Shown: piece by piece, positions 1 through 60,340 of the stretch
How positions within the stretch are numbered: position 1 is the first letter of the stretch
How the letters are laid out: each line of letters starts with the position of its first letter
Origin: Gemmatimonadota bacterium
Lineage (GTDB): Bacteria; Gemmatimonadota; Gemmatimonadetes; Palauibacterales; Palauibacteraceae
DNA: 60,340 nt
Assembly: GCA_020351855.1 (NCBI GenBank)
Contig: CP070670.1
Location: forward strand, 492,327 to 552,666
Reading direction: 5' to 3'
Translations under genes and position numbers: made by a program
The notes under the pieces: model-generated
Databases searched by the model: none
What the model saw: only the letters and a program-made list of their open reading frames with translations
Told to the model about the DNA's origin: nothing

Positions 1-142
1 CCGGCTGGATCGAGAGGGTCACGCCGCGCACGGCCTGTACCTCTTCCGGTTCCTGCTCGAACACCTTCCAGACCTCATCCGTGCGCACCGCGGCGCCCGT
101 TGCGCGGGCGTTGCCGCCACCCTCGCTGCGAGGCTCAGCCAT
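1..142 (-). CDS. ABC transporter ATP-binding protein, N-terminal fragment (cut by window edge)
   Basis: Only the first 47 codons are in the window, read leftward from an ATG at 142. The translated start contains VWKVFE, then EVQAVRGVTLSI, which is the usual first strand and 'aLrgVsl.i' segment of LolD/MacB-type ATPases just before the Walker A loop; the loop itself lies outside the window. The ATG overlaps the stop of the upstream permease by one base (TGATG), so it is the third or fourth cistron of a tightly coupled operon. By context it should energise the two FtsX-type permeases next to it. Family is inferred from a short stretch and operon context. Confidence 0.75.
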   Translation of the reverse strand, partial: MAEPRSEGGGNARATGAAVRTDEVWKVFEQEPEEVQAVRGVTLSIQP

Positions 143-1416
143 CATCGTTCGAACTTCATCGCCTCCGCCACATCGATGCGTGTGGCCCGGTAGGCGGGAT
201 AGAGGGAAGCCAAGGTTCCCACGAGCAGAATGAACACCAGGCCCTGGACCACCCGGGCCGTTCTGAATAGCGGGACGATGACAGGATCGAGCACGACGCC
301 CGAAAAGGTCCAGTCCTCCTGCCAGGTGAAAGAGATGTCGAGCCCGTCCCGCCAGAAGAACCAGGTGATGAAGAGGCCGGCGCCGATACCGACGAGTCCA
401 CTCAGCACGGTGAGCACGACGCCTTCGGCCATGACCAGCGCGCCCGTCTGCCCGGGGGTGAATCCCAGAGCCTGAAGCACGCCGAACTCGCGGTGGCGGT
501 ACAGCACGGACATCAGAATCGTGTTCACGATCGCCAGGCCGATGATTCCGAAGGTGATTCCCTGGAACAGATAGTTGCCCAGGTCATCGACCTTCACCGC
601 CGCATCGAGCTCCGGCATCGCCTCTCGCCAGGTGAGGACCGAGACATCGCCCGCGGCGATCGGGGCCGCCAGCGCGTCCCGCAGCTGTCTCGTGATGCCG
701 GAGACCGCACGGCTCCGGTCGACTACGACTGCAAGAGTCGTTACGGCGTCGTCGGCCTTGAGCCAGCTTCCGGCCGTTCCGAGCGGGATATGTACGGTCC
801 CCTGATCCACTTCGGGGATCCCGGTGCGGAATACGCCGACGACGCGCGCGAGCTGACCGGCAATCTCCCCTTCGGCATCCTGCGCGGTCAGGACCAGCCT
901 CGACCCGGGGTCGACCTCAAGCTGTTCGGCGAGACGCACGCCGATGTAGGCTGCCAGCCGGTCCTTCGGCTCCAGATAACGACCCTCGATCACCTTGTCG
1001 TCGAGAGTCGAGAAGCGGGCCTCGGCTGATGGATCCACCCCGATGACCTGAACCGGTCGGGCTCCGATCGGGGAGCTGGCGAGCGCCGAGCTGGCGAGCT
1101 TCGGTGCCATGTCCACCACGTGTTCGGCAATCCCCGACCGCCCCAGGGCCGAGCGCGCAGCGGCCAGGCTTCCGGGGCCGAGTCGATCGTCGATCTTACG
1201 GCTGATTCGATAATCGGGCGCCTGGATCGCGATGTGGCCGCTACCCGTGCGCACGCCCGATTCGATCCAGTCTTCGTGGGTCCCGTCTCCCAGAGAGACC
1301 GAGAAGATGAGCAGGCCACCCCCGACGATCATCGCCGCTGCGGTCAGCATGCTCCGCCTGGCTTGACGGCGCAGGTTGCGGAGCGCCAGCCGAGCCATCA
1401 GGAGGATGCGCGACAT
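142..1416 (-). CDS. FtsX-type ABC transporter permease (MacB/LolC-like), second copy
   Basis: A 424-residue inner-membrane permease. It starts MSRILLMARLALRNLRRQ, the typical basic N-terminus before TM1 (about residues 22-42), followed by a large periplasmic MacB-core-like domain (about 45-270) and three C-terminal TM helices of the FtsX fold (about 285-420), including the signature-like ILMSVLYRHREFGVLQALG. The ATG at 1416 overlaps the stop of the upstream permease (TGATG), which fixes the start although the frame stays open further upstream. Family members move lipoproteins, peptides or antibiotics, or act as mechanotransmitters; the LolA-like gene in this operon favours an envelope lipid or lipoprotein role (inference). 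Confidence 0.88.
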   Translation of the reverse strand: MSRILLMARLALRNLRRQARRSMLTAAAMIVGGGLLIFSVSLGDGTHEDWIESGVRTGSGHIAIQAPDYRISRKIDDRLGPGSLAAARSALGRSGIAEHVVDMAPKLASSALASSPIGARPVQVIGVDPSAEARFSTLDDKVIEGRYLEPKDRLAAYIGVRLAEQLEVDPGSRLVLTAQDAEGEIAGQLARVVGVFRTGIPEVDQGTVHIPLGTAGSWLKADDAVTTLAVVVDRSRAVSGITRQLRDALAAPIAAGDVSVLTWREAMPELDAAVKVDDLGNYLFQGITFGIIGLAIVNTILMSVLYRHREFGVLQALGFTPGQTGALVMAEGVVLTVLSGLVGIGAGLFITWFFWRDGLDISFTWQEDWTFSGVVLDPVIVPLFRTARVVQGLVFILLVGTLASLYPAYRATRIDVAEAMKFER

Positions 1417-2684
1417 CAGTCCCCTGCGAGCGTGTCGGCGGGGGGGAGCCGCGCTGCCCGCGCTGCCGGATAGAGGGCGGCAAGCAGCGCCGTAAGGACG
1501 AGCGCACCCCCTGCCCAGAGGGCGCTGGACGGGTCGTATTCCACGCGGAGGACGGGCCTGATCAGCGCGCCGAACATCGTGAAGTCCCCGTACAGCCAGC
1601 CCAGATCCGGAGGGGCGGCATGCCACCAGATCAGCACCGGAACCGATATCAACGTGCCGGCCACCAGGCTGATCGCGCCCAAGGCCAGCGCCTCCCAGAG
1701 GATCGTCCGCAGCACGGAGAGCGGTGAGGCCCCGATCGCCATGAGGACCGCGAACTCCCTGCGTCGCTCGAAGGTGGCGAGGAGCATCGTGTTGGCGACA
1801 CCGAAGATCGCGATCGCGAACACGATCGCGATGACCACGACGCTCCACCCTTTCGCCAGCTGGGCGTAGTCGAGCATCTCCGGGCGGAGCTCGGTCCACG
1901 GCTGCACGGTCGCCCCCCCCGCCAGGGCCGCCACGCCCTCACCAAGCCGGCCGGCCGCGGCTCGCGCCTGCCATGGATCCGACGTTGCGGCAGCGATCTC
2001 GTGCACGCGTTCCGGCGCCAACGCGGTAAGCGCCTGTAGGGAACCGATGGGCAGCGCCGCATAGAGGGCGTCCAACTCGACCATGCCGCTGCGGAAGATG
2101 CCCGAGACCGTGAACAGGTCGTTGCCGAGCGAGCCATCGGCGGCCGGAGCCACGAGCACGACTTCGTCGCCCACGGCGACGGCGAGCTGGCGCGCCATCT
2201 CCTCTCCGATGAGGATCTCCCGCCTGTCCGGGCCTGGCGGGCGGCCGCGGACGATCCCGCGGAAGATCCGGCTGACGAGCGGCTCGAGCCGTGGATCGAC
2301 GCCCACCAGCATGCTTGCCGTGGTCGCCTCGCCGGAGCTGACCAATCCTCCCGCGTAGACCCGCGGTGCGGTCGCCTCTATCGCCGGGTCCGCCGCCACC
2401 GTCTGAAGCAAGGCCTCGATATCCGTGCCGGCCCGGCCCCCGATCGTCTCGTGGATACTGCGCTGTGGCAGGTAGTCCGCGGCATGAACCTGCAGCTGAC
2501 CCATCAGGAAGCCCGTGCCGTTGTCGATCATCTCCGCCGTCATCCCGGCGATCAGGCCGTTCATGAGGACGACGGCGAAATAGCCGAAGGCGAGCCCGGC
2601 CGCGGTGATCACCGTGCGCCGCCGGTTGCGGCCGAGGTTGCGCCAGCCGACCCGAATCCAAGGGCCCGAGGACCGGTCAGCCAT
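1416..2684 (-). CDS. FtsX-type ABC transporter permease (MacB/LolE-like), first copy
   Basis: A 422-residue permease with the same architecture as its downstream neighbour: N-terminal TM around residues 19-42 (TAAGLAFGYFAVVLMNG), a periplasmic domain to about 270, and three C-terminal TMs containing MLLATFERRREFAVLMAIG, the conserved FtsX loop. I chose the ATG at 2684 (MADRSSG, followed by VGWRNLGRNRRR) because it overlaps the upstream LolA-like gene by only 8 bases; a longer frame would run deep inside that gene. Two different FtsX permeases with one ATPase resembles LolC/LolE plus LolD. Substrate unknown. Confidence 0.87.
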   Translation of the reverse strand: MADRSSGPWIRVGWRNLGRNRRRTVITAAGLAFGYFAVVLMNGLIAGMTAEMIDNGTGFLMGQLQVHAADYLPQRSIHETIGGRAGTDIEALLQTVAADPAIEATAPRVYAGGLVSSGEATTASMLVGVDPRLEPLVSRIFRGIVRGRPPGPDRREILIGEEMARQLAVAVGDEVVLVAPAADGSLGNDLFTVSGIFRSGMVELDALYAALPIGSLQALTALAPERVHEIAAATSDPWQARAAAGRLGEGVAALAGGATVQPWTELRPEMLDYAQLAKGWSVVVIAIVFAIAIFGVANTMLLATFERRREFAVLMAIGASPLSVLRTILWEALALGAISLVAGTLISVPVLIWWHAAPPDLGWLYGDFTMFGALIRPVLRVEYDPSSALWAGGALVLTALLAALYPAARAARLPPADTLAGD

Positions 2685-3537
2685 CTCCCGCCTGCAGCGC
2701 GCGCAACGAGAAGAAGCTCTCATCGAGCCCGACATCGAACTCGAGCTCGGAATAGCGGACGATGGTGCTCTCCCCAAGCTTGTCATGCGGCACGATCTCC
2801 ATCCGCGCCGGAACGAGCCTCCCGCCCATCACCCGGTAATCTCCGAAGGTCAGCGTTCGCACCAGCGTTCCTTCCTCGTCGTAGTAGCGGGCCCAGGTCG
2901 GCATCAGCTCATCCTTGCGCACCTCGTACCGGATGAGTCCCCATACAACGGCTGCTTCGGGCTTCGGCGTGAGGGCGAACTCCCACACGTCGGTCCCGTC
3001 CCGCGATCCCTCGAAAGCGATCTCGATGTCGTAGTCGTCGACCAGGCGGCTCTCCTTCACGATGTCATCGTTGGTGAAGTGCGATCCCATCCAGGAGCCC
3101 ATCATGAGGGAGGCGGGGATCTTGATCGTGCGATCCACCCGCGGCAGGTAGTTCCAGATGTCGGAGCCGGCCTTGAGGGTTGCCGTGCCGGCCTCCTTGC
3201 GGGGGGCCGTGATCCGCGCCAGGGAATATTCGGTCCCGAGCGACCAGACCTCCATGGTGAGGGTCCGCTCCCAATGCTCGGTCACCACCTCCATGGTGGC
3301 CACGCCACGACTGGACTCTCCGCGGAGGATTCGATCCACCCGATCGATGATCTCCCGCGCCGTTTCCTGCGCGGAGGGATCCAAGGCACGCCCGAGAATG
3401 AGGACCGCCGCCACCACGCATGCCGGCGCGGTCATCGCGAACGGGCTCACCGTTGCCAAGAAAAGCCGCTGCCTGCTCTTGGAGGTGGACGTCCGCGCTA
3501 GGCGGGCCCTGCGTTGCATCATCACGTCCAACAACAT
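2677..3537 (-). CDS. LolA-like outer membrane lipoprotein-sorting protein
   Basis: About 286 residues. After a basic N-terminus and a hydrophobic stretch (TAPACVVAAVLIL) that should act as a signal segment, the mature part begins near AREIIDRVDRILRGESSRG and continues with LolA-fold features: TMEVVTEHWERTLTMEVWS, then SDIWNYLPRVDRTIKIPASL, GSHFTNDDI and a C-terminal FSLRALQ. This matches the 'outer membrane lipoprotein-sorting protein' relatives of LolA, a periplasmic hydrophobic-cargo carrier fold. The start is uncertain: ATGs at 3537, 3522, 3519 and 3435 are all possible and none has a clear Shine-Dalgarno sequence. It overlaps the first permease by 8 bases, so carrier and transporter are translationally linked. 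Confidence 0.82.
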   Translation of the reverse strand: MLLDVMMQRRARLARTSTSKSRQRLFLATVSPFAMTAPACVVAAVLILGRALDPSAQETAREIIDRVDRILRGESSRGVATMEVVTEHWERTLTMEVWSLGTEYSLARITAPRKEAGTATLKAGSDIWNYLPRVDRTIKIPASLMMGSWMGSHFTNDDIVKESRLVDDYDIEIAFEGSRDGTDVWEFALTPKPEAAVVWGLIRYEVRKDELMPTWARYYDEEGTLVRTLTFGDYRVMGGRLVPARMEIVPHDKLGESTIVRYSELEFDVGLDESFFSLRALQAGDG

Positions 3538-3620
3538 TCGTCCGCGGCCCCGTCCGATGCTGTCGGGAAACAGCAGCACTGAGTTGTGGGGAAACTCCGC
3601 CTTCGGGCAGCGATTACCGC

Positions 3621-5129
3621 TCAGGGAGGTGGCACCTCTCCGGTGACCCACTTGATGGTCGTCCCGGCCGGAATCGGGTCCGTCTCCCGCACGCCGTTGA
3701 TGAGCGAGAGCTCGGCGGCGGAGATCGGGGAAGGCCGTCCGGAGGCGAGCTCCTCGATGCTCGCGTAGCGTTCGAGGGTCAGAATCTGGATCCGCATCGG
3801 CTGGACTCCCAGGGCATCCGGATCCGTGAGCTCGCTGAATGAGCGAATGAAGCTTTGGACGTCGCGCGCGTAGTCGTTGAACCGCCCCAGGGCCGTGTAT
3901 CCGAGGATACGGTACGTGTGGCCGCCGTGGTCCACGAACGCCGCCATTCCCTCGAGCCTCCCCTGCGCCGTTTCGGCTTCGAAGTATCCTATGGTGGCGG
4001 GAAGTCCATGGATCCGTTCCCGAGTCTGCCAACCGACTCGCACGCCTTCCGTTGCGAAGAAGGCCCGGGCCGCGGCTGCGTGCCCTGAGACGTCCCCGAC
4101 GATCGTCAGCTGAACGATGGCGTCCTCCTGCGGGCTCCGGCCTCCGACCACGCTGGGCAGGTTCACCGTCTCCCAGCCGGCCGGGAAGCGGACGCGGAAG
4201 CGCAGCTCTGGATGCAGGAAGAGGGCGTCCCGGAAGAAGCCCTGTCGCGGGTCCTCGCCGTACACCAGGCCGTCGATCTGGTCGAGGTATTCCAACCGAG
4301 CAAGCCTCGAGCTGTCCAAGCGGGAGGACGGGATCGTGTCCACCAGCGCCTGCAGTCGCTTGATCCGGTCTGCCGAGCTCGGGTGCGTGGAGAGCCAGCT
4401 CGGAACCCCGCCGCCACCCGACATCTGCCCGATCCGACCGAGCTTCTCGTGCATCGTCACCGATTCCCGGACGTCGTAGTTCGCCCGTCCCGCATAGCGG
4501 ACGCCGAGCATGTCGCTCTGATGCTCGTCGTCGCGGCCGAAGCTGAGAAAGAGCACCTGCAGCCCGACGCTGGAGAGCCCCGAGTATCGGGCGACGTCCC
4601 GGCTGAGCATGGAGCCGACGGCCAGTCCGATTCCGGCCAGCTGGGCCCGGGAGATCTGCTCGACGCTGTGTCTCGCCGTGATGTGGCCGATCTCATGACC
4701 CAGCACGGCCGCCATCTCGGCCTCGGACGAGAAGTGTGCCATGATCCCACGCGTCAGGTATACGGGGCCGCCCGGCAGGGCGAACGCGTTGACGACGGGG
4801 TCATCGACGATCTGGAAGCTCCAGGGCAGGTCGGGTCGCTCCGACACGCCCGCCAGCGCGAGGCCCACACGCTCCACGTATGCCCGTAACACGGGGTCGT
4901 CGAGGAGGGGCATCTGCGCTTCGACCTCCTGCGCGTACTGCTTCCCCATCTGGATTTCCGCAGACTCGCTGACCAGCGAGAGCATCTTCTCGCCGGTGGC
5001 CGGATTCGTGGCGCAGGAGGTTGCAGCCGAGAGGGCGAGGCCGAGAAGCGAGCAGGTGGCCCGCCAGTGCTGGCGCGCCCGCCTTGTTCGAGGGAAGCTC
5101 CGACCGGGGAACGGGGAACGGGGTTCCAT
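3621..5129 (-). CDS. M48 family zinc metalloprotease, lipoprotein (BepA-like)
   Basis: A 502-residue envelope protease. The N-terminus is basic, then hydrophobic, and ends in a lipobox (SAATSC, Cys39), so it is probably a lipoprotein. The catalytic HEIGH motif is at 145-149, with the third zinc ligand in EHQSDMLG about 70 residues later, as in the EFQAD motif of the family. The C-terminal part (about 280-500) has an added domain ending in SLINGVRETD-PIPAGTTIKWV, which resembles the LysM-like tail of BepA/YfgC-type proteases. Such proteins act in periplasmic protein quality control. It lies 83 bases upstream of the LolA-like gene on the same strand. Confidence 0.9.
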   Translation of the reverse strand: MEPRSPFPGRSFPRTRRARQHWRATCSLLGLALSAATSCATNPATGEKMLSLVSESAEIQMGKQYAQEVEAQMPLLDDPVLRAYVERVGLALAGVSERPDLPWSFQIVDDPVVNAFALPGGPVYLTRGIMAHFSSEAEMAAVLGHEIGHITARHSVEQISRAQLAGIGLAVGSMLSRDVARYSGLSSVGLQVLFLSFGRDDEHQSDMLGVRYAGRANYDVRESVTMHEKLGRIGQMSGGGGVPSWLSTHPSSADRIKRLQALVDTIPSSRLDSSRLARLEYLDQIDGLVYGEDPRQGFFRDALFLHPELRFRVRFPAGWETVNLPSVVGGRSPQEDAIVQLTIVGDVSGHAAAARAFFATEGVRVGWQTRERIHGLPATIGYFEAETAQGRLEGMAAFVDHGGHTYRILGYTALGRFNDYARDVQSFIRSFSELTDPDALGVQPMRIQILTLERYASIEELASGRPSPISAAELSLINGVRETDPIPAGTTIKWVTGEVPPP

Positions 5130-5167
5130 GGATCAGCGGTTCGGTCGGCGGAAGGGACTCCGTCGGC

Positions 5168-5434
5168 TCAGCGGAACATCTCGGGGCTGATCTCGATGGA
5201 CACCTCGCTGATCCGGTCTACGGGCAGCCCTACCCGACGTGAAGCCTCGAGGATGAGCTCGGGGCTCGGAGCGTCGTATTCGCAGTATATCTTGCCCTCG
5301 GCCTCCGACACGTAGCTCCGTATCCATCTCAGTCCGGTCAGATCGGCTGCGACTTCCCTGGACAGGCGGGTGATCTCCTTCAGCCGGTCCATGGAGATCT
5401 CGTCGACGGTTCGCTCGACCATGAAACGTGGCAT
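5168..5434 (-). CDS. DUF4242 family small protein
   Basis: An 88-residue protein starting MPRFMVERTVDEISMDRL, with the ferredoxin-like alpha/beta pattern of DUF4242: a conserved start, then WIRSYVSEAEGKIYCEYDAPS in the middle. Characterised relatives include a Streptomyces nickel-binding protein, but function here is unknown. The ATG at 5434 is preceded by GGAGG at a 6-base spacing; a GTG two codons earlier abuts that site and is unlikely to be used. The gene sits between the giant kinase fusion and the M48 protease, same strand as both, and could be cotranscribed with either. Confidence 0.85.
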   Translation of the reverse strand: MPRFMVERTVDEISMDRLKEITRLSREVAADLTGLRWIRSYVSEAEGKIYCEYDAPSPELILEASRRVGLPVDRISEVSIEISPEMFR

Positions 5435-5509
5435 CAACACCCTCCGAAACGGTGGGGTAGTCGCTCGCCCGGCAGAAGTGCGGTCAGAAGAGACTGAGCC
5501 CTGCCGCAG

Positions 5510-8500
5510 CTACGGACGGGTACTGCGGCACGCATCCGCAAGTTCGGGGTCGGCCAGTTCTTCCGCAATCTGGGCCGCGGCACCCAAGAGCCGTTGGGCA
5601 TCCGGAGCGGAGCCGAGCTCGGCCTTGGCCCGGGCCAGGCGGACCATCATCCAGCCCTCGCCCAATCGATCGTCCAGCTCACGCCGCAGCTCGAGGGACT
5701 CCTCGAAGCGGGCTACGGCGGCCTCGAGGTCCCCCGCCTCCTGAGCCAGCTCGCCGATCACGGCGAGGCTGTGTGCCTGGAGCAAGCGTTCGCCCGTCAT
5801 GCGGTTGACCTCGAGCGCCTCCTCGAGGTTGGCGCGGGCTTCATCGACTTGGCCCATGTCGCGCAGGGTCACGCCGAGCGAATTCAGGATCAGGCCCGCA
5901 TGTACCCAGTCTTCCAGGTCCTTGTAGATGTGAAGCGCCCTTCGGTAGCTGTCGAGCGCCCGGTCGTGCTCCTGGCGCCGCCACGCCAGGATGGCCAAGG
6001 AGTTCAAGAGCGAGGCCTCTGCCGGGCGATCGCCGAGCCGTTGAGCGAGCGGAATGGCCCGCTCGTACAGGCGCAGTGCCTGCTTCGGATCCGTCCAGCG
6101 GGCCAGGCGCGCCAGGCCCCCGAGGGCTGCCAGCACTCGCGGATCGTCGTGGTATCGCTCGCCGAGGATCCGCACCCGATCCCAAGCGGCCTCTGCCTCC
6201 GCCCGGCGATCTTCGATCTCGAAGGCCTGGGCGACGGCCTGCCACATCACGGCTTCGGCCTCGCGGTCCCTCAGCTGCGCGAACGTCGTCGCGGCCTCCT
6301 CAAGGTGTGGGATGGCTTCCTTCGGTCGCCCCAAACCGATGAGCACCTCGCCGAGGACGCGCTCCCCCTGGGCGAGCGCCTCGGCACTGCCTGCCCGTCG
6401 GCTCACCGTCACGGCCTCGCGGTACAGCTCGAGAGTTTCCTCGATCCGGCCCTCCTGTAGCCGGATGTTCGCCAGCGCCATCAGGTGGTACGAACGCTGG
6501 ATCGCCGTCAACGATCCGCGGGCGTGGGAGGCGGCGCGATTGATGTACTGCAGCGCCTTCTGGTTGTCGCCGAGCGCCCGGTAGATGTTGCCGATGTTGT
6601 GGAGCACGTAGCTGAGCTTGGCGTCCAGGACGGCCGTGTTCTCGCCCTCGTACCGCTCGCGTACCTGGACCGCCTCCTCCAGGAAGCGAAGCGCCTCATC
6701 GTGCCGGCCGATCCCCTTGTAAAGGTTTCCGAGGTTGGAGAGCTCGAGCATCATGTTCTCGGCGTCTCCCAGCTCCCGGTCGATGGCGAGCGCCTGTTCC
6801 TGGAGCGCGATCGCCTCCTCGTTTCGTTCCTGATGCCAACGCAGGAGCCCGATGCTGCGGAGCGCGTTGCGCTCGGCCGCCCGGTCGCCGATCTGCCGTG
6901 CGACGTTGAGGGAGCTGCTGAGCTGGCGCTCTGCGTCCCGGTGCTGCCGGGTGAGCGTGAAGAGGTCGCCCTTCCGGAGGTGGGCCTCGGAGAGCCGCTC
7001 CGAGGGCCCCGACGGCTCGAGCAGGCGGATGAGCTGGTCGCAGATTCGCTGCTGGCGCTCCCGGAGTCCCAGCGTCTCGCAAAGGCGCTCCTGCTTGAAC
7101 AGGATACGCAGTCGGAGCTCGTCCTTGTCGTCGGGGGAGAGCAGCCTCTCCGCCGCGTCCAGCGTCTGATCGAGGAGGTCAAGAGCGTCGCCGAACTGGC
7201 TGAGCTCCTCGGCCCGCTCGGCGGCCTTCTGGCCGTAAAGCACTGCCTTCCAACCGATCCCGGCTGCCGTGTAGTGGAAGGCGAGTCGGGCGAAGTGCGG
7301 CTCCAGGCTCTCGGCGTTCAGCTGCTCGATCGCCTCCGCGACCTTCTGGTGCAGCTCCTTCTGTCGATGGCGCAGCAGACCGTCGTAGGCGACCTCCTGC
7401 ACCGGCGCGTGGGCGAACCGATAGGTGGCAGACGGAAGCACGCCGATCTGGTGAGCGAGGCCTCGTTCCCGAAGAGTGTGGAGGGCTTCCGGGAGGCCAG
7501 AGACATCCTCCAGCGTGCGCTCGAGAATCGCCTGCGAGAACTCGCGTCCTATGACCGCTGCATGGGTGACGACGAGCCGGGTGGGGGGATCGAGCGCGTC
7601 GAGCCGGGAGCGAATCACGCCCTGGACCGTTTCCGGGAGCTCGAGCGCCTCCGCTGGCCGGGCGAGGAGCGCCCGTGCGTCGCGAACGGCAACCACCCCG
7701 TCCTCGAGCAGGGTCCGCCCGATCTCCTGCAGGAAGAGCGGGTTCCCGCCCGTTCGTGAATGAAGGCGCTCGGCGAGTCCGGAAGGCAGGGTGTCGGCGC
7801 CCCATACGGAGCGCAGGATCTTCTCGGAATCCTCCGGGGTGAGCGGCCCCAGGTGAATGGGCAGATGGTGGACGGACGTCCCCCAGTCGAGATTGGCATC
7901 GGGTCGCGCCGTGACCACGAGGAGCAGGGGGTGCGCGCCTACCATCTCGGACAGTCGGCGGAGCACCTGCCGCGAGCCTTCGCCGGAGTGATGCCAGTTT
8001 TCCAGAAGCACGGCCAGCGGCTTGCTTCCCGCGTCCTCGGTCAAGAAGGTGCACAGCGCGTCCTGGATCGCGATTCTCTGTTGCTCTGGCTCCTGTTCCG
8101 GGACGGGCTCCCCGGCCGGCTCCAGTCCCAGCAACCGCATGAAATAGGGAAGGGAAGCCTCGAGCTGGGGAGAAATCGACAGAACGTGACGCCGAATCTC
8201 GTCCATGGGTGGCGCCGTGTTCGGCTCGATCCCGAGACGCTCGCGCAGCACCTCCACGAAGGGCCCGAAGGAGTGCCGGACAGCGCTCTCCGGGCACCGC
8301 CCGCCGAGGACACGTGCGGTGTCGGGAGCGATCGATTCTCGGAACTCACGGAGCAGGCGGCTCTTCCCCGTCCCCGCCTCGCCCACGACGCTGACAAGGC
8401 AACCGGTACCGCGCCGCGCCTCCGAGCACGCGTGCTCGAGCAGTGCGAGTTCCCTTTCCCGACCGACGAAAGCCGTGAGTGTCTCCGGCACCTCGGCCGG

Positions 8501-11284
8501 GTAGCCCGTGGGTCGTTCGCCCGCCACGCGGAACGGGGTGATCCGCTCGGCGCCGCTCCGTGAAAGCAGCGGTTCGCCCGCCTGGGTGACATAGAACGGT
8601 GCGACTCTTCGGCTGCACTCCTCGCTGACGAGGATCTCGCCGGCCGCCGCGTGGGCGGAGAGGCGTGCACCCGTGTCCGCGGCGAGCCCAGCAATCCGAT
8701 ATCTGCGGTCCGGCACGCTTGCATGCTGCACGACGACGGCTCCCGTTCCGATCCCGGTCCGGAGCTCGAGCCGTCGGAAGGGCCAGGTCCGCGCCGCACC
8801 GATGCTCAGTTCGCCCAACGCCGCATGCAGCGCGACAGCCGCGGACACCGCTCGGCGGAAGTCGTCCTCGTGCGCCGTGGGGATCCCGAACAGAGCAACG
8901 ATCTGGTCGCCCGTGCAGCTGTTCACGATCCCGCCCTCGCCCTCCGTGACGCGGGTCGCCTCCTCCTCGATGCGCTCCATCAAGGCGTTGAGCTCGGCCG
9001 GAGACAGGCGCTCCACCAGCTCGGAGAACGTCGCGATGGAGGAAACCAGGACGCAGGCATGCCGACGCTCCCCGCCCGGTGTGATCTCGCTGATCGCCTC
9101 ACCGGGGATCCGGTGGGTCCATCTCGAGGAGCTCTGAAGGCCATGGAGCACCTCGAGGACTTCGCTCGCCGCCCCGACTCGATCGTCGACCCGCTTCTGC
9201 AGGCACCTGTTGATGATCTCTTCGAGCTCGCCCGGCACGTCCGGGCGTCGCCGAGCGATCCTCTCCGGCTCCCGCTTCAGAATGGCGTGCAGGGTGGCCA
9301 CGCTGCTGTCTCCACGGAACGGACGCTGCCCCGTCACCATCTCGTAGAGCACGACGCCGAGCGACCACAGGTCCGTTCGGGCATCGACCGGCTCGCCCAT
9401 GGCCTGTTCGGGGCTCATGTATGCGACGGTCCCCATCGCCATCCCGGTTCGCGTGAGATCGATGCCACTGAGCTTCGCCAGGCCGAAGTCGACGATCTTC
9501 GCCAGGCCGTCGTGGGTCACCAGCACGTTCGCCGGCTTGATGTCGCGGTGGATCACGCCGAACTGGTGCGCCTTGGCGAGCCCTCGTGCCACCTGAATAC
9601 CGAGCTCGATGGCCTCGTCGAGGTCCAACGGGCCGCGGCCGATCTTGTCGCGCAACGTCTCGCCTTCATAGCAGGGCATCGCGATGTACAGGCGGCCGTC
9701 GGGCGCCGTGCCGATCTCGTGAATCGTGCAGATGTGCGGATGATCGAGCGCGGCCGCGGCCTGCGCTTCGACCAGGAAGCGCTCTCTAGCCTCCCGATCC
9801 GAGCTCAGGTGGGCCGGAAGGAACTTCAGGGCCACAGTCCGGTCGAGACGTGAGTCCGTAGCGCGGTACACGACCCCCATGCCGCCGCCTCCGATGCGCT
9901 CCCGGACCTCATAATGAGCTACCCGGGTTCCCCTCGGTTCGCCTGCCGTCTCGCCTGTCGGCGAGGGCACGACCTGGCCGGCCGCGCGCGCGCGACGCCA
10001 CGAGATCCATCGCAGGAACTGATCCCACAGCCGCGGGATCAGCCCTCGAGGCGTCGAGGCAACGGAGAGGCCCCCGGCCGGGCTCGTCGGGATCTGGCGC
10101 GTCGGCGCCCACTCGGTCGCGAAGGCGTCCGGCGGGAGCTCCAGCACGCCGCGCGGGCGCTCGTGCGCTCTGAGCAGTGCGGAGACTTCGGCCCGAAGCT
10201 CCACGTCCCCCCCGCACTCCGCATCCAGCAGCACCTGGCGGTACTCCGGCTTCACATCGAGCGCGGCCTCGAAGATCTCCTCGATGCGCTGGCGGCGTTC
10301 CATATCGAGCAGCTTGTGGGCCGCTCGCGGCCCCGGTCCCAACTCCTCGGGGGGGCTGGACGGTTGCGCACGCTCGGTGGAGCGGATCCCGGCTCCCGGG
10401 TCGCCGAGCGCAACGCCAAGGTGCGTCCGGACCTCCCGGAGGAACTGGCTCCAGGCATCCTCGTGCTCGAGCAGGATGTGGTTACGGCTCGGCAAGGACA
10501 CGAAGCGACTGTCCGGAATGCGCGCCGCGAGGCGACGCCCGGCCTCGAACGGGACCCGGAGGTCGTCGCGGGCATGCAGGATGAGAGGCGCGACAGGCAG
10601 CCGATCGAGCAGATCCGCCACGTCGATCTCGGAGAAGGCGCGCTGAAACCGCACGGCGTTCTCGGGAGACGTCGAGACGCGCTGCAGCTCGGTGAACCAT
10701 CGGAACTGCTCCTCAGTCGCCTCCGGCAGGAAGAGGCTCGTAAAGACCTGCCGGTAGGCTGAATCGTCGCGCCCCCAACCGACCCGCGTGAGCGTCAGCA
10801 GCGCCTCGCGTTCCGCCACTTCGTCCGGCGTGCTCTCGCGTCGCCAGCCTCGGCCGTACGTCCCGTACAGGACCAGATGGGAGATCCGGTCCGGGTGCCT
10901 GGCCGCGTAGGCGATCGCGACCGGCCCGCCCTGCGAGATGCCGAGGAGGGCGAAGCGGTCGAGTCCCGCCGCCTCGACGACCGCTTCTAGATCCCTGACC
11001 CAGGCATCGACGGAGAACTCGCCGACATCCCAGTCCGACAGGCCGCAGCCCCGCTCGTCGTAGCGGATGAGCGTGTGGTCGCGGGAAAGCTCCCGCAGCC
11101 AATGGCGCCACACCGGGCTCGCCTGGTCGTGCTCGAGATGGCTGAGCCAGTTTGCGGCCTTGACGAGAGGCGGACCCTGGCCCATCGCGGACCACGCTAG
11201 GCGGACGCCTTCAGGCGCCGTGCAGAACCGGACCTCCTGCTGCATTACGCGCTCACGGACCGTGGACGACCTTCGGGACGACAT
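5510..11284 (-). CDS. Giant signalling fusion: alpha/beta-hydrolase, Ser/Thr kinase, degenerate nucleotide cyclase, AAA/STAND ATPase, TPR repeats
   Basis: A 1924-residue, apparently soluble protein. Domains: alpha/beta-hydrolase about 15-290 with a complete triad (GISQGG Ser117, Asp241, His269); a linker around 328-380 like the segment preceding kinases in related bacteria; Hanks-type kinase about 458-715 with P-loop IGGGGMG, Lys487, HRDIKPAN (Asp581) and DFG (599-601); class III cyclase-like domain about 740-920; ATPase from about 938 with Walker A GEAGTGKS (968-975); then about 600 residues of TPR-like repeats. Kinase motifs look intact. In the cyclase, the first metal Asp is Ser749 and the transition-state Asn is Asp870, though GD (792-793) and Arg874 remain. 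The ATG at 11284 is used; Met14 is an alternative. It is divergent from an S9 peptidase. The partners and signal are unknown. Confidence 0.9.
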   Translation of the reverse strand: MSSRRSSTVRERVMQQEVRFCTAPEGVRLAWSAMGQGPPLVKAANWLSHLEHDQASPVWRHWLRELSRDHTLIRYDERGCGLSDWDVGEFSVDAWVRDLEAVVEAAGLDRFALLGISQGGPVAIAYAARHPDRISHLVLYGTYGRGWRRESTPDEVAEREALLTLTRVGWGRDDSAYRQVFTSLFLPEATEEQFRWFTELQRVSTSPENAVRFQRAFSEIDVADLLDRLPVAPLILHARDDLRVPFEAGRRLAARIPDSRFVSLPSRNHILLEHEDAWSQFLREVRTHLGVALGDPGAGIRSTERAQPSSPPEELGPGPRAAHKLLDMERRQRIEEIFEAALDVKPEYRQVLLDAECGGDVELRAEVSALLRAHERPRGVLELPPDAFATEWAPTRQIPTSPAGGLSVASTPRGLIPRLWDQFLRWISWRRARAAGQVVPSPTGETAGEPRGTRVAHYEVRERIGGGGMGVVYRATDSRLDRTVALKFLPAHLSSDREARERFLVEAQAAAALDHPHICTIHEIGTAPDGRLYIAMPCYEGETLRDKIGRGPLDLDEAIELGIQVARGLAKAHQFGVIHRDIKPANVLVTHDGLAKIVDFGLAKLSGIDLTRTGMAMGTVAYMSPEQAMGEPVDARTDLWSLGVVLYEMVTGQRPFRGDSSVATLHAILKREPERIARRRPDVPGELEEIINRCLQKRVDDRVGAASEVLEVLHGLQSSSRWTHRIPGEAISEITPGGERRHACVLVSSIATFSELVERLSPAELNALMERIEEEATRVTEGEGGIVNSCTGDQIVALFGIPTAHEDDFRRAVSAAVALHAALGELSIGAARTWPFRRLELRTGIGTGAVVVQHASVPDRRYRIAGLAADTGARLSAHAAAGEILVSEECSRRVAPFYVTQAGEPLLSRSGAERITPFRVAGERPTGYPAEVPETLTAFVGRERELALLEHACSEARRGTGCLVSVVGEAGTGKSRLLREFRESIAPDTARVLGGRCPESAVRHSFGPFVEVLRERLGIEPNTAPPMDEIRRHVLSISPQLEASLPYFMRLLGLEPAGEPVPEQEPEQQRIAIQDALCTFLTEDAGSKPLAVLLENWHHSGEGSRQVLRRLSEMVGAHPLLLVVTARPDANLDWGTSVHHLPIHLGPLTPEDSEKILRSVWGADTLPSGLAERLHSRTGGNPLFLQEIGRTLLEDGVVAVRDARALLARPAEALELPETVQGVIRSRLDALDPPTRLVVTHAAVIGREFSQAILERTLEDVSGLPEALHTLRERGLAHQIGVLPSATYRFAHAPVQEVAYDGLLRHRQKELHQKVAEAIEQLNAESLEPHFARLAFHYTAAGIGWKAVLYGQKAAERAEELSQFGDALDLLDQTLDAAERLLSPDDKDELRLRILFKQERLCETLGLRERQQRICDQLIRLLEPSGPSERLSEAHLRKGDLFTLTRQHRDAERQLSSSLNVARQIGDRAAERNALRSIGLLRWHQERNEEAIALQEQALAIDRELGDAENMMLELSNLGNLYKGIGRHDEALRFLEEAVQVRERYEGENTAVLDAKLSYVLHNIGNIYRALGDNQKALQYINRAASHARGSLTAIQRSYHLMALANIRLQEGRIEETLELYREAVTVSRRAGSAEALAQGERVLGEVLIGLGRPKEAIPHLEEAATTFAQLRDREAEAVMWQAVAQAFEIEDRRAEAEAAWDRVRILGERYHDDPRVLAALGGLARLARWTDPKQALRLYERAIPLAQRLGDRPAEASLLNSLAILAWRRQEHDRALDSYRRALHIYKDLEDWVHAGLILNSLGVTLRDMGQVDEARANLEEALEVNRMTGERLLQAHSLAVIGELAQEAGDLEAAVARFEESLELRRELDDRLGEGWMMVRLARAKAELGSAPDAQRLLGAAAQIAEELADPELADACRSTRP

Positions 11285-11310
11285 GACTTGCAGTGTACAC
11301 GGGACTCCCT

Positions 11311-11339
11311 TTCATATGCTTCCGTCCATCCCCTAGCTT
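11311..11339 (+). promoter_or_regulatory. Putative sigma70-type promoter for the S9 peptidase gene
   Basis: TTCATA at 11311-11316 and TAGCTT at 11334-11339 are separated by 17 bases, about 50 bases before the GTG start at 11393. The TAGCTT box recurs at the same relative place in other intergenic regions of this window, which is the main support. It lies in the divergent gap shared with the giant fusion gene. Confidence 0.35.
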
Positions 11340-11392
11340 GGCGGACCACCCACAAGCCCTCGGGATCATCATACCTCAACGTGGAGGGACTC

Positions 11393-13345
11393 GTGAAGCG
11401 TTGCCCGGCTCGTCCGCCCACGGTGCTCCTCGCGCTGCTCCTGCTCTCCTGTTCGGGAACGCCGTCGACAATGGACCGGCAGGAAGGCGGGAGTCCCAAT
11501 GTCCCTGAGTACACGATCGAGCAGTTCATGGCCAGCACGCGAGTGCTGGGCAGCTCCTTCTCGCCGGCCGGCGAGAAGGTGCTCGTCAGCAGCGACGAGA
11601 CGGGGATCTTCAACGCCGTCGCCGTGCCCGTCGACGGATCACAGCCCGTCCGGCTGACGGACTCGCAGGGTGACGCCGTACGCGTCGCCGGCTACTTCCC
11701 GGCGGATGAGCGCTTTCTCTATCTGAGCGATCAGGGAGGCAACGAGCTGCACCACCTCTACGTTCGCGAGCTCGACGGCTCCGTGACCGATCTGACGCCG
11801 GGCGAGCGCCTGACGGTCCGGTTCCTGGACTGGTCCGTGGATGGCGAGACGTTCCTCGTATCGACCAACGAACGCGATCCGCGCTTCTTCGACATCTACG
11901 AATACGGCGTCGAGCACTACCGGCGATCGCTCGTATTCCGCAACGAGGAAGGGCTCGAGTACGGCGCCATCTCACCGGATGAGCGGTATGTGGCGTTGCG
12001 CAAGGATCGCACGCGCGACGACAGCGACATCTACCTCTACGACCGCCAGGCCGGAACGCTCCGGCACCTGACGCCACACGACGGCAACGTCGTGAACGAT
12101 CCCCAGGCGTTCTCGCCGGACGGCTCGCAGCTCTACGTGTTGACCGATGCCGGAAGCGAGTTCGCCTATCTGGCGCGCATCGATCTCGGCAGCGGTGAAA
12201 CCGAACCCATCATGCAGCCGCCCTGGGATGTCTCGTACGCCGAATTCTCCAGGGGTGGGGCGTATCTGGTGGTCGGCGTCAACGAGGATGCCCGCACCCA
12301 GGTCCATGTTTTCGACTACCCCTCGATGAGGAAGGTCGGGCTTCCGGACATGGGAGAGCTCGACGTCACGTCCGTAGAAGTCTCACCCGACGAGGGCCGA
12401 CTGGCCTTCTACGCGAGCACGGCGCGCACGCCTAGCAACCTCTACGTCTCGAGCCTGGAGAGGGGGCGGGTGGGCGAGCCGAAGCGTCTGACCGACACTT
12501 TGAGCCCGGATATCGACGCGGCGCACCTGGTCGTCCCCGAGCGCGTGCGCTTCACCTCATATGACGGCGTGGAGATCCCCGGCATTCTCTACAGGCCGCA
12601 TGGCGCATCGCCCGACCGCCCGGTTCCCGCGCTCGTCTGGGTACACGGCGGCCCGGGCGGTCAGTCGCGTCTCGGCTACAGCAGTCTGATCCAGTTTCTC
12701 GTGAATCGCGGGTACGCGGTGTTCGCGATCAACAATCGCGGGAGTACGGGTTACGGAAAGAGCTTCTTCCGGCTCGATGATCGCCGGCACGGCGAAGCGG
12801 ACCTCGACGACTGCGTCGCCAGCAAGAGCATGCTCAGCGCAACGGGATGGGTGGACGCCGATCGGATCGGGATCATCGGCGGGAGCTACGGCGGTTACAT
12901 GGTGCTTGCCGCACTCGCCTTCCGACCCGAGGAGTTCGCGGCAGGCGTCGACCTGTTCGGCATCTCGAACTGGGTGCGGACCCTGGAGAGCATTCCACCC
13001 TGGTGGGAGTCCTTTCGGGAGGCGCTGTACCGGGAGATGGGGGATCCGGCGACGGACTCGGAGGAGCTCTACGCCAAGTCCCCGCTGTTTCATGCCGAGC
13101 GCATCCGCCGGCCCCTCATGGTCCTGCAGGGCGCCAACGATCCGAGGGTCCTGCAGGCGGAGTCCGACGACATCGTGGAAGCCGCCAGGGCAAACGGGGT
13201 GCCGGTGGAGTACGTGCTCTTCGAGGACGAGGGACACGGCTTCGCCAAGAAAGAGAACCAGCTCGAGGGCTGGCGGCGGATCCTCGCCTTCCTGGACCGC
13301 TACCTCGCGGCACGGGAGCCCACGCCTCCCGAGACGGTGAGGTGA
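11393..13345 (+). CDS. S9 family (prolyl oligopeptidase-type) peptidase, lipoprotein
   Basis: About 650 residues. The GTG at 11393 follows GGAGG with good spacing; the frame is open upstream but lacks a better site. The N-terminus is a lipoprotein signal with LLSC (Cys20). Residues about 40-390 form a beta-propeller-like region with repeated 'SPDG/SPDE' turns, and the C-terminal third is an alpha/beta-hydrolase with nucleophile Ser498 in GGSYGGYM, Asp583 in GANDPRV and His615 in DEGHGF. The family cleaves short peptides or acyl-aminoacyl ends. It is transcribed away from the giant fusion and converges on the M28 peptidase, suggesting an envelope peptide-degradation neighbourhood. Confidence 0.93.
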   Translation: MKRCPARPPTVLLALLLLSCSGTPSTMDRQEGGSPNVPEYTIEQFMASTRVLGSSFSPAGEKVLVSSDETGIFNAVAVPVDGSQPVRLTDSQGDAVRVAGYFPADERFLYLSDQGGNELHHLYVRELDGSVTDLTPGERLTVRFLDWSVDGETFLVSTNERDPRFFDIYEYGVEHYRRSLVFRNEEGLEYGAISPDERYVALRKDRTRDDSDIYLYDRQAGTLRHLTPHDGNVVNDPQAFSPDGSQLYVLTDAGSEFAYLARIDLGSGETEPIMQPPWDVSYAEFSRGGAYLVVGVNEDARTQVHVFDYPSMRKVGLPDMGELDVTSVEVSPDEGRLAFYASTARTPSNLYVSSLERGRVGEPKRLTDTLSPDIDAAHLVVPERVRFTSYDGVEIPGILYRPHGASPDRPVPALVWVHGGPGGQSRLGYSSLIQFLVNRGYAVFAINNRGSTGYGKSFFRLDDRRHGEADLDDCVASKSMLSATGWVDADRIGIIGGSYGGYMVLAALAFRPEEFAAGVDLFGISNWVRTLESIPPWWESFREALYREMGDPATDSEELYAKSPLFHAERIRRPLMVLQGANDPRVLQAESDDIVEAARANGVPVEYVLFEDEGHGFAKKENQLEGWRRILAFLDRYLAAREPTPPETVR

Positions 13346-13381
13346 GCCGAGCTCCTGGCGGGCCGATCGCTCCGTCCAATC

Positions 13382-15112
13382 CTAGTCCGACTCGCCGAGC
13401 ATGGCCTCGCGTGTGGCCTTGAACTCGGTGCCCGGATTCCACTCCGGCCACTCCTCGTTCTCGGCTACCGCGTACCCGACCAGGAACAGCAGGCGGAAGT
13501 CGTCGACGGCACCGGACAGATCCCAATCCGGCTTGATCTCGTCGGAGGGCTTGTGGTAGTCCTCCGCGGTGTACTCCCGGCGCTTCTCCTCGCCGTACCC
13601 TTCGGGTTTGCCGATGAAGCGCGTGCCCTCGTCCACGTACAGGGCGGGGACGCCCAGCTTGGCGAACTCGAAGTGGTCGGACCGATAGAAGAAGCCCTTC
13701 TCCGGCTCGGCATCGGGTTCGATGACCCGACCCATCTCGGCTGCCGCAGTCGCCAGCAGCCCGTCGAGCGTGCTGTTTCCGAGGCCGACGACGACGATGT
13801 CCTCCGTTCGCCCCCACAGATTGGCGCCGTCCATGTTGATGTTCGCCAGGGTGCTTGCCAGCGGGTAGAGGGGGTTCTGGGCGTAAAACCTGGCTCCTAG
13901 CAGGCCCTTCTCCTCGGCCGTCACGGCGAGAAAGACGATCGAGCGACCCGGCGGCGTCTCGAGGGCGCTAAACGCCCGGGCGATCTCCAGAAGCCCTGCC
14001 GTGCCGGACGCGTTGTCCTTTGCGCCGTTATAGATCTGGTCTCCCGGGAGGCTCGGGTTCTTGCCGAGGTGATCCCAGTGGGCGGTGTAGATGACGTACT
14101 CGCCCCGCCGATCCGGATCGGCACCTTCGAGCTTCGCGATGACGTTCTGCGACCGGATCTCGCGGATCTCGTTACGGATCGTGAGGCTGGCCGTACCGCC
14201 GAGATCCACTGGCCTGAATCCGGGCTCCAGGGCCGCCCGCTTCTGCTCCTCGTAGTCGAGCCCCGCTGCCTCGAAGAGACGTCGGGCGGCACCGAGGTGC
14301 ATCCAACCGTTGATGGCCGGAGGCTCGAGGGCGTCCTCGCCCGTGGCGGCGATCTCGAACTCCTCACGCCCCCAGCTGGCCGAGGGGACCTCCCACGGGT
14401 ACCCGGCCGGTTCCGCTTCGTGGATCACGAAGACGGCCGCGGCGCCCTTCTCGGCCGCGATCTCGTACTTGTAGGTCCAGCGACCGTAGTAGGTCATGGC
14501 ACGCCCGTTGAACATCTCCGGATCCAGTCGTTCGGGATCATCCGGATCCGGAATCGGGGGATCGTTGACGAGCACGAGAATCGTCTTGCCGGAGACATCC
14601 ACATCCTTGAAGTCGTCCCAGTCGTACTCCGGTGCGACCACGCCGTAGCCCACGAAGACGATCTCCGACTCGTGGATCGACACCTCGGGCATGACTCGTG
14701 ATGTCAACGCGGTGAAATCGTCCTTGCCGCTCAGCGTCACCGGCGCACCGCCCACCACGAAGGAGGCCTCGGTCACATCCGCCGTGAGGCCGACCAGGGG
14801 GACCTCCTGTACGTATGATCCGTCAGGGTTACCCGGCGCGAGGCCGAACTGCCGGAACTGTTCGACCAGATAATCGACCGTGAGCCGTTCGCCCTCGGTG
14901 CCGGGGGCCCGTCCCTCGAACTCATCGGAGGCGAGGACCTCGATATGCGACCGCAGTGAGGGGTCCGTGATGCTCTCTACCGCCGCGGCCACCGACGAAG
15001 ACGCCGTCGACCGATCCTCGCCTCCGGCCGTCTCCGCGCGCTGTCCCTCGGGCTGGCACGCTGCTGCCAGCAGCAGAACGGCTGCGGCCGCGAAACGCAG
15101 TGCTCCTGTCAT
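13382..15112 (-). CDS. M28 family zinc aminopeptidase, lipoprotein
   Basis: 576 residues with a lipoprotein signal ending LLAAAC (Cys19). A protease-associated-type insert occupies roughly 130-290. The catalytic domain shows the expected metal ligands: [26 protein letters not shown] with its Glu-Glu pair, NINMDG, and a late His in YHKPSDE. M28 lipoproteins remove N-terminal residues from peptides outside the inner membrane. The gene converges on the S9 peptidase (36 bases apart) and is separated from the upstream Memo-like gene by only 13 bases on the same strand, so the latter pair may be one transcript. Confidence 0.93.
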
Positions 15113-15125
15113 CTTTCCTCCCAGG

Positions 15126-15947
15126 TCATGTCACAGTTTGCCGGCCAGCCGTCGCTTCGGAGAACGCGAAGGCGGCGTAGCCCACGACGCTGTGCCTGCT
15201 TCCACCCGTGTCCCCGGAGTTTCTGCAGTCCAGGCGCACGGGGCGAAGCCCTCGCTCCCGTGCAAGCAGGAGGAGCCCTGCGACCGCCTTCCAGCCGCAG
15301 GCCCGCCGCTCGTCGAGACTCCCGGCGTCCAGTGCCTCGATGGCCCGGCAGGTGTCCGCGTCGGTGCGCCGGGCCGCATCGTAGGGGAGATAGTGGCTCA
15401 GATCCGAACTCACGACGAGCAGGGTAGCCTCCGTCCCCCACAGGGCTTCGAGGACGACGGCGACCTGGGCGGGCGCGGCGTCCCCTACGAGGATGGGCAG
15501 GATTCGAAAATCCTCGAGGCGAGTCTGCAGGAACGGCAGCTGGACCTCCAGGCTGTGTTCTGGCTCGTGCGCTTCCGGGCGGAGATGTACGTGAGGCAGA
15601 CCGATCGCTCGTTCCGTCGCCGCACGATCGACCGGTACGGATCCGAGGGGCGTATCGAATGCCCGCGCTCCGCTCAGGGCGAGGCCGCGGAACGGAACGA
15701 AGTGGCTGGGTCCGAGCAGGATCACGAGCTCGTAGCCCGCCTCGACGGACAGCGCTCCGAATGCGCTCGCTGCAACGGGCCCCGAGTAGACGTAGCCGGC
15801 ATGGGGCGAGATCAGCCCCGTGAGTGCCATCTCCCCGGCCGGCCTTCTCGCGTCCCGGAAGCAGCGGTCGATCGACCGTCGCAGCTCCACGGGATCGTCG
15901 GGGTAAAACCTGCCGGCCACCGCGGGCGAACGCACCCGCTGCGCCAT
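15126..15947 (-). CDS. Memo-like protein (AmmeMemoRadiSam system protein B family)
   Basis: About 273 residues starting [16 protein letters not shown], the classic family opening. The metal-binding pattern of Memo is visible: [34 protein letters not shown], and a late Cys in RRACGWKAV. In many genomes Memo accompanies an AMMECR1-domain protein and a radical SAM enzyme; neither is present here. The ATG at 15947 gives the family start; GTG codons six and nine bases earlier are possible. Function in bacteria is not settled. It is divergent from the TolB-TPR gene. Confidence 0.9.
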
Positions 15948-16220
15948 GCTCACCACGTGCGCCTCACGCCATCGGGTTCGGGAATCGGCGCCTGCCAAGC
16001 AGACGCTACGGTGACGATATCGAGTACCGGCGCTGATTTCCAGCGGGAGAGCGGCTACAGCGCGTCGCACGGCTACCGCTGGCAGAGCAAAGCGGGCATC
16101 TTGCTCTCACGGCAGGGACGAAGGCTCGCACGGGGACGGTGCAACCCCGCCTGGGCGGGCCGCATCAAATGGGATGAGACGGCCTCCGGCCGCACTAGGG
16201 GACGGGCTACCGGGACCAGA

Positions 16221-18017
16221 ATGACGACTCCAATCGGCAGACTGTTCGCCAGCCTTCATCGCAGAAGGATGTTCCAGGTCGGAATACTGTACCTCGGCGG
16301 TGCGTGGGCGCTCCTCGAGGCCACGGACTTCTTCGTCCAGAATTACGAGCTGACGCACAAGCTGCTCGATGTCGTGATCCTCCTGCTGGTCCTCGGCTTC
16401 CCGGCAGTGCTCGTCATTACGTGGTACCACGGAGAGCACGGAAGGCAGCAGGTGGTTCGCAGTGAGTTGGCGATCCTGACCACGCTGTTCGTCCTTGCCG
16501 GAATCGGCACCTACCGGATCAGCGTTGGTGAGGAGACGGGGTCGGGAGGCCGTTTCGGGGGGCCGATTGCCGCTACGGTGGATCTGGGCCCCGGCTCCGT
16601 GGCGATCCTCCCGTTCACGAACGGGACGGGGATCGACAGCCTGGACTGGCTTGGCCCCGGCGTATCGGACATCCTGACCTCGAACCTGGCCCAGCTCACC
16701 GGAGCCAACGTCGTGAGCTCGCAACGTCTCTTCGACCTCCTGCGCCAGGAGGGACGCGAGGAAACCGACCGCATCCCGGATCAGTTCGCCCTCGACATCG
16801 CAGCGCGATCCGGTGCGCGGCTGCTGGCTCGCGGCTCTGTTTTGGGCCGCCTGGGCGACCTGACACTGGACGCCCAGCTCATCGAGCTGGAGGACGGCAC
16901 GCTGGTTGGCACTGCGCGGGCCCGCGGGGACGATGTGTTCGCGCTGGCCGACACCGTGGGTCAGCTCCTGGCCGAACAGGTCGGACGCCGCGGCCGCCGT
17001 CCGCCGGAGCGGCCGCCGCTGGCGACGAGTCCCGATCGCTCGCCCTTGGCGCTCGGCGATCTCCGAACGTACCGGGAGTATCTGTCGGAGCTCCGGGATC
17101 GATGGAAGAGACTCGATCCGACGGATGTGGAGGGACGGTTGGAGCTCGTGGAGCTTTACGGCCTGATGCCCGGGCGGGAAGAGGAGCAGCGGGCCCTGCT
17201 CGAGGAGACCCTCGCGCTTCGCCCGGATGCCATGGCCGCCTACGAGCTCCTGGCCGCCCTCGCGATCCGGGAAGGAGCAGAGCGGGAGGCTGATTCGCTG
17301 ATCGCGAGATACGAGGCCCTGGCCGGCAGTAGTCTGCCCGCTGCGCTCGCGGGTGGGCGTCTACTGGAGCGAGCCGGCCGGTACGACGAGGCCAGGGAAC
17401 GATATCGTGCGGCCGCCGCCGGTCCGACCGCGCTGACCGCCCTGGCGCTCATCACGAGAAGCTATCTGCGCCAGAACCGGCCCGCCGCGGCCCGTCAGGA
17501 GCTCGGCGCCTACGTTGCCGCGGCGGAGCCGGTCATCCGCTCCCAGGCACGGCTGCTGCTCGGTGACACCTTCGTCTGGGAGGGCAGCTTCGCGGCGTCG
17601 CTCGACAGCTACGAGGCGGCGCTGGATTCGGCTGACGGCCCGGTTCCGCCGGAGCAGCAGGCCTTGGTCGCGGGCGCGGTCTCCGACGTGCAGGAACTTT
17701 TGACAAGCCCCAGGCCCGCTCTCCTGAACACCTCGGTGTGGCGACTCCTCGAGGTCGGGCGCGGCCAGAAGGCGCTCGACCTGATCGATGCATCGGAGAT
17801 CGTTCACCTCAGCGAGCTGCCGCGTCTTCCGCCCGCTCGCCATCATGCCCTTCTGTATGCCCGCGGCAGGGCGATGGAGCTTCTGGATAGAAACGGGGAA
17901 GCTCTGGAGCTGTACGGGGAGATTATCGAGCACTGGGGAGACGGGGTGCTGGAGGTGCCGATGATGGCCGATCTGGACCAGCGCGTCACGGCCTTGCGCG
18001 GTCTTCCTGCCCCATGA
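16221..18017 (+). CDS. Membrane TolB-like / TPR protein
   Basis: About 598 residues. The N-terminus (HRRRMFQVGILYLGGAWALL) begins a region with two or three TM segments (about 17-38, 48-68, 84-100), a form common in Gemmatimonadota and Bacteroidota TPR proteins. Residues about 126-260 match the TolB N-terminal/FlgO-like fold (SVAILPFTNGTG, then LTSNLAQLTG), and about 300-590 carry degenerate TPR repeats. The ATG at 16221 was chosen because the frame upstream is antisense to Memo and non-coding in character. Such proteins usually have a DNA-binding or kinase domain in front; here that is replaced by the membrane region. Role unknown, perhaps envelope sensing or scaffolding. Confidence 0.8.
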   Translation: MTTPIGRLFASLHRRRMFQVGILYLGGAWALLEATDFFVQNYELTHKLLDVVILLLVLGFPAVLVITWYHGEHGRQQVVRSELAILTTLFVLAGIGTYRISVGEETGSGGRFGGPIAATVDLGPGSVAILPFTNGTGIDSLDWLGPGVSDILTSNLAQLTGANVVSSQRLFDLLRQEGREETDRIPDQFALDIAARSGARLLARGSVLGRLGDLTLDAQLIELEDGTLVGTARARGDDVFALADTVGQLLAEQVGRRGRRPPERPPLATSPDRSPLALGDLRTYREYLSELRDRWKRLDPTDVEGRLELVELYGLMPGREEEQRALLEETLALRPDAMAAYELLAALAIREGAEREADSLIARYEALAGSSLPAALAGGRLLERAGRYDEARERYRAAAAGPTALTALALITRSYLRQNRPAAARQELGAYVAAAEPVIRSQARLLLGDTFVWEGSFAASLDSYEAALDSADGPVPPEQQALVAGAVSDVQELLTSPRPALLNTSVWRLLEVGRGQKALDLIDASEIVHLSELPRLPPARHHALLYARGRAMELLDRNGEALELYGEIIEHWGDGVLEVPMMADLDQRVTALRGLPAP

Positions 18018-18078
18018 AGTCCGCCGCACCGACCGGTAAGATTCGGTAAGGTGAGGAGAGAACGCTGCGTGGACACTT

Positions 18079-18477
18079 ATGGCCGGAACAAGAAAACGAG
18101 TGATGCGGAGCTTCGTCCATAGCTCTGCCGGCAGGGTCGTCGGCCTCGTCGTGGCTCTCACCACGCTGGCCGGCTGTCAGAGATGGACGACGGTCGAGTC
18201 CCCGGTGGCCTCGACCGTGGAGCGGAACCAGCCCGATCGCGTTCGGCTGACGACCGCGAACGGCAGGCAGCTGGAGTGGGATAATCCTTCCGTCGCAGGC
18301 GACAGCCTCGTCGGGTCGATCGGCGGGGAGGGCCAGCCGGCGGTGGCGATCGCGGACATCCGCAGGCTGGAGTTCCGGCAGACGAATGTCGGGCTCACCG
18401 TGCTCTCCCTGTCGGGCGCCGCGGCGATCGCCCTGGCGGTCATTCTGGCGACCAACCCCGGGGAAGAGGACAACTGA
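18079..18477 (+). CDS. Small lipoprotein of unknown function
   Basis: 132 residues: basic N-terminus, hydrophobic core and lipobox TLAGC (Cys33), a beta-rich middle (DRVRLTTANGRQLEWDNP, then ADIRRLEFRQ) and a final hydrophobic helix at about 104-124 (GLTVLSLSGAAAIALAVIL) with an acidic tail. Lipid anchor plus C-terminal TM-like helix is a layout seen in small lipoproteins with a PilZ- or SH3-like sheet, but I cannot name a family. It follows the TolB-TPR gene by 61 bases and overlaps the start of the KOW-domain ORF. Confidence 0.7.
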   Translation: MAGTRKRVMRSFVHSSAGRVVGLVVALTTLAGCQRWTTVESPVASTVERNQPDRVRLTTANGRQLEWDNPSVAGDSLVGSIGGEGQPAVAIADIRRLEFRQTNVGLTVLSLSGAAAIALAVILATNPGEEDN

Positions 18478-18758
18478 GTCGGGACGCGTTCCGGCCGGGC
18501 GAGCCGGTTCTCATCACGAGCGGTATCTTCGCCGGCCAGGCCGGGGTCGTCGTCGAGAGCCTGCCGAGCGGCAAGCTTCGCGTGCGGGTAATGACTCGAA
18601 GAACGGTCGCGAACGCGCGGATCGATCCGGCCCATCTGGAGCCCCTCGGCGTTCCGGCGCGGGCCACGGACGGGGATCCGGAAGAGCCGGGTGGCCCTCC
18701 CGAGTTGCCTGGAAGCGCCGACGCGACGGGCGAACGGCCAGACCGCCGAACAACGTGA
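18474..18758 (+). CDS. Short KOW-domain protein, unusual start
   Basis: A 94-codon frame encoding RPGEPVLITSGIFAGQAG, then KLRVRVMTRRTVANARID and HLEPLGVP. This is a recognisable KOW/NusG C-terminal-type small beta-barrel, found in proteins that touch ribosome, RNA or RNA polymerase. There is no ATG, GTG or TTG in frame before the domain; the best candidate is CTG at 18474, which overlaps the lipoprotein stop (CTGA) and has GAGG four bases ahead. Translational coupling to the lipoprotein gene is likely if it is expressed. The C-terminus is Pro/Gly/Glu-rich and probably disordered. It could alternatively be a decayed gene. Confidence 0.5.
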   Translation: MSRDAFRPGEPVLITSGIFAGQAGVVVESLPSGKLRVRVMTRRTVANARIDPAHLEPLGVPARATDGDPEEPGGPPELPGSADATGERPDRRTT

Positions 18759-19065
18759 TGGTGGAACGAACCTCCTCGCTGGTGCGGCCGAGCGTGGCTC
18801 AGCTTCGCGGGTGTCCCGGCCCGCTCCGTCCCGCGACCGGTTCCTGCCTATCCTCGAGCCCCGCCACGTGGGTCTTGCTGCGGGGCGGAAGCGACAGCCG
18901 CGACGCGGACGGCTCGCGCGGCGCCGGTGTCGCAGCGTACCGCCGAGGGGTGCTCAGTCCGTAAGATCAATCTGAATAAGCGCTTACGTGAGCTTCGGGA
19001 GCTACACGTGCCAGGTATCTTACCGGTACCTCGAGCCCGGCATGGCCCGTGCAGACGGAGTTTGA
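18759..19065. other. Intergenic stretch, mostly featureless
   Basis: No convincing gene. The only structure I see is a weak inverted repeat, CGTAAG at 18960-18965 and CTTACG at 18983-18988, enclosing the palindrome TAAGCGCTTA. It is not followed by a T run. Open frames here are of antisense or shadow type with arginine-rich low-information translations. Confidence 0.4.
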
Positions 19066-19094
19066 TTTCGTGGGTCGGCTCGCGCGGGTATACT
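19066..19094 (+). promoter_or_regulatory. Putative promoter of the cyclophilin gene
   Basis: TTTCGT at 19066-19071 and TATACT at 19089-19094, spaced by 17 bases, about 105 bases before the start codon at 19200. The -10 box matches the sigma70 consensus at five of six positions; the -35 box is weak. Confidence 0.4.
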
Positions 19095-19199
19095 GGAGAT
19101 TCCAGCCCGACGACTGGTCCGAGGGAGTTCAGCCGGACAGAGGGCCAGATAGCGAGTTGGGCGCAGAGACGCGCACGAGGACGACTCAAGAGGAGCCAC

Positions 19200-19955
19200 A
19201 TGAGAGCATTCGGATCTGCCCGTTCGGTTCTGTTGGCCTTGGCCTTGTCGGTCACGGCCTGCGCGGGCGAGCCCTCGGCCGAGTCGGGGGACGAGGCCGC
19301 TCGACCGCCAGGCGATGCCGCCCAGCCGGCGGCCACCCCGTCGGCAGAAGATGCTCCACCAGCCAACCCGCTACTCAACCCGGCCCACGAGGCGATGAAT
19401 CAGACCGCACCCGATGTCTTCCAGGCGCTGTTCGAGACCAGCAAGGGCGATTTCACCGTCGAGGTGGTGCGCGAGTGGGCACCGAACGGCGCTGACCGCT
19501 TCTACAACCTGGTCCGGAACGGCTTCTACGATGGAGTGCGGTTCTTCCGTGTGCTAGACGGCTTCGTGGCACAGTTCGGTATCTCCGGCGACCCGGCCGT
19601 GTCGACGGTGTGGAGAGAGCGCGCGATGGCGGACGATGCGGTCGCGGGCACGAACGCTCGCGGCACGGTCACGTACGCGATGGCGGGACCGAATACGCGC
19701 ACGACGCAGGTGTTCATCAACTACCGAGACAATTCACAGCTCGACGACATGGGCTTTGCACCCTTCGGCCGCGTGGTCAGCGGCATGGAGGTAGTGGACG
19801 CACTCCACGCCGCATACGGGGAAGGGGCGCCCCGCGGCTCCGGGCCCAACCAGGCGCGGATCCAGGCGGAGGGCAATGCCTACCTGGAAAGCGAGTTCCC
19901 CGATCTCGACTTCGTGCAGAGGGCGACGATCGTCGAGGGCGATAAGGGCAACTGA
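19200..19955 (+). CDS. Cyclophilin-type peptidyl-prolyl isomerase, lipoprotein
   Basis: 251 residues. The ATG at 19200 follows AGGAG at suitable spacing. The lipobox is SVTAC (Cys21), followed by a Pro/Ala-rich linker to about residue 70. The cyclophilin domain shows FETSKGDFTVEVVREWAP, FYNLVRNGFYDGVRFFRV, FVAQFGISGDP, and QVFINYRDN, with the usual 'FxxFGRVVSGMEVVD' region near the end. It should catalyse proline isomerisation on the periplasmic face of a membrane, helping envelope protein folding. It is followed 20 bases later by the response regulator gene on the same strand. Confidence 0.93.
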   Translation: MRAFGSARSVLLALALSVTACAGEPSAESGDEAARPPGDAAQPAATPSAEDAPPANPLLNPAHEAMNQTAPDVFQALFETSKGDFTVEVVREWAPNGADRFYNLVRNGFYDGVRFFRVLDGFVAQFGISGDPAVSTVWRERAMADDAVAGTNARGTVTYAMAGPNTRTTQVFINYRDNSQLDDMGFAPFGRVVSGMEVVDALHAAYGEGAPRGSGPNQARIQAEGNAYLESEFPDLDFVQRATIVEGDKGN

Positions 19956-19974
19956 ACGGGTAAGCCTGGACACG

Positions 19975-21000
19975 ATGCAGGAGCAGCTTCTGGAGAATGC
20001 CCGCGTGCTCGTCGTGGACGACGACGCGCAGAACGTGCGCTACATCAAGGACGTTCTCGAGTGGGCGGGCTACAAGCAGGTTGCGGGCACGACCCAGCCG
20101 ACGGAGGTCCTGGCGCTGCTCCACCAGTTCCAGCCGGACCTCATCCTGCTTGATCTGATCATGCCGGCGATGGATGGCTACGAGGTCATGCAGGTCCTGC
20201 AGTCGGAGATTCGCTCGGACAGCTACCTGCCGATTCTCGTACTCACCTCCGACACAAGCCAGGAGGCCAAGCGGCGGGCGCTCTCCTACGGAGCCAAGGA
20301 CTTCCTGACGAAGCCGTTCAGCCCTACCGAGATTCGCCATCGAGTATCCCATCTGCTTGAGACCCGCTTCCTGCACCTCAAGTGCCGCGATCAGGCCGCG
20401 CTTCTTGCGAGCGGCGCCGCCGGCGATGCCGTGCTGGAGAACGCCGCCGCGAGCGAGCTCTTCGAACGGCTCACGCGGGTCGCGGCTTACCGCTTCGACC
20501 CGTCCGGCGAACGGATGCGTCGGGTCGGTGCGCTGTGCGGCCGCGTGGCGCGCCTGCTGGGTGAGTCAGATTCGTGGAGCCGCCTGCTCGAACGGGCCTC
20601 TCAGCTGTGCGACATCGGCATGGTGGCGGCCCCTCGACCGGGGACGGCTCAGCCCGACGACGAGGTGTTTCCCGCGCATACTTCGATCGGGGCCGATATC
20701 CTGGCCGGAAGCGAGTTGCCGGAACTCCGCCTGGCCGCGGAGATTGCGCGCTCGCACCATGAGCACTGGGACGGAACGGGATTTCCGGAAGGCCTCAGAG
20801 GCGAGGAGATCCCGCTGAGTGGCCGGGTCGTCGCCGCGGCGCTCGCCTGCGAGGCGGCAATCGGGGAGGGTGAAGGAGCCGGAGCTTCCGAACATGAAGC
20901 GTTGGAGCGGTTGGTCAAAGAGGCCGGCACGCGCTACGATCCAAGCGTCATCGAAGCTCTGATGGCGACTGTCGGCAGTAAGGTCGAAGCCACGGCGTAG
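19975..21000 (+). CDS. Response regulator with degenerate HD-GYP-like output domain
   Basis: 341 residues. The receiver domain (about 8-125) is intact: acidic pair in VVDDDA (15-17), phospho-acceptor Asp60 in LLDLIMP, Thr/Ser switch region LTSDTS and Lys113. The second half (about 165-335) aligns with HD-GYP domains (HTSIGADIL, then HHEHWDGTGFPEGLRGEEIP) but key metal residues are gone: the HD dyad is Cys212-Asp213 (LCDIG), the first His is Arg180, and the late ADxxDA segment reads ALACEA. Phosphodiesterase activity is therefore doubtful; it may bind rather than cleave cyclic dinucleotides. The adjacent histidine kinase gene is the likely partner. Confidence 0.85.
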   Translation: MQEQLLENARVLVVDDDAQNVRYIKDVLEWAGYKQVAGTTQPTEVLALLHQFQPDLILLDLIMPAMDGYEVMQVLQSEIRSDSYLPILVLTSDTSQEAKRRALSYGAKDFLTKPFSPTEIRHRVSHLLETRFLHLKCRDQAALLASGAAGDAVLENAAASELFERLTRVAAYRFDPSGERMRRVGALCGRVARLLGESDSWSRLLERASQLCDIGMVAAPRPGTAQPDDEVFPAHTSIGADILAGSELPELRLAAEIARSHHEHWDGTGFPEGLRGEEIPLSGRVVAAALACEAAIGEGEGAGASEHEALERLVKEAGTRYDPSVIEALMATVGSKVEATA

Positions 21001-21039
21001 CCCGAGCAGGCGTTTCGGGAACGGAGGAGCCCGTAGCGC

Positions 21040-22512
21040 ATGACCGTACGCACCAAGCTTGTCGGCACGCTCGTGCTGGTCATCCTCATCGTCATGGCGC
21101 CCTCGTTCTACGGCGTCCTCAAGCTCACCGAACTGCGCGACATCGTGTTATACCGCCAGAGCGAGCTGGCCACAGCGTACCTCTCTCTGGCGCGCGTGCA
21201 AAACGCTCTCGCCGACCTTGACCGGTCACAGCGCGGGTACCTGGTCGCGCCCGGGCCGCAGCAGCGACTCGAGGTGCGGCAAGCCCTCTCCAACGCGCGG
21301 TTCGATCTCTCCCAGCTCTCCGATATCGGATATGGCGAAGCGGCCGAGCAGGTACAGACGCGGCTCGACACGCTGGAGGTGGCCTCGGCGAGGATCGAGC
21401 GGCTGATTGCTGATGATGACCCTGCGGCAGCGACCGCCTACTTCGACAGCCTCCGCACCGTTTACGTGCGGACCGAGAGCCTGCTCGAGCGCATCGGCGA
21501 CGCGATCGACGGGAAGGGGCGCCTCGATGCGCGCAGGGCAGTCGAAGTCAGCGTGTCTGCCGCACAGCGGACGGTCATCGCGGTGTGGATCTCTCTCGCC
21601 ATCGCGCTGGCCCTGGGGCTCGCCACCATCGGCAACCTGATGAGCCCGCTGGGCGCACTCCGCGAGGCGATGGCCAACGTGGCGGGCGGATCGTTCATCG
21701 CACCGGAGAACCTCCCGTATAAGAGGAGCGACGAGGTGGGCGACCTCTCGCGCTCCTTCCGCTTAATGACGGAGCGTCTCGATGAGCTGGATCGTCTGAA
21801 GGCGGAGTTCGTCAGCATCGCAAGTCACGAGCTGAAGACACCCATCCATATCATCAACGGCTATGCCGAGATGATCGAGGAGGGCACGCTGGGCGACGTG
21901 ACGGAGAAGCAGCACGATGCGCTGCGCCGGATCGGCGAGCAGGCCGGACAAATGACGGACCGCGTCAATCAGCTGCTCAACTTGACCCGATTCCTGGCGG
22001 GCGGACTCAAGCTGGAGGTCGAACGCGTCCGCACGCAGGACCTTTTTACCGATCTCCGTCTGGCGTTCGAGATCCTGGCCGAGCAACAGGGCATCGACTT
22101 CGAAATCGAGGTGGAGGGGAGTGCACCGGCCATCCTTGAGGTCGACCGCACGCGGGTGACGAACGAGTTGTTCGGCAACCTGCTTTCCAACGCCTTCAAG
22201 TTCACGCCCGCCGGAGGCTCGGTCGTGGTCAAGGCAGCGGGCGGGGATGAGACCCTCGTCGTGCGGGTCATCGATACGGGACGGGGGATACCGCCCGAGC
22301 AGCTGCCCTACATCTTCGAGAAGTACTATCAGGCGGGAAGCGAGGGCCGGGCGGTGGGAGCCGGCCTGGGGTTGGCAATCGCTCGGCAGATCGTCGACGC
22401 GCACGGTGGACAGATCTCGGCTACCAGCGAGCCGGACCGCGGCACAACCGTCGAGGTCATCCTCCCGATCCGCAGCGGAAGCTCACCTTCGGACGCTGCT
22501 GTTTCCGTCTGA
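21040..22512 (+). CDS. Sensor histidine kinase
   Basis: 490 residues. TM1 about 7-27, a helical extracytoplasmic sensor (CHASE3-like, about 30-175), TM2 about 177-198, HAMP about 198-250, HisKA with SHELKTP (phospho-acceptor His263), then HATPase with NLLSNAFKFTP, DTGRGIP, FEKYYQ and GAGLGLAIA. All catalytic boxes are present. It begins 39 bases after the response regulator gene, so the two are probably cotranscribed and form a two-component pair. The stimulus cannot be read from the sequence. Confidence 0.95.
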   Translation: MTVRTKLVGTLVLVILIVMAPSFYGVLKLTELRDIVLYRQSELATAYLSLARVQNALADLDRSQRGYLVAPGPQQRLEVRQALSNARFDLSQLSDIGYGEAAEQVQTRLDTLEVASARIERLIADDDPAAATAYFDSLRTVYVRTESLLERIGDAIDGKGRLDARRAVEVSVSAAQRTVIAVWISLAIALALGLATIGNLMSPLGALREAMANVAGGSFIAPENLPYKRSDEVGDLSRSFRLMTERLDELDRLKAEFVSIASHELKTPIHIINGYAEMIEEGTLGDVTEKQHDALRRIGEQAGQMTDRVNQLLNLTRFLAGGLKLEVERVRTQDLFTDLRLAFEILAEQQGIDFEIEVEGSAPAILEVDRTRVTNELFGNLLSNAFKFTPAGGSVVVKAAGGDETLVVRVIDTGRGIPPEQLPYIFEKYYQAGSEGRAVGAGLGLAIARQIVDAHGGQISATSEPDRGTTVEVILPIRSGSSPSDAAVSV

Positions 22513-22538
22513 GGCCTCGCGGCGGTCGCCGTGGCCCG

Positions 22539-23159
22539 CTAGAGGAAGAGGAATCGAATCCCGGCCAGCAGGCCCCATTTGCGGCCTCTACCGAGTTCCT
22601 CCGGAATGCCCGTCGGAGGATCGGCCAGCTTGACCTCTCCGAAGCTGAGGCCGGACACCTCGCCAGCCACGGAGAGCGCCGCAGCTTCGGTCAGCCATAT
22701 CTCGACACCGATGAGGCCGCCGTATTCGACGCCATCGCTGTCTGCCTTGAACGGCAATTCCTCCGGCGGCTCGAATACGTTGACGTTCATGCGTGCGTAG
22801 CTGACGCGTCCCGCGATGAAGGGCGACAGGCCGGAGCCGGACAGCGGGAAGCTGTAGCGCGGTTCGAAAAACACGCTGATGAACTGGAAGTCAGCCAGCG
22901 CGGGCTCCGTGACCTGGCCGAGGTCGGAGCCGGGCCAGGCCAGCTCCGTGCCGAAGCCGATCGAGAGCCCGCTCCGCCAGCGGTAGAGCAGATCCAGTGT
23001 TAGGCCGAAGCCCGACCTCACGTCCGCAAGGTCGCCTCCCCCGATGTCCACGTAACCGCCGCTGAAGCCCATGCCGAAACCGGCGCCCTGCGCTTCCGCG
23101 CGGCCGGCGTAACCGAGGGCACCGACGAGCAAGGCCAACGCGAGGCTTCGACGACTCAT
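22539..23159 (-). CDS. Outer membrane beta-barrel protein
   Basis: 206 residues with a signal peptide ending AEAQ (about residue 22), then alternating beta strands rich in Gly and aromatics (LTLDLLYRWRSGLSIGFGTE, FFEPRYSFPLSGSG, YARMNVNVFE) and a final strand WGLLAGIRFLFL ending in Leu-Phe-Leu. This is typical of an 8-strand OmpA/OmpW-size barrel. The ATG at 23159 is chosen because it directly precedes a canonical signal peptide; the frame upstream crosses the divergent trkA region. It converges on the histidine kinase gene (26 bases). Specific function unknown. Confidence 0.8.
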   Translation of the reverse strand: MSRRSLALALLVGALGYAGRAEAQGAGFGMGFSGGYVDIGGGDLADVRSGFGLTLDLLYRWRSGLSIGFGTELAWPGSDLGQVTEPALADFQFISVFFEPRYSFPLSGSGLSPFIAGRVSYARMNVNVFEPPEELPFKADSDGVEYGGLIGVEIWLTEAAALSVAGEVSGLSFGEVKLADPPTGIPEELGRGRKWGLLAGIRFLFL

Positions 23160-23175
23160 GGAGATCACCCGTCCG

Positions 23176-23193
23176 GCTCCAGTCAGCTGGAGC
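23176..23193. repeat. Perfect 7-bp inverted repeat in the divergent trkA region
   Basis: GCTCCAG at 23176-23182 and CTGGAGC at 23187-23193 flank the loop TCAG, immediately upstream of the predicted trkA promoter. It could be an operator or a leader hairpin of the barrel gene transcript; there is no T run. Confidence 0.45.
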
Positions 23194-23222
23194 TTGTTGA
23201 TAGGGCTAGACGTCGGCAAAAT
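23194..23222 (+). promoter_or_regulatory. Putative trkA promoter
   Basis: TTGTTG at 23194-23199 and CAAAAT at 23217-23222 with a 17-base spacer, about 40 bases before the trkA ATG. It directly abuts the inverted repeat at 23176-23193. Confidence 0.35.
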
Positions 23223-23261
23223 CAAGCGAACGCTCTCACTTTCCGAAGACGGGGATCTGAC

Positions 23262-24605
23262 ATGCGCGTGCTCATCGTCGGCGCCGGCCAGGTGGGCTTT
23301 CAGCTTGCGAAGCGACTCTCCGAGGAGGACCAGGACGTCGTTCTGATCGACCTGGACCCGGATCGGACCTCCTACGCCGCGGAGCAACTCGATCTGTTGA
23401 CGGTGACAGGCAATGGCGCGTCGCTGCCCGTGCTGGAAAAGGCGGGCCTCGACGGAGCCGGGATGCTGCTTGCCGTGACGAGCCGCGACGAGTCCAACAT
23501 CGTGGCATGCCTTCTCGCCTCGCGCTACGCCATCAACCCGCGGGTAGCCCGAATCAGCGCACCGGAATACTACGAGCCCGGCTCACCGCTGGCGAAGGAG
23601 CTGTTTGGCATCGACCGGGTGATCAGCCCTGAACGGGAGGTCGCCTGGGAGACCCTGCAGCTTCTGGCGAGCGAGGCGGCGACCGAGTTCGTGCGCTTCA
23701 TGGACGAGCGCATCCGCCTGATTGGGGTGCGCATCCGGGCGGGCGCCCCGGTCGAGGGAAAGACCATGGCGGATCTCGGCCGGGAGCTTCCTGACCGGCG
23801 CTTTGTGACGGTCGCGATCGTGCGTGACGGATCCACGCAGATCCCCCGCGGTCCGAGCCGCATCGCCGCCCATGACCAGGTGTTCCTGCTGACCGCGGCC
23901 GAGGAGCTGCCGGCCATCGCCCGGCTGGCGGGATACGAGCGTACCGAGCTGCGTCGGGTGATGATCGCCGGGGGGAACCAGGAGGCGATCTACCTGGCAA
24001 AGCACCTTGCCTCGCACTCCGTGTCGTGCACGATCCTGGAACGGGATCGGCAACGCTGCTTAGAGTTGGCTGAACAGCTCCCGGACGCCCTCATCCTCCA
24101 CGGCGATGCGCGGGATCCCGAGCTCCTCGAGATGGAGGGCGTCGAGGGCGTGGACGGTTTTGTCGCCATGACGGGACAGGACTCGGTGAACATGCTGTCG
24201 GGCCTCCTGGCGAAGACGATGGGCGCCCGTAAGGTGATCACGCTCATCCACCGCACGGACTACATCCCCCTGGTCAGCCGTATCGGGATCGATGCCACCG
24301 TCTCTCCGCGAATGGCGGCCGCGAACGCCATTTTGCGATACGTGCGGCGCGGTGGCGTCCGCACGGTGGCTACCCTCAAGGGGGTCAACGCCGAGGCGAT
24401 CGAGTACGAGATCGGCGCCGACGCACCGATCATCGATCAACCGCTCAAGGATGTCAGTTTTCCCAAGGACGGGGTGATCGGTGCCATTCTGCGCGGCGGG
24501 GAGGTCATCACGCCTCGCGGTGACGATGTGCTCAAGCCGGGTGACCGGGCCTTCATCTTTGCCCTGCCCAACGCAGTGGCCGACATCGAGCGTCTGCTCG
24601 CGTGA
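23262..24605 (+). CDS. trkA: Trk potassium uptake regulatory subunit TrkA
   Basis: 447 residues with the duplicated RCK layout: Rossmann NAD-binding half 1 (VGAGQVGFQLAKRL, 7-20), RCK-C domain about 145-225, Rossmann half 2 (IAGGNQEAIYLAKHL, about 232-246), RCK-C domain about 370-447. Length and repeats match TrkA rather than single-RCK KtrA. It should sit on the cytoplasmic face and gate TrkH through nucleotide binding. Its stop overlaps the trkH start by four bases (GTGA), as expected for a stoichiometric complex. Confidence 0.95.
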   Translation: MRVLIVGAGQVGFQLAKRLSEEDQDVVLIDLDPDRTSYAAEQLDLLTVTGNGASLPVLEKAGLDGAGMLLAVTSRDESNIVACLLASRYAINPRVARISAPEYYEPGSPLAKELFGIDRVISPEREVAWETLQLLASEAATEFVRFMDERIRLIGVRIRAGAPVEGKTMADLGRELPDRRFVTVAIVRDGSTQIPRGPSRIAAHDQVFLLTAAEELPAIARLAGYERTELRRVMIAGGNQEAIYLAKHLASHSVSCTILERDRQRCLELAEQLPDALILHGDARDPELLEMEGVEGVDGFVAMTGQDSVNMLSGLLAKTMGARKVITLIHRTDYIPLVSRIGIDATVSPRMAAANAILRYVRRGGVRTVATLKGVNAEAIEYEIGADAPIIDQPLKDVSFPKDGVIGAILRGGEVITPRGDDVLKPGDRAFIFALPNAVADIERLLA

Positions 24606-26125
24606 GCTATCGACACCTCGTCCACGTCGTAAGCCTCATTCTGCTGGCGCTGAGTGCGGCGCTCGCCGTCACGTTCCTGGTCGCGCTCGCTTACGGAGAA
24701 GGGGACGCCAGCGCCTTTCTCATATCCAGTGCGCTGCTGGTGATCATCGGTCTGCTGGGTTTCTGGCAGACCAGACTACACCGGGATCTGTCGGTGCGGG
24801 AAGGCTACGCCGTCGTATCGCTCTCCTGGATGGCCGTCGGCGTGGCGGGCGCGCTCCCGTACATCCTTTCGGGGTCCATCGAACGGCCCGTAGCAGCGCT
24901 GTTCGAGTCCGTCTCCGGCTTCACCACGACCGGCGCCACGGTGTTCACGGATATCGAGGCGCTTCCACACGGCATCCTCTTCTGGCGATCACTGACGCAG
25001 TGGCTCGGAGGCATGGGGATCATCGTCCTGGGCGTGGCGATTCTCCCGTTCCTCGGCGTGGGCGGCATGCAGCTCTTCAGGGCGGAGGTGCCCGGCCCGA
25101 CGCCCGAGCGGCTTCAGCCCAGGATCGCGCACACGGCAAAGCTTCTATGGCTCGTGTACGGCGCGCTCACCGCCGCACAGGCGGGACTCTACCTGTTGGG
25201 CGGCATGGAGCCGTTCGACGCGGTAACGCACTCGTTTACCACGTTGTCGACCGGAGGCTTCTCTCCGCGAAACGCGTCCCTGGCGGCCTATCCGTCTCCG
25301 TTCATCCAGTACGTGACGATCATCTTCATGTACCTGGCGGGCATCAACTTCACGCTGCACTACCGGGCTGCCACGGGGCGACCCTCCGTGTATCTGCATG
25401 ACAGGGAATGGCGGTTCTTCACGCTGCTTGCGGTCGGCGCCACCGCGCTGGTCCTTCTGCTCACCGTGGCAGGCGGCATGTACGACGACACGGGGTTCGA
25501 GCGGGGGCTGCGTGACTCCCTGTTCCAGGTGGCCTCGATCATCACGACGACCGGCTTCGTGTCGACCGACTACGGGCTGTGGCCGATTGGTGCGCAGTTC
25601 GTGCTTCTGCTTCTCATGTTCGTCGGAGGAATGGCCGGCTCGACGGCCGGTGGGATCAAGGCGCTGCGCTTCTACGTGCTGGCCCGCCAGACGCTCTCCG
25701 AACTCAAGAAGAGCTTGCACCCGCGGGGGGTGATTCTGACGCGCGTGGGCGACGAGGTCGTCAAGGAGGACGTGCTGGCGCGGATCCTCATCTTCGTCAT
25801 CGTCTACCTCACGCTCTTCGCGCTGGGCACGCTGATCATGACGATCCTGGGTCACGACCTGACGACGTCGATCGGTTCCAGCGCCGCCAGCCTCGGGAAC
25901 ATCGGGCCCGGGCTTGGCGAGGTAGGCGCCGTGGACAACTACGGATGGCTGGACCCGATATCCCAGCTCACGCTGCTGCTCCTGATGCTCATCGGACGGT
26001 TGGAGATCTTTACCATCCTCCTCCTGCTGCACCCTGGTCTCTGGCGACGGAGTCGCTCGCGGCATAGGGTCACGGAGCCCGCTCCGATCCCCCACTTTCC
26101 CTTCCGGGGCCAGGGGCGCCGGTAG
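24602..26125 (+). CDS. trkH: Trk potassium uptake channel subunit TrkH
   Basis: 507 residues starting at a GTG that overlaps the trkA stop. Four pore-repeat selectivity motifs are visible: SGFTTTGATV, TTLSTGGFSP, ITTTGFVSTD and SLGNIGPGLG, each with its filter glycine, spread over about ten or more TM helices. GGMAGSTAGGIKALR is the conserved cytoplasmic-loop motif. Together with TrkA this gives a complete K+ (possibly Na+) uptake system. The C-terminus is basic and ends in an extra 25-residue tail. Confidence 0.95.
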   Translation: MSYRHLVHVVSLILLALSAALAVTFLVALAYGEGDASAFLISSALLVIIGLLGFWQTRLHRDLSVREGYAVVSLSWMAVGVAGALPYILSGSIERPVAALFESVSGFTTTGATVFTDIEALPHGILFWRSLTQWLGGMGIIVLGVAILPFLGVGGMQLFRAEVPGPTPERLQPRIAHTAKLLWLVYGALTAAQAGLYLLGGMEPFDAVTHSFTTLSTGGFSPRNASLAAYPSPFIQYVTIIFMYLAGINFTLHYRAATGRPSVYLHDREWRFFTLLAVGATALVLLLTVAGGMYDDTGFERGLRDSLFQVASIITTTGFVSTDYGLWPIGAQFVLLLLMFVGGMAGSTAGGIKALRFYVLARQTLSELKKSLHPRGVILTRVGDEVVKEDVLARILIFVIVYLTLFALGTLIMTILGHDLTTSIGSSAASLGNIGPGLGEVGAVDNYGWLDPISQLTLLLLMLIGRLEIFTILLLLHPGLWRRSRSRHRVTEPAPIPHFPFRGQGRR

Positions 26126-26150
26126 CACACGAAGCAGGAACGAGAGTCAG

Positions 26151-27821
26151 ATGTCCGAACCAGACAGCCGCTCATTCGTGCCCGCGGACTTCCAGCTGCC
26201 GCTCCCCAAGGATCGTCTGCTGCTGGATGAGTCGCCGGATTCCGAGGCCGTGCCGCTGGACGTCCTCGTCGTAGGAGGGGGGCCGGCCGGCCTGGCCGCC
26301 GCCATCGAGCTGGCGCGTCTCGCTCGTCGGGAAGCCGAGAATGGGGGAGACCTCGGCAACATCGAGGTGGGGGTCTTGGAGAAGGCAGGCGCCCTGGGGG
26401 AGCACTGCCTGTCGGGCGCCGTCGTCGTGCCCGGTCCCTTCCGGGAACTCTTCCCCGAGGTCGCCGAGGAAGAGTTGCCGTTCCGCGGTGCCGTGACCGG
26501 GGATCGGGTCTACCTGCTCAACGAGCGCGGCGCTCTCCGATTGCCCACCCCGCCTACCATGCACAACCGGGGCCATTTCGTTGGCTCGCTGTGCGAGATC
26601 GTCCGCTGGATGGGCGAGCGCGCGGAGGCGATGGGGGTCAACGTCTTCACGGGGTTTCCCGCCGCCTCCCTACTCATCGGGGATGGCCAAGTGCGGGGCG
26701 TCCGCACGACGCCCGCGGGCCTGTCGCGAGACGGAACGCCGGGGGCTGGCTACATGCCGCCGACGGACCTCACGGCCCGCGTGACGATCCTGGCGGAGGG
26801 CTCGCGCGGCCCGCTGGCACAGGCGTTCCTCGAGTGGCAGGGTGTCGGGTCGGCCAACCCGCAGATCTTCGCGCTCGGTGTGAAGGAACTTTGGGAGGCT
26901 CCGCGCCAGCCCGAAGCCGTCGTTCACACGCTGGGCTGGCCCCTGTCGAACGACGTGTTCGGCGGGAGCTGGATGTACCCGATGGGAGACAACCTCGTGT
27001 CGATCGGTTTGGTCGTCGGTCTCGACTACCCGCAGCACTCTTTGGACGTGCACGAGCTGCTGCAGCGGCTGAAGGGGCATCCGCTGTTCGAGGAGGTCCT
27101 GCGGGACGGGGAACTGGTCGAGTGGGGAGCCAAGACCATTCCCGAGGGTGGCTACTACTCCCTGCCGGACCGTCTGTGGGGTCCGGGGGCGCTCGTCGTG
27201 GGCGACTCGGCCGGCCTGGTCAACGTCCCGGCGCTCAAAGGCGTCCACTACGCCGTTCTGTCGGGGATGCTCGCGGCCCGGGCCGCCTTTGAGGCGCTGA
27301 AGGGTGATCGCCCCATGGAGGAGGCCCTGGCGGTGTACGACCGGCGGGTCCGTGACAGCTTCATCGGTCGGGATCTGTACCGAACGAGGAACATGCGGCT
27401 GGCGTTCAAGAAGGGGCTGTTCGTCGGCGGCCTCGAGGCCGCGATGATGACGGCGACCGCCGGAGTCTTTCCGGGCTCCCGCATTCCCGTGTCCGAGGAC
27501 GCGGCCGAGGCGAGGCGGATCGTCGCCCCTCCAGCCTTCCGACCGGATGGGGCTCGCACGTTCAGCAAGGAGGATGCCGTATTCCGCTCGGGAAACACGA
27601 CGCGCGACGACATCCCCTCCCATCTGATCACGGGGCCGGATCTCGAGGCACCCGTCGGGGCCTTTTACGAGCGGATGTGTCCGGCCGGCGTATACGATTG
27701 GGACGGCGAGCGCCTGGTCGTGAACGCGCCGAACTGCGTGGACTGCAAGGCCACCGACGTTCTCGGCCCGCGCTGGACACCCCGCGAGGGCGGCAGCGGA
27801 CCGAGCTACAAGCGGATGTAG
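26151..27821 (+). CDS. Electron transfer flavoprotein-ubiquinone oxidoreductase, one Fe-S cysteine missing
   Basis: 556 residues. FAD-binding GGGPAGLAAAIELARL (43-58), the family motifs EHCLSGAVV, GWPLSNDVFGGSWMYP and GDSAGLVNVPALKGVHYA, and a C-terminal ferredoxin-like end (CPAGVY, then NAPNCVDCKATD). The enzyme passes electrons from ETF to quinone at the inner membrane. The 4Fe-4S cluster normally uses four cysteines; here Cys510, Cys529 and Cys532 are present but the fourth position is Thr535. No etfA or etfB is in the window. It follows trkH by 25 bases and precedes a PlsC gene. Confidence 0.92.
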   Translation: MSEPDSRSFVPADFQLPLPKDRLLLDESPDSEAVPLDVLVVGGGPAGLAAAIELARLARREAENGGDLGNIEVGVLEKAGALGEHCLSGAVVVPGPFRELFPEVAEEELPFRGAVTGDRVYLLNERGALRLPTPPTMHNRGHFVGSLCEIVRWMGERAEAMGVNVFTGFPAASLLIGDGQVRGVRTTPAGLSRDGTPGAGYMPPTDLTARVTILAEGSRGPLAQAFLEWQGVGSANPQIFALGVKELWEAPRQPEAVVHTLGWPLSNDVFGGSWMYPMGDNLVSIGLVVGLDYPQHSLDVHELLQRLKGHPLFEEVLRDGELVEWGAKTIPEGGYYSLPDRLWGPGALVVGDSAGLVNVPALKGVHYAVLSGMLAARAAFEALKGDRPMEEALAVYDRRVRDSFIGRDLYRTRNMRLAFKKGLFVGGLEAAMMTATAGVFPGSRIPVSEDAAEARRIVAPPAFRPDGARTFSKEDAVFRSGNTTRDDIPSHLITGPDLEAPVGAFYERMCPAGVYDWDGERLVVNAPNCVDCKATDVLGPRWTPREGGSGPSYKRM

Positions 27822-27844
27822 CGACCGGCGGGAGGCGCTACTCC

Positions 27845-28573
27845 GTGCGCGGATCGTACCGGGCTGATCATCGCGGGCGTCTCTTCAACTTCGTGTGGCC
27901 GTTCGCCCGGTACGCTTTCACGAACCTCACGGTGACCATCGTGGGCGTGCCGCTGTTCTTCATCTTCAACCGCACGCGGATCATCGGCCGGGACCGGGTG
28001 CCGCAGGGCCGGAACACGCTGCTCCTTTCGAATCACCAGTCGATGATCGACAGCTTCCTCGTCGGCATCGGCGCATTCTGGCCACAATCCCTCCTGAAGC
28101 CGTACCTCGTTCCTTGGAATCCGGCGGCCGAGGAGAACTTCTATCGTCCCCGGTGGCTCGGGCTCCTTTCCGACCTGTGGAAGTGCATCCCCGTGCGGCC
28201 GGGCAGACGGGATCTCCGGGCGCTGCACAGAATGAGACAGGCTCTCCGGAGCGGGACTATGACGCTCTTCCCAGAGGGCACGCGAAGCCGGGACGGAACG
28301 ATCGGCAGGGGCAGGCCGGGCTCCGCCTTGCTGATCCTGGCGAATCGCCCAGCCGTCGTACCGGTGACGATCGATGGCATGGATCGCGTCCTGCCTATCG
28401 GTCGCCGCTGGCCCCGGCTGTTTCAGAAGGTCTATGTCGTCTACGGAAGCCCGATCGATTACGGTGATCTTGCCGACGAGCCGCGCTCTAGGGACACGGC
28501 GCAGCGACTGGTCGATCGTGTCATGGACGTGCTCCGCCGACAACAGGAAGAGATTCGGCAGCTGCAGGCCTAG
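27845..28573 (+). CDS. PlsC-type lysophospholipid acyltransferase
   Basis: About 242 residues from a GTG at 27845, preceded by GGAGG at a 9-base spacing. A hydrophobic anchor (ARYAFTNLTVTIVGVPLFFIF) precedes the acyltransferase motifs: NHQSMID (HX4D), a substrate region with CIPVRPGRRD, FPEGTRSRDG and VPVTIDG. It should acylate lysophosphatidic acid or a related glycerolipid at the inner membrane in phospholipid synthesis. The gene starts 23 bases after ETF-QO, so cotranscription is likely though no pathway link is evident. Confidence 0.9.
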   Translation: MRGSYRADHRGRLFNFVWPFARYAFTNLTVTIVGVPLFFIFNRTRIIGRDRVPQGRNTLLLSNHQSMIDSFLVGIGAFWPQSLLKPYLVPWNPAAEENFYRPRWLGLLSDLWKCIPVRPGRRDLRALHRMRQALRSGTMTLFPEGTRSRDGTIGRGRPGSALLILANRPAVVPVTIDGMDRVLPIGRRWPRLFQKVYVVYGSPIDYGDLADEPRSRDTAQRLVDRVMDVLRRQQEEIRQLQA

Positions 28574-28789
28574 CCGAGCCGATGCGCCTGCTGCCCACAT
28601 GGCAGGCTGACCCCTGTCAGCCTGGTCCACGGACCCGGCGTTCCGTGCAGGGATGGCAGGGTCCGGCCCCGAATGGACGTCCAATTCCTGGTATGGTGTT
28701 TGCCCCGTTCCTCAGTCGACAAGCACGGAATGACGTCCCCGGGGTTGGCCCTCGGGGCGTCGAGCGCATAGATGAGCAAGGAGAGAGCC

Positions 28790-29227
28790 ATGCTGCCCAC
28801 CACCAGCAACCGATTCCGTTCCCTGTGGCCGTCCGATCTGCTCGAGGTGGATCGTCTGTTCGATAACCTGTTCACCCGTCCGTCCGTCGAGTGGACCGGC
28901 TGGAGGCCTCGCGCAGACCTGTTCGAGACGGCCGATGACTTTCGGGTGGAACTCGACCTGCCGGGATTCGCTCCGGGTGATGTGAGCGTCACGGTTGATC
29001 GGGGCGTACTCACGATTACCGGCGAGCGCTCGGACGTGGTCGAAAAGGAGGGCGAGAACTGTCACGTCCGGGAGCGTCGTGTGGGGAAGTTTACTCGAAG
29101 CTTCTCGCTGCCTTCCAACCTCGATGCCCAGCAGGTGAAGGCAAACCTCGAGAACGGGGTGCTGACCATCCTTCTGCCCAAGCTTGCCGAGGCCAAGCCC
29201 CGTCAGATCGAGGTGGACGTGAAGTAG
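28790..29227 (+). CDS. Hsp20 family small heat shock protein
   Basis: About 145 residues. The start at 28790 is preceded by AAGGAG with 5-6 base spacing, better than the in-frame ATG at 28772, which has no ribosome-binding site. The alpha-crystallin domain runs from about 38 to 140 (RADLFETADDFRVELDLPGF, GVLTITGER, RSFSLPSNL, ENGVLTILLPK), with IEV near the C-terminus as an IxI/V-like tail. It should form oligomers that hold unfolded proteins. No CIRCE element is upstream. A perfect terminator follows at 29250. Confidence 0.94.
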   Translation: MLPTTSNRFRSLWPSDLLEVDRLFDNLFTRPSVEWTGWRPRADLFETADDFRVELDLPGFAPGDVSVTVDRGVLTITGERSDVVEKEGENCHVRERRVGKFTRSFSLPSNLDAQQVKANLENGVLTILLPKLAEAKPRQIEVDVK

Positions 29228-29249
29228 ATCTGCGCCTCCGGCGCGGGGA

Positions 29250-29285
29250 GCAGGGGGCCGGCAGGCGCCGGCCCCCTGCCGTTTT
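29250..29285 (+). terminator. Strong rho-independent terminator after hsp20
   Basis: Perfect 13-bp stem (29250-29262 with 29267-29279), loop AGGC, then CG followed by TTTT at 29282-29285. All stem pairs are Watson-Crick and mostly G-C. Confidence 0.92.
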
Positions 29286-29349
29286 GGGTGAGCCGCCGAT
29301 CCGCGCTCAGGACTAGACAATCGCGTCCTGGCGCCCCATTCTATGGCGT

Positions 29350-29487
29350 ATGCATGTGTTCCTCACCCTTCTTCTGGCCGCTCTGATCTGCGGCATGGGT
29401 CTCGGCCTGGCCTTCGGCTGCAGGCTTCCGCAACGCGATGCCCGCGATCGAACGGCATCTGGTTCCCATCCTGACGAGGTTGTGTAG
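29350..29487 (+). CDS. Candidate 45-residue single-TM microprotein
   Basis: An ATG at 29350 opens a 45-codon frame: MHVFLTLLLAALICGMGLGL, then a short polar tail (RLPQRDARDRTASGSH) and stop at 29485-29487. The N-terminal 23 residues form one clear hydrophobic helix with small-residue packing, and the tail is charged, a common microprotein layout. There is no strong ribosome-binding site, so expression is uncertain. It lies just after the hsp20 terminator and before an AT-richer leader. Confidence 0.35.
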   Translation: MHVFLTLLLAALICGMGLGLAFGCRLPQRDARDRTASGSHPDEVV

Positions 29488-29640
29488 TCGGCCAAGTGAT
29501 AGCGTGCAAGTAGTTTACTTAGTCCAATCTAAAGTCCTGTCTCCGATGTGTTCGGCTTCCGACCGGTCGAGGGGTCGTGCGGGCGGACCGGACGCAAGTG
29601 CATGTCGACCGCTCCGTAACCCCGACGAAACGAGGTATCG
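29488..29640 (+). other. AT-richer leader region before a small unknown gene
   Basis: Within this segment, about 29498-29550 has visibly lower GC than the rest of the window, with TAGTTTACTTAG and AATCTAAAG stretches and an imperfect inverted repeat (ACTTA / TAAAGT). It probably holds the promoter and 5' leader of the 29641 gene; I cannot assign exact boxes. Confidence 0.35.
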
Positions 29641-29892
29641 ATGACGAGGCACTTTCTGGACGAGGACGGTAGACGCTGGAAAGCATGGCTGGCCTCCCGT
29701 GACGTCTATTGGCCGGAACCGGATGAACCGCAGCTCGCCGACAATCACGAGGCGGTCATCGTCGTATGCTTTTCCGATCCGGCGGAACCCCAGCGTCGCG
29801 TCCACCTGCCGAGCGGCTGCTTCCAGTCGCTGTCCACGGAGGACTTGAGAGAGCAGCTGCTGGTCGCCGCGTCCGACACGGTGTTGGGCTAG
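29641..29892 (+). CDS. Conserved-looking small acidic protein, unknown
   Basis: 83 residues: MTRHFLDEDGRRWKAWLASR, then a mid segment EAVIVVCFSDP and RRVHLPSGCFQSLSTEDL. Aromatic-rich N-terminus, one predicted beta hairpin and a C-terminal helix; no signal or TM. It has an AGG-type ribosome-binding site (ACGAGGTATCG before ATG) and its own terminator. I do not recognise a family with known function. Good reading-frame composition argues that it is real. Confidence 0.6.
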   Translation: MTRHFLDEDGRRWKAWLASRDVYWPEPDEPQLADNHEAVIVVCFSDPAEPQRRVHLPSGCFQSLSTEDLREQLLVAASDTVLG

Positions 29893-29929
29893 CGTACACA
29901 GCCGCGGCAGCGGGGCTCAGTCATGTGGG

Positions 29930-29964
29930 GAGGGGCGGCCCGGCGGGTCGCCCCTCGTTATTTT
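29930..29964 (+). terminator. Rho-independent terminator after the 83-residue gene
   Basis: Perfect 8-bp stem GAGGGGCG (29930-29937) / CGCCCCTC (29949-29956) with an 11-base loop, followed by GTTATTTT. Confidence 0.85.
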
Positions 29965-30010
29965 CGGAGCGCTGAGATCTCGACAGGATCGTACGGAGAG
30001 AGGAGGTCGG

Positions 30011-31471
30011 TTGCGCACGATCGAGGTTCGATCCGGACCGCTGGAAGAACTGGATGTCGATGTCGTCGCCGTCCCTGTCCCGCCGCAACCCACCGACCTT
30101 CTGCGCCGGCTCGATACGTGGACGGGAGAGGCGATTTCCCGGTGCCGGGAACAGGGGGTTCTTCGCGGCAAGGACTCCGAGTCGCTCTTCTTTCCCTGCG
30201 CTTCCGGTCGTCCGCACGTTCTCCTGCTGGGAGCGGACGCGCCGCTCGATTCGAGTCCGGACAGCGTGCGCAGCGTCGCGGGGAGGGCCGTACGGTTCTG
30301 CCGTGATCAGCGGCTGGGATCGCTTGCCCTGGCCCTGGAACACGCGGCCGATCCCCGGACGGTCCAGGCCGCGGCGGAGGGGCTCGTGCTCGGCGATTTC
30401 GCCTACCTCGCACTGAAGCGTGGCGAAGAGGTTCGGTCGACCCTCCTACCGAGCCGTGCAATGATCTGGAGTCCGGATCTCGTCAGCGGCGCGGAAGAAT
30501 GGGCATCGCTTGGCTGGAGGGTTGCAGAGGCCCAGAACGTCGCGCGCTCCCTCGTGGCCCGGCCGGGCAACGTTCTCACGCCGGCCGGTCTCGCGGATGA
30601 GGCACTGGACCTGGCGGACCGCGGGTGCCGCGTGGACGTGTGGGATGTGGAGCGACTGCGAGATAAAGGCTTCGGAGCGCTTCTCGCCGTTGCGAAGGGA
30701 TCGCACGAGGCGCCCCGCTTCATCATCGTCGAGCACCGAGGGCGAGGCGGCGCGCCGGTGGTGCTGGTGGGGAAAGGGATCACCTTCGACAGCGGCGGCA
30801 TCTCGCTCAAGCCGGCCAAGGGCATGGAGGAGATGAAGCACGACATGGCTGGAGCCGCGGCAGTGCTCGGAACGATGCGCGCGCTTTCGGAGATCGGCGC
30901 CCCCCAGAGGGTGGTGGGGCTGATCCCCACCGCCGAGAACTTGCCTTCCGGAAGGGCGTTGAAGCCGGGCGACGTGGTTCGCGGCGTGTCGGGACGCTCG
31001 ATCGAAGTCGTCAACACCGACGCCGAGGGCCGCCTCATCCTGTCTGACGCGCTCGCCTTCGGCGCGCGCATGGAGCCCGTCGCGCTGGTCGACATCGCGA
31101 CGCTCACGGGAGGGTGCGTCGTGGCGTTGGGCAGGCAGGCTGCGGGTCTTCTGAGCAATGATGAACTGCTGGCCGGCGCGCTGATCGAGGCCGGTACCCG
31201 AACCGGAGAGCGTGCCTGGCGCCTTCCGCTGTGGCCGGAATACAGGAAACAGCTCGACTCGGACATCGCCGACATCAAGAACAGCGGCGGGCGAGAGGCG
31301 AGCCCGATCACGGCCGCGAAGTTCCTCGAGGAGTTCGTGGACGACGTCCCCTGGGCGCACCTCGATATCGCCGGAACGGCCTGGGCCGAAGATGTCACCG
31401 GCTGGCAGCCGAAGGGAGCGACCGGGTTCGGTGTGCGTCTGCTGGTCGAGTGGGTGCGAGGCCTCGGCTGA
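30011..31471 (+). CDS. pepA: Leucyl aminopeptidase (M17)
   Basis: 486 residues from a TTG start with AGGAGG four bases upstream. The N-terminal macro-like domain (about 1-165) is divergent, and the catalytic domain has the dinuclear metal motifs: GKGITFDSGGISLKPAKGM with Lys and Asp ligands, KHDMAGAAAVLG, and NTDAEGRLILSDAL. The end, DIAGTAWAEDVTGWQPKGAT, is typical of M17. It removes N-terminal residues from cytosolic peptides. It begins a long co-directional block and is followed 31 bases later by a barrel gene. Confidence 0.95.
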   Translation: MRTIEVRSGPLEELDVDVVAVPVPPQPTDLLRRLDTWTGEAISRCREQGVLRGKDSESLFFPCASGRPHVLLLGADAPLDSSPDSVRSVAGRAVRFCRDQRLGSLALALEHAADPRTVQAAAEGLVLGDFAYLALKRGEEVRSTLLPSRAMIWSPDLVSGAEEWASLGWRVAEAQNVARSLVARPGNVLTPAGLADEALDLADRGCRVDVWDVERLRDKGFGALLAVAKGSHEAPRFIIVEHRGRGGAPVVLVGKGITFDSGGISLKPAKGMEEMKHDMAGAAAVLGTMRALSEIGAPQRVVGLIPTAENLPSGRALKPGDVVRGVSGRSIEVVNTDAEGRLILSDALAFGARMEPVALVDIATLTGGCVVALGRQAAGLLSNDELLAGALIEAGTRTGERAWRLPLWPEYRKQLDSDIADIKNSGGREASPITAAKFLEEFVDDVPWAHLDIAGTAWAEDVTGWQPKGATGFGVRLLVEWVRGLG

Positions 31472-31502
31472 GGGCCGCTCGGTTCTTCCGTCGCGGTGGC
31501 GG

Positions 31503-33410
31503 ATGAGCATGCGCGGAGGGTGCCTGTCGGCGTTTTGTGCGAGCGGCCTCCTGCTGTGCGGCGTCGGTGTGCTGCGGGCGCAGGAGGAGAAGCCCCGCGA
31601 ACAGCCCGCGCCGCAGGAGCGCCCGGCCCATCCCGACAGCCTCCCGGCGGACTCCGCGCGGGCCCTTCCGGAGGGCGTGGAGATCCTCCCTGACAGCATG
31701 CGCGTCGACTTTCCCGCTGGGAGGGAAAGAGAGGAGGAGCAGGAGGGCGAGGAGACGAAAGTCGATGAAGAGAAGCGCGTGCCCGGCTTTCCGCCGACCT
31801 CGACGGAGCCCGACAGTGGATACTCCTTTGACGCCAGGGAGTGGAACCGGGACGAGATCCTGACCTCGAACGCGACGAGTCTCGTGGGCTTTCTTACCGA
31901 CGTCGTGCCCGGGTTCACTCCGATTCGCGCCAACTACTTCAATGGCGTCCATCAGTTGACGGATGGCCTGTTCGGAGCGGGGTTCGTGCGCATCCTCGTG
32001 GATGGACGCGATCTCCCGCCCCTTGAGTCGGGCGAGACCGATCTCGTGCGCATCCCGCTCGTCCATCTCGACAAGGTGAGGGTTCGCCGCAGTTCGACCG
32101 GGTTGACGATCGAGATCTTCACCCGGCGACAGCACGAGCCGGACGCGTACGGCCGTTTCGGCGGGGGCACGGGCACCCCCAAGCTGGATCTCGTTCACGG
32201 GATCTTCGCGAACGGCTGGGGCCAGGCCGTGACGATCGCTGGAGCGGTCGATCTCCTCAACGTGAACTCCGGGGACCTCATTTCGGATCGCCTCGACTTC
32301 TGGGCCTCCATCGCCTTCATGCCGGGCAGCAACCGGACGGGCTTCCAGCTTCAGTTCAAGAACCAGACGATCAATCGGACCGCCGACGAGCGGTTGCAGC
32401 AGGGCCGCCGTGATCTCGTCTTCACGGCGCGGCGGGAAGTATCGCCCGGTCTGATCGCCGATCTCGCCCTCAGCAGCAACAGGCTGACGCTGGCGGACTC
32501 GCAGCTCGTGGAGGTGAATCGGGCCGGCGTGACGCTCACCGCCAATCCGCGTTGGGGTTTCGTCCGAGGCTCGATATCCTACCAGGGGGGTGGTGCGGCC
32601 TTCCCCCGCGTCGGCGGGGTCGTGGCTGCCGGCGCCCGGGTGGGCGGCTTCCTCGGAGTGGATGTGGAGGTGGACGGATCGACGTGGGAGGCCTTCGATG
32701 CCGCGTCGATCGGCGGGGGCCTTGCGCTGGGGCCGTTCACGCCCGTGAAGCTCGTTCTGCGCGCCGGCGGTGCCACCGGGCGACGAGGCGTGTCCCGCCC
32801 CATAACGGGGGAGGCCGACTCGGTGGCGTTCGACGCCTTTACGGGAAGCTTGCGGCTCGAGCTTGGGCCATACCAGCTCGGGGGCAGACTCTCCCGCCAG
32901 AGCGTCAGTCGGCAGTTGCCGTTTGGAGCCCCATTCGATCTCAACCTTCAGCCCGGGCCGGGGGTCGACATCACGGCCTTCGAAGGCGAGCTTTCCGGGC
33001 CTCTGATCCCTCTCGGCGGCCTGATCAGGGGGGCCAATCCGTTCACGATATCAGGATTCTGGCGGCATCAGTCCGCGCCCGCCGATGTCCAGGCCTTCTA
33101 TCTGCCGGCCGATGTAGCCCGCGGGCGCGTGGGATTCAGCCAGCCTTTCTTCAAGGGAGATCTGCTCGTCGATCTCGGCCTGGCCGCCGTCTACCGGAGC
33201 GAAATGCTGACCTCCACTCCGGGCGTGCCGAACCCGGTGCCGGTCCAGAAGCTTACCCGCCTGAACCTGGATTTCCTCATCAAGATCAAGGACTTCCGCA
33301 TCTTCCTGCGGCTCGACAACCTGGACCGGAAGCCCGACGAGGACATCGTGGGCTTTCCCTATCCGAACACGGTCACGATCTTCGGAGTTAAGTGGGAGTT
33401 CTTCAACTGA
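31503..33410 (+). CDS. Outer membrane protein with TonB-receptor-like plug and barrel
   Basis: About 635 residues. Signal peptide to about residue 27 (GVGVLRAQ), then a charged, Glu/Lys/Pro-rich linker (28-105) containing EREEEQEGEETKVDEEKR. Residues about 115-200 resemble a plug domain (ILTSNATSLVGFLTDVVPG, FVRILVDGRDLPP, VRIPLVHLDKVRVRR), and the rest is amphipathic beta-strand with long Gly-rich turns, ending GVKWEFFN. I see no clear TonB box, and the final residue is Asn after Phe-Phe. It may be a TonB-independent or divergent receptor. The start is ATG 31503 or 31509. Confidence 0.72.
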   Translation: MSMRGGCLSAFCASGLLLCGVGVLRAQEEKPREQPAPQERPAHPDSLPADSARALPEGVEILPDSMRVDFPAGREREEEQEGEETKVDEEKRVPGFPPTSTEPDSGYSFDAREWNRDEILTSNATSLVGFLTDVVPGFTPIRANYFNGVHQLTDGLFGAGFVRILVDGRDLPPLESGETDLVRIPLVHLDKVRVRRSSTGLTIEIFTRRQHEPDAYGRFGGGTGTPKLDLVHGIFANGWGQAVTIAGAVDLLNVNSGDLISDRLDFWASIAFMPGSNRTGFQLQFKNQTINRTADERLQQGRRDLVFTARREVSPGLIADLALSSNRLTLADSQLVEVNRAGVTLTANPRWGFVRGSISYQGGGAAFPRVGGVVAAGARVGGFLGVDVEVDGSTWEAFDAASIGGGLALGPFTPVKLVLRAGGATGRRGVSRPITGEADSVAFDAFTGSLRLELGPYQLGGRLSRQSVSRQLPFGAPFDLNLQPGPGVDITAFEGELSGPLIPLGGLIRGANPFTISGFWRHQSAPADVQAFYLPADVARGRVGFSQPFFKGDLLVDLGLAAVYRSEMLTSTPGVPNPVPVQKLTRLNLDFLIKIKDFRIFLRLDNLDRKPDEDIVGFPYPNTVTIFGVKWEFFN

Positions 33411-33441
33411 GGCTTTATCCGTGCGGGTTGGGGCCCCCGAG

Positions 33442-34329
33442 ATGATCCGGAGCATGACAGGGTTTGGCGCGGCCAGTCGCGAGCTGTCGGGCGGCACGCT
33501 TTCAGTCGAACTGAAGTCCGTCAACCATCGCCACCTCAACGTCTCTTTCCGCCTTCCGACCGGCGGGGAGGGCTGGGAGTCCGTGCTCCGGACGCGGCTG
33601 GGCCGTCAGGTGCGGCGCGGGCACGTGAGCTTCCTCGTGTCCGCCGATACGGCGTTTGAAGGCCCGGCCCGATGGTCGATCGACCATCCGCGCGTGCAGG
33701 CGGCCCTGGAAGCCGTTCGCACGCTGCGAGAGGAGTACGGAATCCCCGGGGAGCTGGACCTGAGCCTGGCCGTCGCCGCGATGCGCGAGCTCCTGCGGGA
33801 GGAGCAGACACCCGATATAGGCTGGGTAACGGCCGAGGCGCTGGGCGAGGTCGTGGGTGAAGCGCTCGATGAGCTCGTGCGGATGCGGGAAGGGGAGGGG
33901 GCCCGCCTCGAGGAGGACCTGAGAAGCTGCCTCGCGGAGTGTGAAGAGGAGCTCGAGGCCGTGCAGAGGCTGGCTCCGTTGCGCCTGAAGCGGGAACGCG
34001 AGCGGCTACGGGCTGCCGTCAAGGAGATCGGCGAGGGGATCCAGCTGGACGAGGGGCGCCTGGAGCAGGAGGTCGCGCTGCTCGCGGACAAATGGGACAT
34101 CGGCGAGGAGGTGGTCCGCGCGCGCGCCCACCTGGAGGCATTCCGGGAGCTGCTCGACTCGGAAGCTGAAGAGCCGGTCGGCAAGCGCCTCACGTTCCTT
34201 CTTCAGGAGCTCAACCGTGAAGTGAACACGATAGGGTCGAAGGCGAACGACGCGGCGATCTCCCGCCGCGTCGTCGAGGCGAAGAACGTGCTCGAGCGGC
34301 TACGCGAGCAAGTGGAGAACATCGAGTGA
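33442..34329 (+). CDS. YicC family endoribonuclease
   Basis: 295 residues beginning MIRSMTGFGAASRELSGGTL, the diagnostic start of the family, with VNHRHLNVSFRLP and the acidic C-terminal signature KRLTFLLQELNREVNTIGSK, then VEAKNVLERLREQVENIE. The E. coli relative is an endoribonuclease affecting small RNA turnover. A GTG at 33421 with GAGG upstream would add seven residues; I prefer the conserved ATG. Its stop overlaps the gmk GTG by four bases. yicC-gmk-rpoZ-coaBC is a widely conserved order. Confidence 0.93.
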   Translation: MIRSMTGFGAASRELSGGTLSVELKSVNHRHLNVSFRLPTGGEGWESVLRTRLGRQVRRGHVSFLVSADTAFEGPARWSIDHPRVQAALEAVRTLREEYGIPGELDLSLAVAAMRELLREEQTPDIGWVTAEALGEVVGEALDELVRMREGEGARLEEDLRSCLAECEEELEAVQRLAPLRLKRERERLRAAVKEIGEGIQLDEGRLEQEVALLADKWDIGEEVVRARAHLEAFRELLDSEAEEPVGKRLTFLLQELNREVNTIGSKANDAAISRRVVEAKNVLERLREQVENIE

Positions 34330-35033
34330 GCGCGCTGCTGGATCGCGGCTTCCCGGTCGCGTTATGCGGCCCCTCGGGAAGCGGCAAGACAACGGTCATA
34401 CGGGAGCTGCTGTCGAAGCGGGACGATCTTCGATTCTCCGTCTCGGTGACGACACGCCACCCGCGGTCCGGGGAACGAGCGGACGTTCACTACCGCTTCC
34501 TGGCGCGCGAGGAGTTCGAGGAGCTGCGGGCTGGAGGCGGGCTGCTGGAGTGGGCGGAGGTCCATGGAGAGCTGTACGGGACGCCAAGGGCAAACCTCGA
34601 GCGCGCCAAGGCGGAGGGACGACACCTCCTTCTCGATATCGATGTGCAGGGGGCGCGGCAGGTAAGCGCCGCGGTTCCCGAGACGCTGACGATATTCCTT
34701 CTCCCTCCCAGCGGGGTATGGCTTGAGCGGCTGCGCAGCCGAGGCAGCGAGGCAGCCGATGCGCTTGCCAGAAGACTCCGCACGGCGGAGTCGGAGTTGC
34801 TTTTCGCAGAGGAGTTCGAGTACGTGATCCTGAACGACGAACTGTCCCGGACGGTTCGCCGGGTCGAGGCGATCCTCGAAGCGGAGGAATCACGGGCCGG
34901 CCGCGTGGGTAAGGAGTTGCGCCGATGCGTGTCGGCACTTCAAGAGGAGATCGCCGCCGTGTCGAGGAGCACGGTAGGCGGCGAGATGGATGCCGGGTCG
35001 GCGGCCGCGGCCGCCGACGCGAAGAAGAGCTGA
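34326..35033 (+). CDS. gmk: Guanylate kinase
   Basis: 235 residues from GTG 34326. P-loop GPSGSGKTT (about 15-23), GMP-binding SVSVTTRHPRSGERADVHYRF, the lid region and GVWLERLRSRGSE. Phosphorylates GMP to GDP. The core matches the usual length of about 200 residues; the last 30 (VSRSTVGGEMDAGSAAAAAD) are an extra low-complexity tail. Four-base overlap with yicC and 15 bases to rpoZ indicate one operon. Confidence 0.96.
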   Translation: MSALLDRGFPVALCGPSGSGKTTVIRELLSKRDDLRFSVSVTTRHPRSGERADVHYRFLAREEFEELRAGGGLLEWAEVHGELYGTPRANLERAKAEGRHLLLDIDVQGARQVSAAVPETLTIFLLPPSGVWLERLRSRGSEAADALARRLRTAESELLFAEEFEYVILNDELSRTVRRVEAILEAEESRAGRVGKELRRCVSALQEEIAAVSRSTVGGEMDAGSAAAAADAKKS

Positions 35034-35048
35034 GAACAGGAGCTACGT

Positions 35049-35264
35049 ATGAAGGTCTTTACGCCGAAGCAGGTGGCCAAGAGCGCGGACGACAAGTATC
35101 TGGGAGTGCTCGTGGCGGCGAAATACGCCCGTGAGCTCAACGCTTTGCCTCTCGAGCGCTCTCCCTATGGACCCGTCAAGCTGACGACCACGGCGCTCGA
35201 TGCGCTCAGCTCCGGACAGCTGGAGTATCGCCTGGTGACCAGGCGCCAGGCCGGAGGCGAGTAG
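35049..35264 (+). CDS. rpoZ: RNA polymerase omega subunit
   Basis: 71 residues, MKVFTPKQVAKSADDKYLGV, then VAAKYARELNALP and KLTTTALDALSSGQLEYRL, which is the omega signature (conserved 'A..RA..L' helix followed by the 'K....AL.Ei..gkv' segment). It stabilises the beta' subunit in RNA polymerase. Position between gmk and coaBC is the canonical location. AGGAG lies seven bases upstream of the ATG. Confidence 0.92.
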   Translation: MKVFTPKQVAKSADDKYLGVLVAAKYARELNALPLERSPYGPVKLTTTALDALSSGQLEYRLVTRRQAGGE

Positions 35265-35297
35265 CGGCGCGAATGCCTTGCCTTTGCCGGGGGAGCC

Positions 35298-36488
35298 GTG
35301 CGCCCGTTTGAGCAGCGTCACGTCCTCGTCGTCGTGACGGGTGGGATTGCCGCCTACAAGACCGCTTATCTGGTGCGTCGTCTCCGGGAGGCGGAGGCGA
35401 CGGTCGAGGTGGTGCTGACATCCAGCGCCGAGAGGTTTGTCGGAAAGGCGACGTTCGAAGGCCTGACGGGACGGCCCGCCGGGACGAGCCTCTGGGAGCG
35501 GCCGCTCGACCACATCGAACTTGGACGGCGCGCCGATCTCGCGATCGTGGCACCGGCTACGGCGGATTTCCTGGCTTGCCTGGCGGTCGGTCGCGCCGAC
35601 TCGCTGGCCTCTGCGACGCTCCTGGCAGCGGACTGTCCGGTGTTGCTCTGTCCGGCGATGAATGATCGGATGTGGAAGCATCCGGCTACCCAGCGAAACG
35701 TCAACACGCTGAGGGAGTCCGGACTGGAGATGTTGGGGCCGGAGAGAGGTGAGCTGGCCGAGGGAGAAGTCGGCATGGGCCGGATGTCCGAACCTGCCGA
35801 GATCCTTGCGGTCGCCGGGCGGTTGCTCGAGGAACAGACGCTCGACGGGTACAAGATCGTCGTCACGGCGGGCCCCACCCGTGCGCCGATCGACCCGGTG
35901 CGCTACATCGGTAACAGGTCATCAGGGCACATGGGCCAGGCATTGGCAGCGTCGGCTTGGCGTCGTGGGGCTGATGTCGTGCTGGTGAGCGGCCCGGCGT
36001 CGCGTCCCCCGCCGTTTGGCGTCGGCGTGATCGAGGTGGAGACCAGCCGGGAGATGTTGGAGGCGCTCAGCGGCGCCCTCGACGACGCACACGGGCTTTT
36101 GATGGCGGCCGCGGTGTCCGACTTCGTGCCCGCGGCTCCCCGATCCTCGAAGATCAAGCGGGGGGTGGGAGCGCTTGCCCTGGAGCTTGTTGCCGGGCCG
36201 GACCTGCTCGAGGAGACCCGTGCGGTCCGCGAGCGGCGCGGCATCGTCACGCTGGGCTTCGCTCTCGAGACGGAGAAGGCGCTGGAGAACGGTCGATCGA
36301 AGCTCGAAGCGAAGAACCTGGACTTCGTCGCCGTGAACGAAGTGGGCGATCCCTTGAGCGGCTTCGACGTCCCGACAAACAAAGTGACCTTGCTGGACCG
36401 GTGGGGAGCGGTCGAGGAGTTCCCCGTTCTCCCCAAGGAGGAGGTCGCGGACCGCCTGCTGGATCGAATCGAATCAAGACTTGACTGA
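35298..36488 (+). CDS. coaBC: Bifunctional phosphopantothenoylcysteine decarboxylase / synthetase
   Basis: 396 residues from a GTG with GGGGGAG upstream. The N-terminal flavoprotein CoaC has GGIAAYKT, catalytic His72 (DHIELG), PAMNDRMW and the GEVGMGRM flap. The C-terminal CoaB domain begins near 182 with VVTAGPTRAPIDPVRYIGNR and has AAVSDFVPA and SKIKR. It makes 4'-phosphopantetheine in CoA synthesis. The cysteine usually found just before the G..G.GRM flap (Cys158 in E. coli) is Glu155 here. The stop overlaps the next gene by 8 bases. Confidence 0.95.
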   Translation: MRPFEQRHVLVVVTGGIAAYKTAYLVRRLREAEATVEVVLTSSAERFVGKATFEGLTGRPAGTSLWERPLDHIELGRRADLAIVAPATADFLACLAVGRADSLASATLLAADCPVLLCPAMNDRMWKHPATQRNVNTLRESGLEMLGPERGELAEGEVGMGRMSEPAEILAVAGRLLEEQTLDGYKIVVTAGPTRAPIDPVRYIGNRSSGHMGQALAASAWRRGADVVLVSGPASRPPPFGVGVIEVETSREMLEALSGALDDAHGLLMAAAVSDFVPAAPRSSKIKRGVGALALELVAGPDLLEETRAVRERRGIVTLGFALETEKALENGRSKLEAKNLDFVAVNEVGDPLSGFDVPTNKVTLLDRWGAVEEFPVLPKEEVADRLLDRIESRLD

Positions 36489-37347
36489 CGTACGGGCGCC
36501 CTTCCGGCGCTACCTCGAGACGCGCATCGCGCTCGGCGAGCCGCCGCTGATTCTGCCTAGCCTGAGTCGCCGACAGGCGATCGAGAGAATGGCTGGCAGC
36601 GGCAGGGCGGCTGTGGACAGGAATCCGCCCGGCCCGGTGCCGACCCAGCAGACACCCGCTGCCTCGGCGTCCGGCGCGGGAGCTTCCGGCCCCAGGGACG
36701 GGGAGCTTGCCCGCCTGACGCGAGAGGGCAGTGCGGACAGTATCCGCGAGCTGGATTTCGAGGAGCTGGAGCGGGTGGCGCTGTCCTGTCGCCGCTGCCC
36801 CCTGTGCGAGGGTCGGCGACACGTGGTGTTCGGAGAGGGCTCGCCCTCCGCGCGCGTCGTATGCGTCGGCGAAGCTCCAGGGGCCGTCGAGGACGAGACG
36901 GGACGGCCTTTCGTCGGGCGTGCCGGTCAGCTCCTGGATCTCCTGCTGCTCTCGATAGGACTTCGCAGAGATGAGGCGTACATCTGCAACGTGCTCAAGT
37001 GCCGACCTCCGCAGAACCGCAACCCGCATCCCGAGGAGATCGCGGCGTGTGCGCCGTTTCTCCTCCGCCAGATCGACCTGATCCGTCCGCAGGCGATCGT
37101 GGCGTTCGGGGCATTCGCGGCCCAGACGCTGCTGGGAAGCCGGGATTCCATCGGACGCCTTCGTGGGAGGACCCACCTTTACGGCCGTTACCCGCTTGTC
37201 GTCACCTACCACCCGGCGGCTTCTTTGCGGAACCCCGGCTGGAAGCGACCGACCTGGGAAGACCTGCAGATCGTGCGTCGCATCCTGGATGGGGAGCTCC
37301 GCCATGGCTCGGCCGCCGGTGGCGAGCTTTCCCTGGGGCTGTCCTGA
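36481..37347 (+). CDS. Type 4 uracil-DNA glycosylase (Fe-S, UdgA-like)
   Basis: 288 residues from TTG 36481, overlapping coaBC by eight bases. After an 80-residue Pro/Ala-rich N-terminal extension comes the type 4 UDG domain: cluster cysteines in SCRRCPLCEGRR and later CNVLKC plus an EEIAAC cysteine, motif A GEAPGAVEDETGRPFVGRAG, and the C-terminal HPAAS. It excises uracil from DNA. The extended N-terminus resembles fusions to polymerase-associated UDGs but has no recognisable domain. Context with dnaB and radA fits DNA maintenance. Confidence 0.92.
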   Translation: MTDVRAPFRRYLETRIALGEPPLILPSLSRRQAIERMAGSGRAAVDRNPPGPVPTQQTPAASASGAGASGPRDGELARLTREGSADSIRELDFEELERVALSCRRCPLCEGRRHVVFGEGSPSARVVCVGEAPGAVEDETGRPFVGRAGQLLDLLLLSIGLRRDEAYICNVLKCRPPQNRNPHPEEIAACAPFLLRQIDLIRPQAIVAFGAFAAQTLLGSRDSIGRLRGRTHLYGRYPLVVTYHPAASLRNPGWKRPTWEDLQIVRRILDGELRHGSAAGGELSLGLS

Positions 37348-37357
37348 GGGACCAGCG

Positions 37358-38761
37358 ATGACCGAGCCGATTCTCTCACAGCGCTCCGTCGGGCTCGCCA
37401 TGGACGACGTGTTTTCGGGCCGTCAGCCTCCGTGGTCGCAAGAAGCGGAGGTCTCGATTCTCGGAGGCATGCTCATCGACGGCGACGCTGTGGCCGTCGC
37501 CATGGAGCTGATCGACGACACCGCCTTCTTCCGCGAGGGCAATCGACGGATCTTCCGCGCGATGATGCGGCTGTACAGTCGCGGTGAGGTCATCGATCCC
37601 GTCACGCTCTCCGACGAGCTCAAGTCTGCCGGGGAGCTGGAGTCGTCAGGCGGCATGGAGTACCTGGCCCGCCTCGTCGACGCCGTTCCGACGGCCGCGA
37701 ACATCGAGTACCACTGCAGGATTCTTCGCGACAAGGCCGTGCTGCGGCGGCTGATCGAAGAGTCTACGGAGATCATACGAGAGGCCTACGAGGCTCCGGC
37801 CGGAAGCTCTCAGGAAACGCTCGACAGGGCAGAGCAGCGGATCTTCCAGATCTCCCAGTCCGCGAGCCGGAGGGGATTCATCTGGATCAAGGAGATTCTC
37901 TGGCCGACGTTCGAGAGGATCGAAGAGCTTCAGCGAAGCCCCGGCATGGCGACGGGCGTGCCCAGTGGTTTCCCGGATCTGGATCATTACACCGCCGGTT
38001 TCCAGCCCTCCGACCTCATCGTGCTCGCCGGGAGGCCTTCGATGGGAAAGACGGCGCTGGCGCTCAACTTCGCTCAGCACGCTGCGATCGAGCACGACAA
38101 GCCGGTGGCGGTCTTCTCCCTCGAGATGTCGAAGGAGTCGCTGGTCCAGCGTCTGCTGTGCGCCGAGGGGCGGGTCGACTCGGGCAGGCTGCGAAGGGGG
38201 CGATTGGAGGACGATGAGTACGGGCGTCTCGCCACGGCGGCCGGCCTGCTGAATACGGCGCCGATCTGGATCGATGACACTCCGGCGATCTCGGCGCTCG
38301 AGCTGAGGGCCAAGGCCCGACGGCTGCGTGCCGAGGTTGATCTCGCCTTGATCGTGGTCGACTACCTTCAGCTAATGAGCGGGCCGCGTGGTGCCGAGAA
38401 CCGACAGCAAGAGATCAGTGCGATCTCGCGGTCCTTGAAGGCGGTGGCGAAGGAGCTGACCGTGCCGGTTATCGCGCTGTCCCAGCTCTCCAGGGCGCCC
38501 GAGCAGCGCACGGACCACCGTCCGGTGTTGGCCGACCTCCGCGAATCCGGCGCGATCGAGCAGGACGCGGACCTGGTTCTCTTCGTATACCGAGAAGAGG
38601 TCTACAAGGGACCGGTCGATCGAGACGGGAACTCTCTGGAGGGAAAGGCGGAGCTCATCATCGGAAAACAGCGCAACGGGCCGACCGGCGAGGTGCCGCT
38701 CCACTTCCACAAACAGTATACGTTGTTCGACTCGAGGTCCGATCGTGAAGAGCCTTTCTGA
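37358..38761 (+). CDS. dnaB: Replicative DNA helicase DnaB
   Basis: 467 residues from ATG 37358, ten bases after the UDG stop. N-terminal domain about 20-125 (EAEVSILGGMLIDGDA), linker, then the RecA-like motor with Walker A GRPSMGKTAL, FSLEMSKESLVQRLL, Walker B LIVVDYLQLM, and SQLSRAPEQRTDHRPVLADLRESG, the DnaB H3/H4 motifs. No intein interrupts the P-loop. Hexameric 5'-3' helicase of the replisome. Confidence 0.97.
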   Translation: MTEPILSQRSVGLAMDDVFSGRQPPWSQEAEVSILGGMLIDGDAVAVAMELIDDTAFFREGNRRIFRAMMRLYSRGEVIDPVTLSDELKSAGELESSGGMEYLARLVDAVPTAANIEYHCRILRDKAVLRRLIEESTEIIREAYEAPAGSSQETLDRAEQRIFQISQSASRRGFIWIKEILWPTFERIEELQRSPGMATGVPSGFPDLDHYTAGFQPSDLIVLAGRPSMGKTALALNFAQHAAIEHDKPVAVFSLEMSKESLVQRLLCAEGRVDSGRLRRGRLEDDEYGRLATAAGLLNTAPIWIDDTPAISALELRAKARRLRAEVDLALIVVDYLQLMSGPRGAENRQQEISAISRSLKAVAKELTVPVIALSQLSRAPEQRTDHRPVLADLRESGAIEQDADLVLFVYREEVYKGPVDRDGNSLEGKAELIIGKQRNGPTGEVPLHFHKQYTLFDSRSDREEPF

Positions 38762-38791
38762 CCGCCCCTCGACCCCACCGGCGTCCCGGCC

Positions 38792-40177
38792 GTGAGTGGG
38801 AAGACGCGATCCGCTCAAGCCGGCTTCTTCTGCACATCCTGTGGTAATGAGAGCCTCCGCTGGGAGGGTCGGTGTCCCTCCTGTGGTGACTGGAATACGC
38901 TCGCGGAGGCGCCAACGAGGGACCGGGCTGGGTCGCGCAGGCAACGTGCGGGCGAGCGGGAGAGGCCCCCACCCGCCCCGCTCCGCGAGGCCTCGGGGGC
39001 GGGGTCGGCACGCCTTACGATCGGGCTTGGGGATCTCGACCTCGTGCTCGGGGGCGGGCTCGTAGCAGGATCGGTCGTGCTCCTGGCCGGTCCGCCCGGC
39101 ATCGGGAAGTCGACCCTCCTTCTGCAGGCGGCTGCCCTGATCAGAGCGTCTGGCAGCAAGGCACTCTACGTATCGGGCGAGGAGTCGGCGCCCCAGGTGA
39201 GATTGAGGGCCGAGCGGCTGGGGGCGGGGGCCCTGGAGGTCGACTTCCTCGGCGCTACGGCGGTGACGGAGGTAATCCGGGCTTGCGCGGCCATCGAGCC
39301 GGACGTGCTGGCGGTCGACTCGGTCCACACGCTTGCCAGCCCGCTGAGCGATGCGGCTCCCGGAACCGTGAGCCAGATCCGGGAGTGTGCCGCCGCGCTC
39401 CAGGAGTACGCGAAGTCGACCCGCACTCCGGTCGTCATGGTTGGCCACGTGACAAAGCGGGACGCTGTGGCCGGACCGCGGGCCTTGGAGCATCTGGTGG
39501 ATGCGGTCCTGCACTTCGAGGGCAGTCGAGGACACGAGCATCGCGTGCTGCGGGCAGCGAAGAACCGCTTCGGCAGCGTAGACGAGGTGGCCGTGTTCCG
39601 CATGTCTGCCGGTGGCCTCGTTCCCGTCAGCCACCCCTCGGAGGTTTTCCTGAGCGGCGTGGGTGAGGTGAGCGGATCGGCGGTGGCCGTCACCTTTCAG
39701 GGCTCCCGCCCCCTGCTGGCGGAGATCCAGTGCCTGACGGCGCCGAGCCGCTACGGGACGCCGCAGCGGACGACGAGCGGGCTTCCCGCCCGACGGCTCG
39801 CTCTGCTCTTGACCGTGCTGGAGCGGCGAGCGGGCCTTCCGGTCCTCGATCGGGATGTCTTCGCCCATGTCGTAGGAGGACTCCGTCTCCTCGATCCGGG
39901 TGCGGATCTCGCCGTCGCGGCGTCACTCGTCTCGGCCGAACTGGACCGGCCGGCCGGACGGCGAGCTTTCATCGGAGAGATCGGGCTCGGCGGCGAGATC
40001 CGGCCGGTTCCGCGACTCGCTCGTCGCGTGGCCGAGGCGGCACGTCTCGGGTTGACCGAGGTGCTGGTGCCGAGCTCGCTGGAACGGCCCACGGCGCCTG
40101 AGGAGTCCAGGTTGAAGGGCCCGACCCTCAGGCGTGTGGCCCACGTAAGGGAGCTCGTCGACGCGTTGCGGGCATAG
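38792..40177 (+). CDS. radA: DNA repair ATPase RadA (Sms)
   Basis: 461 residues from GTG 38792. N-terminal zinc finger CTSCGNESLRWEGRCPSCG (C-x2-C-x11-C-x2-C), Walker A GPPGIGKST, the RadA-specific KNRFG motif, and a C-terminal Lon-protease-like domain (about 290-460) with IGEIGLGGEIRPV. It promotes branch migration during recombinational repair. Linker 45-75 is Arg/Pro-rich. Next gene begins seven bases downstream. Confidence 0.96.
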   Translation: MSGKTRSAQAGFFCTSCGNESLRWEGRCPSCGDWNTLAEAPTRDRAGSRRQRAGERERPPPAPLREASGAGSARLTIGLGDLDLVLGGGLVAGSVVLLAGPPGIGKSTLLLQAAALIRASGSKALYVSGEESAPQVRLRAERLGAGALEVDFLGATAVTEVIRACAAIEPDVLAVDSVHTLASPLSDAAPGTVSQIRECAAALQEYAKSTRTPVVMVGHVTKRDAVAGPRALEHLVDAVLHFEGSRGHEHRVLRAAKNRFGSVDEVAVFRMSAGGLVPVSHPSEVFLSGVGEVSGSAVAVTFQGSRPLLAEIQCLTAPSRYGTPQRTTSGLPARRLALLLTVLERRAGLPVLDRDVFAHVVGGLRLLDPGADLAVAASLVSAELDRPAGRRAFIGEIGLGGEIRPVPRLARRVAEAARLGLTEVLVPSSLERPTAPEESRLKGPTLRRVAHVRELVDALRA

Positions 40178-40184
40178 GGACGCA

Positions 40185-40829
40185 ATGAGGGCGTATCGAG
40201 AGCTGGCCGTCGAGCCCCGAGATCCGCTCGCCTGGGAGTCCGGCGTGTCGGCCGCCGTCAAGGCGCTGAACAGCGGTGAGTTGCTGGTCCACCCGACGTC
40301 TACGGTGTACGGGATCGGTGCCGCCGCCACGGCGGAGCTCGACGCCGAGATCAACCGTCTCAAGGGACGGGCCTCGGACCGTCCGATCATTCGTCTTGCG
40401 GGCAGCGTGGAGACCTTGCGTCGGGAACTCCCGCCGGGCAGCTGGAACGAGCGGGCGGAGCGGCTGGCGACGGAGTTTTGGCCGGGTCCCCTTACCCTCA
40501 TCCTGGACGACGGATCGGCCGCGGGGGTGGCAGTGCGCGTGGACGGGCATCCGCTCCTTCTGGTCATACTTGGCCGCTGGCGGTCGCTGATGAGCTCCAC
40601 GAGCCTGAATCGAAAAGGCGGCCGGCCGGCCACGCGCTGTCGCACTGTCCGTGATGTGCTGGCGGCCATGCCAGCACCGACCCGCCCGCTGACGTTTCTT
40701 GCCGCCGTGTCGCTGCCTCCTTCGACGTCCTCGACCATGGTCTCGCTCAGAGGCGAAGCTCCCGAGATCCTGCGGGATGGCCCCATTGACCGACGGCGGA
40801 TTGTCCGGTGCCTCGGCGCCGTAGGGTGA
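40185..40829 (+). CDS. Sua5/TsaC family threonylcarbamoyl-AMP synthase
   Basis: 214 residues. YrdC-fold motifs: HPTSTVYGIGAAATAE, RLKGRASDRPIIRL (K-x-R for ATP/bicarbonate), FWPGPLTLIL, then a less typical LNRKGGRPA in place of SANxSG and SSTMVSLRGEAPEIL in place of ESTVVDL. It should make the carbamoyl donor for tRNA t6A37. The middle (about 125-185) is diverged but in frame, so I do not call a frameshift. The stop overlaps the phosphatase GTG by four bases. Confidence 0.85.
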   Translation: MRAYRELAVEPRDPLAWESGVSAAVKALNSGELLVHPTSTVYGIGAAATAELDAEINRLKGRASDRPIIRLAGSVETLRRELPPGSWNERAERLATEFWPGPLTLILDDGSAAGVAVRVDGHPLLLVILGRWRSLMSSTSLNRKGGRPATRCRTVRDVLAAMPAPTRPLTFLAAVSLPPSTSSTMVSLRGEAPEILRDGPIDRRRIVRCLGAVG

Positions 40830-41335
40830 GCAGGCCAGTGGCGGGGCAGCCGACGCCCAGCCGCGTCCTGTTTCTCTGCACGGGCAACACCTGCCGCAGC
40901 CCGCTGGCCGAGGTCATAGCTCGCCGGGCGGCGGTGCAGCGCGATCTCGCGATCGTGTTCGGCTCGGCGGGCGTGGCGGCGACCTCTGGCGCACCGGCCT
41001 CCGAAGGAGCGGAGATCGTTGCCCGTCGCCACGGCCTCGACCTCGGATCACACCGCGCGAGGCTTCTGACGCCGGACGCGGCGCGCGCGGCGGATCTGAT
41101 CCTCGCGATGGAGACGAGCCACCTGAGCCTCGCGGAGCAGGTACTGCCCGAGGTGCCGCGCCAGCTGCTCAGCGAATTCCTCCCGGCAGGCGACTCCCGG
41201 CGCGGACAGGCCGTGCCCGATCCGTTCGGCGGCTGGATCGAGCGCTACGAGGAGGCATACGAGCTCATCGAGACGGCCGTCGAGGCGTTCCTCGACTCGC
41301 TCGGCCAAGCGGACGAGCACCCGCCGGACCGATGA
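40826..41335 (+). CDS. Low molecular weight protein tyrosine phosphatase
   Basis: About 169 residues. I chose the GTG at 40826, which overlaps the Sua5 stop (GTGA); another GTG six codons earlier is possible. Active site CTGNTCRS places Cys18 and Arg24, and the general acid is in DPFGG. Such enzymes dephosphorylate protein tyrosine or arginine residues. Sua5-phosphatase adjacency is common in Gram-positives and here lies within a housekeeping operon. A four-base overlap joins it to aroE. Confidence 0.93.
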   Translation: MSRPVAGQPTPSRVLFLCTGNTCRSPLAEVIARRAAVQRDLAIVFGSAGVAATSGAPASEGAEIVARRHGLDLGSHRARLLTPDAARAADLILAMETSHLSLAEQVLPEVPRQLLSEFLPAGDSRRGQAVPDPFGGWIERYEEAYELIETAVEAFLDSLGQADEHPPDR

Positions 41336-42186
41336 CCCTCACCTACGTGCTGCTCGGCGATCCCGTCGAGCACTCGGCATCACCGGAGCTTTACGCGGCC
41401 GCCTTCCGTCTGCTGGGCTTCGATGCATGCTACCGGACGCGTCGCGTTTCGGCCGCTGAGCTGGGGGTGGAGATGCGGCGCCTGGCAGCTCAGGGAGGTG
41501 GGGGCAACGTCACGCTCCCCCACAAGCTGCCGGCGGCCCTCCTGTTGGACGAGCGCACGGAGAGCGTGTCGCGCACGGGAGCCTGCAACTGCTTCTGGGG
41601 AACGCCACACGGCTCGCTCGCCGGGGACAACACGGATGTGGGAGGCTTCCTGAGGGCAGCCCGCCGGCTGACGCGCCGGGCCGGGAGCCGAATCGAGGGA
41701 GCGGCGGTCCTCGTTCTCGGAGCGGGAGGCGCAGCGCGCGCCGTGCTCGTCGGCCTGGCCGAGGGCGGCGCGGCGTCGGTCGACATCCTCAACCGCAGCC
41801 CGGAGCGCGCCCTTCGCATGTTGGAGGAGCTGCAGCTCGGGGAGGGAAGTCCGGGGGCGCGCGTGCTGCACGGGGCCGACGAGGCTGCCGGCCGCTACGA
41901 TCTGGTGATCAACGCCACATCGCTCGGCCTGCGTGCGGCTGACCGCCTGCCACTCGACCTGTCCGGCCTCGAGGCGCGTGCGGCGTTGGATTGTGTCTAC
42001 GGACCGCTCGGGACTCGCTGGACCCGGCACGCCGCCGCGCGTGGGATCCCGGCCACGGATGGCCTGGCGATGCTCGTCGAGCAGGCGCGGCTGAGCGTCC
42101 GGAACTGGCTCGGGATCGAGCCGGATGTCGGACCTCTCCAGGAGGCCGCCACGGCTGGGCTGGCTGGACGGCAGGGAGGTCTCTGA
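41332..42186 (+). CDS. aroE: Shikimate dehydrogenase
   Basis: 284 residues. Substrate motifs LGDPVEHSASPELY, NVTLPHK with the catalytic Lys, and GDNTDVGGF with the catalytic Asp; NADP site VLGAGGAARAVL and the NRS segment; later DGLAMLVEQA. Catalyses dehydroshikimate reduction in aromatic amino-acid synthesis. The ATG overlaps the phosphatase stop, and its TGA shares a base with the proposed ATC start of comF. Confidence 0.96.
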   Translation: MTLTYVLLGDPVEHSASPELYAAAFRLLGFDACYRTRRVSAAELGVEMRRLAAQGGGGNVTLPHKLPAALLLDERTESVSRTGACNCFWGTPHGSLAGDNTDVGGFLRAARRLTRRAGSRIEGAAVLVLGAGGAARAVLVGLAEGGAASVDILNRSPERALRMLEELQLGEGSPGARVLHGADEAAGRYDLVINATSLGLRAADRLPLDLSGLEARAALDCVYGPLGTRWTRHAAARGIPATDGLAMLVEQARLSVRNWLGIEPDVGPLQEAATAGLAGRQGGL

Positions 42187-42977
42187 TCGCATTCCGCTGG
42201 GCGAGACCGCTCGTTGGGCTCGCCGCGCAGGCCTTCGACGTGCTTCTCCCGCCGGCCTGCGTCCTGTGCTCGCGGCTCGTGCAGCCGGGCACGCCGCCCG
42301 TCTGCGACCTCTGCTGGCATCGGCTCCCACGGGTCGTGCCGCCGCGCTGCCCGCGCTGCGGCGCGACGAGACTGGTCACGGAGGAGGCCCCGGGGTGCGC
42401 GGCCTGCGTTGGTTGGCCGGAGTCCGGACTCGCGGTGGCGGCTGCTTGCCGGATGAGCGGCGATGCCGCTCGCCTCGTGCGCGCCCTCAAGTACTCGGGC
42501 TGGACCGCCTTGGCCCCGAAGATGGGAGCCGCCCTGGCCGACCCGGCGAGACGGCTGATCTTGCGGGCTGCCTGCTCGCCCGGCGAGCTTTGCTTGGTCC
42601 CGGTTCCGGTGACGCGCCCGCGCCTTCGGGAACGAGGTTTCAACCAGGCGGAGCTTCTCGCGGCTGGGCTGGCGCGGGCGCTGGGGCTGAGGACGGCCAG
42701 CCTGCTCGAGAGCCGAGATTCCAGTGCGTCGCAGGTGCGTCTGAGTCGCACCGGGCGTTTCACCAACGTGGGCGACCGGTTTCGGGCGCGTGCCAACGAG
42801 GCGGGTGGGGACGGTTTTCCCGTCCTCGCGGTCGATGACGTCGTGACGACGGGGGCGACGGCGCTCGCCTGTCTCTCGGCCCTCGCGGCTGCGGGCTGGC
42901 GGCCTATTGGCCTCGTCAGCTTCGCGCGGGCCTGGCGCGTGCTCGATGCGACTGGCGATTCGACGTCCCTCATGTAG
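42186..42977 (+). CDS. ComF family phosphoribosyltransferase-like protein, apparent ATC start
   Basis: About 263 residues. Two Cys4 zinc-ribbon units (CVLCSRLVQ...CDLC and CPRCG...CAAC) precede a PRTase fold with PVPVTRPRLRERGFNQAELL and the PRPP loop AVDDVVTTGATALAC. ComF relatives act in DNA uptake and repair during transformation. No ATG, GTG or TTG lies at the proper place; ATC at 42186 is six bases after GGGAGG and overlaps the aroE stop as TGATC, copying the TGATG coupling used elsewhere in this window. GTG 42240 is the only conventional alternative and would remove part of the N-terminus. Confidence 0.82.
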   Translation: MAFRWARPLVGLAAQAFDVLLPPACVLCSRLVQPGTPPVCDLCWHRLPRVVPPRCPRCGATRLVTEEAPGCAACVGWPESGLAVAAACRMSGDAARLVRALKYSGWTALAPKMGAALADPARRLILRAACSPGELCLVPVPVTRPRLRERGFNQAELLAAGLARALGLRTASLLESRDSSASQVRLSRTGRFTNVGDRFRARANEAGGDGFPVLAVDDVVTTGATALACLSALAAAGWRPIGLVSFARAWRVLDATGDSTSLM

Positions 42978-42980
42978 GTT
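42952..42980 (+). promoter_or_regulatory. Possible gap promoter
   Basis: CTGGCG at 42952-42957 and TAGGTT at 42975-42980 with a 17-base spacer; the -10 box overlaps the comF stop codon. The box resembles the TAGCTT elements elsewhere but is weaker. Confidence 0.25.
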
Positions 42981-42982
42981 AG

Positions 42983-44095
<1,113 letters not shown>

Positions 44096-44118
44096 CGCCG
44101 AGCGGGGCCCGCCGGCTG

Positions 44119-45309
44119 ATGCGACGCTCGCTGCGGCAGCTCGGTGCGGCGGACCTTTCGGGCCGGCGGGTTCTGGTCCGAGTCGATTACAACGTGCCGC
44201 TGGAGGACGGGCACGTCCGCGATTCGACCCGACTCGTCGCCAGCTATCCGACCCTCGACTACCTGCGCGAGCGGCGAGCGCGACCCGTGCTGCTGAGCCA
44301 CCTGGGCAGGCCGGACGGCGTGCCGGATCCCCGCTACTCGCTCCAGCCCGTCGCGCATGCTCTGGCTGAGCAGGGAGGGTATGAAGTTCGCTTCGCGGCG
44401 CCGGCCGACTCGGAGGCGGCCTTGGGGGCGAGCAGCGACCTCAGGGAGGGCGAGATTCTCCTCCTGGAGAACACGCGCTTTCTGCCGGGCGAAACCGAAA
44501 ACGATGAGGCGCTCTCGCAGCGCTTCGCCAGGCTGGGGGATCTGTTCGTCAACGATGCCTTCGGCACGACGCACCGAGCCCATGCCTCGACCGTTGGGGT
44601 TGCCCGCTGGCTCAAGCCTGCGGTGGCCGGACTGTTGATCGAGCGGGAGCTGGCGGCCCTCGATCGGTTGCGCGGAGCGACGCGTTCGCCGTTCGTCGTG
44701 GCCCTCGGCGGTGCCAAGATCGGCGACAAGATCGGCTTACTGGAGCAGTTCGTCTCGCGGGCCGATCGAATCCTCGTCGGCGGGGCGATGGCGAACACCT
44801 TCCTGGCGGCACGGGGAATCAACATGGCCGACTCTCTCATTGAGGGCGCGGCGCTGGACACGGCTGCGTCGCTCCTGAGGAGGGCCGGCGGGAGGATCGA
44901 GCTTCCGGTCGATCTCATCGTCAGCCCCGGTCCGGACGCGGAGGGTGAGGCCCGCACGGTCGACGTGGAGTCTGTCCCGCCGGGAACAATGGCCCTCGAC
45001 ATAGGACCGGAGACGGCGCGCCGGTACCGCGGCGCGGTGCTCGATGCGAGCACCCTGTTCTGGAACGGCCCCATGGGTCTTTTCGAGAAGGAGACGTTCG
45101 CGGCGGGAACCGACGCCCTGGTCGCGGCGGCCGCCGAGGCCACGGTTCGTGGCGCCTTTACGGTTATCGGTGGGGGGGACTCTGCCGCTGCCGTAACGCG
45201 GGCGGGGTTGGCCGACTCGGTCTCCCATGTCTCGACGGGCGGCGGTGCGGCGCTCGAGTACCTGGTCGAGGGCTCGCTTCCGGGGATCGAGGCACTGGAC
45301 GAGGCATGA
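44119..45309 (+). CDS. pgk: Phosphoglycerate kinase
   Basis: 396 residues. VRVDYNVPLEDG, LLSHLGRPDG, LLLENTRFLPGE, DAFGTTHRAHAS, GGAKIGDKIGLLEQ, FWNGPMGLFE and VIGGGDSAAA are the family signatures in order. ATG 44119 is used; the longer frame upstream is inside gap. Its stop overlaps the tpiA ATG by four bases. Confidence 0.97.
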   Translation: MRRSLRQLGAADLSGRRVLVRVDYNVPLEDGHVRDSTRLVASYPTLDYLRERRARPVLLSHLGRPDGVPDPRYSLQPVAHALAEQGGYEVRFAAPADSEAALGASSDLREGEILLLENTRFLPGETENDEALSQRFARLGDLFVNDAFGTTHRAHASTVGVARWLKPAVAGLLIERELAALDRLRGATRSPFVVALGGAKIGDKIGLLEQFVSRADRILVGGAMANTFLAARGINMADSLIEGAALDTAASLLRRAGGRIELPVDLIVSPGPDAEGEARTVDVESVPPGTMALDIGPETARRYRGAVLDASTLFWNGPMGLFEKETFAAGTDALVAAAAEATVRGAFTVIGGGDSAAAVTRAGLADSVSHVSTGGGAALEYLVEGSLPGIEALDEA

Positions 45310-46094
45310 ACTCCGCGACTCCGCGCAGGCCGCTGCTGGCGGCGAACTGGAAGATGTACAAGGGCCCGCAGAGCACTGCGGCCTTTGTCGAGCGTTTCGC
45401 TCCGCTCTATTCGCGGCATCCCGATCGGACCGTCCTCTTCTTTCCACCGGCCATCAGTCTCCAGGCCTTCCTGGATGCACGGGGCGACCGAACCGATCTC
45501 GAGGTGGGAATCCAGGATGTTCATACGGCGCGGGAAGGAGCGCACACGGGGGCCATTTCAGCCGCGATGGCAGCGGAAGCCGGCGTCGCATGGGGACTGG
45601 CAGGACACTCGGAACGGCGCCGCGAGTTCAACGACGATGATCGGGCTGTGTCCCTCAAGCTTTGCCGCCTTCTGGAGGCCGGCCTGCGTCCGGTGCTGTG
45701 CGTCGGAGAGACGCTGGAGGAGCGCAGGGGCGGGAGGCTGGAGGCTGTCCTCACCCGTCAGCTGGAGGCCGTTCTCGACCACGTCGACGAAGGCGCGTCC
45801 GTCGAATGGGCGGACAGGGTCCTCGCGTACGAGCCGGTGTGGGCGATCGGAACCGGTGAGACGGCTACCCCTTCAGACGCGGCCGAGGCGCACGGCCTGA
45901 TCCGGTCCGTGCTGGCCCGGAGGGTCGGGGCTGCGGGCGCCCTCGCGGCGACCATACTCTACGGGGGAAGCGTCAAGCCGGAAAACATCCGGGAACTGCT
46001 GACCGCCGATGGTGTCGATGGTGTGCTCGTTGGCGGCGCTAGCCTCGATCCTGACAGCTTCGCCGTCATATGCGAAGGGGGTATGGACCGTTAA
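45306..46094 (+). CDS. tpiA: Triosephosphate isomerase
   Basis: 262 residues. AANWKMYK with Asn/Lys, LAGHSERR with the electrophile His, AYEPVWAIGTG with the catalytic Glu, LYGGSVKPENI and LVGGASLD for phosphate binding. Translationally coupled to pgk (ATGA). Completes the three-gene glycolytic unit ahead of secG, an order seen in many bacteria. Confidence 0.97.
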   Translation: MNSATPRRPLLAANWKMYKGPQSTAAFVERFAPLYSRHPDRTVLFFPPAISLQAFLDARGDRTDLEVGIQDVHTAREGAHTGAISAAMAAEAGVAWGLAGHSERRREFNDDDRAVSLKLCRLLEAGLRPVLCVGETLEERRGGRLEAVLTRQLEAVLDHVDEGASVEWADRVLAYEPVWAIGTGETATPSDAAEAHGLIRSVLARRVGAAGALAATILYGGSVKPENIRELLTADGVDGVLVGGASLDPDSFAVICEGGMDR

Positions 46095-46107
46095 CCTGCC
46101 GGCGTGG

Positions 46108-46136
46108 TTGCTCCGCGCGTCGGGGTGATCTAGCTT
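46108..46136 (+). promoter_or_regulatory. Putative secG promoter
   Basis: TTGCTC at 46108-46113, 17-base spacer, TAGCTT at 46131-46136, with a TTTT run continuing after it. It leaves a leader of about 130 bases containing repeated GGCCCGGTTT-like tracts before secG. Confidence 0.45.
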
Positions 46137-46271
46137 TTCGTCGGACCGCGCCCCGGTGGGCCCGGTTGGCCCGGTTTGGCGGGTTTGGCATAGGGGCGCG
46201 TGCCGAGGTGGCCGCGCCTTTGGCTTTGCGGATTTCAGCGCCGCGGTACGCGCGGCGCGTCAAGGATGCCC

Positions 46272-46679
46272 ATGTTCACGGTTCTGGTTCTCCTCATCAG
46301 CCTCATCGCGCTGCTCCTCATTCTCATCATCCTGATGCAAGCCGGGAAGGGAGGCGGCCTGGCGGCGTCCTTCGGGGGCGCCTCCTCATCCACCGAATCG
46401 TTCATCGGCGGTCGGCAGGCGGCAACGCTCCTCACGAGACTCACGTGGATCGGCGGAGGCGCCTTCCTTTTCCTCGCGCTCGTGCTCAGCGTGCTGTCGT
46501 CCCGATCCTCCGATACGCCCGAGTCGATCCTGCGAGGGCAGTTCGGGCCGACCGGGGCGCCGCCGGAGACGCCCGCCTCGGTCCTGCAGAGCGAGGCCGG
46601 TGAGGGGGAGCAACCGCCGGACGAGGGCGCGACGGCGCCCGACGGTTCAAGCGAGGGCGGAGAGGACTCGGGAAGCTAA
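46272..46679 (+). CDS. secG: Preprotein translocase subunit SecG
   Basis: 135 residues from ATG 46272 (AAGG six bases upstream; the ATG at 46266 is too close to that site). Two TM helices (about 2-21 and 52-72) flank the SecG loop LMQAGKGGGLAASFGG and the TLLTRLTWIGG segment. The C-terminal 55 residues are an acidic, Pro/Glu/Ser-rich tail not found in short SecGs. Accessory subunit of the SecYEG channel. Confidence 0.94.
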   Translation: MFTVLVLLISLIALLLILIILMQAGKGGGLAASFGGASSSTESFIGGRQAATLLTRLTWIGGGAFLFLALVLSVLSSRSSDTPESILRGQFGPTGAPPETPASVLQSEAGEGEQPPDEGATAPDGSSEGGEDSGS

Positions 46680-46688
46680 GGGGTCGAG

Positions 46689-46714
46689 GGAGCGGGCTTC
46701 TGCAATCCCGCTCC
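46689..46714. repeat. Stem-loop between convergent secG and RNase H genes
   Basis: GGAGCGGG (46689-46696) pairs with CCCGCTCC (46707-46714) around a 10-base loop. No T run follows on either strand, so it is at best a non-classical terminator or processing barrier. Confidence 0.4.
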
Positions 46715-46730
46715 TCCAATCCCGCGCGGG

Positions 46731-47330
46731 TCAGCCTGACTCGGCCGGCCCAGGGTCCGGTCGGAAAGGGGCCTCGGGCGGAAGATCCAGGTAGTCCAGG
46801 TAGTGCCCTCGCTCGGTCTGCTCCTCCAGCCAGCGCGGGAAGCCCGAATCGACAAGCGCTCCGGAGCTTCTGGCCTCACGCGCGGCACGGACCGCCAACA
46901 TGTTGGCGTACTCGTTCTTGGCATGACCGGCATGGCCTCGTACCCAGCGCCATTCCACTCGATGCCGGCTCGCCTCGTCCACCAGACGCTGCCAGAGGTC
47001 GAGGTTTTCGATCGCGCCGCCTTTCCTTCTCCAGCCGCGTGCCACCCAGCCGTGGACCCACTCCTTCATCCCGCTCACCAGGTAGCGGCTGTCCGTCGTC
47101 AGCACGACATCGCAGCTCCGGCGTAGCCAGGCCAAGCCGAGTATGGCTGACGTCAGCGCCATCCGGTTATTGGTGGTCGCCGCGTGGAACTCGAAGTAGT
47201 CCTTGCGGCGCCAGCCCGCGCGGGCATGGAACTGCTCGATCAGTCCGGCAGCCGCACCGGGGTTGCCGCCCTCGAACTGGTTGCCGAGGCACGATTCATC
47301 CGCGTAGATGTAAACCAGCCGATCGCTCAT
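46731..47330 (-). CDS. RNase HI family protein lacking two catalytic acids
   Basis: 199 residues. RNase H fold motifs: YIYADESCLGNQ (Asp11), ATTNNRMALTSAI, LTTDSRYLVSGMKEWVHGW (Asp80), RGHAGHAKNEYANMLA. Compared with E. coli RNase HI, Asp10 and Asp70 equivalents are present, but the Glu48 position is Ala58 and the Asp134 position is Asn143; His124 is kept as His133. The N-terminal glycine loop is lengthened (GNQFEGGNPG). A related group with the same NNRMA and NEYAN pattern may exist in this phylum, which would suggest a specialised function. Divergent from carA. Confidence 0.9.
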   Translation of the reverse strand: MSDRLVYIYADESCLGNQFEGGNPGAAAGLIEQFHARAGWRRKDYFEFHAATTNNRMALTSAILGLAWLRRSCDVVLTTDSRYLVSGMKEWVHGWVARGWRRKGGAIENLDLWQRLVDEASRHRVEWRWVRGHAGHAKNEYANMLAVRAAREARSSGALVDSGFPRWLEEQTERGHYLDYLDLPPEAPFRPDPGPAESG

Positions 47331-47354
47331 CGCCTACAAGGAACGGAGGGTCAC

Positions 47355-48476
47355 ATCGGATCGCAAGGCACGGACGCTTACCTGCTCCTCGAGGATGGCG
47401 CTCGCTTCGACGGCCGGCTCCTCACCGGCACGGCAGAGGGCATTGGGGAGGCGGTCTTTACCACGAACCATACCGGTTATCAAGAGGTCCTGACCGATCC
47501 CTCCTTCGCCGGACAAATCGTCGTGATGACCGCTCCGATGATAGGCAACTACGGGACCCAGCCGGAGGACGACCAGTCCCGTCGGACGTGGGTGGCCGGC
47601 TTCGTTTTGCGCCGCCTTTCCGATGCGGCTCCGCGTGGGCGCGAGGCTCTGCCAGCCTACTTGCAGCGTCACCAGGTTCCGACCCTGATCGGTGTCGACA
47701 CGCGGGCCATCACGCGACACATCCGAGAGCTGGGGGCCATGCGTGCCGGGCTCTTCATGGCCACGACGGAAGAGCCGGAGGCCATGCAGCGGGTGCAGGG
47801 CGAGGCGCCGATGGACGGCCGGGAGCTGGCGACGAAGGTGTCGACTCCGACGCCGTACTCGCTCGAACAGGCCGATCCCGCGGCAGGCCGTGTCGTCTGC
47901 CTCGACTATGGGGTCAAGCGCCGATCCCTGGAACTGATCCGCGACAACGGCTTTTCCGTGATCGTCATGCCGGCCGTAGCGCCCGTCGAGGCCATTCTGT
48001 CGACCGATCCGCGCGGCATCTTCGTGTCCAACGGTCCCGGAGATCCGGCAGCCGTACCCGGGGCTGCCGAGAAGATACGCGTCCTTTCCGATGCCGGCTT
48101 GCCGGTGTTCGGTATCTGCCTGGGACTCCAACTCATCGTTCGCGCCTTCGGCGGATCGACGTACAAGCTTCCCTACGGCCACCGCGGTGGGAACCACCCG
48201 GTGAAGAACCTGGAGACAGGGGTCGTCGAGATCACCTCTCAGAACCACGGCTTTGCCGTTCGAGGCACGGGCGCGGGGGTCGAGGGGGCGATCCAGCTGC
48301 GCGTGACCCACGTGAATCTGAACGACGGCACGATCGAGGGCGTGGCGCACGAATCGCGTCCAGTATTCGCCGTGCAGTATCACCCGGAGTCGGCTCCGGG
48401 CCCGCACGATAGCCGCTATCTGTTTGATCGCTTCGTACAGGCGATGCACACAACTGCAAGTACGGCAACCGGTTGA
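47355..48476 (+). CDS. carA: Carbamoyl-phosphate synthase small subunit, apparent ATC start
   Basis: About 373 residues. N-terminal domain DAYLLLEDGARFDG, FTTNHTGYQEVLTDPS, TPMIGNYG-like segment, then the class I glutaminase with SNGPGDP, FGICLGLQLI (nucleophile Cys) and QYHPESAPGPHDS (His/Glu). It supplies ammonia for carbamoyl phosphate in arginine and pyrimidine synthesis; carB is not in the window. The family start (Met a few residues before AYLLLEDG) corresponds to ATC at 47355, five bases after GGAGG. Upstream ATGs lie antisense within the RNase H gene and are not credible. Confidence 0.9.
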   Translation: MGSQGTDAYLLLEDGARFDGRLLTGTAEGIGEAVFTTNHTGYQEVLTDPSFAGQIVVMTAPMIGNYGTQPEDDQSRRTWVAGFVLRRLSDAAPRGREALPAYLQRHQVPTLIGVDTRAITRHIRELGAMRAGLFMATTEEPEAMQRVQGEAPMDGRELATKVSTPTPYSLEQADPAAGRVVCLDYGVKRRSLELIRDNGFSVIVMPAVAPVEAILSTDPRGIFVSNGPGDPAAVPGAAEKIRVLSDAGLPVFGICLGLQLIVRAFGGSTYKLPYGHRGGNHPVKNLETGVVEITSQNHGFAVRGTGAGVEGAIQLRVTHVNLNDGTIEGVAHESRPVFAVQYHPESAPGPHDSRYLFDRFVQAMHTTASTATG

Positions 48477-48502
48477 CAGATTTCCCGTCGCGCGACTAGC
48501 TT
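48473..48502 (+). promoter_or_regulatory. Putative sppA promoter
   Basis: Consensus TTGACA at 48473-48478, 18-base spacer, TAGCTT at 48497-48502. The -35 box overlaps the carA stop. It is the best match among the TAGCTT-type promoters here. Confidence 0.55.
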
Positions 48503-48560
48503 TATGCGTCTGGCCCATATCGGGCCGTGACGCACCTCCCGCACCCAAAACGCGTGACGA

Positions 48561-49466
48561 ATGGCGGACCAAACACGCCGAGCCGCATGGCTGAGCATCG
48601 GGCTGTTGCTGCTGCTGTTCGCGAGTGGCCTTTACGTGTCCTCCCGGCTTCTTCTTGGTCGCTCCGCCCTCCCGTTCGGAGGCGGCAGCGTAGCGGTGGT
48701 GCCGATCGCCGGTCTCATCTACCCCGACCGCTCGTTCGGCCGCGATCTTCGAGAGCTCAGTAGGCGCGGCGAGGTCAAGGCGTTCGTTCTCGAGATACGG
48801 TCGCCGGGAGGGACCGTCGGGGCTTCGCAGGAGCTGTACGGGCAGGTCAGGCGGCTTCGGGAGGAGGACGATCGTCCGGTGATCGCCTGGATCGGCGATG
48901 TGGGCGCCTCCGGAGGCTACTACGTGGCCCTCGCGGCGGACAGCATCTTCGCGCTGCCCGGCAGCACGACTGGATCCATCGGGGTGATCATGCAGCTGCC
49001 GCAGGCCGCCGAACTGATGAAGAAGGTGGGAATCGGCATCGAGGTCGTGAAGAGCGGCGAATTCAAAGATATGGGATCGATGGCCCGGAGCTTGTCGGCC
49101 GGGGAGCGTGAGATCCTGGAGCGGCTCGTAAACGACGTGTACGAACAGTTCGTCGATGCCGTCGTGGAGAACCGTCGGCTTCCGCGTCCCGAGGTCCTGA
49201 ACGTGGCGGACGGCCGCGTCGTCTCGGGGGCGCGGGCCGCCGATCTCGGCCTCGTGGACGGCGTGGCCACCCTGCAGGAGGCGATCAACCGGGCCGGTCG
49301 CATGGCGGGTCTGGGCGATCGGCCGCCGACGGTCCGGCCGCGCCCCCGACGGGTGGGCCTATTCGACTTCCTGATCGGCATGACAGAGGAGAGGCTGCGC
49401 GGGTTGGTGCCCTGGCTGGCACAGCCGGCAGCAACCGGACCACAGCTGCTCTACCTGTGGCGGTAG
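48561..49466 (+). CDS. sppA: Signal peptide peptidase SppA (36K type)
   Basis: 301 residues. N-terminal TM about 9-31 (LSIGLLLLLFASGLYVSS), then the ClpP-like fold: IRSPGGTVGASQELY, nucleophile Ser in GDVGASGGYYVALAAD, GSIGVIMQ, and catalytic Lys in VVKSGEFKDMGS. Length fits single-domain SppA. It degrades cleaved signal peptides in the inner membrane. The C-terminal 40 residues include a second hydrophobic patch (FDFLIG). Confidence 0.95.
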   Translation: MADQTRRAAWLSIGLLLLLFASGLYVSSRLLLGRSALPFGGGSVAVVPIAGLIYPDRSFGRDLRELSRRGEVKAFVLEIRSPGGTVGASQELYGQVRRLREEDDRPVIAWIGDVGASGGYYVALAADSIFALPGSTTGSIGVIMQLPQAAELMKKVGIGIEVVKSGEFKDMGSMARSLSAGEREILERLVNDVYEQFVDAVVENRRLPRPEVLNVADGRVVSGARAADLGLVDGVATLQEAINRAGRMAGLGDRPPTVRPRPRRVGLFDFLIGMTEERLRGLVPWLAQPAATGPQLLYLWR

Positions 49467-49524
49467 AGCGGCCAGCTCGGACGGGACGAGGGGGAAACCA
49501 GCCAACCAGGCGGAGGGAGAACAG

Positions 49525-49896
49525 ATGACCAAGGCGGATCTGGTGGAGCAGGTCTACGAGGCGATCGGACCGGGGGTCACCAAGAAGGATTGCGCTGCGA
49601 TCATCGACGCTTTCCTGAATGCGGTCAAGCAGTCGCTCTCGAGCGGGGAACACATCGAGATCCGCGGCTTCGGCACCTTCAAGGTGCGCCGTCGAAAGCC
49701 GCGTCTTGCCCGCAACCCGCGCACGGGTGACCCGGTCCGGGTGCCGTCCCGTGCCGTACCCGTGTTCAAACCATCAAGGCTGTTCAAGGAGGAAGTGGCA
49801 GAGGCCGCCGATCGGCCCGTGGAGCCGCCCCGTCAGGAGCCGCCCGCGCCTCCATGGAGCAGCGGCGGCTGGGGTGGGGGGGCGTCGGCTCCCTAG
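49525..49896 (+). CDS. HU/IHF-like DNA-binding protein with Pro/Gly-rich tail
   Basis: 123 residues; strong GGAGGGAG ribosome-binding site. MTKADLVEQVYEAIGPGVTK, IEIRGFGTFKVRRRKPRLAR and NPRTGDPVRVPSRAVPVFKPS match HU/IHF including the DNA-intercalating Pro arm. The final 35 residues (VEPPRQEPPAPPWSSGGWGG) are a disordered tail not found in ordinary HU. Nucleoid-associated protein; it could set chromosome compaction. It follows sppA by 58 bases. Confidence 0.93.
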   Translation: MTKADLVEQVYEAIGPGVTKKDCAAIIDAFLNAVKQSLSSGEHIEIRGFGTFKVRRRKPRLARNPRTGDPVRVPSRAVPVFKPSRLFKEEVAEAADRPVEPPRQEPPAPPWSSGGWGGGASAP

Positions 49897-49930
49897 TCCT
49901 CGAAGCCGTCGCCGACTGCGCTGCCCTTGG

Positions 49931-51097
49931 CTACGCGCTCTCCAGGTAACGCGCGACCCTGGCCAAGCCTTCGCTCAGCACCTCCTCGTCCACGGCGAAG
50001 TTGAACCGGAGGTAACCGGGCGAGCCAAAGGGTTCGCCCGGCAGACAGGCCACACCGGCCTCGAGAAGGCCTTCGGCTACTGGGGCCGAAGGCCGTCCGT
50101 CGCGCAGGCGGGCAAACAGGTACATCCCGGCCTCGGGCTCCCGGACGTCCAGTGCCGGGACGCGGCTCAGCAGCTCGAATCCAATCCGGCGGTTACGGTC
50201 GAGAATCTCCACGAACGCCCCAATCGCGGCTTCCCGAGCTGCACGCTGGCCGAGCGCGGCGGCAGCGGCGTACTGGGAAGGCGCGGCCGCAGCGGACGTC
50301 GTCTGGCTCTGCAGATCCGCGGCCTTGCGGATGACGTCCGGCGGGCCATCGGCGAACCCGATCCGCCAGCCGGTCATCGCGAAAGCCTTTGAGACTCCGT
50401 CTAGCAGGATCACCTCTTCCGGACGATCCGGCACGTCATAGATCGAGGGAGCGGCGACGCCGGTGTAGGAGAGGCGCCGATAGATCTCGTCTGACATCAG
50501 CCACACGCCATGGCGGCCGCACCAGGCCGCCAACTCGCTCAGCAGTTCCGTCGAGTAGACCGCTCCGGTTGGGTTGCTCGGGCTGTTGATGATCAGCCCT
50601 CGCGTCCTGTCGCTCCGCCGGCCCTCCAGCTCCGCGACCGACACCCGAAAGGCGGTGTCCCAGGAGGTGGGTACGGCAACCGGTGTCGCGCCGGCCAGGG
50701 CGACGATCGTCTCGTAGCTCGGCCAGGCAGGGGTCGGTATCAACACCTCGTCCTCCGGACCGAACAGGCAGTAGACGCAATTGAACAGCGCCTGCTTGAC
50801 CCCGGCGCTCACCATGATCCGCCCCGGATCGTCTGGAGCGTGCGCGGTTGTCTCGGCAAGGTAGGACGCGATGGCCGAACGTAGTTCCGGAATCCCCGGA
50901 GTCGGCGGATACTTCGTTCGCCCCTCCTCGATGGCGCGGATTCCGGCTTGCGCCGCGAAGTCCGGGGTCCGGAAGGCGGGTTCTCCCGCCGACAGGTCCA
51001 TGATGGACTTCCCCTCGGCGCGAAGGGCCCGCGCGCGCGCCGCAAAGCCGAGAGTGGCGGACGGTTTCAGCACATCGACGTTGGGAGAGAATCGCAC
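49931..51097 (-). CDS. Class I pyridoxal-phosphate aminotransferase (aspartate aminotransferase-like)
   Basis: About 388 residues. FSPNVDVLKPSATLGFAARA is the standard start, so GTG 51097 is preferred over ATG 51169. Motifs: GEPAFRTPDF, TKYPPTPGIPELR, INSPSNPTGAVY, DEIYRRLSY, PLP-lysine in DGVSKAFAMTGWRIGF, and a final substrate Arg in YLRFNFA. Type Ib aspartate or broad amino-acid transaminase. Converges on the HU gene with 34 bases between stops. Confidence 0.93.
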   Translation of the reverse strand: MRFSPNVDVLKPSATLGFAARARALRAEGKSIMDLSAGEPAFRTPDFAAQAGIRAIEEGRTKYPPTPGIPELRSAIASYLAETTAHAPDDPGRIMVSAGVKQALFNCVYCLFGPEDEVLIPTPAWPSYETIVALAGATPVAVPTSWDTAFRVSVAELEGRRSDRTRGLIINSPSNPTGAVYSTELLSELAAWCGRHGVWLMSDEIYRRLSYTGVAAPSIYDVPDRPEEVILLDGVSKAFAMTGWRIGFADGPPDVIRKAADLQSQTTSAAAAPSQYAAAAALGQRAAREAAIGAFVEILDRNRRIGFELLSRVPALDVREPEAGMYLFARLRDGRPSAPVAEGLLEAGVACLPGEPFGSPGYLRFNFAVDEEVLSEGLARVARYLESA

Positions 51098-51286
51098 TGG
51101 AGGCCCGCTTCTTCCTGCCGGTTGCCGGGCGGCGGCGGATAAGACGCAAATTGAAGGGGTCACGAGCATGCGCTAACTTGAGCCCGCGCCGGGGCGGCGG
51201 GTCAGGCGGCGCAAGCGGCCCCGCCGATCGAGGAAGATGATATTCGTCCCGGCGATGGAGCGTCAAGAAGAGGGGGCGAGGAGCAG

Positions 51287-51586
51287 ATGACAGCGGAATC
51301 GACGACGGAGCTCGCGGCGCCGGCAGTGCTGGAGGCTGCCAAGCGGTTCTTCTCGGGCGCTGGCGCCGTACACCCGGCATGGGTCGAGACCGAGAGCCCG
51401 ACGCACGTGAGCTTTGCTACCTTCCGGAGCAATATCGTCGTCTCGGCGCTGGGCGATCCCGAGAGTGGCAAGACGCGAGTTCGCGTCTCCTCTCTTCGGG
51501 ATCAGGCGGCCGTTGGCAAGTTCGTCACCTATCTGGACGGCCTGGCCGCCGCAGCCCCAGCGGATCCCGATAGGCCGCCAACCTGA
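51287..51586 (+). CDS. Small protein of unknown function upstream of moaD
   Basis: 99 residues, GAGGAG ribosome-binding site. MTAESTTELAAPAVLEAAKR, then VHPAWVETESPTHVSFATFR, NIVVSALGDP and KTRVRVSSLRDQAAVGKFVTY. A mixed alpha/beta pattern, no signal, TM or metal motif. It ends seven bases before moaD, so it belongs to the molybdopterin operon by position, yet I recognise no family. It might be a START/SRPBCC-like small fold (guess). Confidence 0.65.
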   Translation: MTAESTTELAAPAVLEAAKRFFSGAGAVHPAWVETESPTHVSFATFRSNIVVSALGDPESGKTRVRVSSLRDQAAVGKFVTYLDGLAAAAPADPDRPPT

Positions 51587-51593
51587 GGGTGCC

Positions 51594-51836
51594 GTGAAGA
51601 TTACGGTTCTCCTGTTCGCCCAGTACCGGGAGGTCGTTGGGGCGGGTGAGATCGAGCTGGAGCTGGAGAGCGATGCAACGGTGGGTGACGCCGTCGAGAC
51701 CCTGCGCGGGCTGCCCGGCTTCGCGGCCCTGCCGGACGCTCCGGCCGTTGCCGTAAACCGCCAATATGCCTCTCCCGACCATGTCTTGTGCCCCGATGAC
51801 GAGGTCGCGCTGATCCCGCCGGTGGCCGGCGGATGA
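51594..51836 (+). CDS. moaD: Molybdopterin synthase sulfur carrier MoaD
   Basis: 80 residues from GTG 51594. Ubiquitin-like: KITVLLFAQYREVVG, TVGDAVETLRG, VAVNRQYASPD, EVALIPPVAGG, ending with the essential Gly-Gly for thiocarboxylation. Delivers sulfur to precursor Z. ATGA overlap with moaE. Confidence 0.94.
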   Translation: MKITVLLFAQYREVVGAGEIELELESDATVGDAVETLRGLPGFAALPDAPAVAVNRQYASPDHVLCPDDEVALIPPVAGG

Positions 51837-52309
51837 TGGCCCCCCTTGGCACGGCCGGCCCGCGGATGAGCGCCCGCATCACGGTCGACCCCATCGACCC
51901 CGCCGCGCTGCTGCCGGTCGGCTCCACCGCGGATGGTGCCGTTTCGCTGTTCATCGGACGCGTGCGCGATCAGGCTGGAGGATTGTCTGTGCGCAGGCTC
52001 GCATACGAGGCGTACGCGGAGATGGCCAGAGAGGAGCTTGCCGACATCCTCTCCGAGGCTGCCGCACGTTGGACGGTTGGCCACCTCGAAGCGGTCCACC
52101 GGACGGGCACGCTCGAGCTAGGGGAGATTAGCGTGGCCATCGTGGTTGCGGCTCCGCACCGCGAACAAGCCTACGCGGCCTCGCGCTACATCATCGAGGA
52201 GATCAAGCGAAGGTTGCCGATCTGGAAGAGACAGGAGTACGACGACGGCCGATCGGAGTGGGTAGGCGCTGCAGGCAGTGAGCACGAGACGAGGACCGGC
52301 GCGAAATGA
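51833..52309 (+). CDS. moaE: Molybdopterin synthase catalytic subunit MoaE
   Basis: 158 residues. GAVSLFIGRVRDQAGGLSVR, LAYEAYAEMAREEL, VEAVHRTG-type region (LEAVHRTGTLELGE), AYAASRYIIEEIKRRLPIWKRQEY with the catalytic Lys residues. Ten to twelve extra residues at the N-terminus precede MSARITVDP, an alternative start at 51866. Forms the MoaD2MoaE2 synthase. Four-base overlaps on both sides. Confidence 0.95.
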   Translation: MMAPLGTAGPRMSARITVDPIDPAALLPVGSTADGAVSLFIGRVRDQAGGLSVRRLAYEAYAEMAREELADILSEAAARWTVGHLEAVHRTGTLELGEISVAIVVAAPHREQAYAASRYIIEEIKRRLPIWKRQEYDDGRSEWVGAAGSEHETRTGAK

Positions 52310-53286
52310 GGGATCAGTTCGGTCGCCAAATCAACTATCTGCGGATCTCGGTCACGGACAAGTGCAATCTGCGCTGCACTTACTGTCTTCCCACCGATGG
52401 CCTGGAGTGGATACCGAAGCCGGAGATGCTCTCCTTCGAGGAGATCACGGAGATCGTGAGGCAGATGGCCGGGGCGGGCCTGACACGAGTCCGGCTGACG
52501 GGTGGCGAACCCTTGGTTCGGCGCGATCTTCCAGTTCTTGCCGACATGCTCGCGTCCGTCCCAGGCATCCTTGATGTGTCGCTTTCCACGAATGCCGTGC
52601 TCCTCCCGCAATACGCCGCAGATTTGAGGCGAGCCGGCATACAAAGGATCAACGTCAGCCTGGACACGCTGCGGCGCGATCGGTTCACGGAGATCACCTA
52701 CCGGCCGGGCCGCTTCTTCGACGCCACGCTGGAAGGCCTGGCCGCGGCCGAGGAGACCGGGTTCCGGCCGATCAAGATCAACACGGTCATGATGCGCGGT
52801 ATCAACGACGATGAGTTCGCCGACTTCGCGCAGCTGACACGGTCCCGGCCCTGGCACGTTCGGTTTATCGAGTTGATGCCGGTCGGGAGAAACCTTCACC
52901 TGGCGGACCGTTTCATCCCGGCGTCCGAGATGCTGCGCCGGCTCGAGTCACTGGGCGGCCTGAAGGCCGTTGAGGGGCCAATCGGCAACGGCCCGGCACG
53001 GTACTTCCAGTACAAGAACGCCGCCGGGACGGTGGGGGTGATCACGCCCCTGTCGCACAACTACTGCGACCGGTGCAACCGAATGAGGCTCACGGCCGAT
53101 GGAAGATTGCGGACCTGTCTGTTCGGATCACACGAAGTCGATCTGAAGACGCCGCTGAGGGCCCACGGGGAAGTGTTGGGCGTGGTGCGGGCGGCGCTCG
53201 ACGCAAAGCAGGAGAGACATTGGCTGCAGCTGGGTACGGCAGCTGGCAGCGGGGGGCTCTCAGCCCTGAGCCAGGTCGGAGGCTGA
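52306..53286 (+). CDS. moaA: GTP 3',8-cyclase MoaA (radical SAM)
   Basis: 326 residues. Radical SAM cluster CNLRCTYC (about 24-31), TGGEPLVRRDL, LSTNAV, and a second 4Fe-4S set CDRCNRMRLTADGRLRTC near 262-279. The protein ends in Gly-Gly, which MoaA needs. It makes cyclic pyranopterin precursor with MoaC; moaC is not in this window. Last of the moaD-moaE-moaA set, all linked by ATGA-type overlaps. Confidence 0.97.
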   Translation: MRDQFGRQINYLRISVTDKCNLRCTYCLPTDGLEWIPKPEMLSFEEITEIVRQMAGAGLTRVRLTGGEPLVRRDLPVLADMLASVPGILDVSLSTNAVLLPQYAADLRRAGIQRINVSLDTLRRDRFTEITYRPGRFFDATLEGLAAAEETGFRPIKINTVMMRGINDDEFADFAQLTRSRPWHVRFIELMPVGRNLHLADRFIPASEMLRRLESLGGLKAVEGPIGNGPARYFQYKNAAGTVGVITPLSHNYCDRCNRMRLTADGRLRTCLFGSHEVDLKTPLRAHGEVLGVVRAALDAKQERHWLQLGTAAGSGGLSALSQVGG

Positions 53287-53321
53287 GCGTCCCGGCAACC
53301 TTACAGAACGAGGGCGTTGCG

Positions 53322-53558
53322 ATGACGTACGAGGAGAGGCAGCGATACCGCGAGCTGCGAGAGGAGCTGGAGGCGCTGAGTGCGGAACTCGCCACGGGGG
53401 ACCCGGCGGTGCCGCTCACGCGAGCCGAGGCGCTCAGACTCGTCAAGCTGATCGACGCCGCGCTCGAGGGTGTGAGCCCGGAGCGCTGGGACAACCTGAT
53501 GGAAGTGATCGCGGGCGAGATCACGCGCCGGGTCGGCGGCATGGCGGCCCCTCTGTAA
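53322..53558 (+). CDS. Small helical protein of unknown function
   Basis: 78 residues, MTYEERQRYRELREELEALS, then RAEALRLVKLIDAALEGVSP and WDNLMEVIAGEITRRVGG. Mostly alpha-helical, highly charged at the start, no signal or TM. It follows moaA by 35 bases with a weak GAGGG site. No family recognised; codon pattern looks coding. Confidence 0.6.
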   Translation: MTYEERQRYRELREELEALSAELATGDPAVPLTRAEALRLVKLIDAALEGVSPERWDNLMEVIAGEITRRVGGMAAPL

Positions 53559-53607
53559 CATCGTCGGGGAAGCCGGCAACTCTCCATCCCGCAACCCTAT
53601 CCCGACG

Positions 53608-53637
53608 TTGCGTCGGCGGACTCGACTGCGATAACTT
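53608..53637 (+). promoter_or_regulatory. Putative mdh promoter
   Basis: TTGCGT at 53608-53613, 18-base spacer, TAACTT at 53632-53637, in the 162-base gap before mdh. Would drive the mdh-sdh block. Confidence 0.45.
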
Positions 53638-53720
53638 CGATTGCAGCGATCGATCATCTCTTTCGACCTTCCAGCGCCAACCGAAGCCCCGCGACGGCCG
53701 CAAGCACAAGAGAGGCACGC

Positions 53721-54659
53721 GTGGAGAGGATAACCGTGGTAGGCGCCGGGCACGTCGGCGCCTCGGTGGCCCAGCGGATCGCGGAGCGGGAGCTCGCCCG
53801 CGAGGTCCTGCTCGTCGACATCATCGATGGGCTCGCCCAGGGCAAGGGGCTCGACCAGTGGGAGTCGGCTCCGGTAGAGGGATTCGATACCCGCGTCCGG
53901 GGAATGGCGACGTACGAGGAGACGGCCGGCTCGGGCCTGTACGTCGTGACGGCCGGTTTGGCCCGCAAGCCGGGCATGAGCCGTTCGGATCTCGTAACGA
54001 AGAACGAAGTGATCGTGCAGGGCATCGCCCGGCAAATAGCCGAGCACAGCCCGGATTCGATCATTCTGATGGTCACCAACCCGCTCGATGCCATGGCGTA
54101 CGTGGCGATGCGCGAAACTGGCTTTCCGCGCGAGCGGGTGATCGGGATGGCCGGCATCCTGGACACCGCGCGGTTCCGGAGCTTCATCGCCCTCGAGCTG
54201 GACGTGAGCGTGGAGGACGTGCAGGCGCTGGTCCTCGGGGGCCACGGAGACAGCATGGTGCCGCTCGTGAGCTCCGTCTTCGTCGGCGGGATACCGCTAG
54301 ATCAGCTGCTCGGCAGGGACCGGGTCGATGCCATCGTTGAGCGGACCCGGAAGGGTGGCGGGGAGATCGTCGCACTGCTGAAGGAGGGGAGCGCATACTA
54401 CGCCCCGTCGGCCGCTGTCGTTCAGATGTGTGAGTCGATCGTACGCGACAAGAAGCGCGTGCTTCCGTGCTCGGTGTGGCTGACGGGAGAGTATGGCCTC
54501 ACGGATGTCTTCCTGGGCGTACCCTGCAAGCTGGGGCGAACCGGCGTGGAAGAGGTCTACGAGGTCGTACTGACCGACGATGAGCGCGCCGCCCTCGGCA
54601 ACTCGGCCGTGGAGGTACGTGAGACGATGGCGGCGCTGGTGGGCGGGACCGCCGCGTGA
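53721..54659 (+). CDS. mdh: Malate dehydrogenase (LDH-like type)
   Basis: 312 residues from GTG 53721. NAD site VVGAGHVGASVAQRI, Asp in LVDIIDGLAQGKGLD, substrate loop ARKPGMSRSDL with two Arg, NPLDAMAYVA, catalytic His in GGHGDSMVPL. The Arg-loop pattern marks malate rather than lactate specificity. The GTGA overlap with sdhC links malate oxidation to succinate dehydrogenase. Confidence 0.96.
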   Translation: MERITVVGAGHVGASVAQRIAERELAREVLLVDIIDGLAQGKGLDQWESAPVEGFDTRVRGMATYEETAGSGLYVVTAGLARKPGMSRSDLVTKNEVIVQGIARQIAEHSPDSIILMVTNPLDAMAYVAMRETGFPRERVIGMAGILDTARFRSFIALELDVSVEDVQALVLGGHGDSMVPLVSSVFVGGIPLDQLLGRDRVDAIVERTRKGGGEIVALLKEGSAYYAPSAAVVQMCESIVRDKKRVLPCSVWLTGEYGLTDVFLGVPCKLGRTGVEEVYEVVLTDDERAALGNSAVEVRETMAALVGGTAA

Positions 54660-55051
54660 GTCGACCGACCAACCTTAGCCTGGGTCGGTGGTTCTCCTAC
54701 CGGGGGGGCACGGGATACCTCCTCTGGGCGCTCCACCGTGCGACCGGCGTGGGCGTTCTCCTTTTTCTCGCGCTGCACATCGTCGACATCTTCCTCCTCG
54801 GTTTCGGGCCCGAACTGTTCAACGAGCTTCTCTTCCTGTACAAGGCGCCGTGGGCCCGCGTCGGCGAAGTGTTCCTCCTGTTCGGGGTCACGTTTCACGC
54901 CCTCAACGGTCTCCGCATCATCGTGCAGGATTTCAGTCCCCGGCTCTGGGCTCACCAGAGACGTCTCGTAGTGCTGGAGATCGTGGTCTTCGTGATCATC
55001 TTCCTGCCTGCCGCCTGGATCATGATCACGGCGTTCCTGGGGAACGAGTGA
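54656..55051 (+). CDS. sdhC: Succinate dehydrogenase cytochrome b subunit SdhC
   Basis: 131 residues, three TM helices (about 22-47, 65-85 and 104-126). Conserved start LGRWFSYRGGTGYLLWALHR with Ser/Arg quinone-site residues, and candidate heme-ligand His in LHIVD and FHALNG. Membrane anchor of complex II. Overlaps mdh by four bases; sdhD starts 10 bases later. Confidence 0.9.
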   Translation: MSRPTNLSLGRWFSYRGGTGYLLWALHRATGVGVLLFLALHIVDIFLLGFGPELFNELLFLYKAPWARVGEVFLLFGVTFHALNGLRIIVQDFSPRLWAHQRRLVVLEIVVFVIIFLPAAWIMITAFLGNE

Positions 55052-55061
55052 AGGGGGCCGC

Positions 55062-55454
55062 ATGAGTGGGCATCGGAGCGGGGGAGGTCACCTCAGGCCG
55101 GCCGGAAGCGGCTTCGAGGCCAAGGCGTGGCTCTTCATGCGGGTCTCGGGTGTGGTCCTCCTGGGGCTCGCCGTGTTCCACTTCTACTGGATGCACTTCG
55201 CGATCGGCGTCGACAACATCGACTTTCAGACGATCGTGGGACGCTGGGCCAACCCGTTGTGGCGGCTATACGACCTCGCGCTGCTCGCCTTCGCGATGGC
55301 GCACGGCACGAACGGCCTGCGCTACGTGCTCGAGGATTACGTCCGCAGGCCGGGGGCGCGCCACCTCATCAAGGGCGTCGCCTACGTCCTGGCTGCCATC
55401 CTCGTCCTCGCCGGCGCCTACATCATCTTCACCTTCGACGCCGCCGGGGTCTGA
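55062..55454 (+). CDS. sdhD: Succinate dehydrogenase membrane anchor SdhD
   Basis: 130 residues with three TM helices and candidate His residues in FHFYWMHF and MAHGTNGLRYVLEDY. ATG preceded by GAAGGGGG. Second anchor of complex II, followed by sdhA after eight bases. Confidence 0.9.
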   Translation: MSGHRSGGGHLRPAGSGFEAKAWLFMRVSGVVLLGLAVFHFYWMHFAIGVDNIDFQTIVGRWANPLWRLYDLALLAFAMAHGTNGLRYVLEDYVRRPGARHLIKGVAYVLAAILVLAGAYIIFTFDAAGV

Positions 55455-55462
55455 GCGGAACC

Positions 55463-57208
55463 ATGCGAGTGCACGAGCACACGTTCGATGCGATCGTCGT
55501 CGGCGCCGGCGGTTCCGGTCTCATGGCGGCCGTCTACCTCGCACGTCAGGGCGACGTGCGGACCGCCGTTCTCAGCAAGCTCTATCCCACGCGCTCCCAC
55601 ACCGGCACGGCGCAGGGCGGGATCGGGGCCGCTCTGGGCAACATGGGCGAGGAAGACCACTGGGAATGGCACATGTTCGACACGGTCAAGGGGAGCGACT
55701 ACCTGGGCGATCAGGATGCCATCGAGGTGATGTGCCGGGAGTCTCCCGAGGTCGTCTACGAACTCGAGCACATGGGCCTGCCCTTCAGCCGGAACGAAGA
55801 AGGGAGGATCGCGCAGCGCCGTTTCGGGGGTCACACGAGCAATTACGGCGAGGCGCCGGTACGCCGGGCGTGCTACGCGGCCGACCGCACGGGCCACATG
55901 ATCCTCCAGACCCTGTACCAGCAGTCGATCAAGAACGACGTCCAGTTCTTCGACGAGTACCAGGTCGTGGACCTGCTCATCGAGGGTGGAGCCTGCCGAG
56001 GTGCCGTTGCGCTGAACATCGCCACGGGAGAGCTGCACGTCTTCCGCTGCAAGGCACTCGTCCTCGCCACGGGGGGCTACGGCCAGGTTTGGGAGATCAC
56101 GAGCAACGCCGTGACGCTGACGGGCGACGGCATGTTCCTGGTCGCTCGGCGCGGGGTCCCGCTAGAGGACATGGAGTTCTACCAGTTCCACCCGACAGGC
56201 ATTCGGGGCATGGGCATCCTCATCACGGAGGGAGTGCGGGGCGAGGGCGGCATCCTCCGGAATCACGAGGGAGAGCGCTTCATGGAGCGCTACGCCCCCA
56301 ATCTCAAGGACCTGGCCAGCCGCGACGTGGTCTCGCGGGCGATATACAAGGAGATTCGCGCGGGGCGAGGAATCGATGGCAAGCGTTTCGTCCACCTGGA
56401 TGCCACGCAGCTGGGGGCGGAGGTCATCGAGACCAAGCTCCCGGAGATCGCCGACTTCTGTCGTACCTACCTCGGCATCGATCCGGTGACCGAGCCGATC
56501 CCGGTGCAGCCGACCGCGCATTACGCCATGGGAGGCATCCCTACGAATGTGAATGGTGCGGTCGTGGGCATGCACGGCGAACCGATTCGCGGCCTGTACG
56601 CGATCGGGGAGTGCGCGTGCGTTTCCGTGCACGGGGCGAACCGGTTGGGGACGAACTCGCTCGTGGATCTCGTGGTTTTCGGCCGCCGCGCCGGTCTCGC
56701 CATGGCCGACTACTGCAGGCACGCGGATCTCGAGTCCGCGGGCGACGACCCGGCAGGGCCGGCCCGGGAGGAGCTGGAGCGCCTCTGGTCGACCGCCGGT
56801 TCCGACGGTGAGAATGCCGCCGAGATCCGGCGGGAGATGAAGCAGGTCATGATGGACAACGTCTCCGTCTTCCGCACGGAGGAGCTCCTACAGGAGGGGC
56901 TGGCGAAGATCGCTGCGCTCCGTGAACGAGCGGACCGGATCGCCATCGACGACCGCAGCCAGGGCTTCAACCTCGATCTCACCGATGCCTGGGAGACGAA
57001 GGGGATGCTCGAGCTGGCGCACATCATGACGTTCTGTGCTCTCAATCGGACGGAGAGCCGCGGTGCTCATTCACGGGAGGACTACCCGGACCGCGACGAC
57101 GAGAACTGGTTGAAGCACACGCTCGCCGTCCCCCGGGACGGTTCGATCGAGATCGGCTACAAGCCGGTCAGCATCACGCGGTTCGAGCCCAAGGAGCGCG
57201 TGTACTGA
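55463..57208 (+). CDS. sdhA: Succinate dehydrogenase flavoprotein SdhA
   Basis: 581 residues from ATG 55463 (the longer frame upstream is inside sdhD). FAD site VVGAGGSGLMAAVYLA, covalent-FAD His in SHTGTAQGGIGAALGN, active-site segments FHPTGIRGMGILITEGVRGEGG and HYAMGGIPTNVNG, and RLGTNSLVDLVVFGRRAG. Oxidises succinate to fumarate. TGATG overlap with sdhB. Confidence 0.97.
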   Translation: MRVHEHTFDAIVVGAGGSGLMAAVYLARQGDVRTAVLSKLYPTRSHTGTAQGGIGAALGNMGEEDHWEWHMFDTVKGSDYLGDQDAIEVMCRESPEVVYELEHMGLPFSRNEEGRIAQRRFGGHTSNYGEAPVRRACYAADRTGHMILQTLYQQSIKNDVQFFDEYQVVDLLIEGGACRGAVALNIATGELHVFRCKALVLATGGYGQVWEITSNAVTLTGDGMFLVARRGVPLEDMEFYQFHPTGIRGMGILITEGVRGEGGILRNHEGERFMERYAPNLKDLASRDVVSRAIYKEIRAGRGIDGKRFVHLDATQLGAEVIETKLPEIADFCRTYLGIDPVTEPIPVQPTAHYAMGGIPTNVNGAVVGMHGEPIRGLYAIGECACVSVHGANRLGTNSLVDLVVFGRRAGLAMADYCRHADLESAGDDPAGPAREELERLWSTAGSDGENAAEIRREMKQVMMDNVSVFRTEELLQEGLAKIAALRERADRIAIDDRSQGFNLDLTDAWETKGMLELAHIMTFCALNRTESRGAHSREDYPDRDDENWLKHTLAVPRDGSIEIGYKPVSITRFEPKERVY

Positions 57209-57906
57209 TGCGGGTCACGTTCAAGGTCTACCGGTATCAGCCGGAGGTCCGGGAGGACCCCTACTACGACTCCTTCTCCTTCGACGCGGAGCCCACGGAC
57301 CGGGTGCTGGATGGGTTGAACCACATCAAGTGGCACCTGGACGGCACCCTCGCCCTCCGTCGTTCCTGTCAGCACGGCATCTGCGGATCCGATGCGCTCC
57401 GCATCAACGGCGTGAATCGGCTGGCCTGCAAGGTGTTGATCCGGGATGTCGGGTCCAAGATCACCGTGGAGCCGCTGATGGGCTGCGAAGTGATCAAGGA
57501 CCTGGTGGTGGACATGGACCCGTTCTTCGGTCACTACCGTGCGGTCCTGCCATACTTCATGAACGAGGAGGCGCCCCCCGACCGAGAGCGAATTCAGTCC
57601 GTTGAGGAGCGGGAGGCATTCGACGACACCACGAAGTGCATTCTCTGCGCGGCCTGCACGACCTCGTGCCCGTCGCGGTGGGCGAACCCTGGCTTCCTCG
57701 GTCCGGCGGCGATCGTCCAGGCTCACCGGTTCATCTTCGACAGCCGCGATCGTGGCGCGGCGGACCGCCTCTCCATCCTGGGCGAGCGCAGCGGCGTCTG
57801 GCGGTGCCGCACGATCTACAACTGCACCCGGGCCTGTCCGAAGGAGATCCAGATCACCAAAGCGATCGGCGAGGTCAAGCGGAGGATCGTCGACGACCGC
57901 TCCTGA
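57208..57906 (+). CDS. sdhB: Succinate dehydrogenase iron-sulfur protein SdhB
   Basis: 232 residues. 2Fe-2S ligands in SCQHGICGSDALRING and NRLACK, 4Fe-4S in CILCAACTTSCP, 3Fe-4S in the WRCRTIYNCTRACPKEI region. Electron wire from SdhA to quinone. Converges on the HD-GYP gene with a 27-base gap and no obvious terminator. Confidence 0.97.
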   Translation: MRVTFKVYRYQPEVREDPYYDSFSFDAEPTDRVLDGLNHIKWHLDGTLALRRSCQHGICGSDALRINGVNRLACKVLIRDVGSKITVEPLMGCEVIKDLVVDMDPFFGHYRAVLPYFMNEEAPPDRERIQSVEEREAFDDTTKCILCAACTTSCPSRWANPGFLGPAAIVQAHRFIFDSRDRGAADRLSILGERSGVWRCRTIYNCTRACPKEIQITKAIGEVKRRIVDDRS

Positions 57907-57933
57907 GCGCTCGCCGGCCTGCCCGCCGACGAC

Positions 57934-59274
57934 CTAGGTGATGGGCAGTTCCGTCTCGTGAAGCGGTCGCGTGACCGATACCGACGTATCCGCCGACAGG
58001 TCGAGCAACCGAGGCTGCTCGACCGGTCGCCACAGCGGATCCCACACCGTTTCCACGGTCGGTCTCATCAGATTGGTCGGGTTCGTGCTCACCACCCGGC
58101 CGATCTCCCCGGTGCTCAGCAGCACGAAGCTATCCAGCGGAAAGGCCGAGATCTCGTCGACCAGGGCAGCCACGACCTCGCCGGACAGCGATTCTTCGCG
58201 TAATCCCACCACCTGCTCCAGGGCCTCGTACGAGGTAAACAGCGAGCGGTAGGTCCGAGGGTGTGAGAAGGCTTCGAACACGTCGGCCACGGCGATGATG
58301 CGAGCGATCTCATCGATCTCGGCGCCGGAGAGACCCGCCGGATAGCCCTGACCGTTCATGCGCTCGTGCTCCTGGACCACCGCCCGGCGGAGCCACTCGT
58401 ATTCCTCGCCCATCCGCTCGACGATCGCTGCGCCCAGCGTCGGATGCTGATGGACGAGCGCCCACTCCTCCTCGGTGAGCTTGCCCTCCTTCAGGAGGAG
58501 CCGTTCCGGAAGACGCGCCATTCCGATGTCGTGCACGAGTCCTGCTTCGATGGCCTGGAGCACCCTCTCCAAACGCCAGCCCAGCCCCATGGCGACCTTG
58601 CCCGTCAGAAGCGAGACGTTGACGCAGTGAGCTGCCAGCTCGAAGCGCTCGTATGGCTCGAGTGCCATGAGAAGAAGCCGGTTGCTCTGAAGCAGCGACG
58701 TATGGATGCGCTCCGCCTGGATCCTGCACGCGCGGATGTCGGGTTTGCGCTCGGCACGGACCGCATTCAGGACACCTTCCACGTACCGGCAGGCCTCGGA
58801 GTAGAGCGCCCGGCTCTTGAAGAGGGAAGGGGCCCGGGGGACGACATGGGGACGTTCGCCGGCCTCCCGAGCGCTCAGCGGTGCGGATTCGTCCTCGATA
58901 TCGCCCAGGATCCGCTCGCACAGCGCCAGGAGGGTGAGCGCCTGAAAGGGGCGCGCCAGATAGTAGTCCGCCGCGTCGAGAAGCGTCTCGCTGACGCGCT
59001 CGGCACCCAGCAGGATGACCGGTCCGCGCCGCGCCTGGAGAAAGGCTGCGGCATCGAGGTCTGCCGCTGCCGCATCGACAATCCACAGCAGGTCCTCCTC
59101 CGCCGCCTCCTGCGCCGCCTGTGCCGCGTCCGCCGCCGCGATCGTCGCGTCGACCTCCACCTCGAGATCGCTCATGACCTCGGTCACGATCCGATCGAGC
59201 CCGGCATCGCCGGAAAAGATGGCCATGACCTTGCTCGGTCTGTCTGAACGTCTAATAGACTGTGTGATCGTCAC
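57934..59274 (-). CDS. HD-GYP domain protein with degenerate receiver-like N-terminus
   Basis: 446 residues from GTG 59274 (TAGG five bases upstream; ATG 59226 is an alternative). Residues about 16-125 resemble a receiver domain (LLWIVDAAAADLD, GPVILLGAERV, DYYLARPF) but the conserved Lys is Arg, so a pseudo-receiver. The HD-GYP domain is intact: LVHDIGMARLPE (His248, Asp249), HQHPTLGA, QEHERMNGQGYPAGLSG and ADVFEAF. Likely c-di-GMP phosphodiesterase. The C-terminus (about 375-446) has an extra beta-rich domain as seen in some HD-GYP proteins. No cyclase (GGDEF) gene is in the window. Confidence 0.9.
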   Translation of the reverse strand: MTITQSIRRSDRPSKVMAIFSGDAGLDRIVTEVMSDLEVEVDATIAAADAAQAAQEAAEEDLLWIVDAAAADLDAAAFLQARRGPVILLGAERVSETLLDAADYYLARPFQALTLLALCERILGDIEDESAPLSAREAGERPHVVPRAPSLFKSRALYSEACRYVEGVLNAVRAERKPDIRACRIQAERIHTSLLQSNRLLLMALEPYERFELAAHCVNVSLLTGKVAMGLGWRLERVLQAIEAGLVHDIGMARLPERLLLKEGKLTEEEWALVHQHPTLGAAIVERMGEEYEWLRRAVVQEHERMNGQGYPAGLSGAEIDEIARIIAVADVFEAFSHPRTYRSLFTSYEALEQVVGLREESLSGEVVAALVDEISAFPLDSFVLLSTGEIGRVVSTNPTNLMRPTVETVWDPLWRPVEQPRLLDLSADTSVSVTRPLHETELPIT

Positions 59275-59542
59275 TTAAACCTACTCTCCTGAGGCGATTT
59301 ACCCATGTGGCGAAGCCACGTCGCGCCCCTCTGTTTAGCGAGGACCATGCCGCGGCGCCGATGGGTCGGTCGGGCCCCGGCGGGGGAGACGTGCACGAGC
59401 CGCGTCTTGATCGCGTGCGCTGCAACTCGAAAGACCGCAAGCAGATGACGAACCGCCGCGCATCGCGGGTCTACGAGGACGCGGATAGTATGTTCCCGGA
59501 GCGAGGTTCGGATCGAACCTGAATTCTGCGGGAGTCTGGGCA

Positions 59543-59941
59543 ATGAGCCGAACATTCTTCATTCTGGGGACCGCTCTGGCCTTCGTTTGCGTGGCCGCTG
59601 GCGCCCTCGGGGCCCACGTGCTTCAGGATCGCCTGAGCGCGGAGCTTCTGTCGGCATGGGAAACCGGGGCCCGATACGGCATCGTGCACGCCCTGGCGCT
59701 CCTCATCACCTCCACGGCCATGGCTCGCTGGCCCGGATCGCTCTGGACCGCGGCGGGCTGGCTCTTCGCCGGTGGCGCCCTCGTCTTCTCGGGAAGCCTG
59801 TTCGGGCTTGCGCTGAGCGGAGCCAGAGGGCTGGGCGCGGTCACCCCGATCGGGGGCCTGGCGATGCTGCTCGGCTGGGTCGTCTCGTCGGCCGCAGCAT
59901 GGAAGAACATGCGGGGCCGCCCTAGAGACGGGGCGGCGTGA
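59543..59941 (+). CDS. DUF423 family small membrane protein
   Basis: 132 residues, four TM helices. [19 protein letters not shown] and the later [12 protein letters not shown] are the DUF423/YwdK signatures. GGGAG lies ten bases before the ATG. Function unknown. It converges on dcd with a 20-base overlap of coding ends. The 268-base gap to its left (59275-59542) has no gene I can support. Confidence 0.92.
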
Positions 59942-60340
59942 CCCCCCGCTGAGCCTGATACTTGCCCTTCTTGTCCTTGTAGCTGACCTCGCAGGGCTCG
60001 TCCGACTCGAAAAACAGGACCTGCGCGATTCCCTCGTTGGCGTAGATTCGTGCCGGCAGCGGTGTGGTGTTCGAGATCTCGAGCGTCACGAACCCCTCCC
60101 ACTCCGGCTCGAAGGGGGTGATGTTGACAATGATGCCGCAGCGGGCGTAGGTGGACTTTCCCACGCAAATCGTGAGTACGCTGCGCGGAATGCGGAAGTA
60201 TTCCACCGAACGCGCCAGCGCGAAGGAGTTGGGTGGAATGAGGCAAACGTCCCCCTCGTACTCGACGAAGGAGCGCTCATCGAACGCCTTCGGATCCACA
60301 ACGGGCGACAGGGCATTGTGGAAGATGCGGAACTCATCCG
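59922..60340 (-). CDS. dcd: dCTP deaminase, 5' end beyond window
   Basis: The last 139 codons are present. [46 protein letters not shown] and [10 protein letters not shown] with the catalytic Glu identify dCTP deaminase; the frame runs off the right edge without a stop. Converts dCTP to dUTP for dTTP synthesis. C-terminal [15 protein letters not shown] is the normal nucleotide-lid end, so the 3' end is complete. Confidence 0.95.

Follow-up and report, generated by a model that had tools for sequence, protein, structure and literature searches.

An RNase HI of the LC9 kind in Gemmatimonadota, with its second catalytic glutamate most likely relocated beside the first aspartate

In E. coli RNase HI, Asp10 contacts both metals of the site, joined at metal A by Asp134 and the Gly11 carbonyl and at metal B by Glu48 (PMC8900815). 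Position 11 is therefore next to the metals. The other described system that concerns us is LC9-RNase H1, a metagenome-derived enzyme (Nguyen et al., FEBS Lett 2013, 587:1418) whose structure (PDB 4ibn) is entered as ‘a type 1 RNase H with the type 2 active-site motif’. Neither DEDN nor LC9 is mentioned in the main text of PMC9719913. Typical RNases HI (DEDD) have a Glu on helix A (Glu48) and an Asp as fourth carboxylate (Asp134); those of the LC9 (DEDN) kind have a Glu after the first catalytic Asp, no helix-A Glu and an Asn at the fourth carboxylate, the last a trait that is not universal in the clade. Here we describe a gene in a 60,340-nucleotide stretch of a Gemmatimonadota genome (contig CP070670.1, hereafter the window). 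Its protein belongs to this known RNase HI variant with a solved structure, and is ordinary for its bacterial group.

The open reading frame is intact and starts with an ATG at position 47330; its coordinates (Table 1) had been given exactly in an earlier note on this DNA, which was made from the sequence alone. The protein scored 106.8 bits against Pfam PF00075 (RNase_H), above the gathering cut-off of 25.8. Against the NCBIfam RNase HI equivalog NF001236 it scored 145.3 bits, which is below the curated cut-off of 160 and counts against the LC9-type assignment. The gene lies between secG (46200–46679, plus strand) and carA, also on the plus strand. The longest carA reading frame (47184–48476, plus strand) overlaps the RNase H gene on the opposite strand, but its CPSase domain starts only at residue 67; thus, the true carA start is probably later than 47184.

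Table 1. Position of the RNase H gene and its parts in the window.
Feature	Position	Strand	Basis
rnhA-like gene, LC9-type RNase HI	46731..47330	-	199 aa; ORF, PF00075 and 4ibn match
Five-residue insertion QFEGG, loop after beta-1	47265..47279	-	kind common to relatives and LC9
C-terminal tail, residues 156-199, beyond E. coli-like core	46734..46865	-	aligned with LC9 tail
Asp11 codon (first catalytic Asp, E. coli Asp10)	47298..47300	-	alignment
Glu12 codon (E. coli Gly11), proposed relocated second carboxylate	47295..47297	-	alignment; LC9 has same residue
Ala58 codon (E. coli Glu48 position)	47157..47159	-	alignment
Asp80 codon (E. coli Asp70)	47091..47093	-	alignment
His133 codon (E. coli His124)	46932..46934	-	alignment
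Asn143 codon (E. coli Asp134 position)	46902..46904	-	alignment

Aligned with E. coli RNase HI, the window protein has D, E, A, D, H and N at the positions of Asp10, Gly11, Glu48, Asp70, His124 and Asp134. The earlier note had rightly seen Ala in place of Glu48 and Asn in place of Asp134, as well as the retention of two Asp (Asp11 and Asp80) and the active-site His. It missed a third change, however: Glu12 stands directly after Asp11, where E. coli has Gly (DGSCLGN). This overlooked substitution matters most of the three. Sequencing errors were ruled out as the source of Ala58 and Asn143 because the relatives carry the same residues. The ‘long glycine insertion’ after Asp11, which had been called atypical, is actually about five residues ahead of a normal NPG; E. 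coli itself has many glycines at this place (NPGPGGYG), and both relatives and LC9 (NGREGENPGG) carry a similar insertion. Apart from the three substitutions, the window protein differs from E. coli RnhA in this small loop insertion and in a longer C-terminus, whereas the fold, the two catalytic Asp, the active-site His and the PF00075 match are shared.

Searches by sequence and by structure returned the same nearest solved relative. PDB 4ibn was the best sequence match among solved structures (E = 1.2e-55, 191.8 bits, query residues 4–193, with the query begun at residue 2), followed by 1wsg, a mutant of the E. coli enzyme, at 127.3 bits. An AlphaFold2 model of the window protein, built from an alignment of 21 sequences, reached a pLDDT of 91.0 and a pTM of 0.89. 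With this model as query, Foldseek placed 4ibn at the top (E = 1.4e-22; next 1.2e-16), as did VIA-align (Z = 25.8, rmsd 2.8 over 197 residues; next Z = 20.6). LC9-RNase H1 shares with the window protein the RNase HI fold over these 197 aligned residues, the same six residues D-E-A-D-H-N, the insertion and a similar tail after the core. In contrast, identity between the two is only ~54%, a second point against the LC9-type assignment.

According to the earlier note, the protein may bind hybrids and not cleave them normally, which would make it a catalytically dead or crippled enzyme. Of the four classical carboxylates, two are indeed replaced, and an E. coli active-site mutant, E48A/D134N with Mn2+ according to the title of 1wsg, has exactly these two changes. 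However, that mutant reads TDGSCLGN and is without the extra Glu, which in the window protein adjoins Asp11 while the remainder of the site is kept. In addition, the homologue with the same six residues, 4ibn, is entered in the PDB as a type 1 RNase H, which leaves binding without cleavage unsupported, and no other PF00075 gene was found in the genome. We dropped the dead-enzyme reading on the strength of Glu12 and the LC9 match, and regard it as very improbable.

We hold with high confidence that the window gene instead encodes a functional type 1 RNase H of the LC9 (DEDN) kind with a housekeeping role. The second catalytic Glu was most likely not lost but relocated from helix A to the position adjoining the first Asp, an arrangement seen in RNase HII. 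With Glu as residue 11, the acid starts close to the metals and could replace Glu48, and an Asn at the 134 position would keep an oxygen ligand without the charge; LC9 supports both steps. The metal site would then be formed by Asp11, Glu12, Asp80 and Asn143, with His133 in its usual place. We infer the activity and this metal geometry from the comparison; the protein is probably an active LC9-type RNase HI. The earlier suggestion of a different metal arrangement thus probably stands in part: the second acid would come from elsewhere in the chain, and the fourth ligand would be Asn. That note had also named the placement of another acid in the site as grounds for refuting its own reading, and Glu12 appears to be such an acid, judging from the alignment together with the titles of the 4ibn entry and paper.

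The genome was checked for other RNases H, as the earlier note had proposed. We rejected the idea that another type 1 RNase H does the actual work, as PF00075 matched one gene and PF13456 none in an assembly given as 90% complete. One RNase HII gene was found. RNase HII resembles the window protein in its tandem Asp-Glu, which lies within GVDEVGYG in this genome’s RNase HII and whose Asp we take to be the first catalytic one. It belongs to a different Pfam family, however: the PF01351 model matched this one other gene and not the window gene (E ≤ 0.001). With carboxylates arranged as in RNase HII, the enzyme might be active but differ in specificity or metal preference, through RNase HII-like junction cutting or Mn2+ dependence. 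This would be a sub-case overlapping the LC9-type reading, and the type 2 motif in the 4ibn title and the Mn2+ in the 1wsg title both speak for it. We nevertheless consider it unlikely, given the separate RNase HII gene. The 2013 study of LC9 also reportedly found RNase H1-like rather than H2-like behaviour. Its mutational analysis is reported to have assigned the motif’s second acid to the position adjoining the first Asp, the arrangement of RNase H2.

Gene order speaks for the housekeeping part of the preferred reading. Homologues of eight genes (CarA, SecG, TpiA, Pgk, GapA, SppA, HU and an aminotransferase) were sought at 21 loci, L003–L023. CarA and SecG homologues stood on either side of the RNase H gene at 14 of the 21 loci (L003–L016, 14/14), and others of the remaining six lay at a greater distance, within the limits of the contigs. 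At L017, CarA adjoined the gene and TpiA and Pgk were further off, while SecG was not found; CarA and HU were kept at L018 and L019. The location is a stable, housekeeping one in near relatives. Against the housekeeping reading, none of the eight neighbours was seen at L020–L023.

A scan of genome contigs with the window protein gave 21 loci, 20 of them titled Gemmatimonadota or groups within it (Palauibacter, Benthicola, Longimicrobiales); the remaining one, L023, had the classical active-site residues. PF00075 was matched in 286 of 298 genomes of the phylum. The other 12 (such as G220, G084 and G142) had no match at E ≤ 0.001, and may lack a type 1 RNase H or have assembly gaps. A degenerate DNA pattern for DESCLGN was present in 256/298 genomes, with no match to the reversed control pattern in the rows shown, and this spread of the motif is further evidence against a dead protein. 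In a partial look at genomes that have an RNase H but lack the exact pattern, with identical rows merged, 18 loci (L103, L123, L128, L149–L152, L154–L164) also read as DE-type. The pattern was found in 0/6 genomes of the other class (f11). In the four of these whose RNase H frame was read (L055, L058, L059, L060), the enzyme is of another type, with DG(S/G)SRGNPGPAG.

Several genomes departed from this picture. Three genomes of family f6 (G264, G226 and G164; loci L024, L025 and L026) lack a match to the DE pattern and encode another RNase HI, which reads DGSSHPN and retains Glu48; here the DE-type gene was probably replaced. Two DE-pattern matches each were seen in G111, G141 and G253, with two PF00075 matches in each of the first two and one in G253. 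The two pattern matches of G141 are at the same position of two contigs and differ in their codons.

A mobile or phage origin was rejected: the best place of every matching plasmid or phage record was below 60% identity (746/746 plasmid and 1035/1035 phage records), a comparison made by identity alone. A scan of viral contigs with two short patterns only gave 39 stretches with a pattern, of which 0 were confirmed by tblastn. Outside the phylum, the DE pattern was found in 0/39 genomes of the phylum to which the L023 genome belongs, where the reversed control pattern matched once (G318).

Comparison with orthologues, another check named in the earlier note, covered 165 loci. A query-like RNase H row was obtained from 155 (151 distinct) and none from 10, which include the RNase HII locus and remote RNases H. 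With the query and E. coli added there were 153 rows, the query and L001 being the same gene. The pattern Glu12/Ala58/Asn143 proved common to relatives: 106 rows read DEADHN, 37 DEADHD, one DEADHH (L096) and four DGEDHD (including E. coli), and five were incomplete or misaligned (L022, L024, L054, L061, L092). At L022:3987–4670 the N-terminal part is misaligned at the first catalytic Asp and the rest aligns, possibly through a frame break or misassembly. The single His at the fourth site, in a genome (G203) of the same family as that of the window, parallels in nature the E. coli D134H mutant (1kvb, by title).

For the tree, the five incomplete rows and L001 were dropped and LC9 was added, giving 148 rows: 144 Glu-Ala (fourth site 106 Asn, 37 Asp and 1 His) and four Gly-Glu. 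Glu at E. coli position 11 occurred with Ala at position 48 in 144/144 rows and Gly with Glu in 4/4, with one change between the two states on the tree. This single event weakens the case for relocation, since the perfect association amounts to one observation. The 144 rows came from the DE pattern (28), query similarity (19), PF00075 score (26), hand choice from the PF00075 and DE-pattern match lists (59) and one further search (10), plus the window protein and LC9. The 28 rows obtained through the DE pattern itself are a further point against relocation, although for these only the Glu, and not the Ala, was given by selection.

The fourth site behaved differently, with at least 17 Asp/Asn changes on the tree against 29–37 (mean 33.1) when labels were shuffled 100 times; an earlier tree without LC9 and under a simpler model gave 16. 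Both trees were built without the three columns at issue. These were quick trees and 56 of 145 inner branches were weakly supported in the second, so the change count is approximate. In a search for a residue that compensates for the Asn, no alignment column closely tracked D/N; E. coli position 133 is Val in 16/37 D-type against 3/106 N-type rows, counts that ignore kinship. We suggest tentatively, as something short of probable, that a second carboxylate beside the first Asp makes the fourth optional, and that the repeated Asp/Asn alternation in the window’s class, with His once, forms a natural series separating the metal-A from the metal-B ligand role. By a literature search of open-access papers, the repeated alternation may be the only new point here. 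LC9 itself paired on the tree with L041, from family f4 of the window’s class (SH-aLRT 99, 84% identity over 190 columns), and therefore metagenomic LC9 probably came from this class.

The case illustrates that an acid apparently lost from a catalytic site may have moved, and that two alignment columns are insufficient grounds for calling an enzyme dead. Our data indicate that the LC9 motif, whose name goes back to an enzyme from a metagenome, is the common form of RNase HI in the window’s class of Gemmatimonadota, and they thereby assign LC9 a likely place in the taxonomy. Alternation of Asp and Asn at the fourth site could offer a means of probing the role of that residue.
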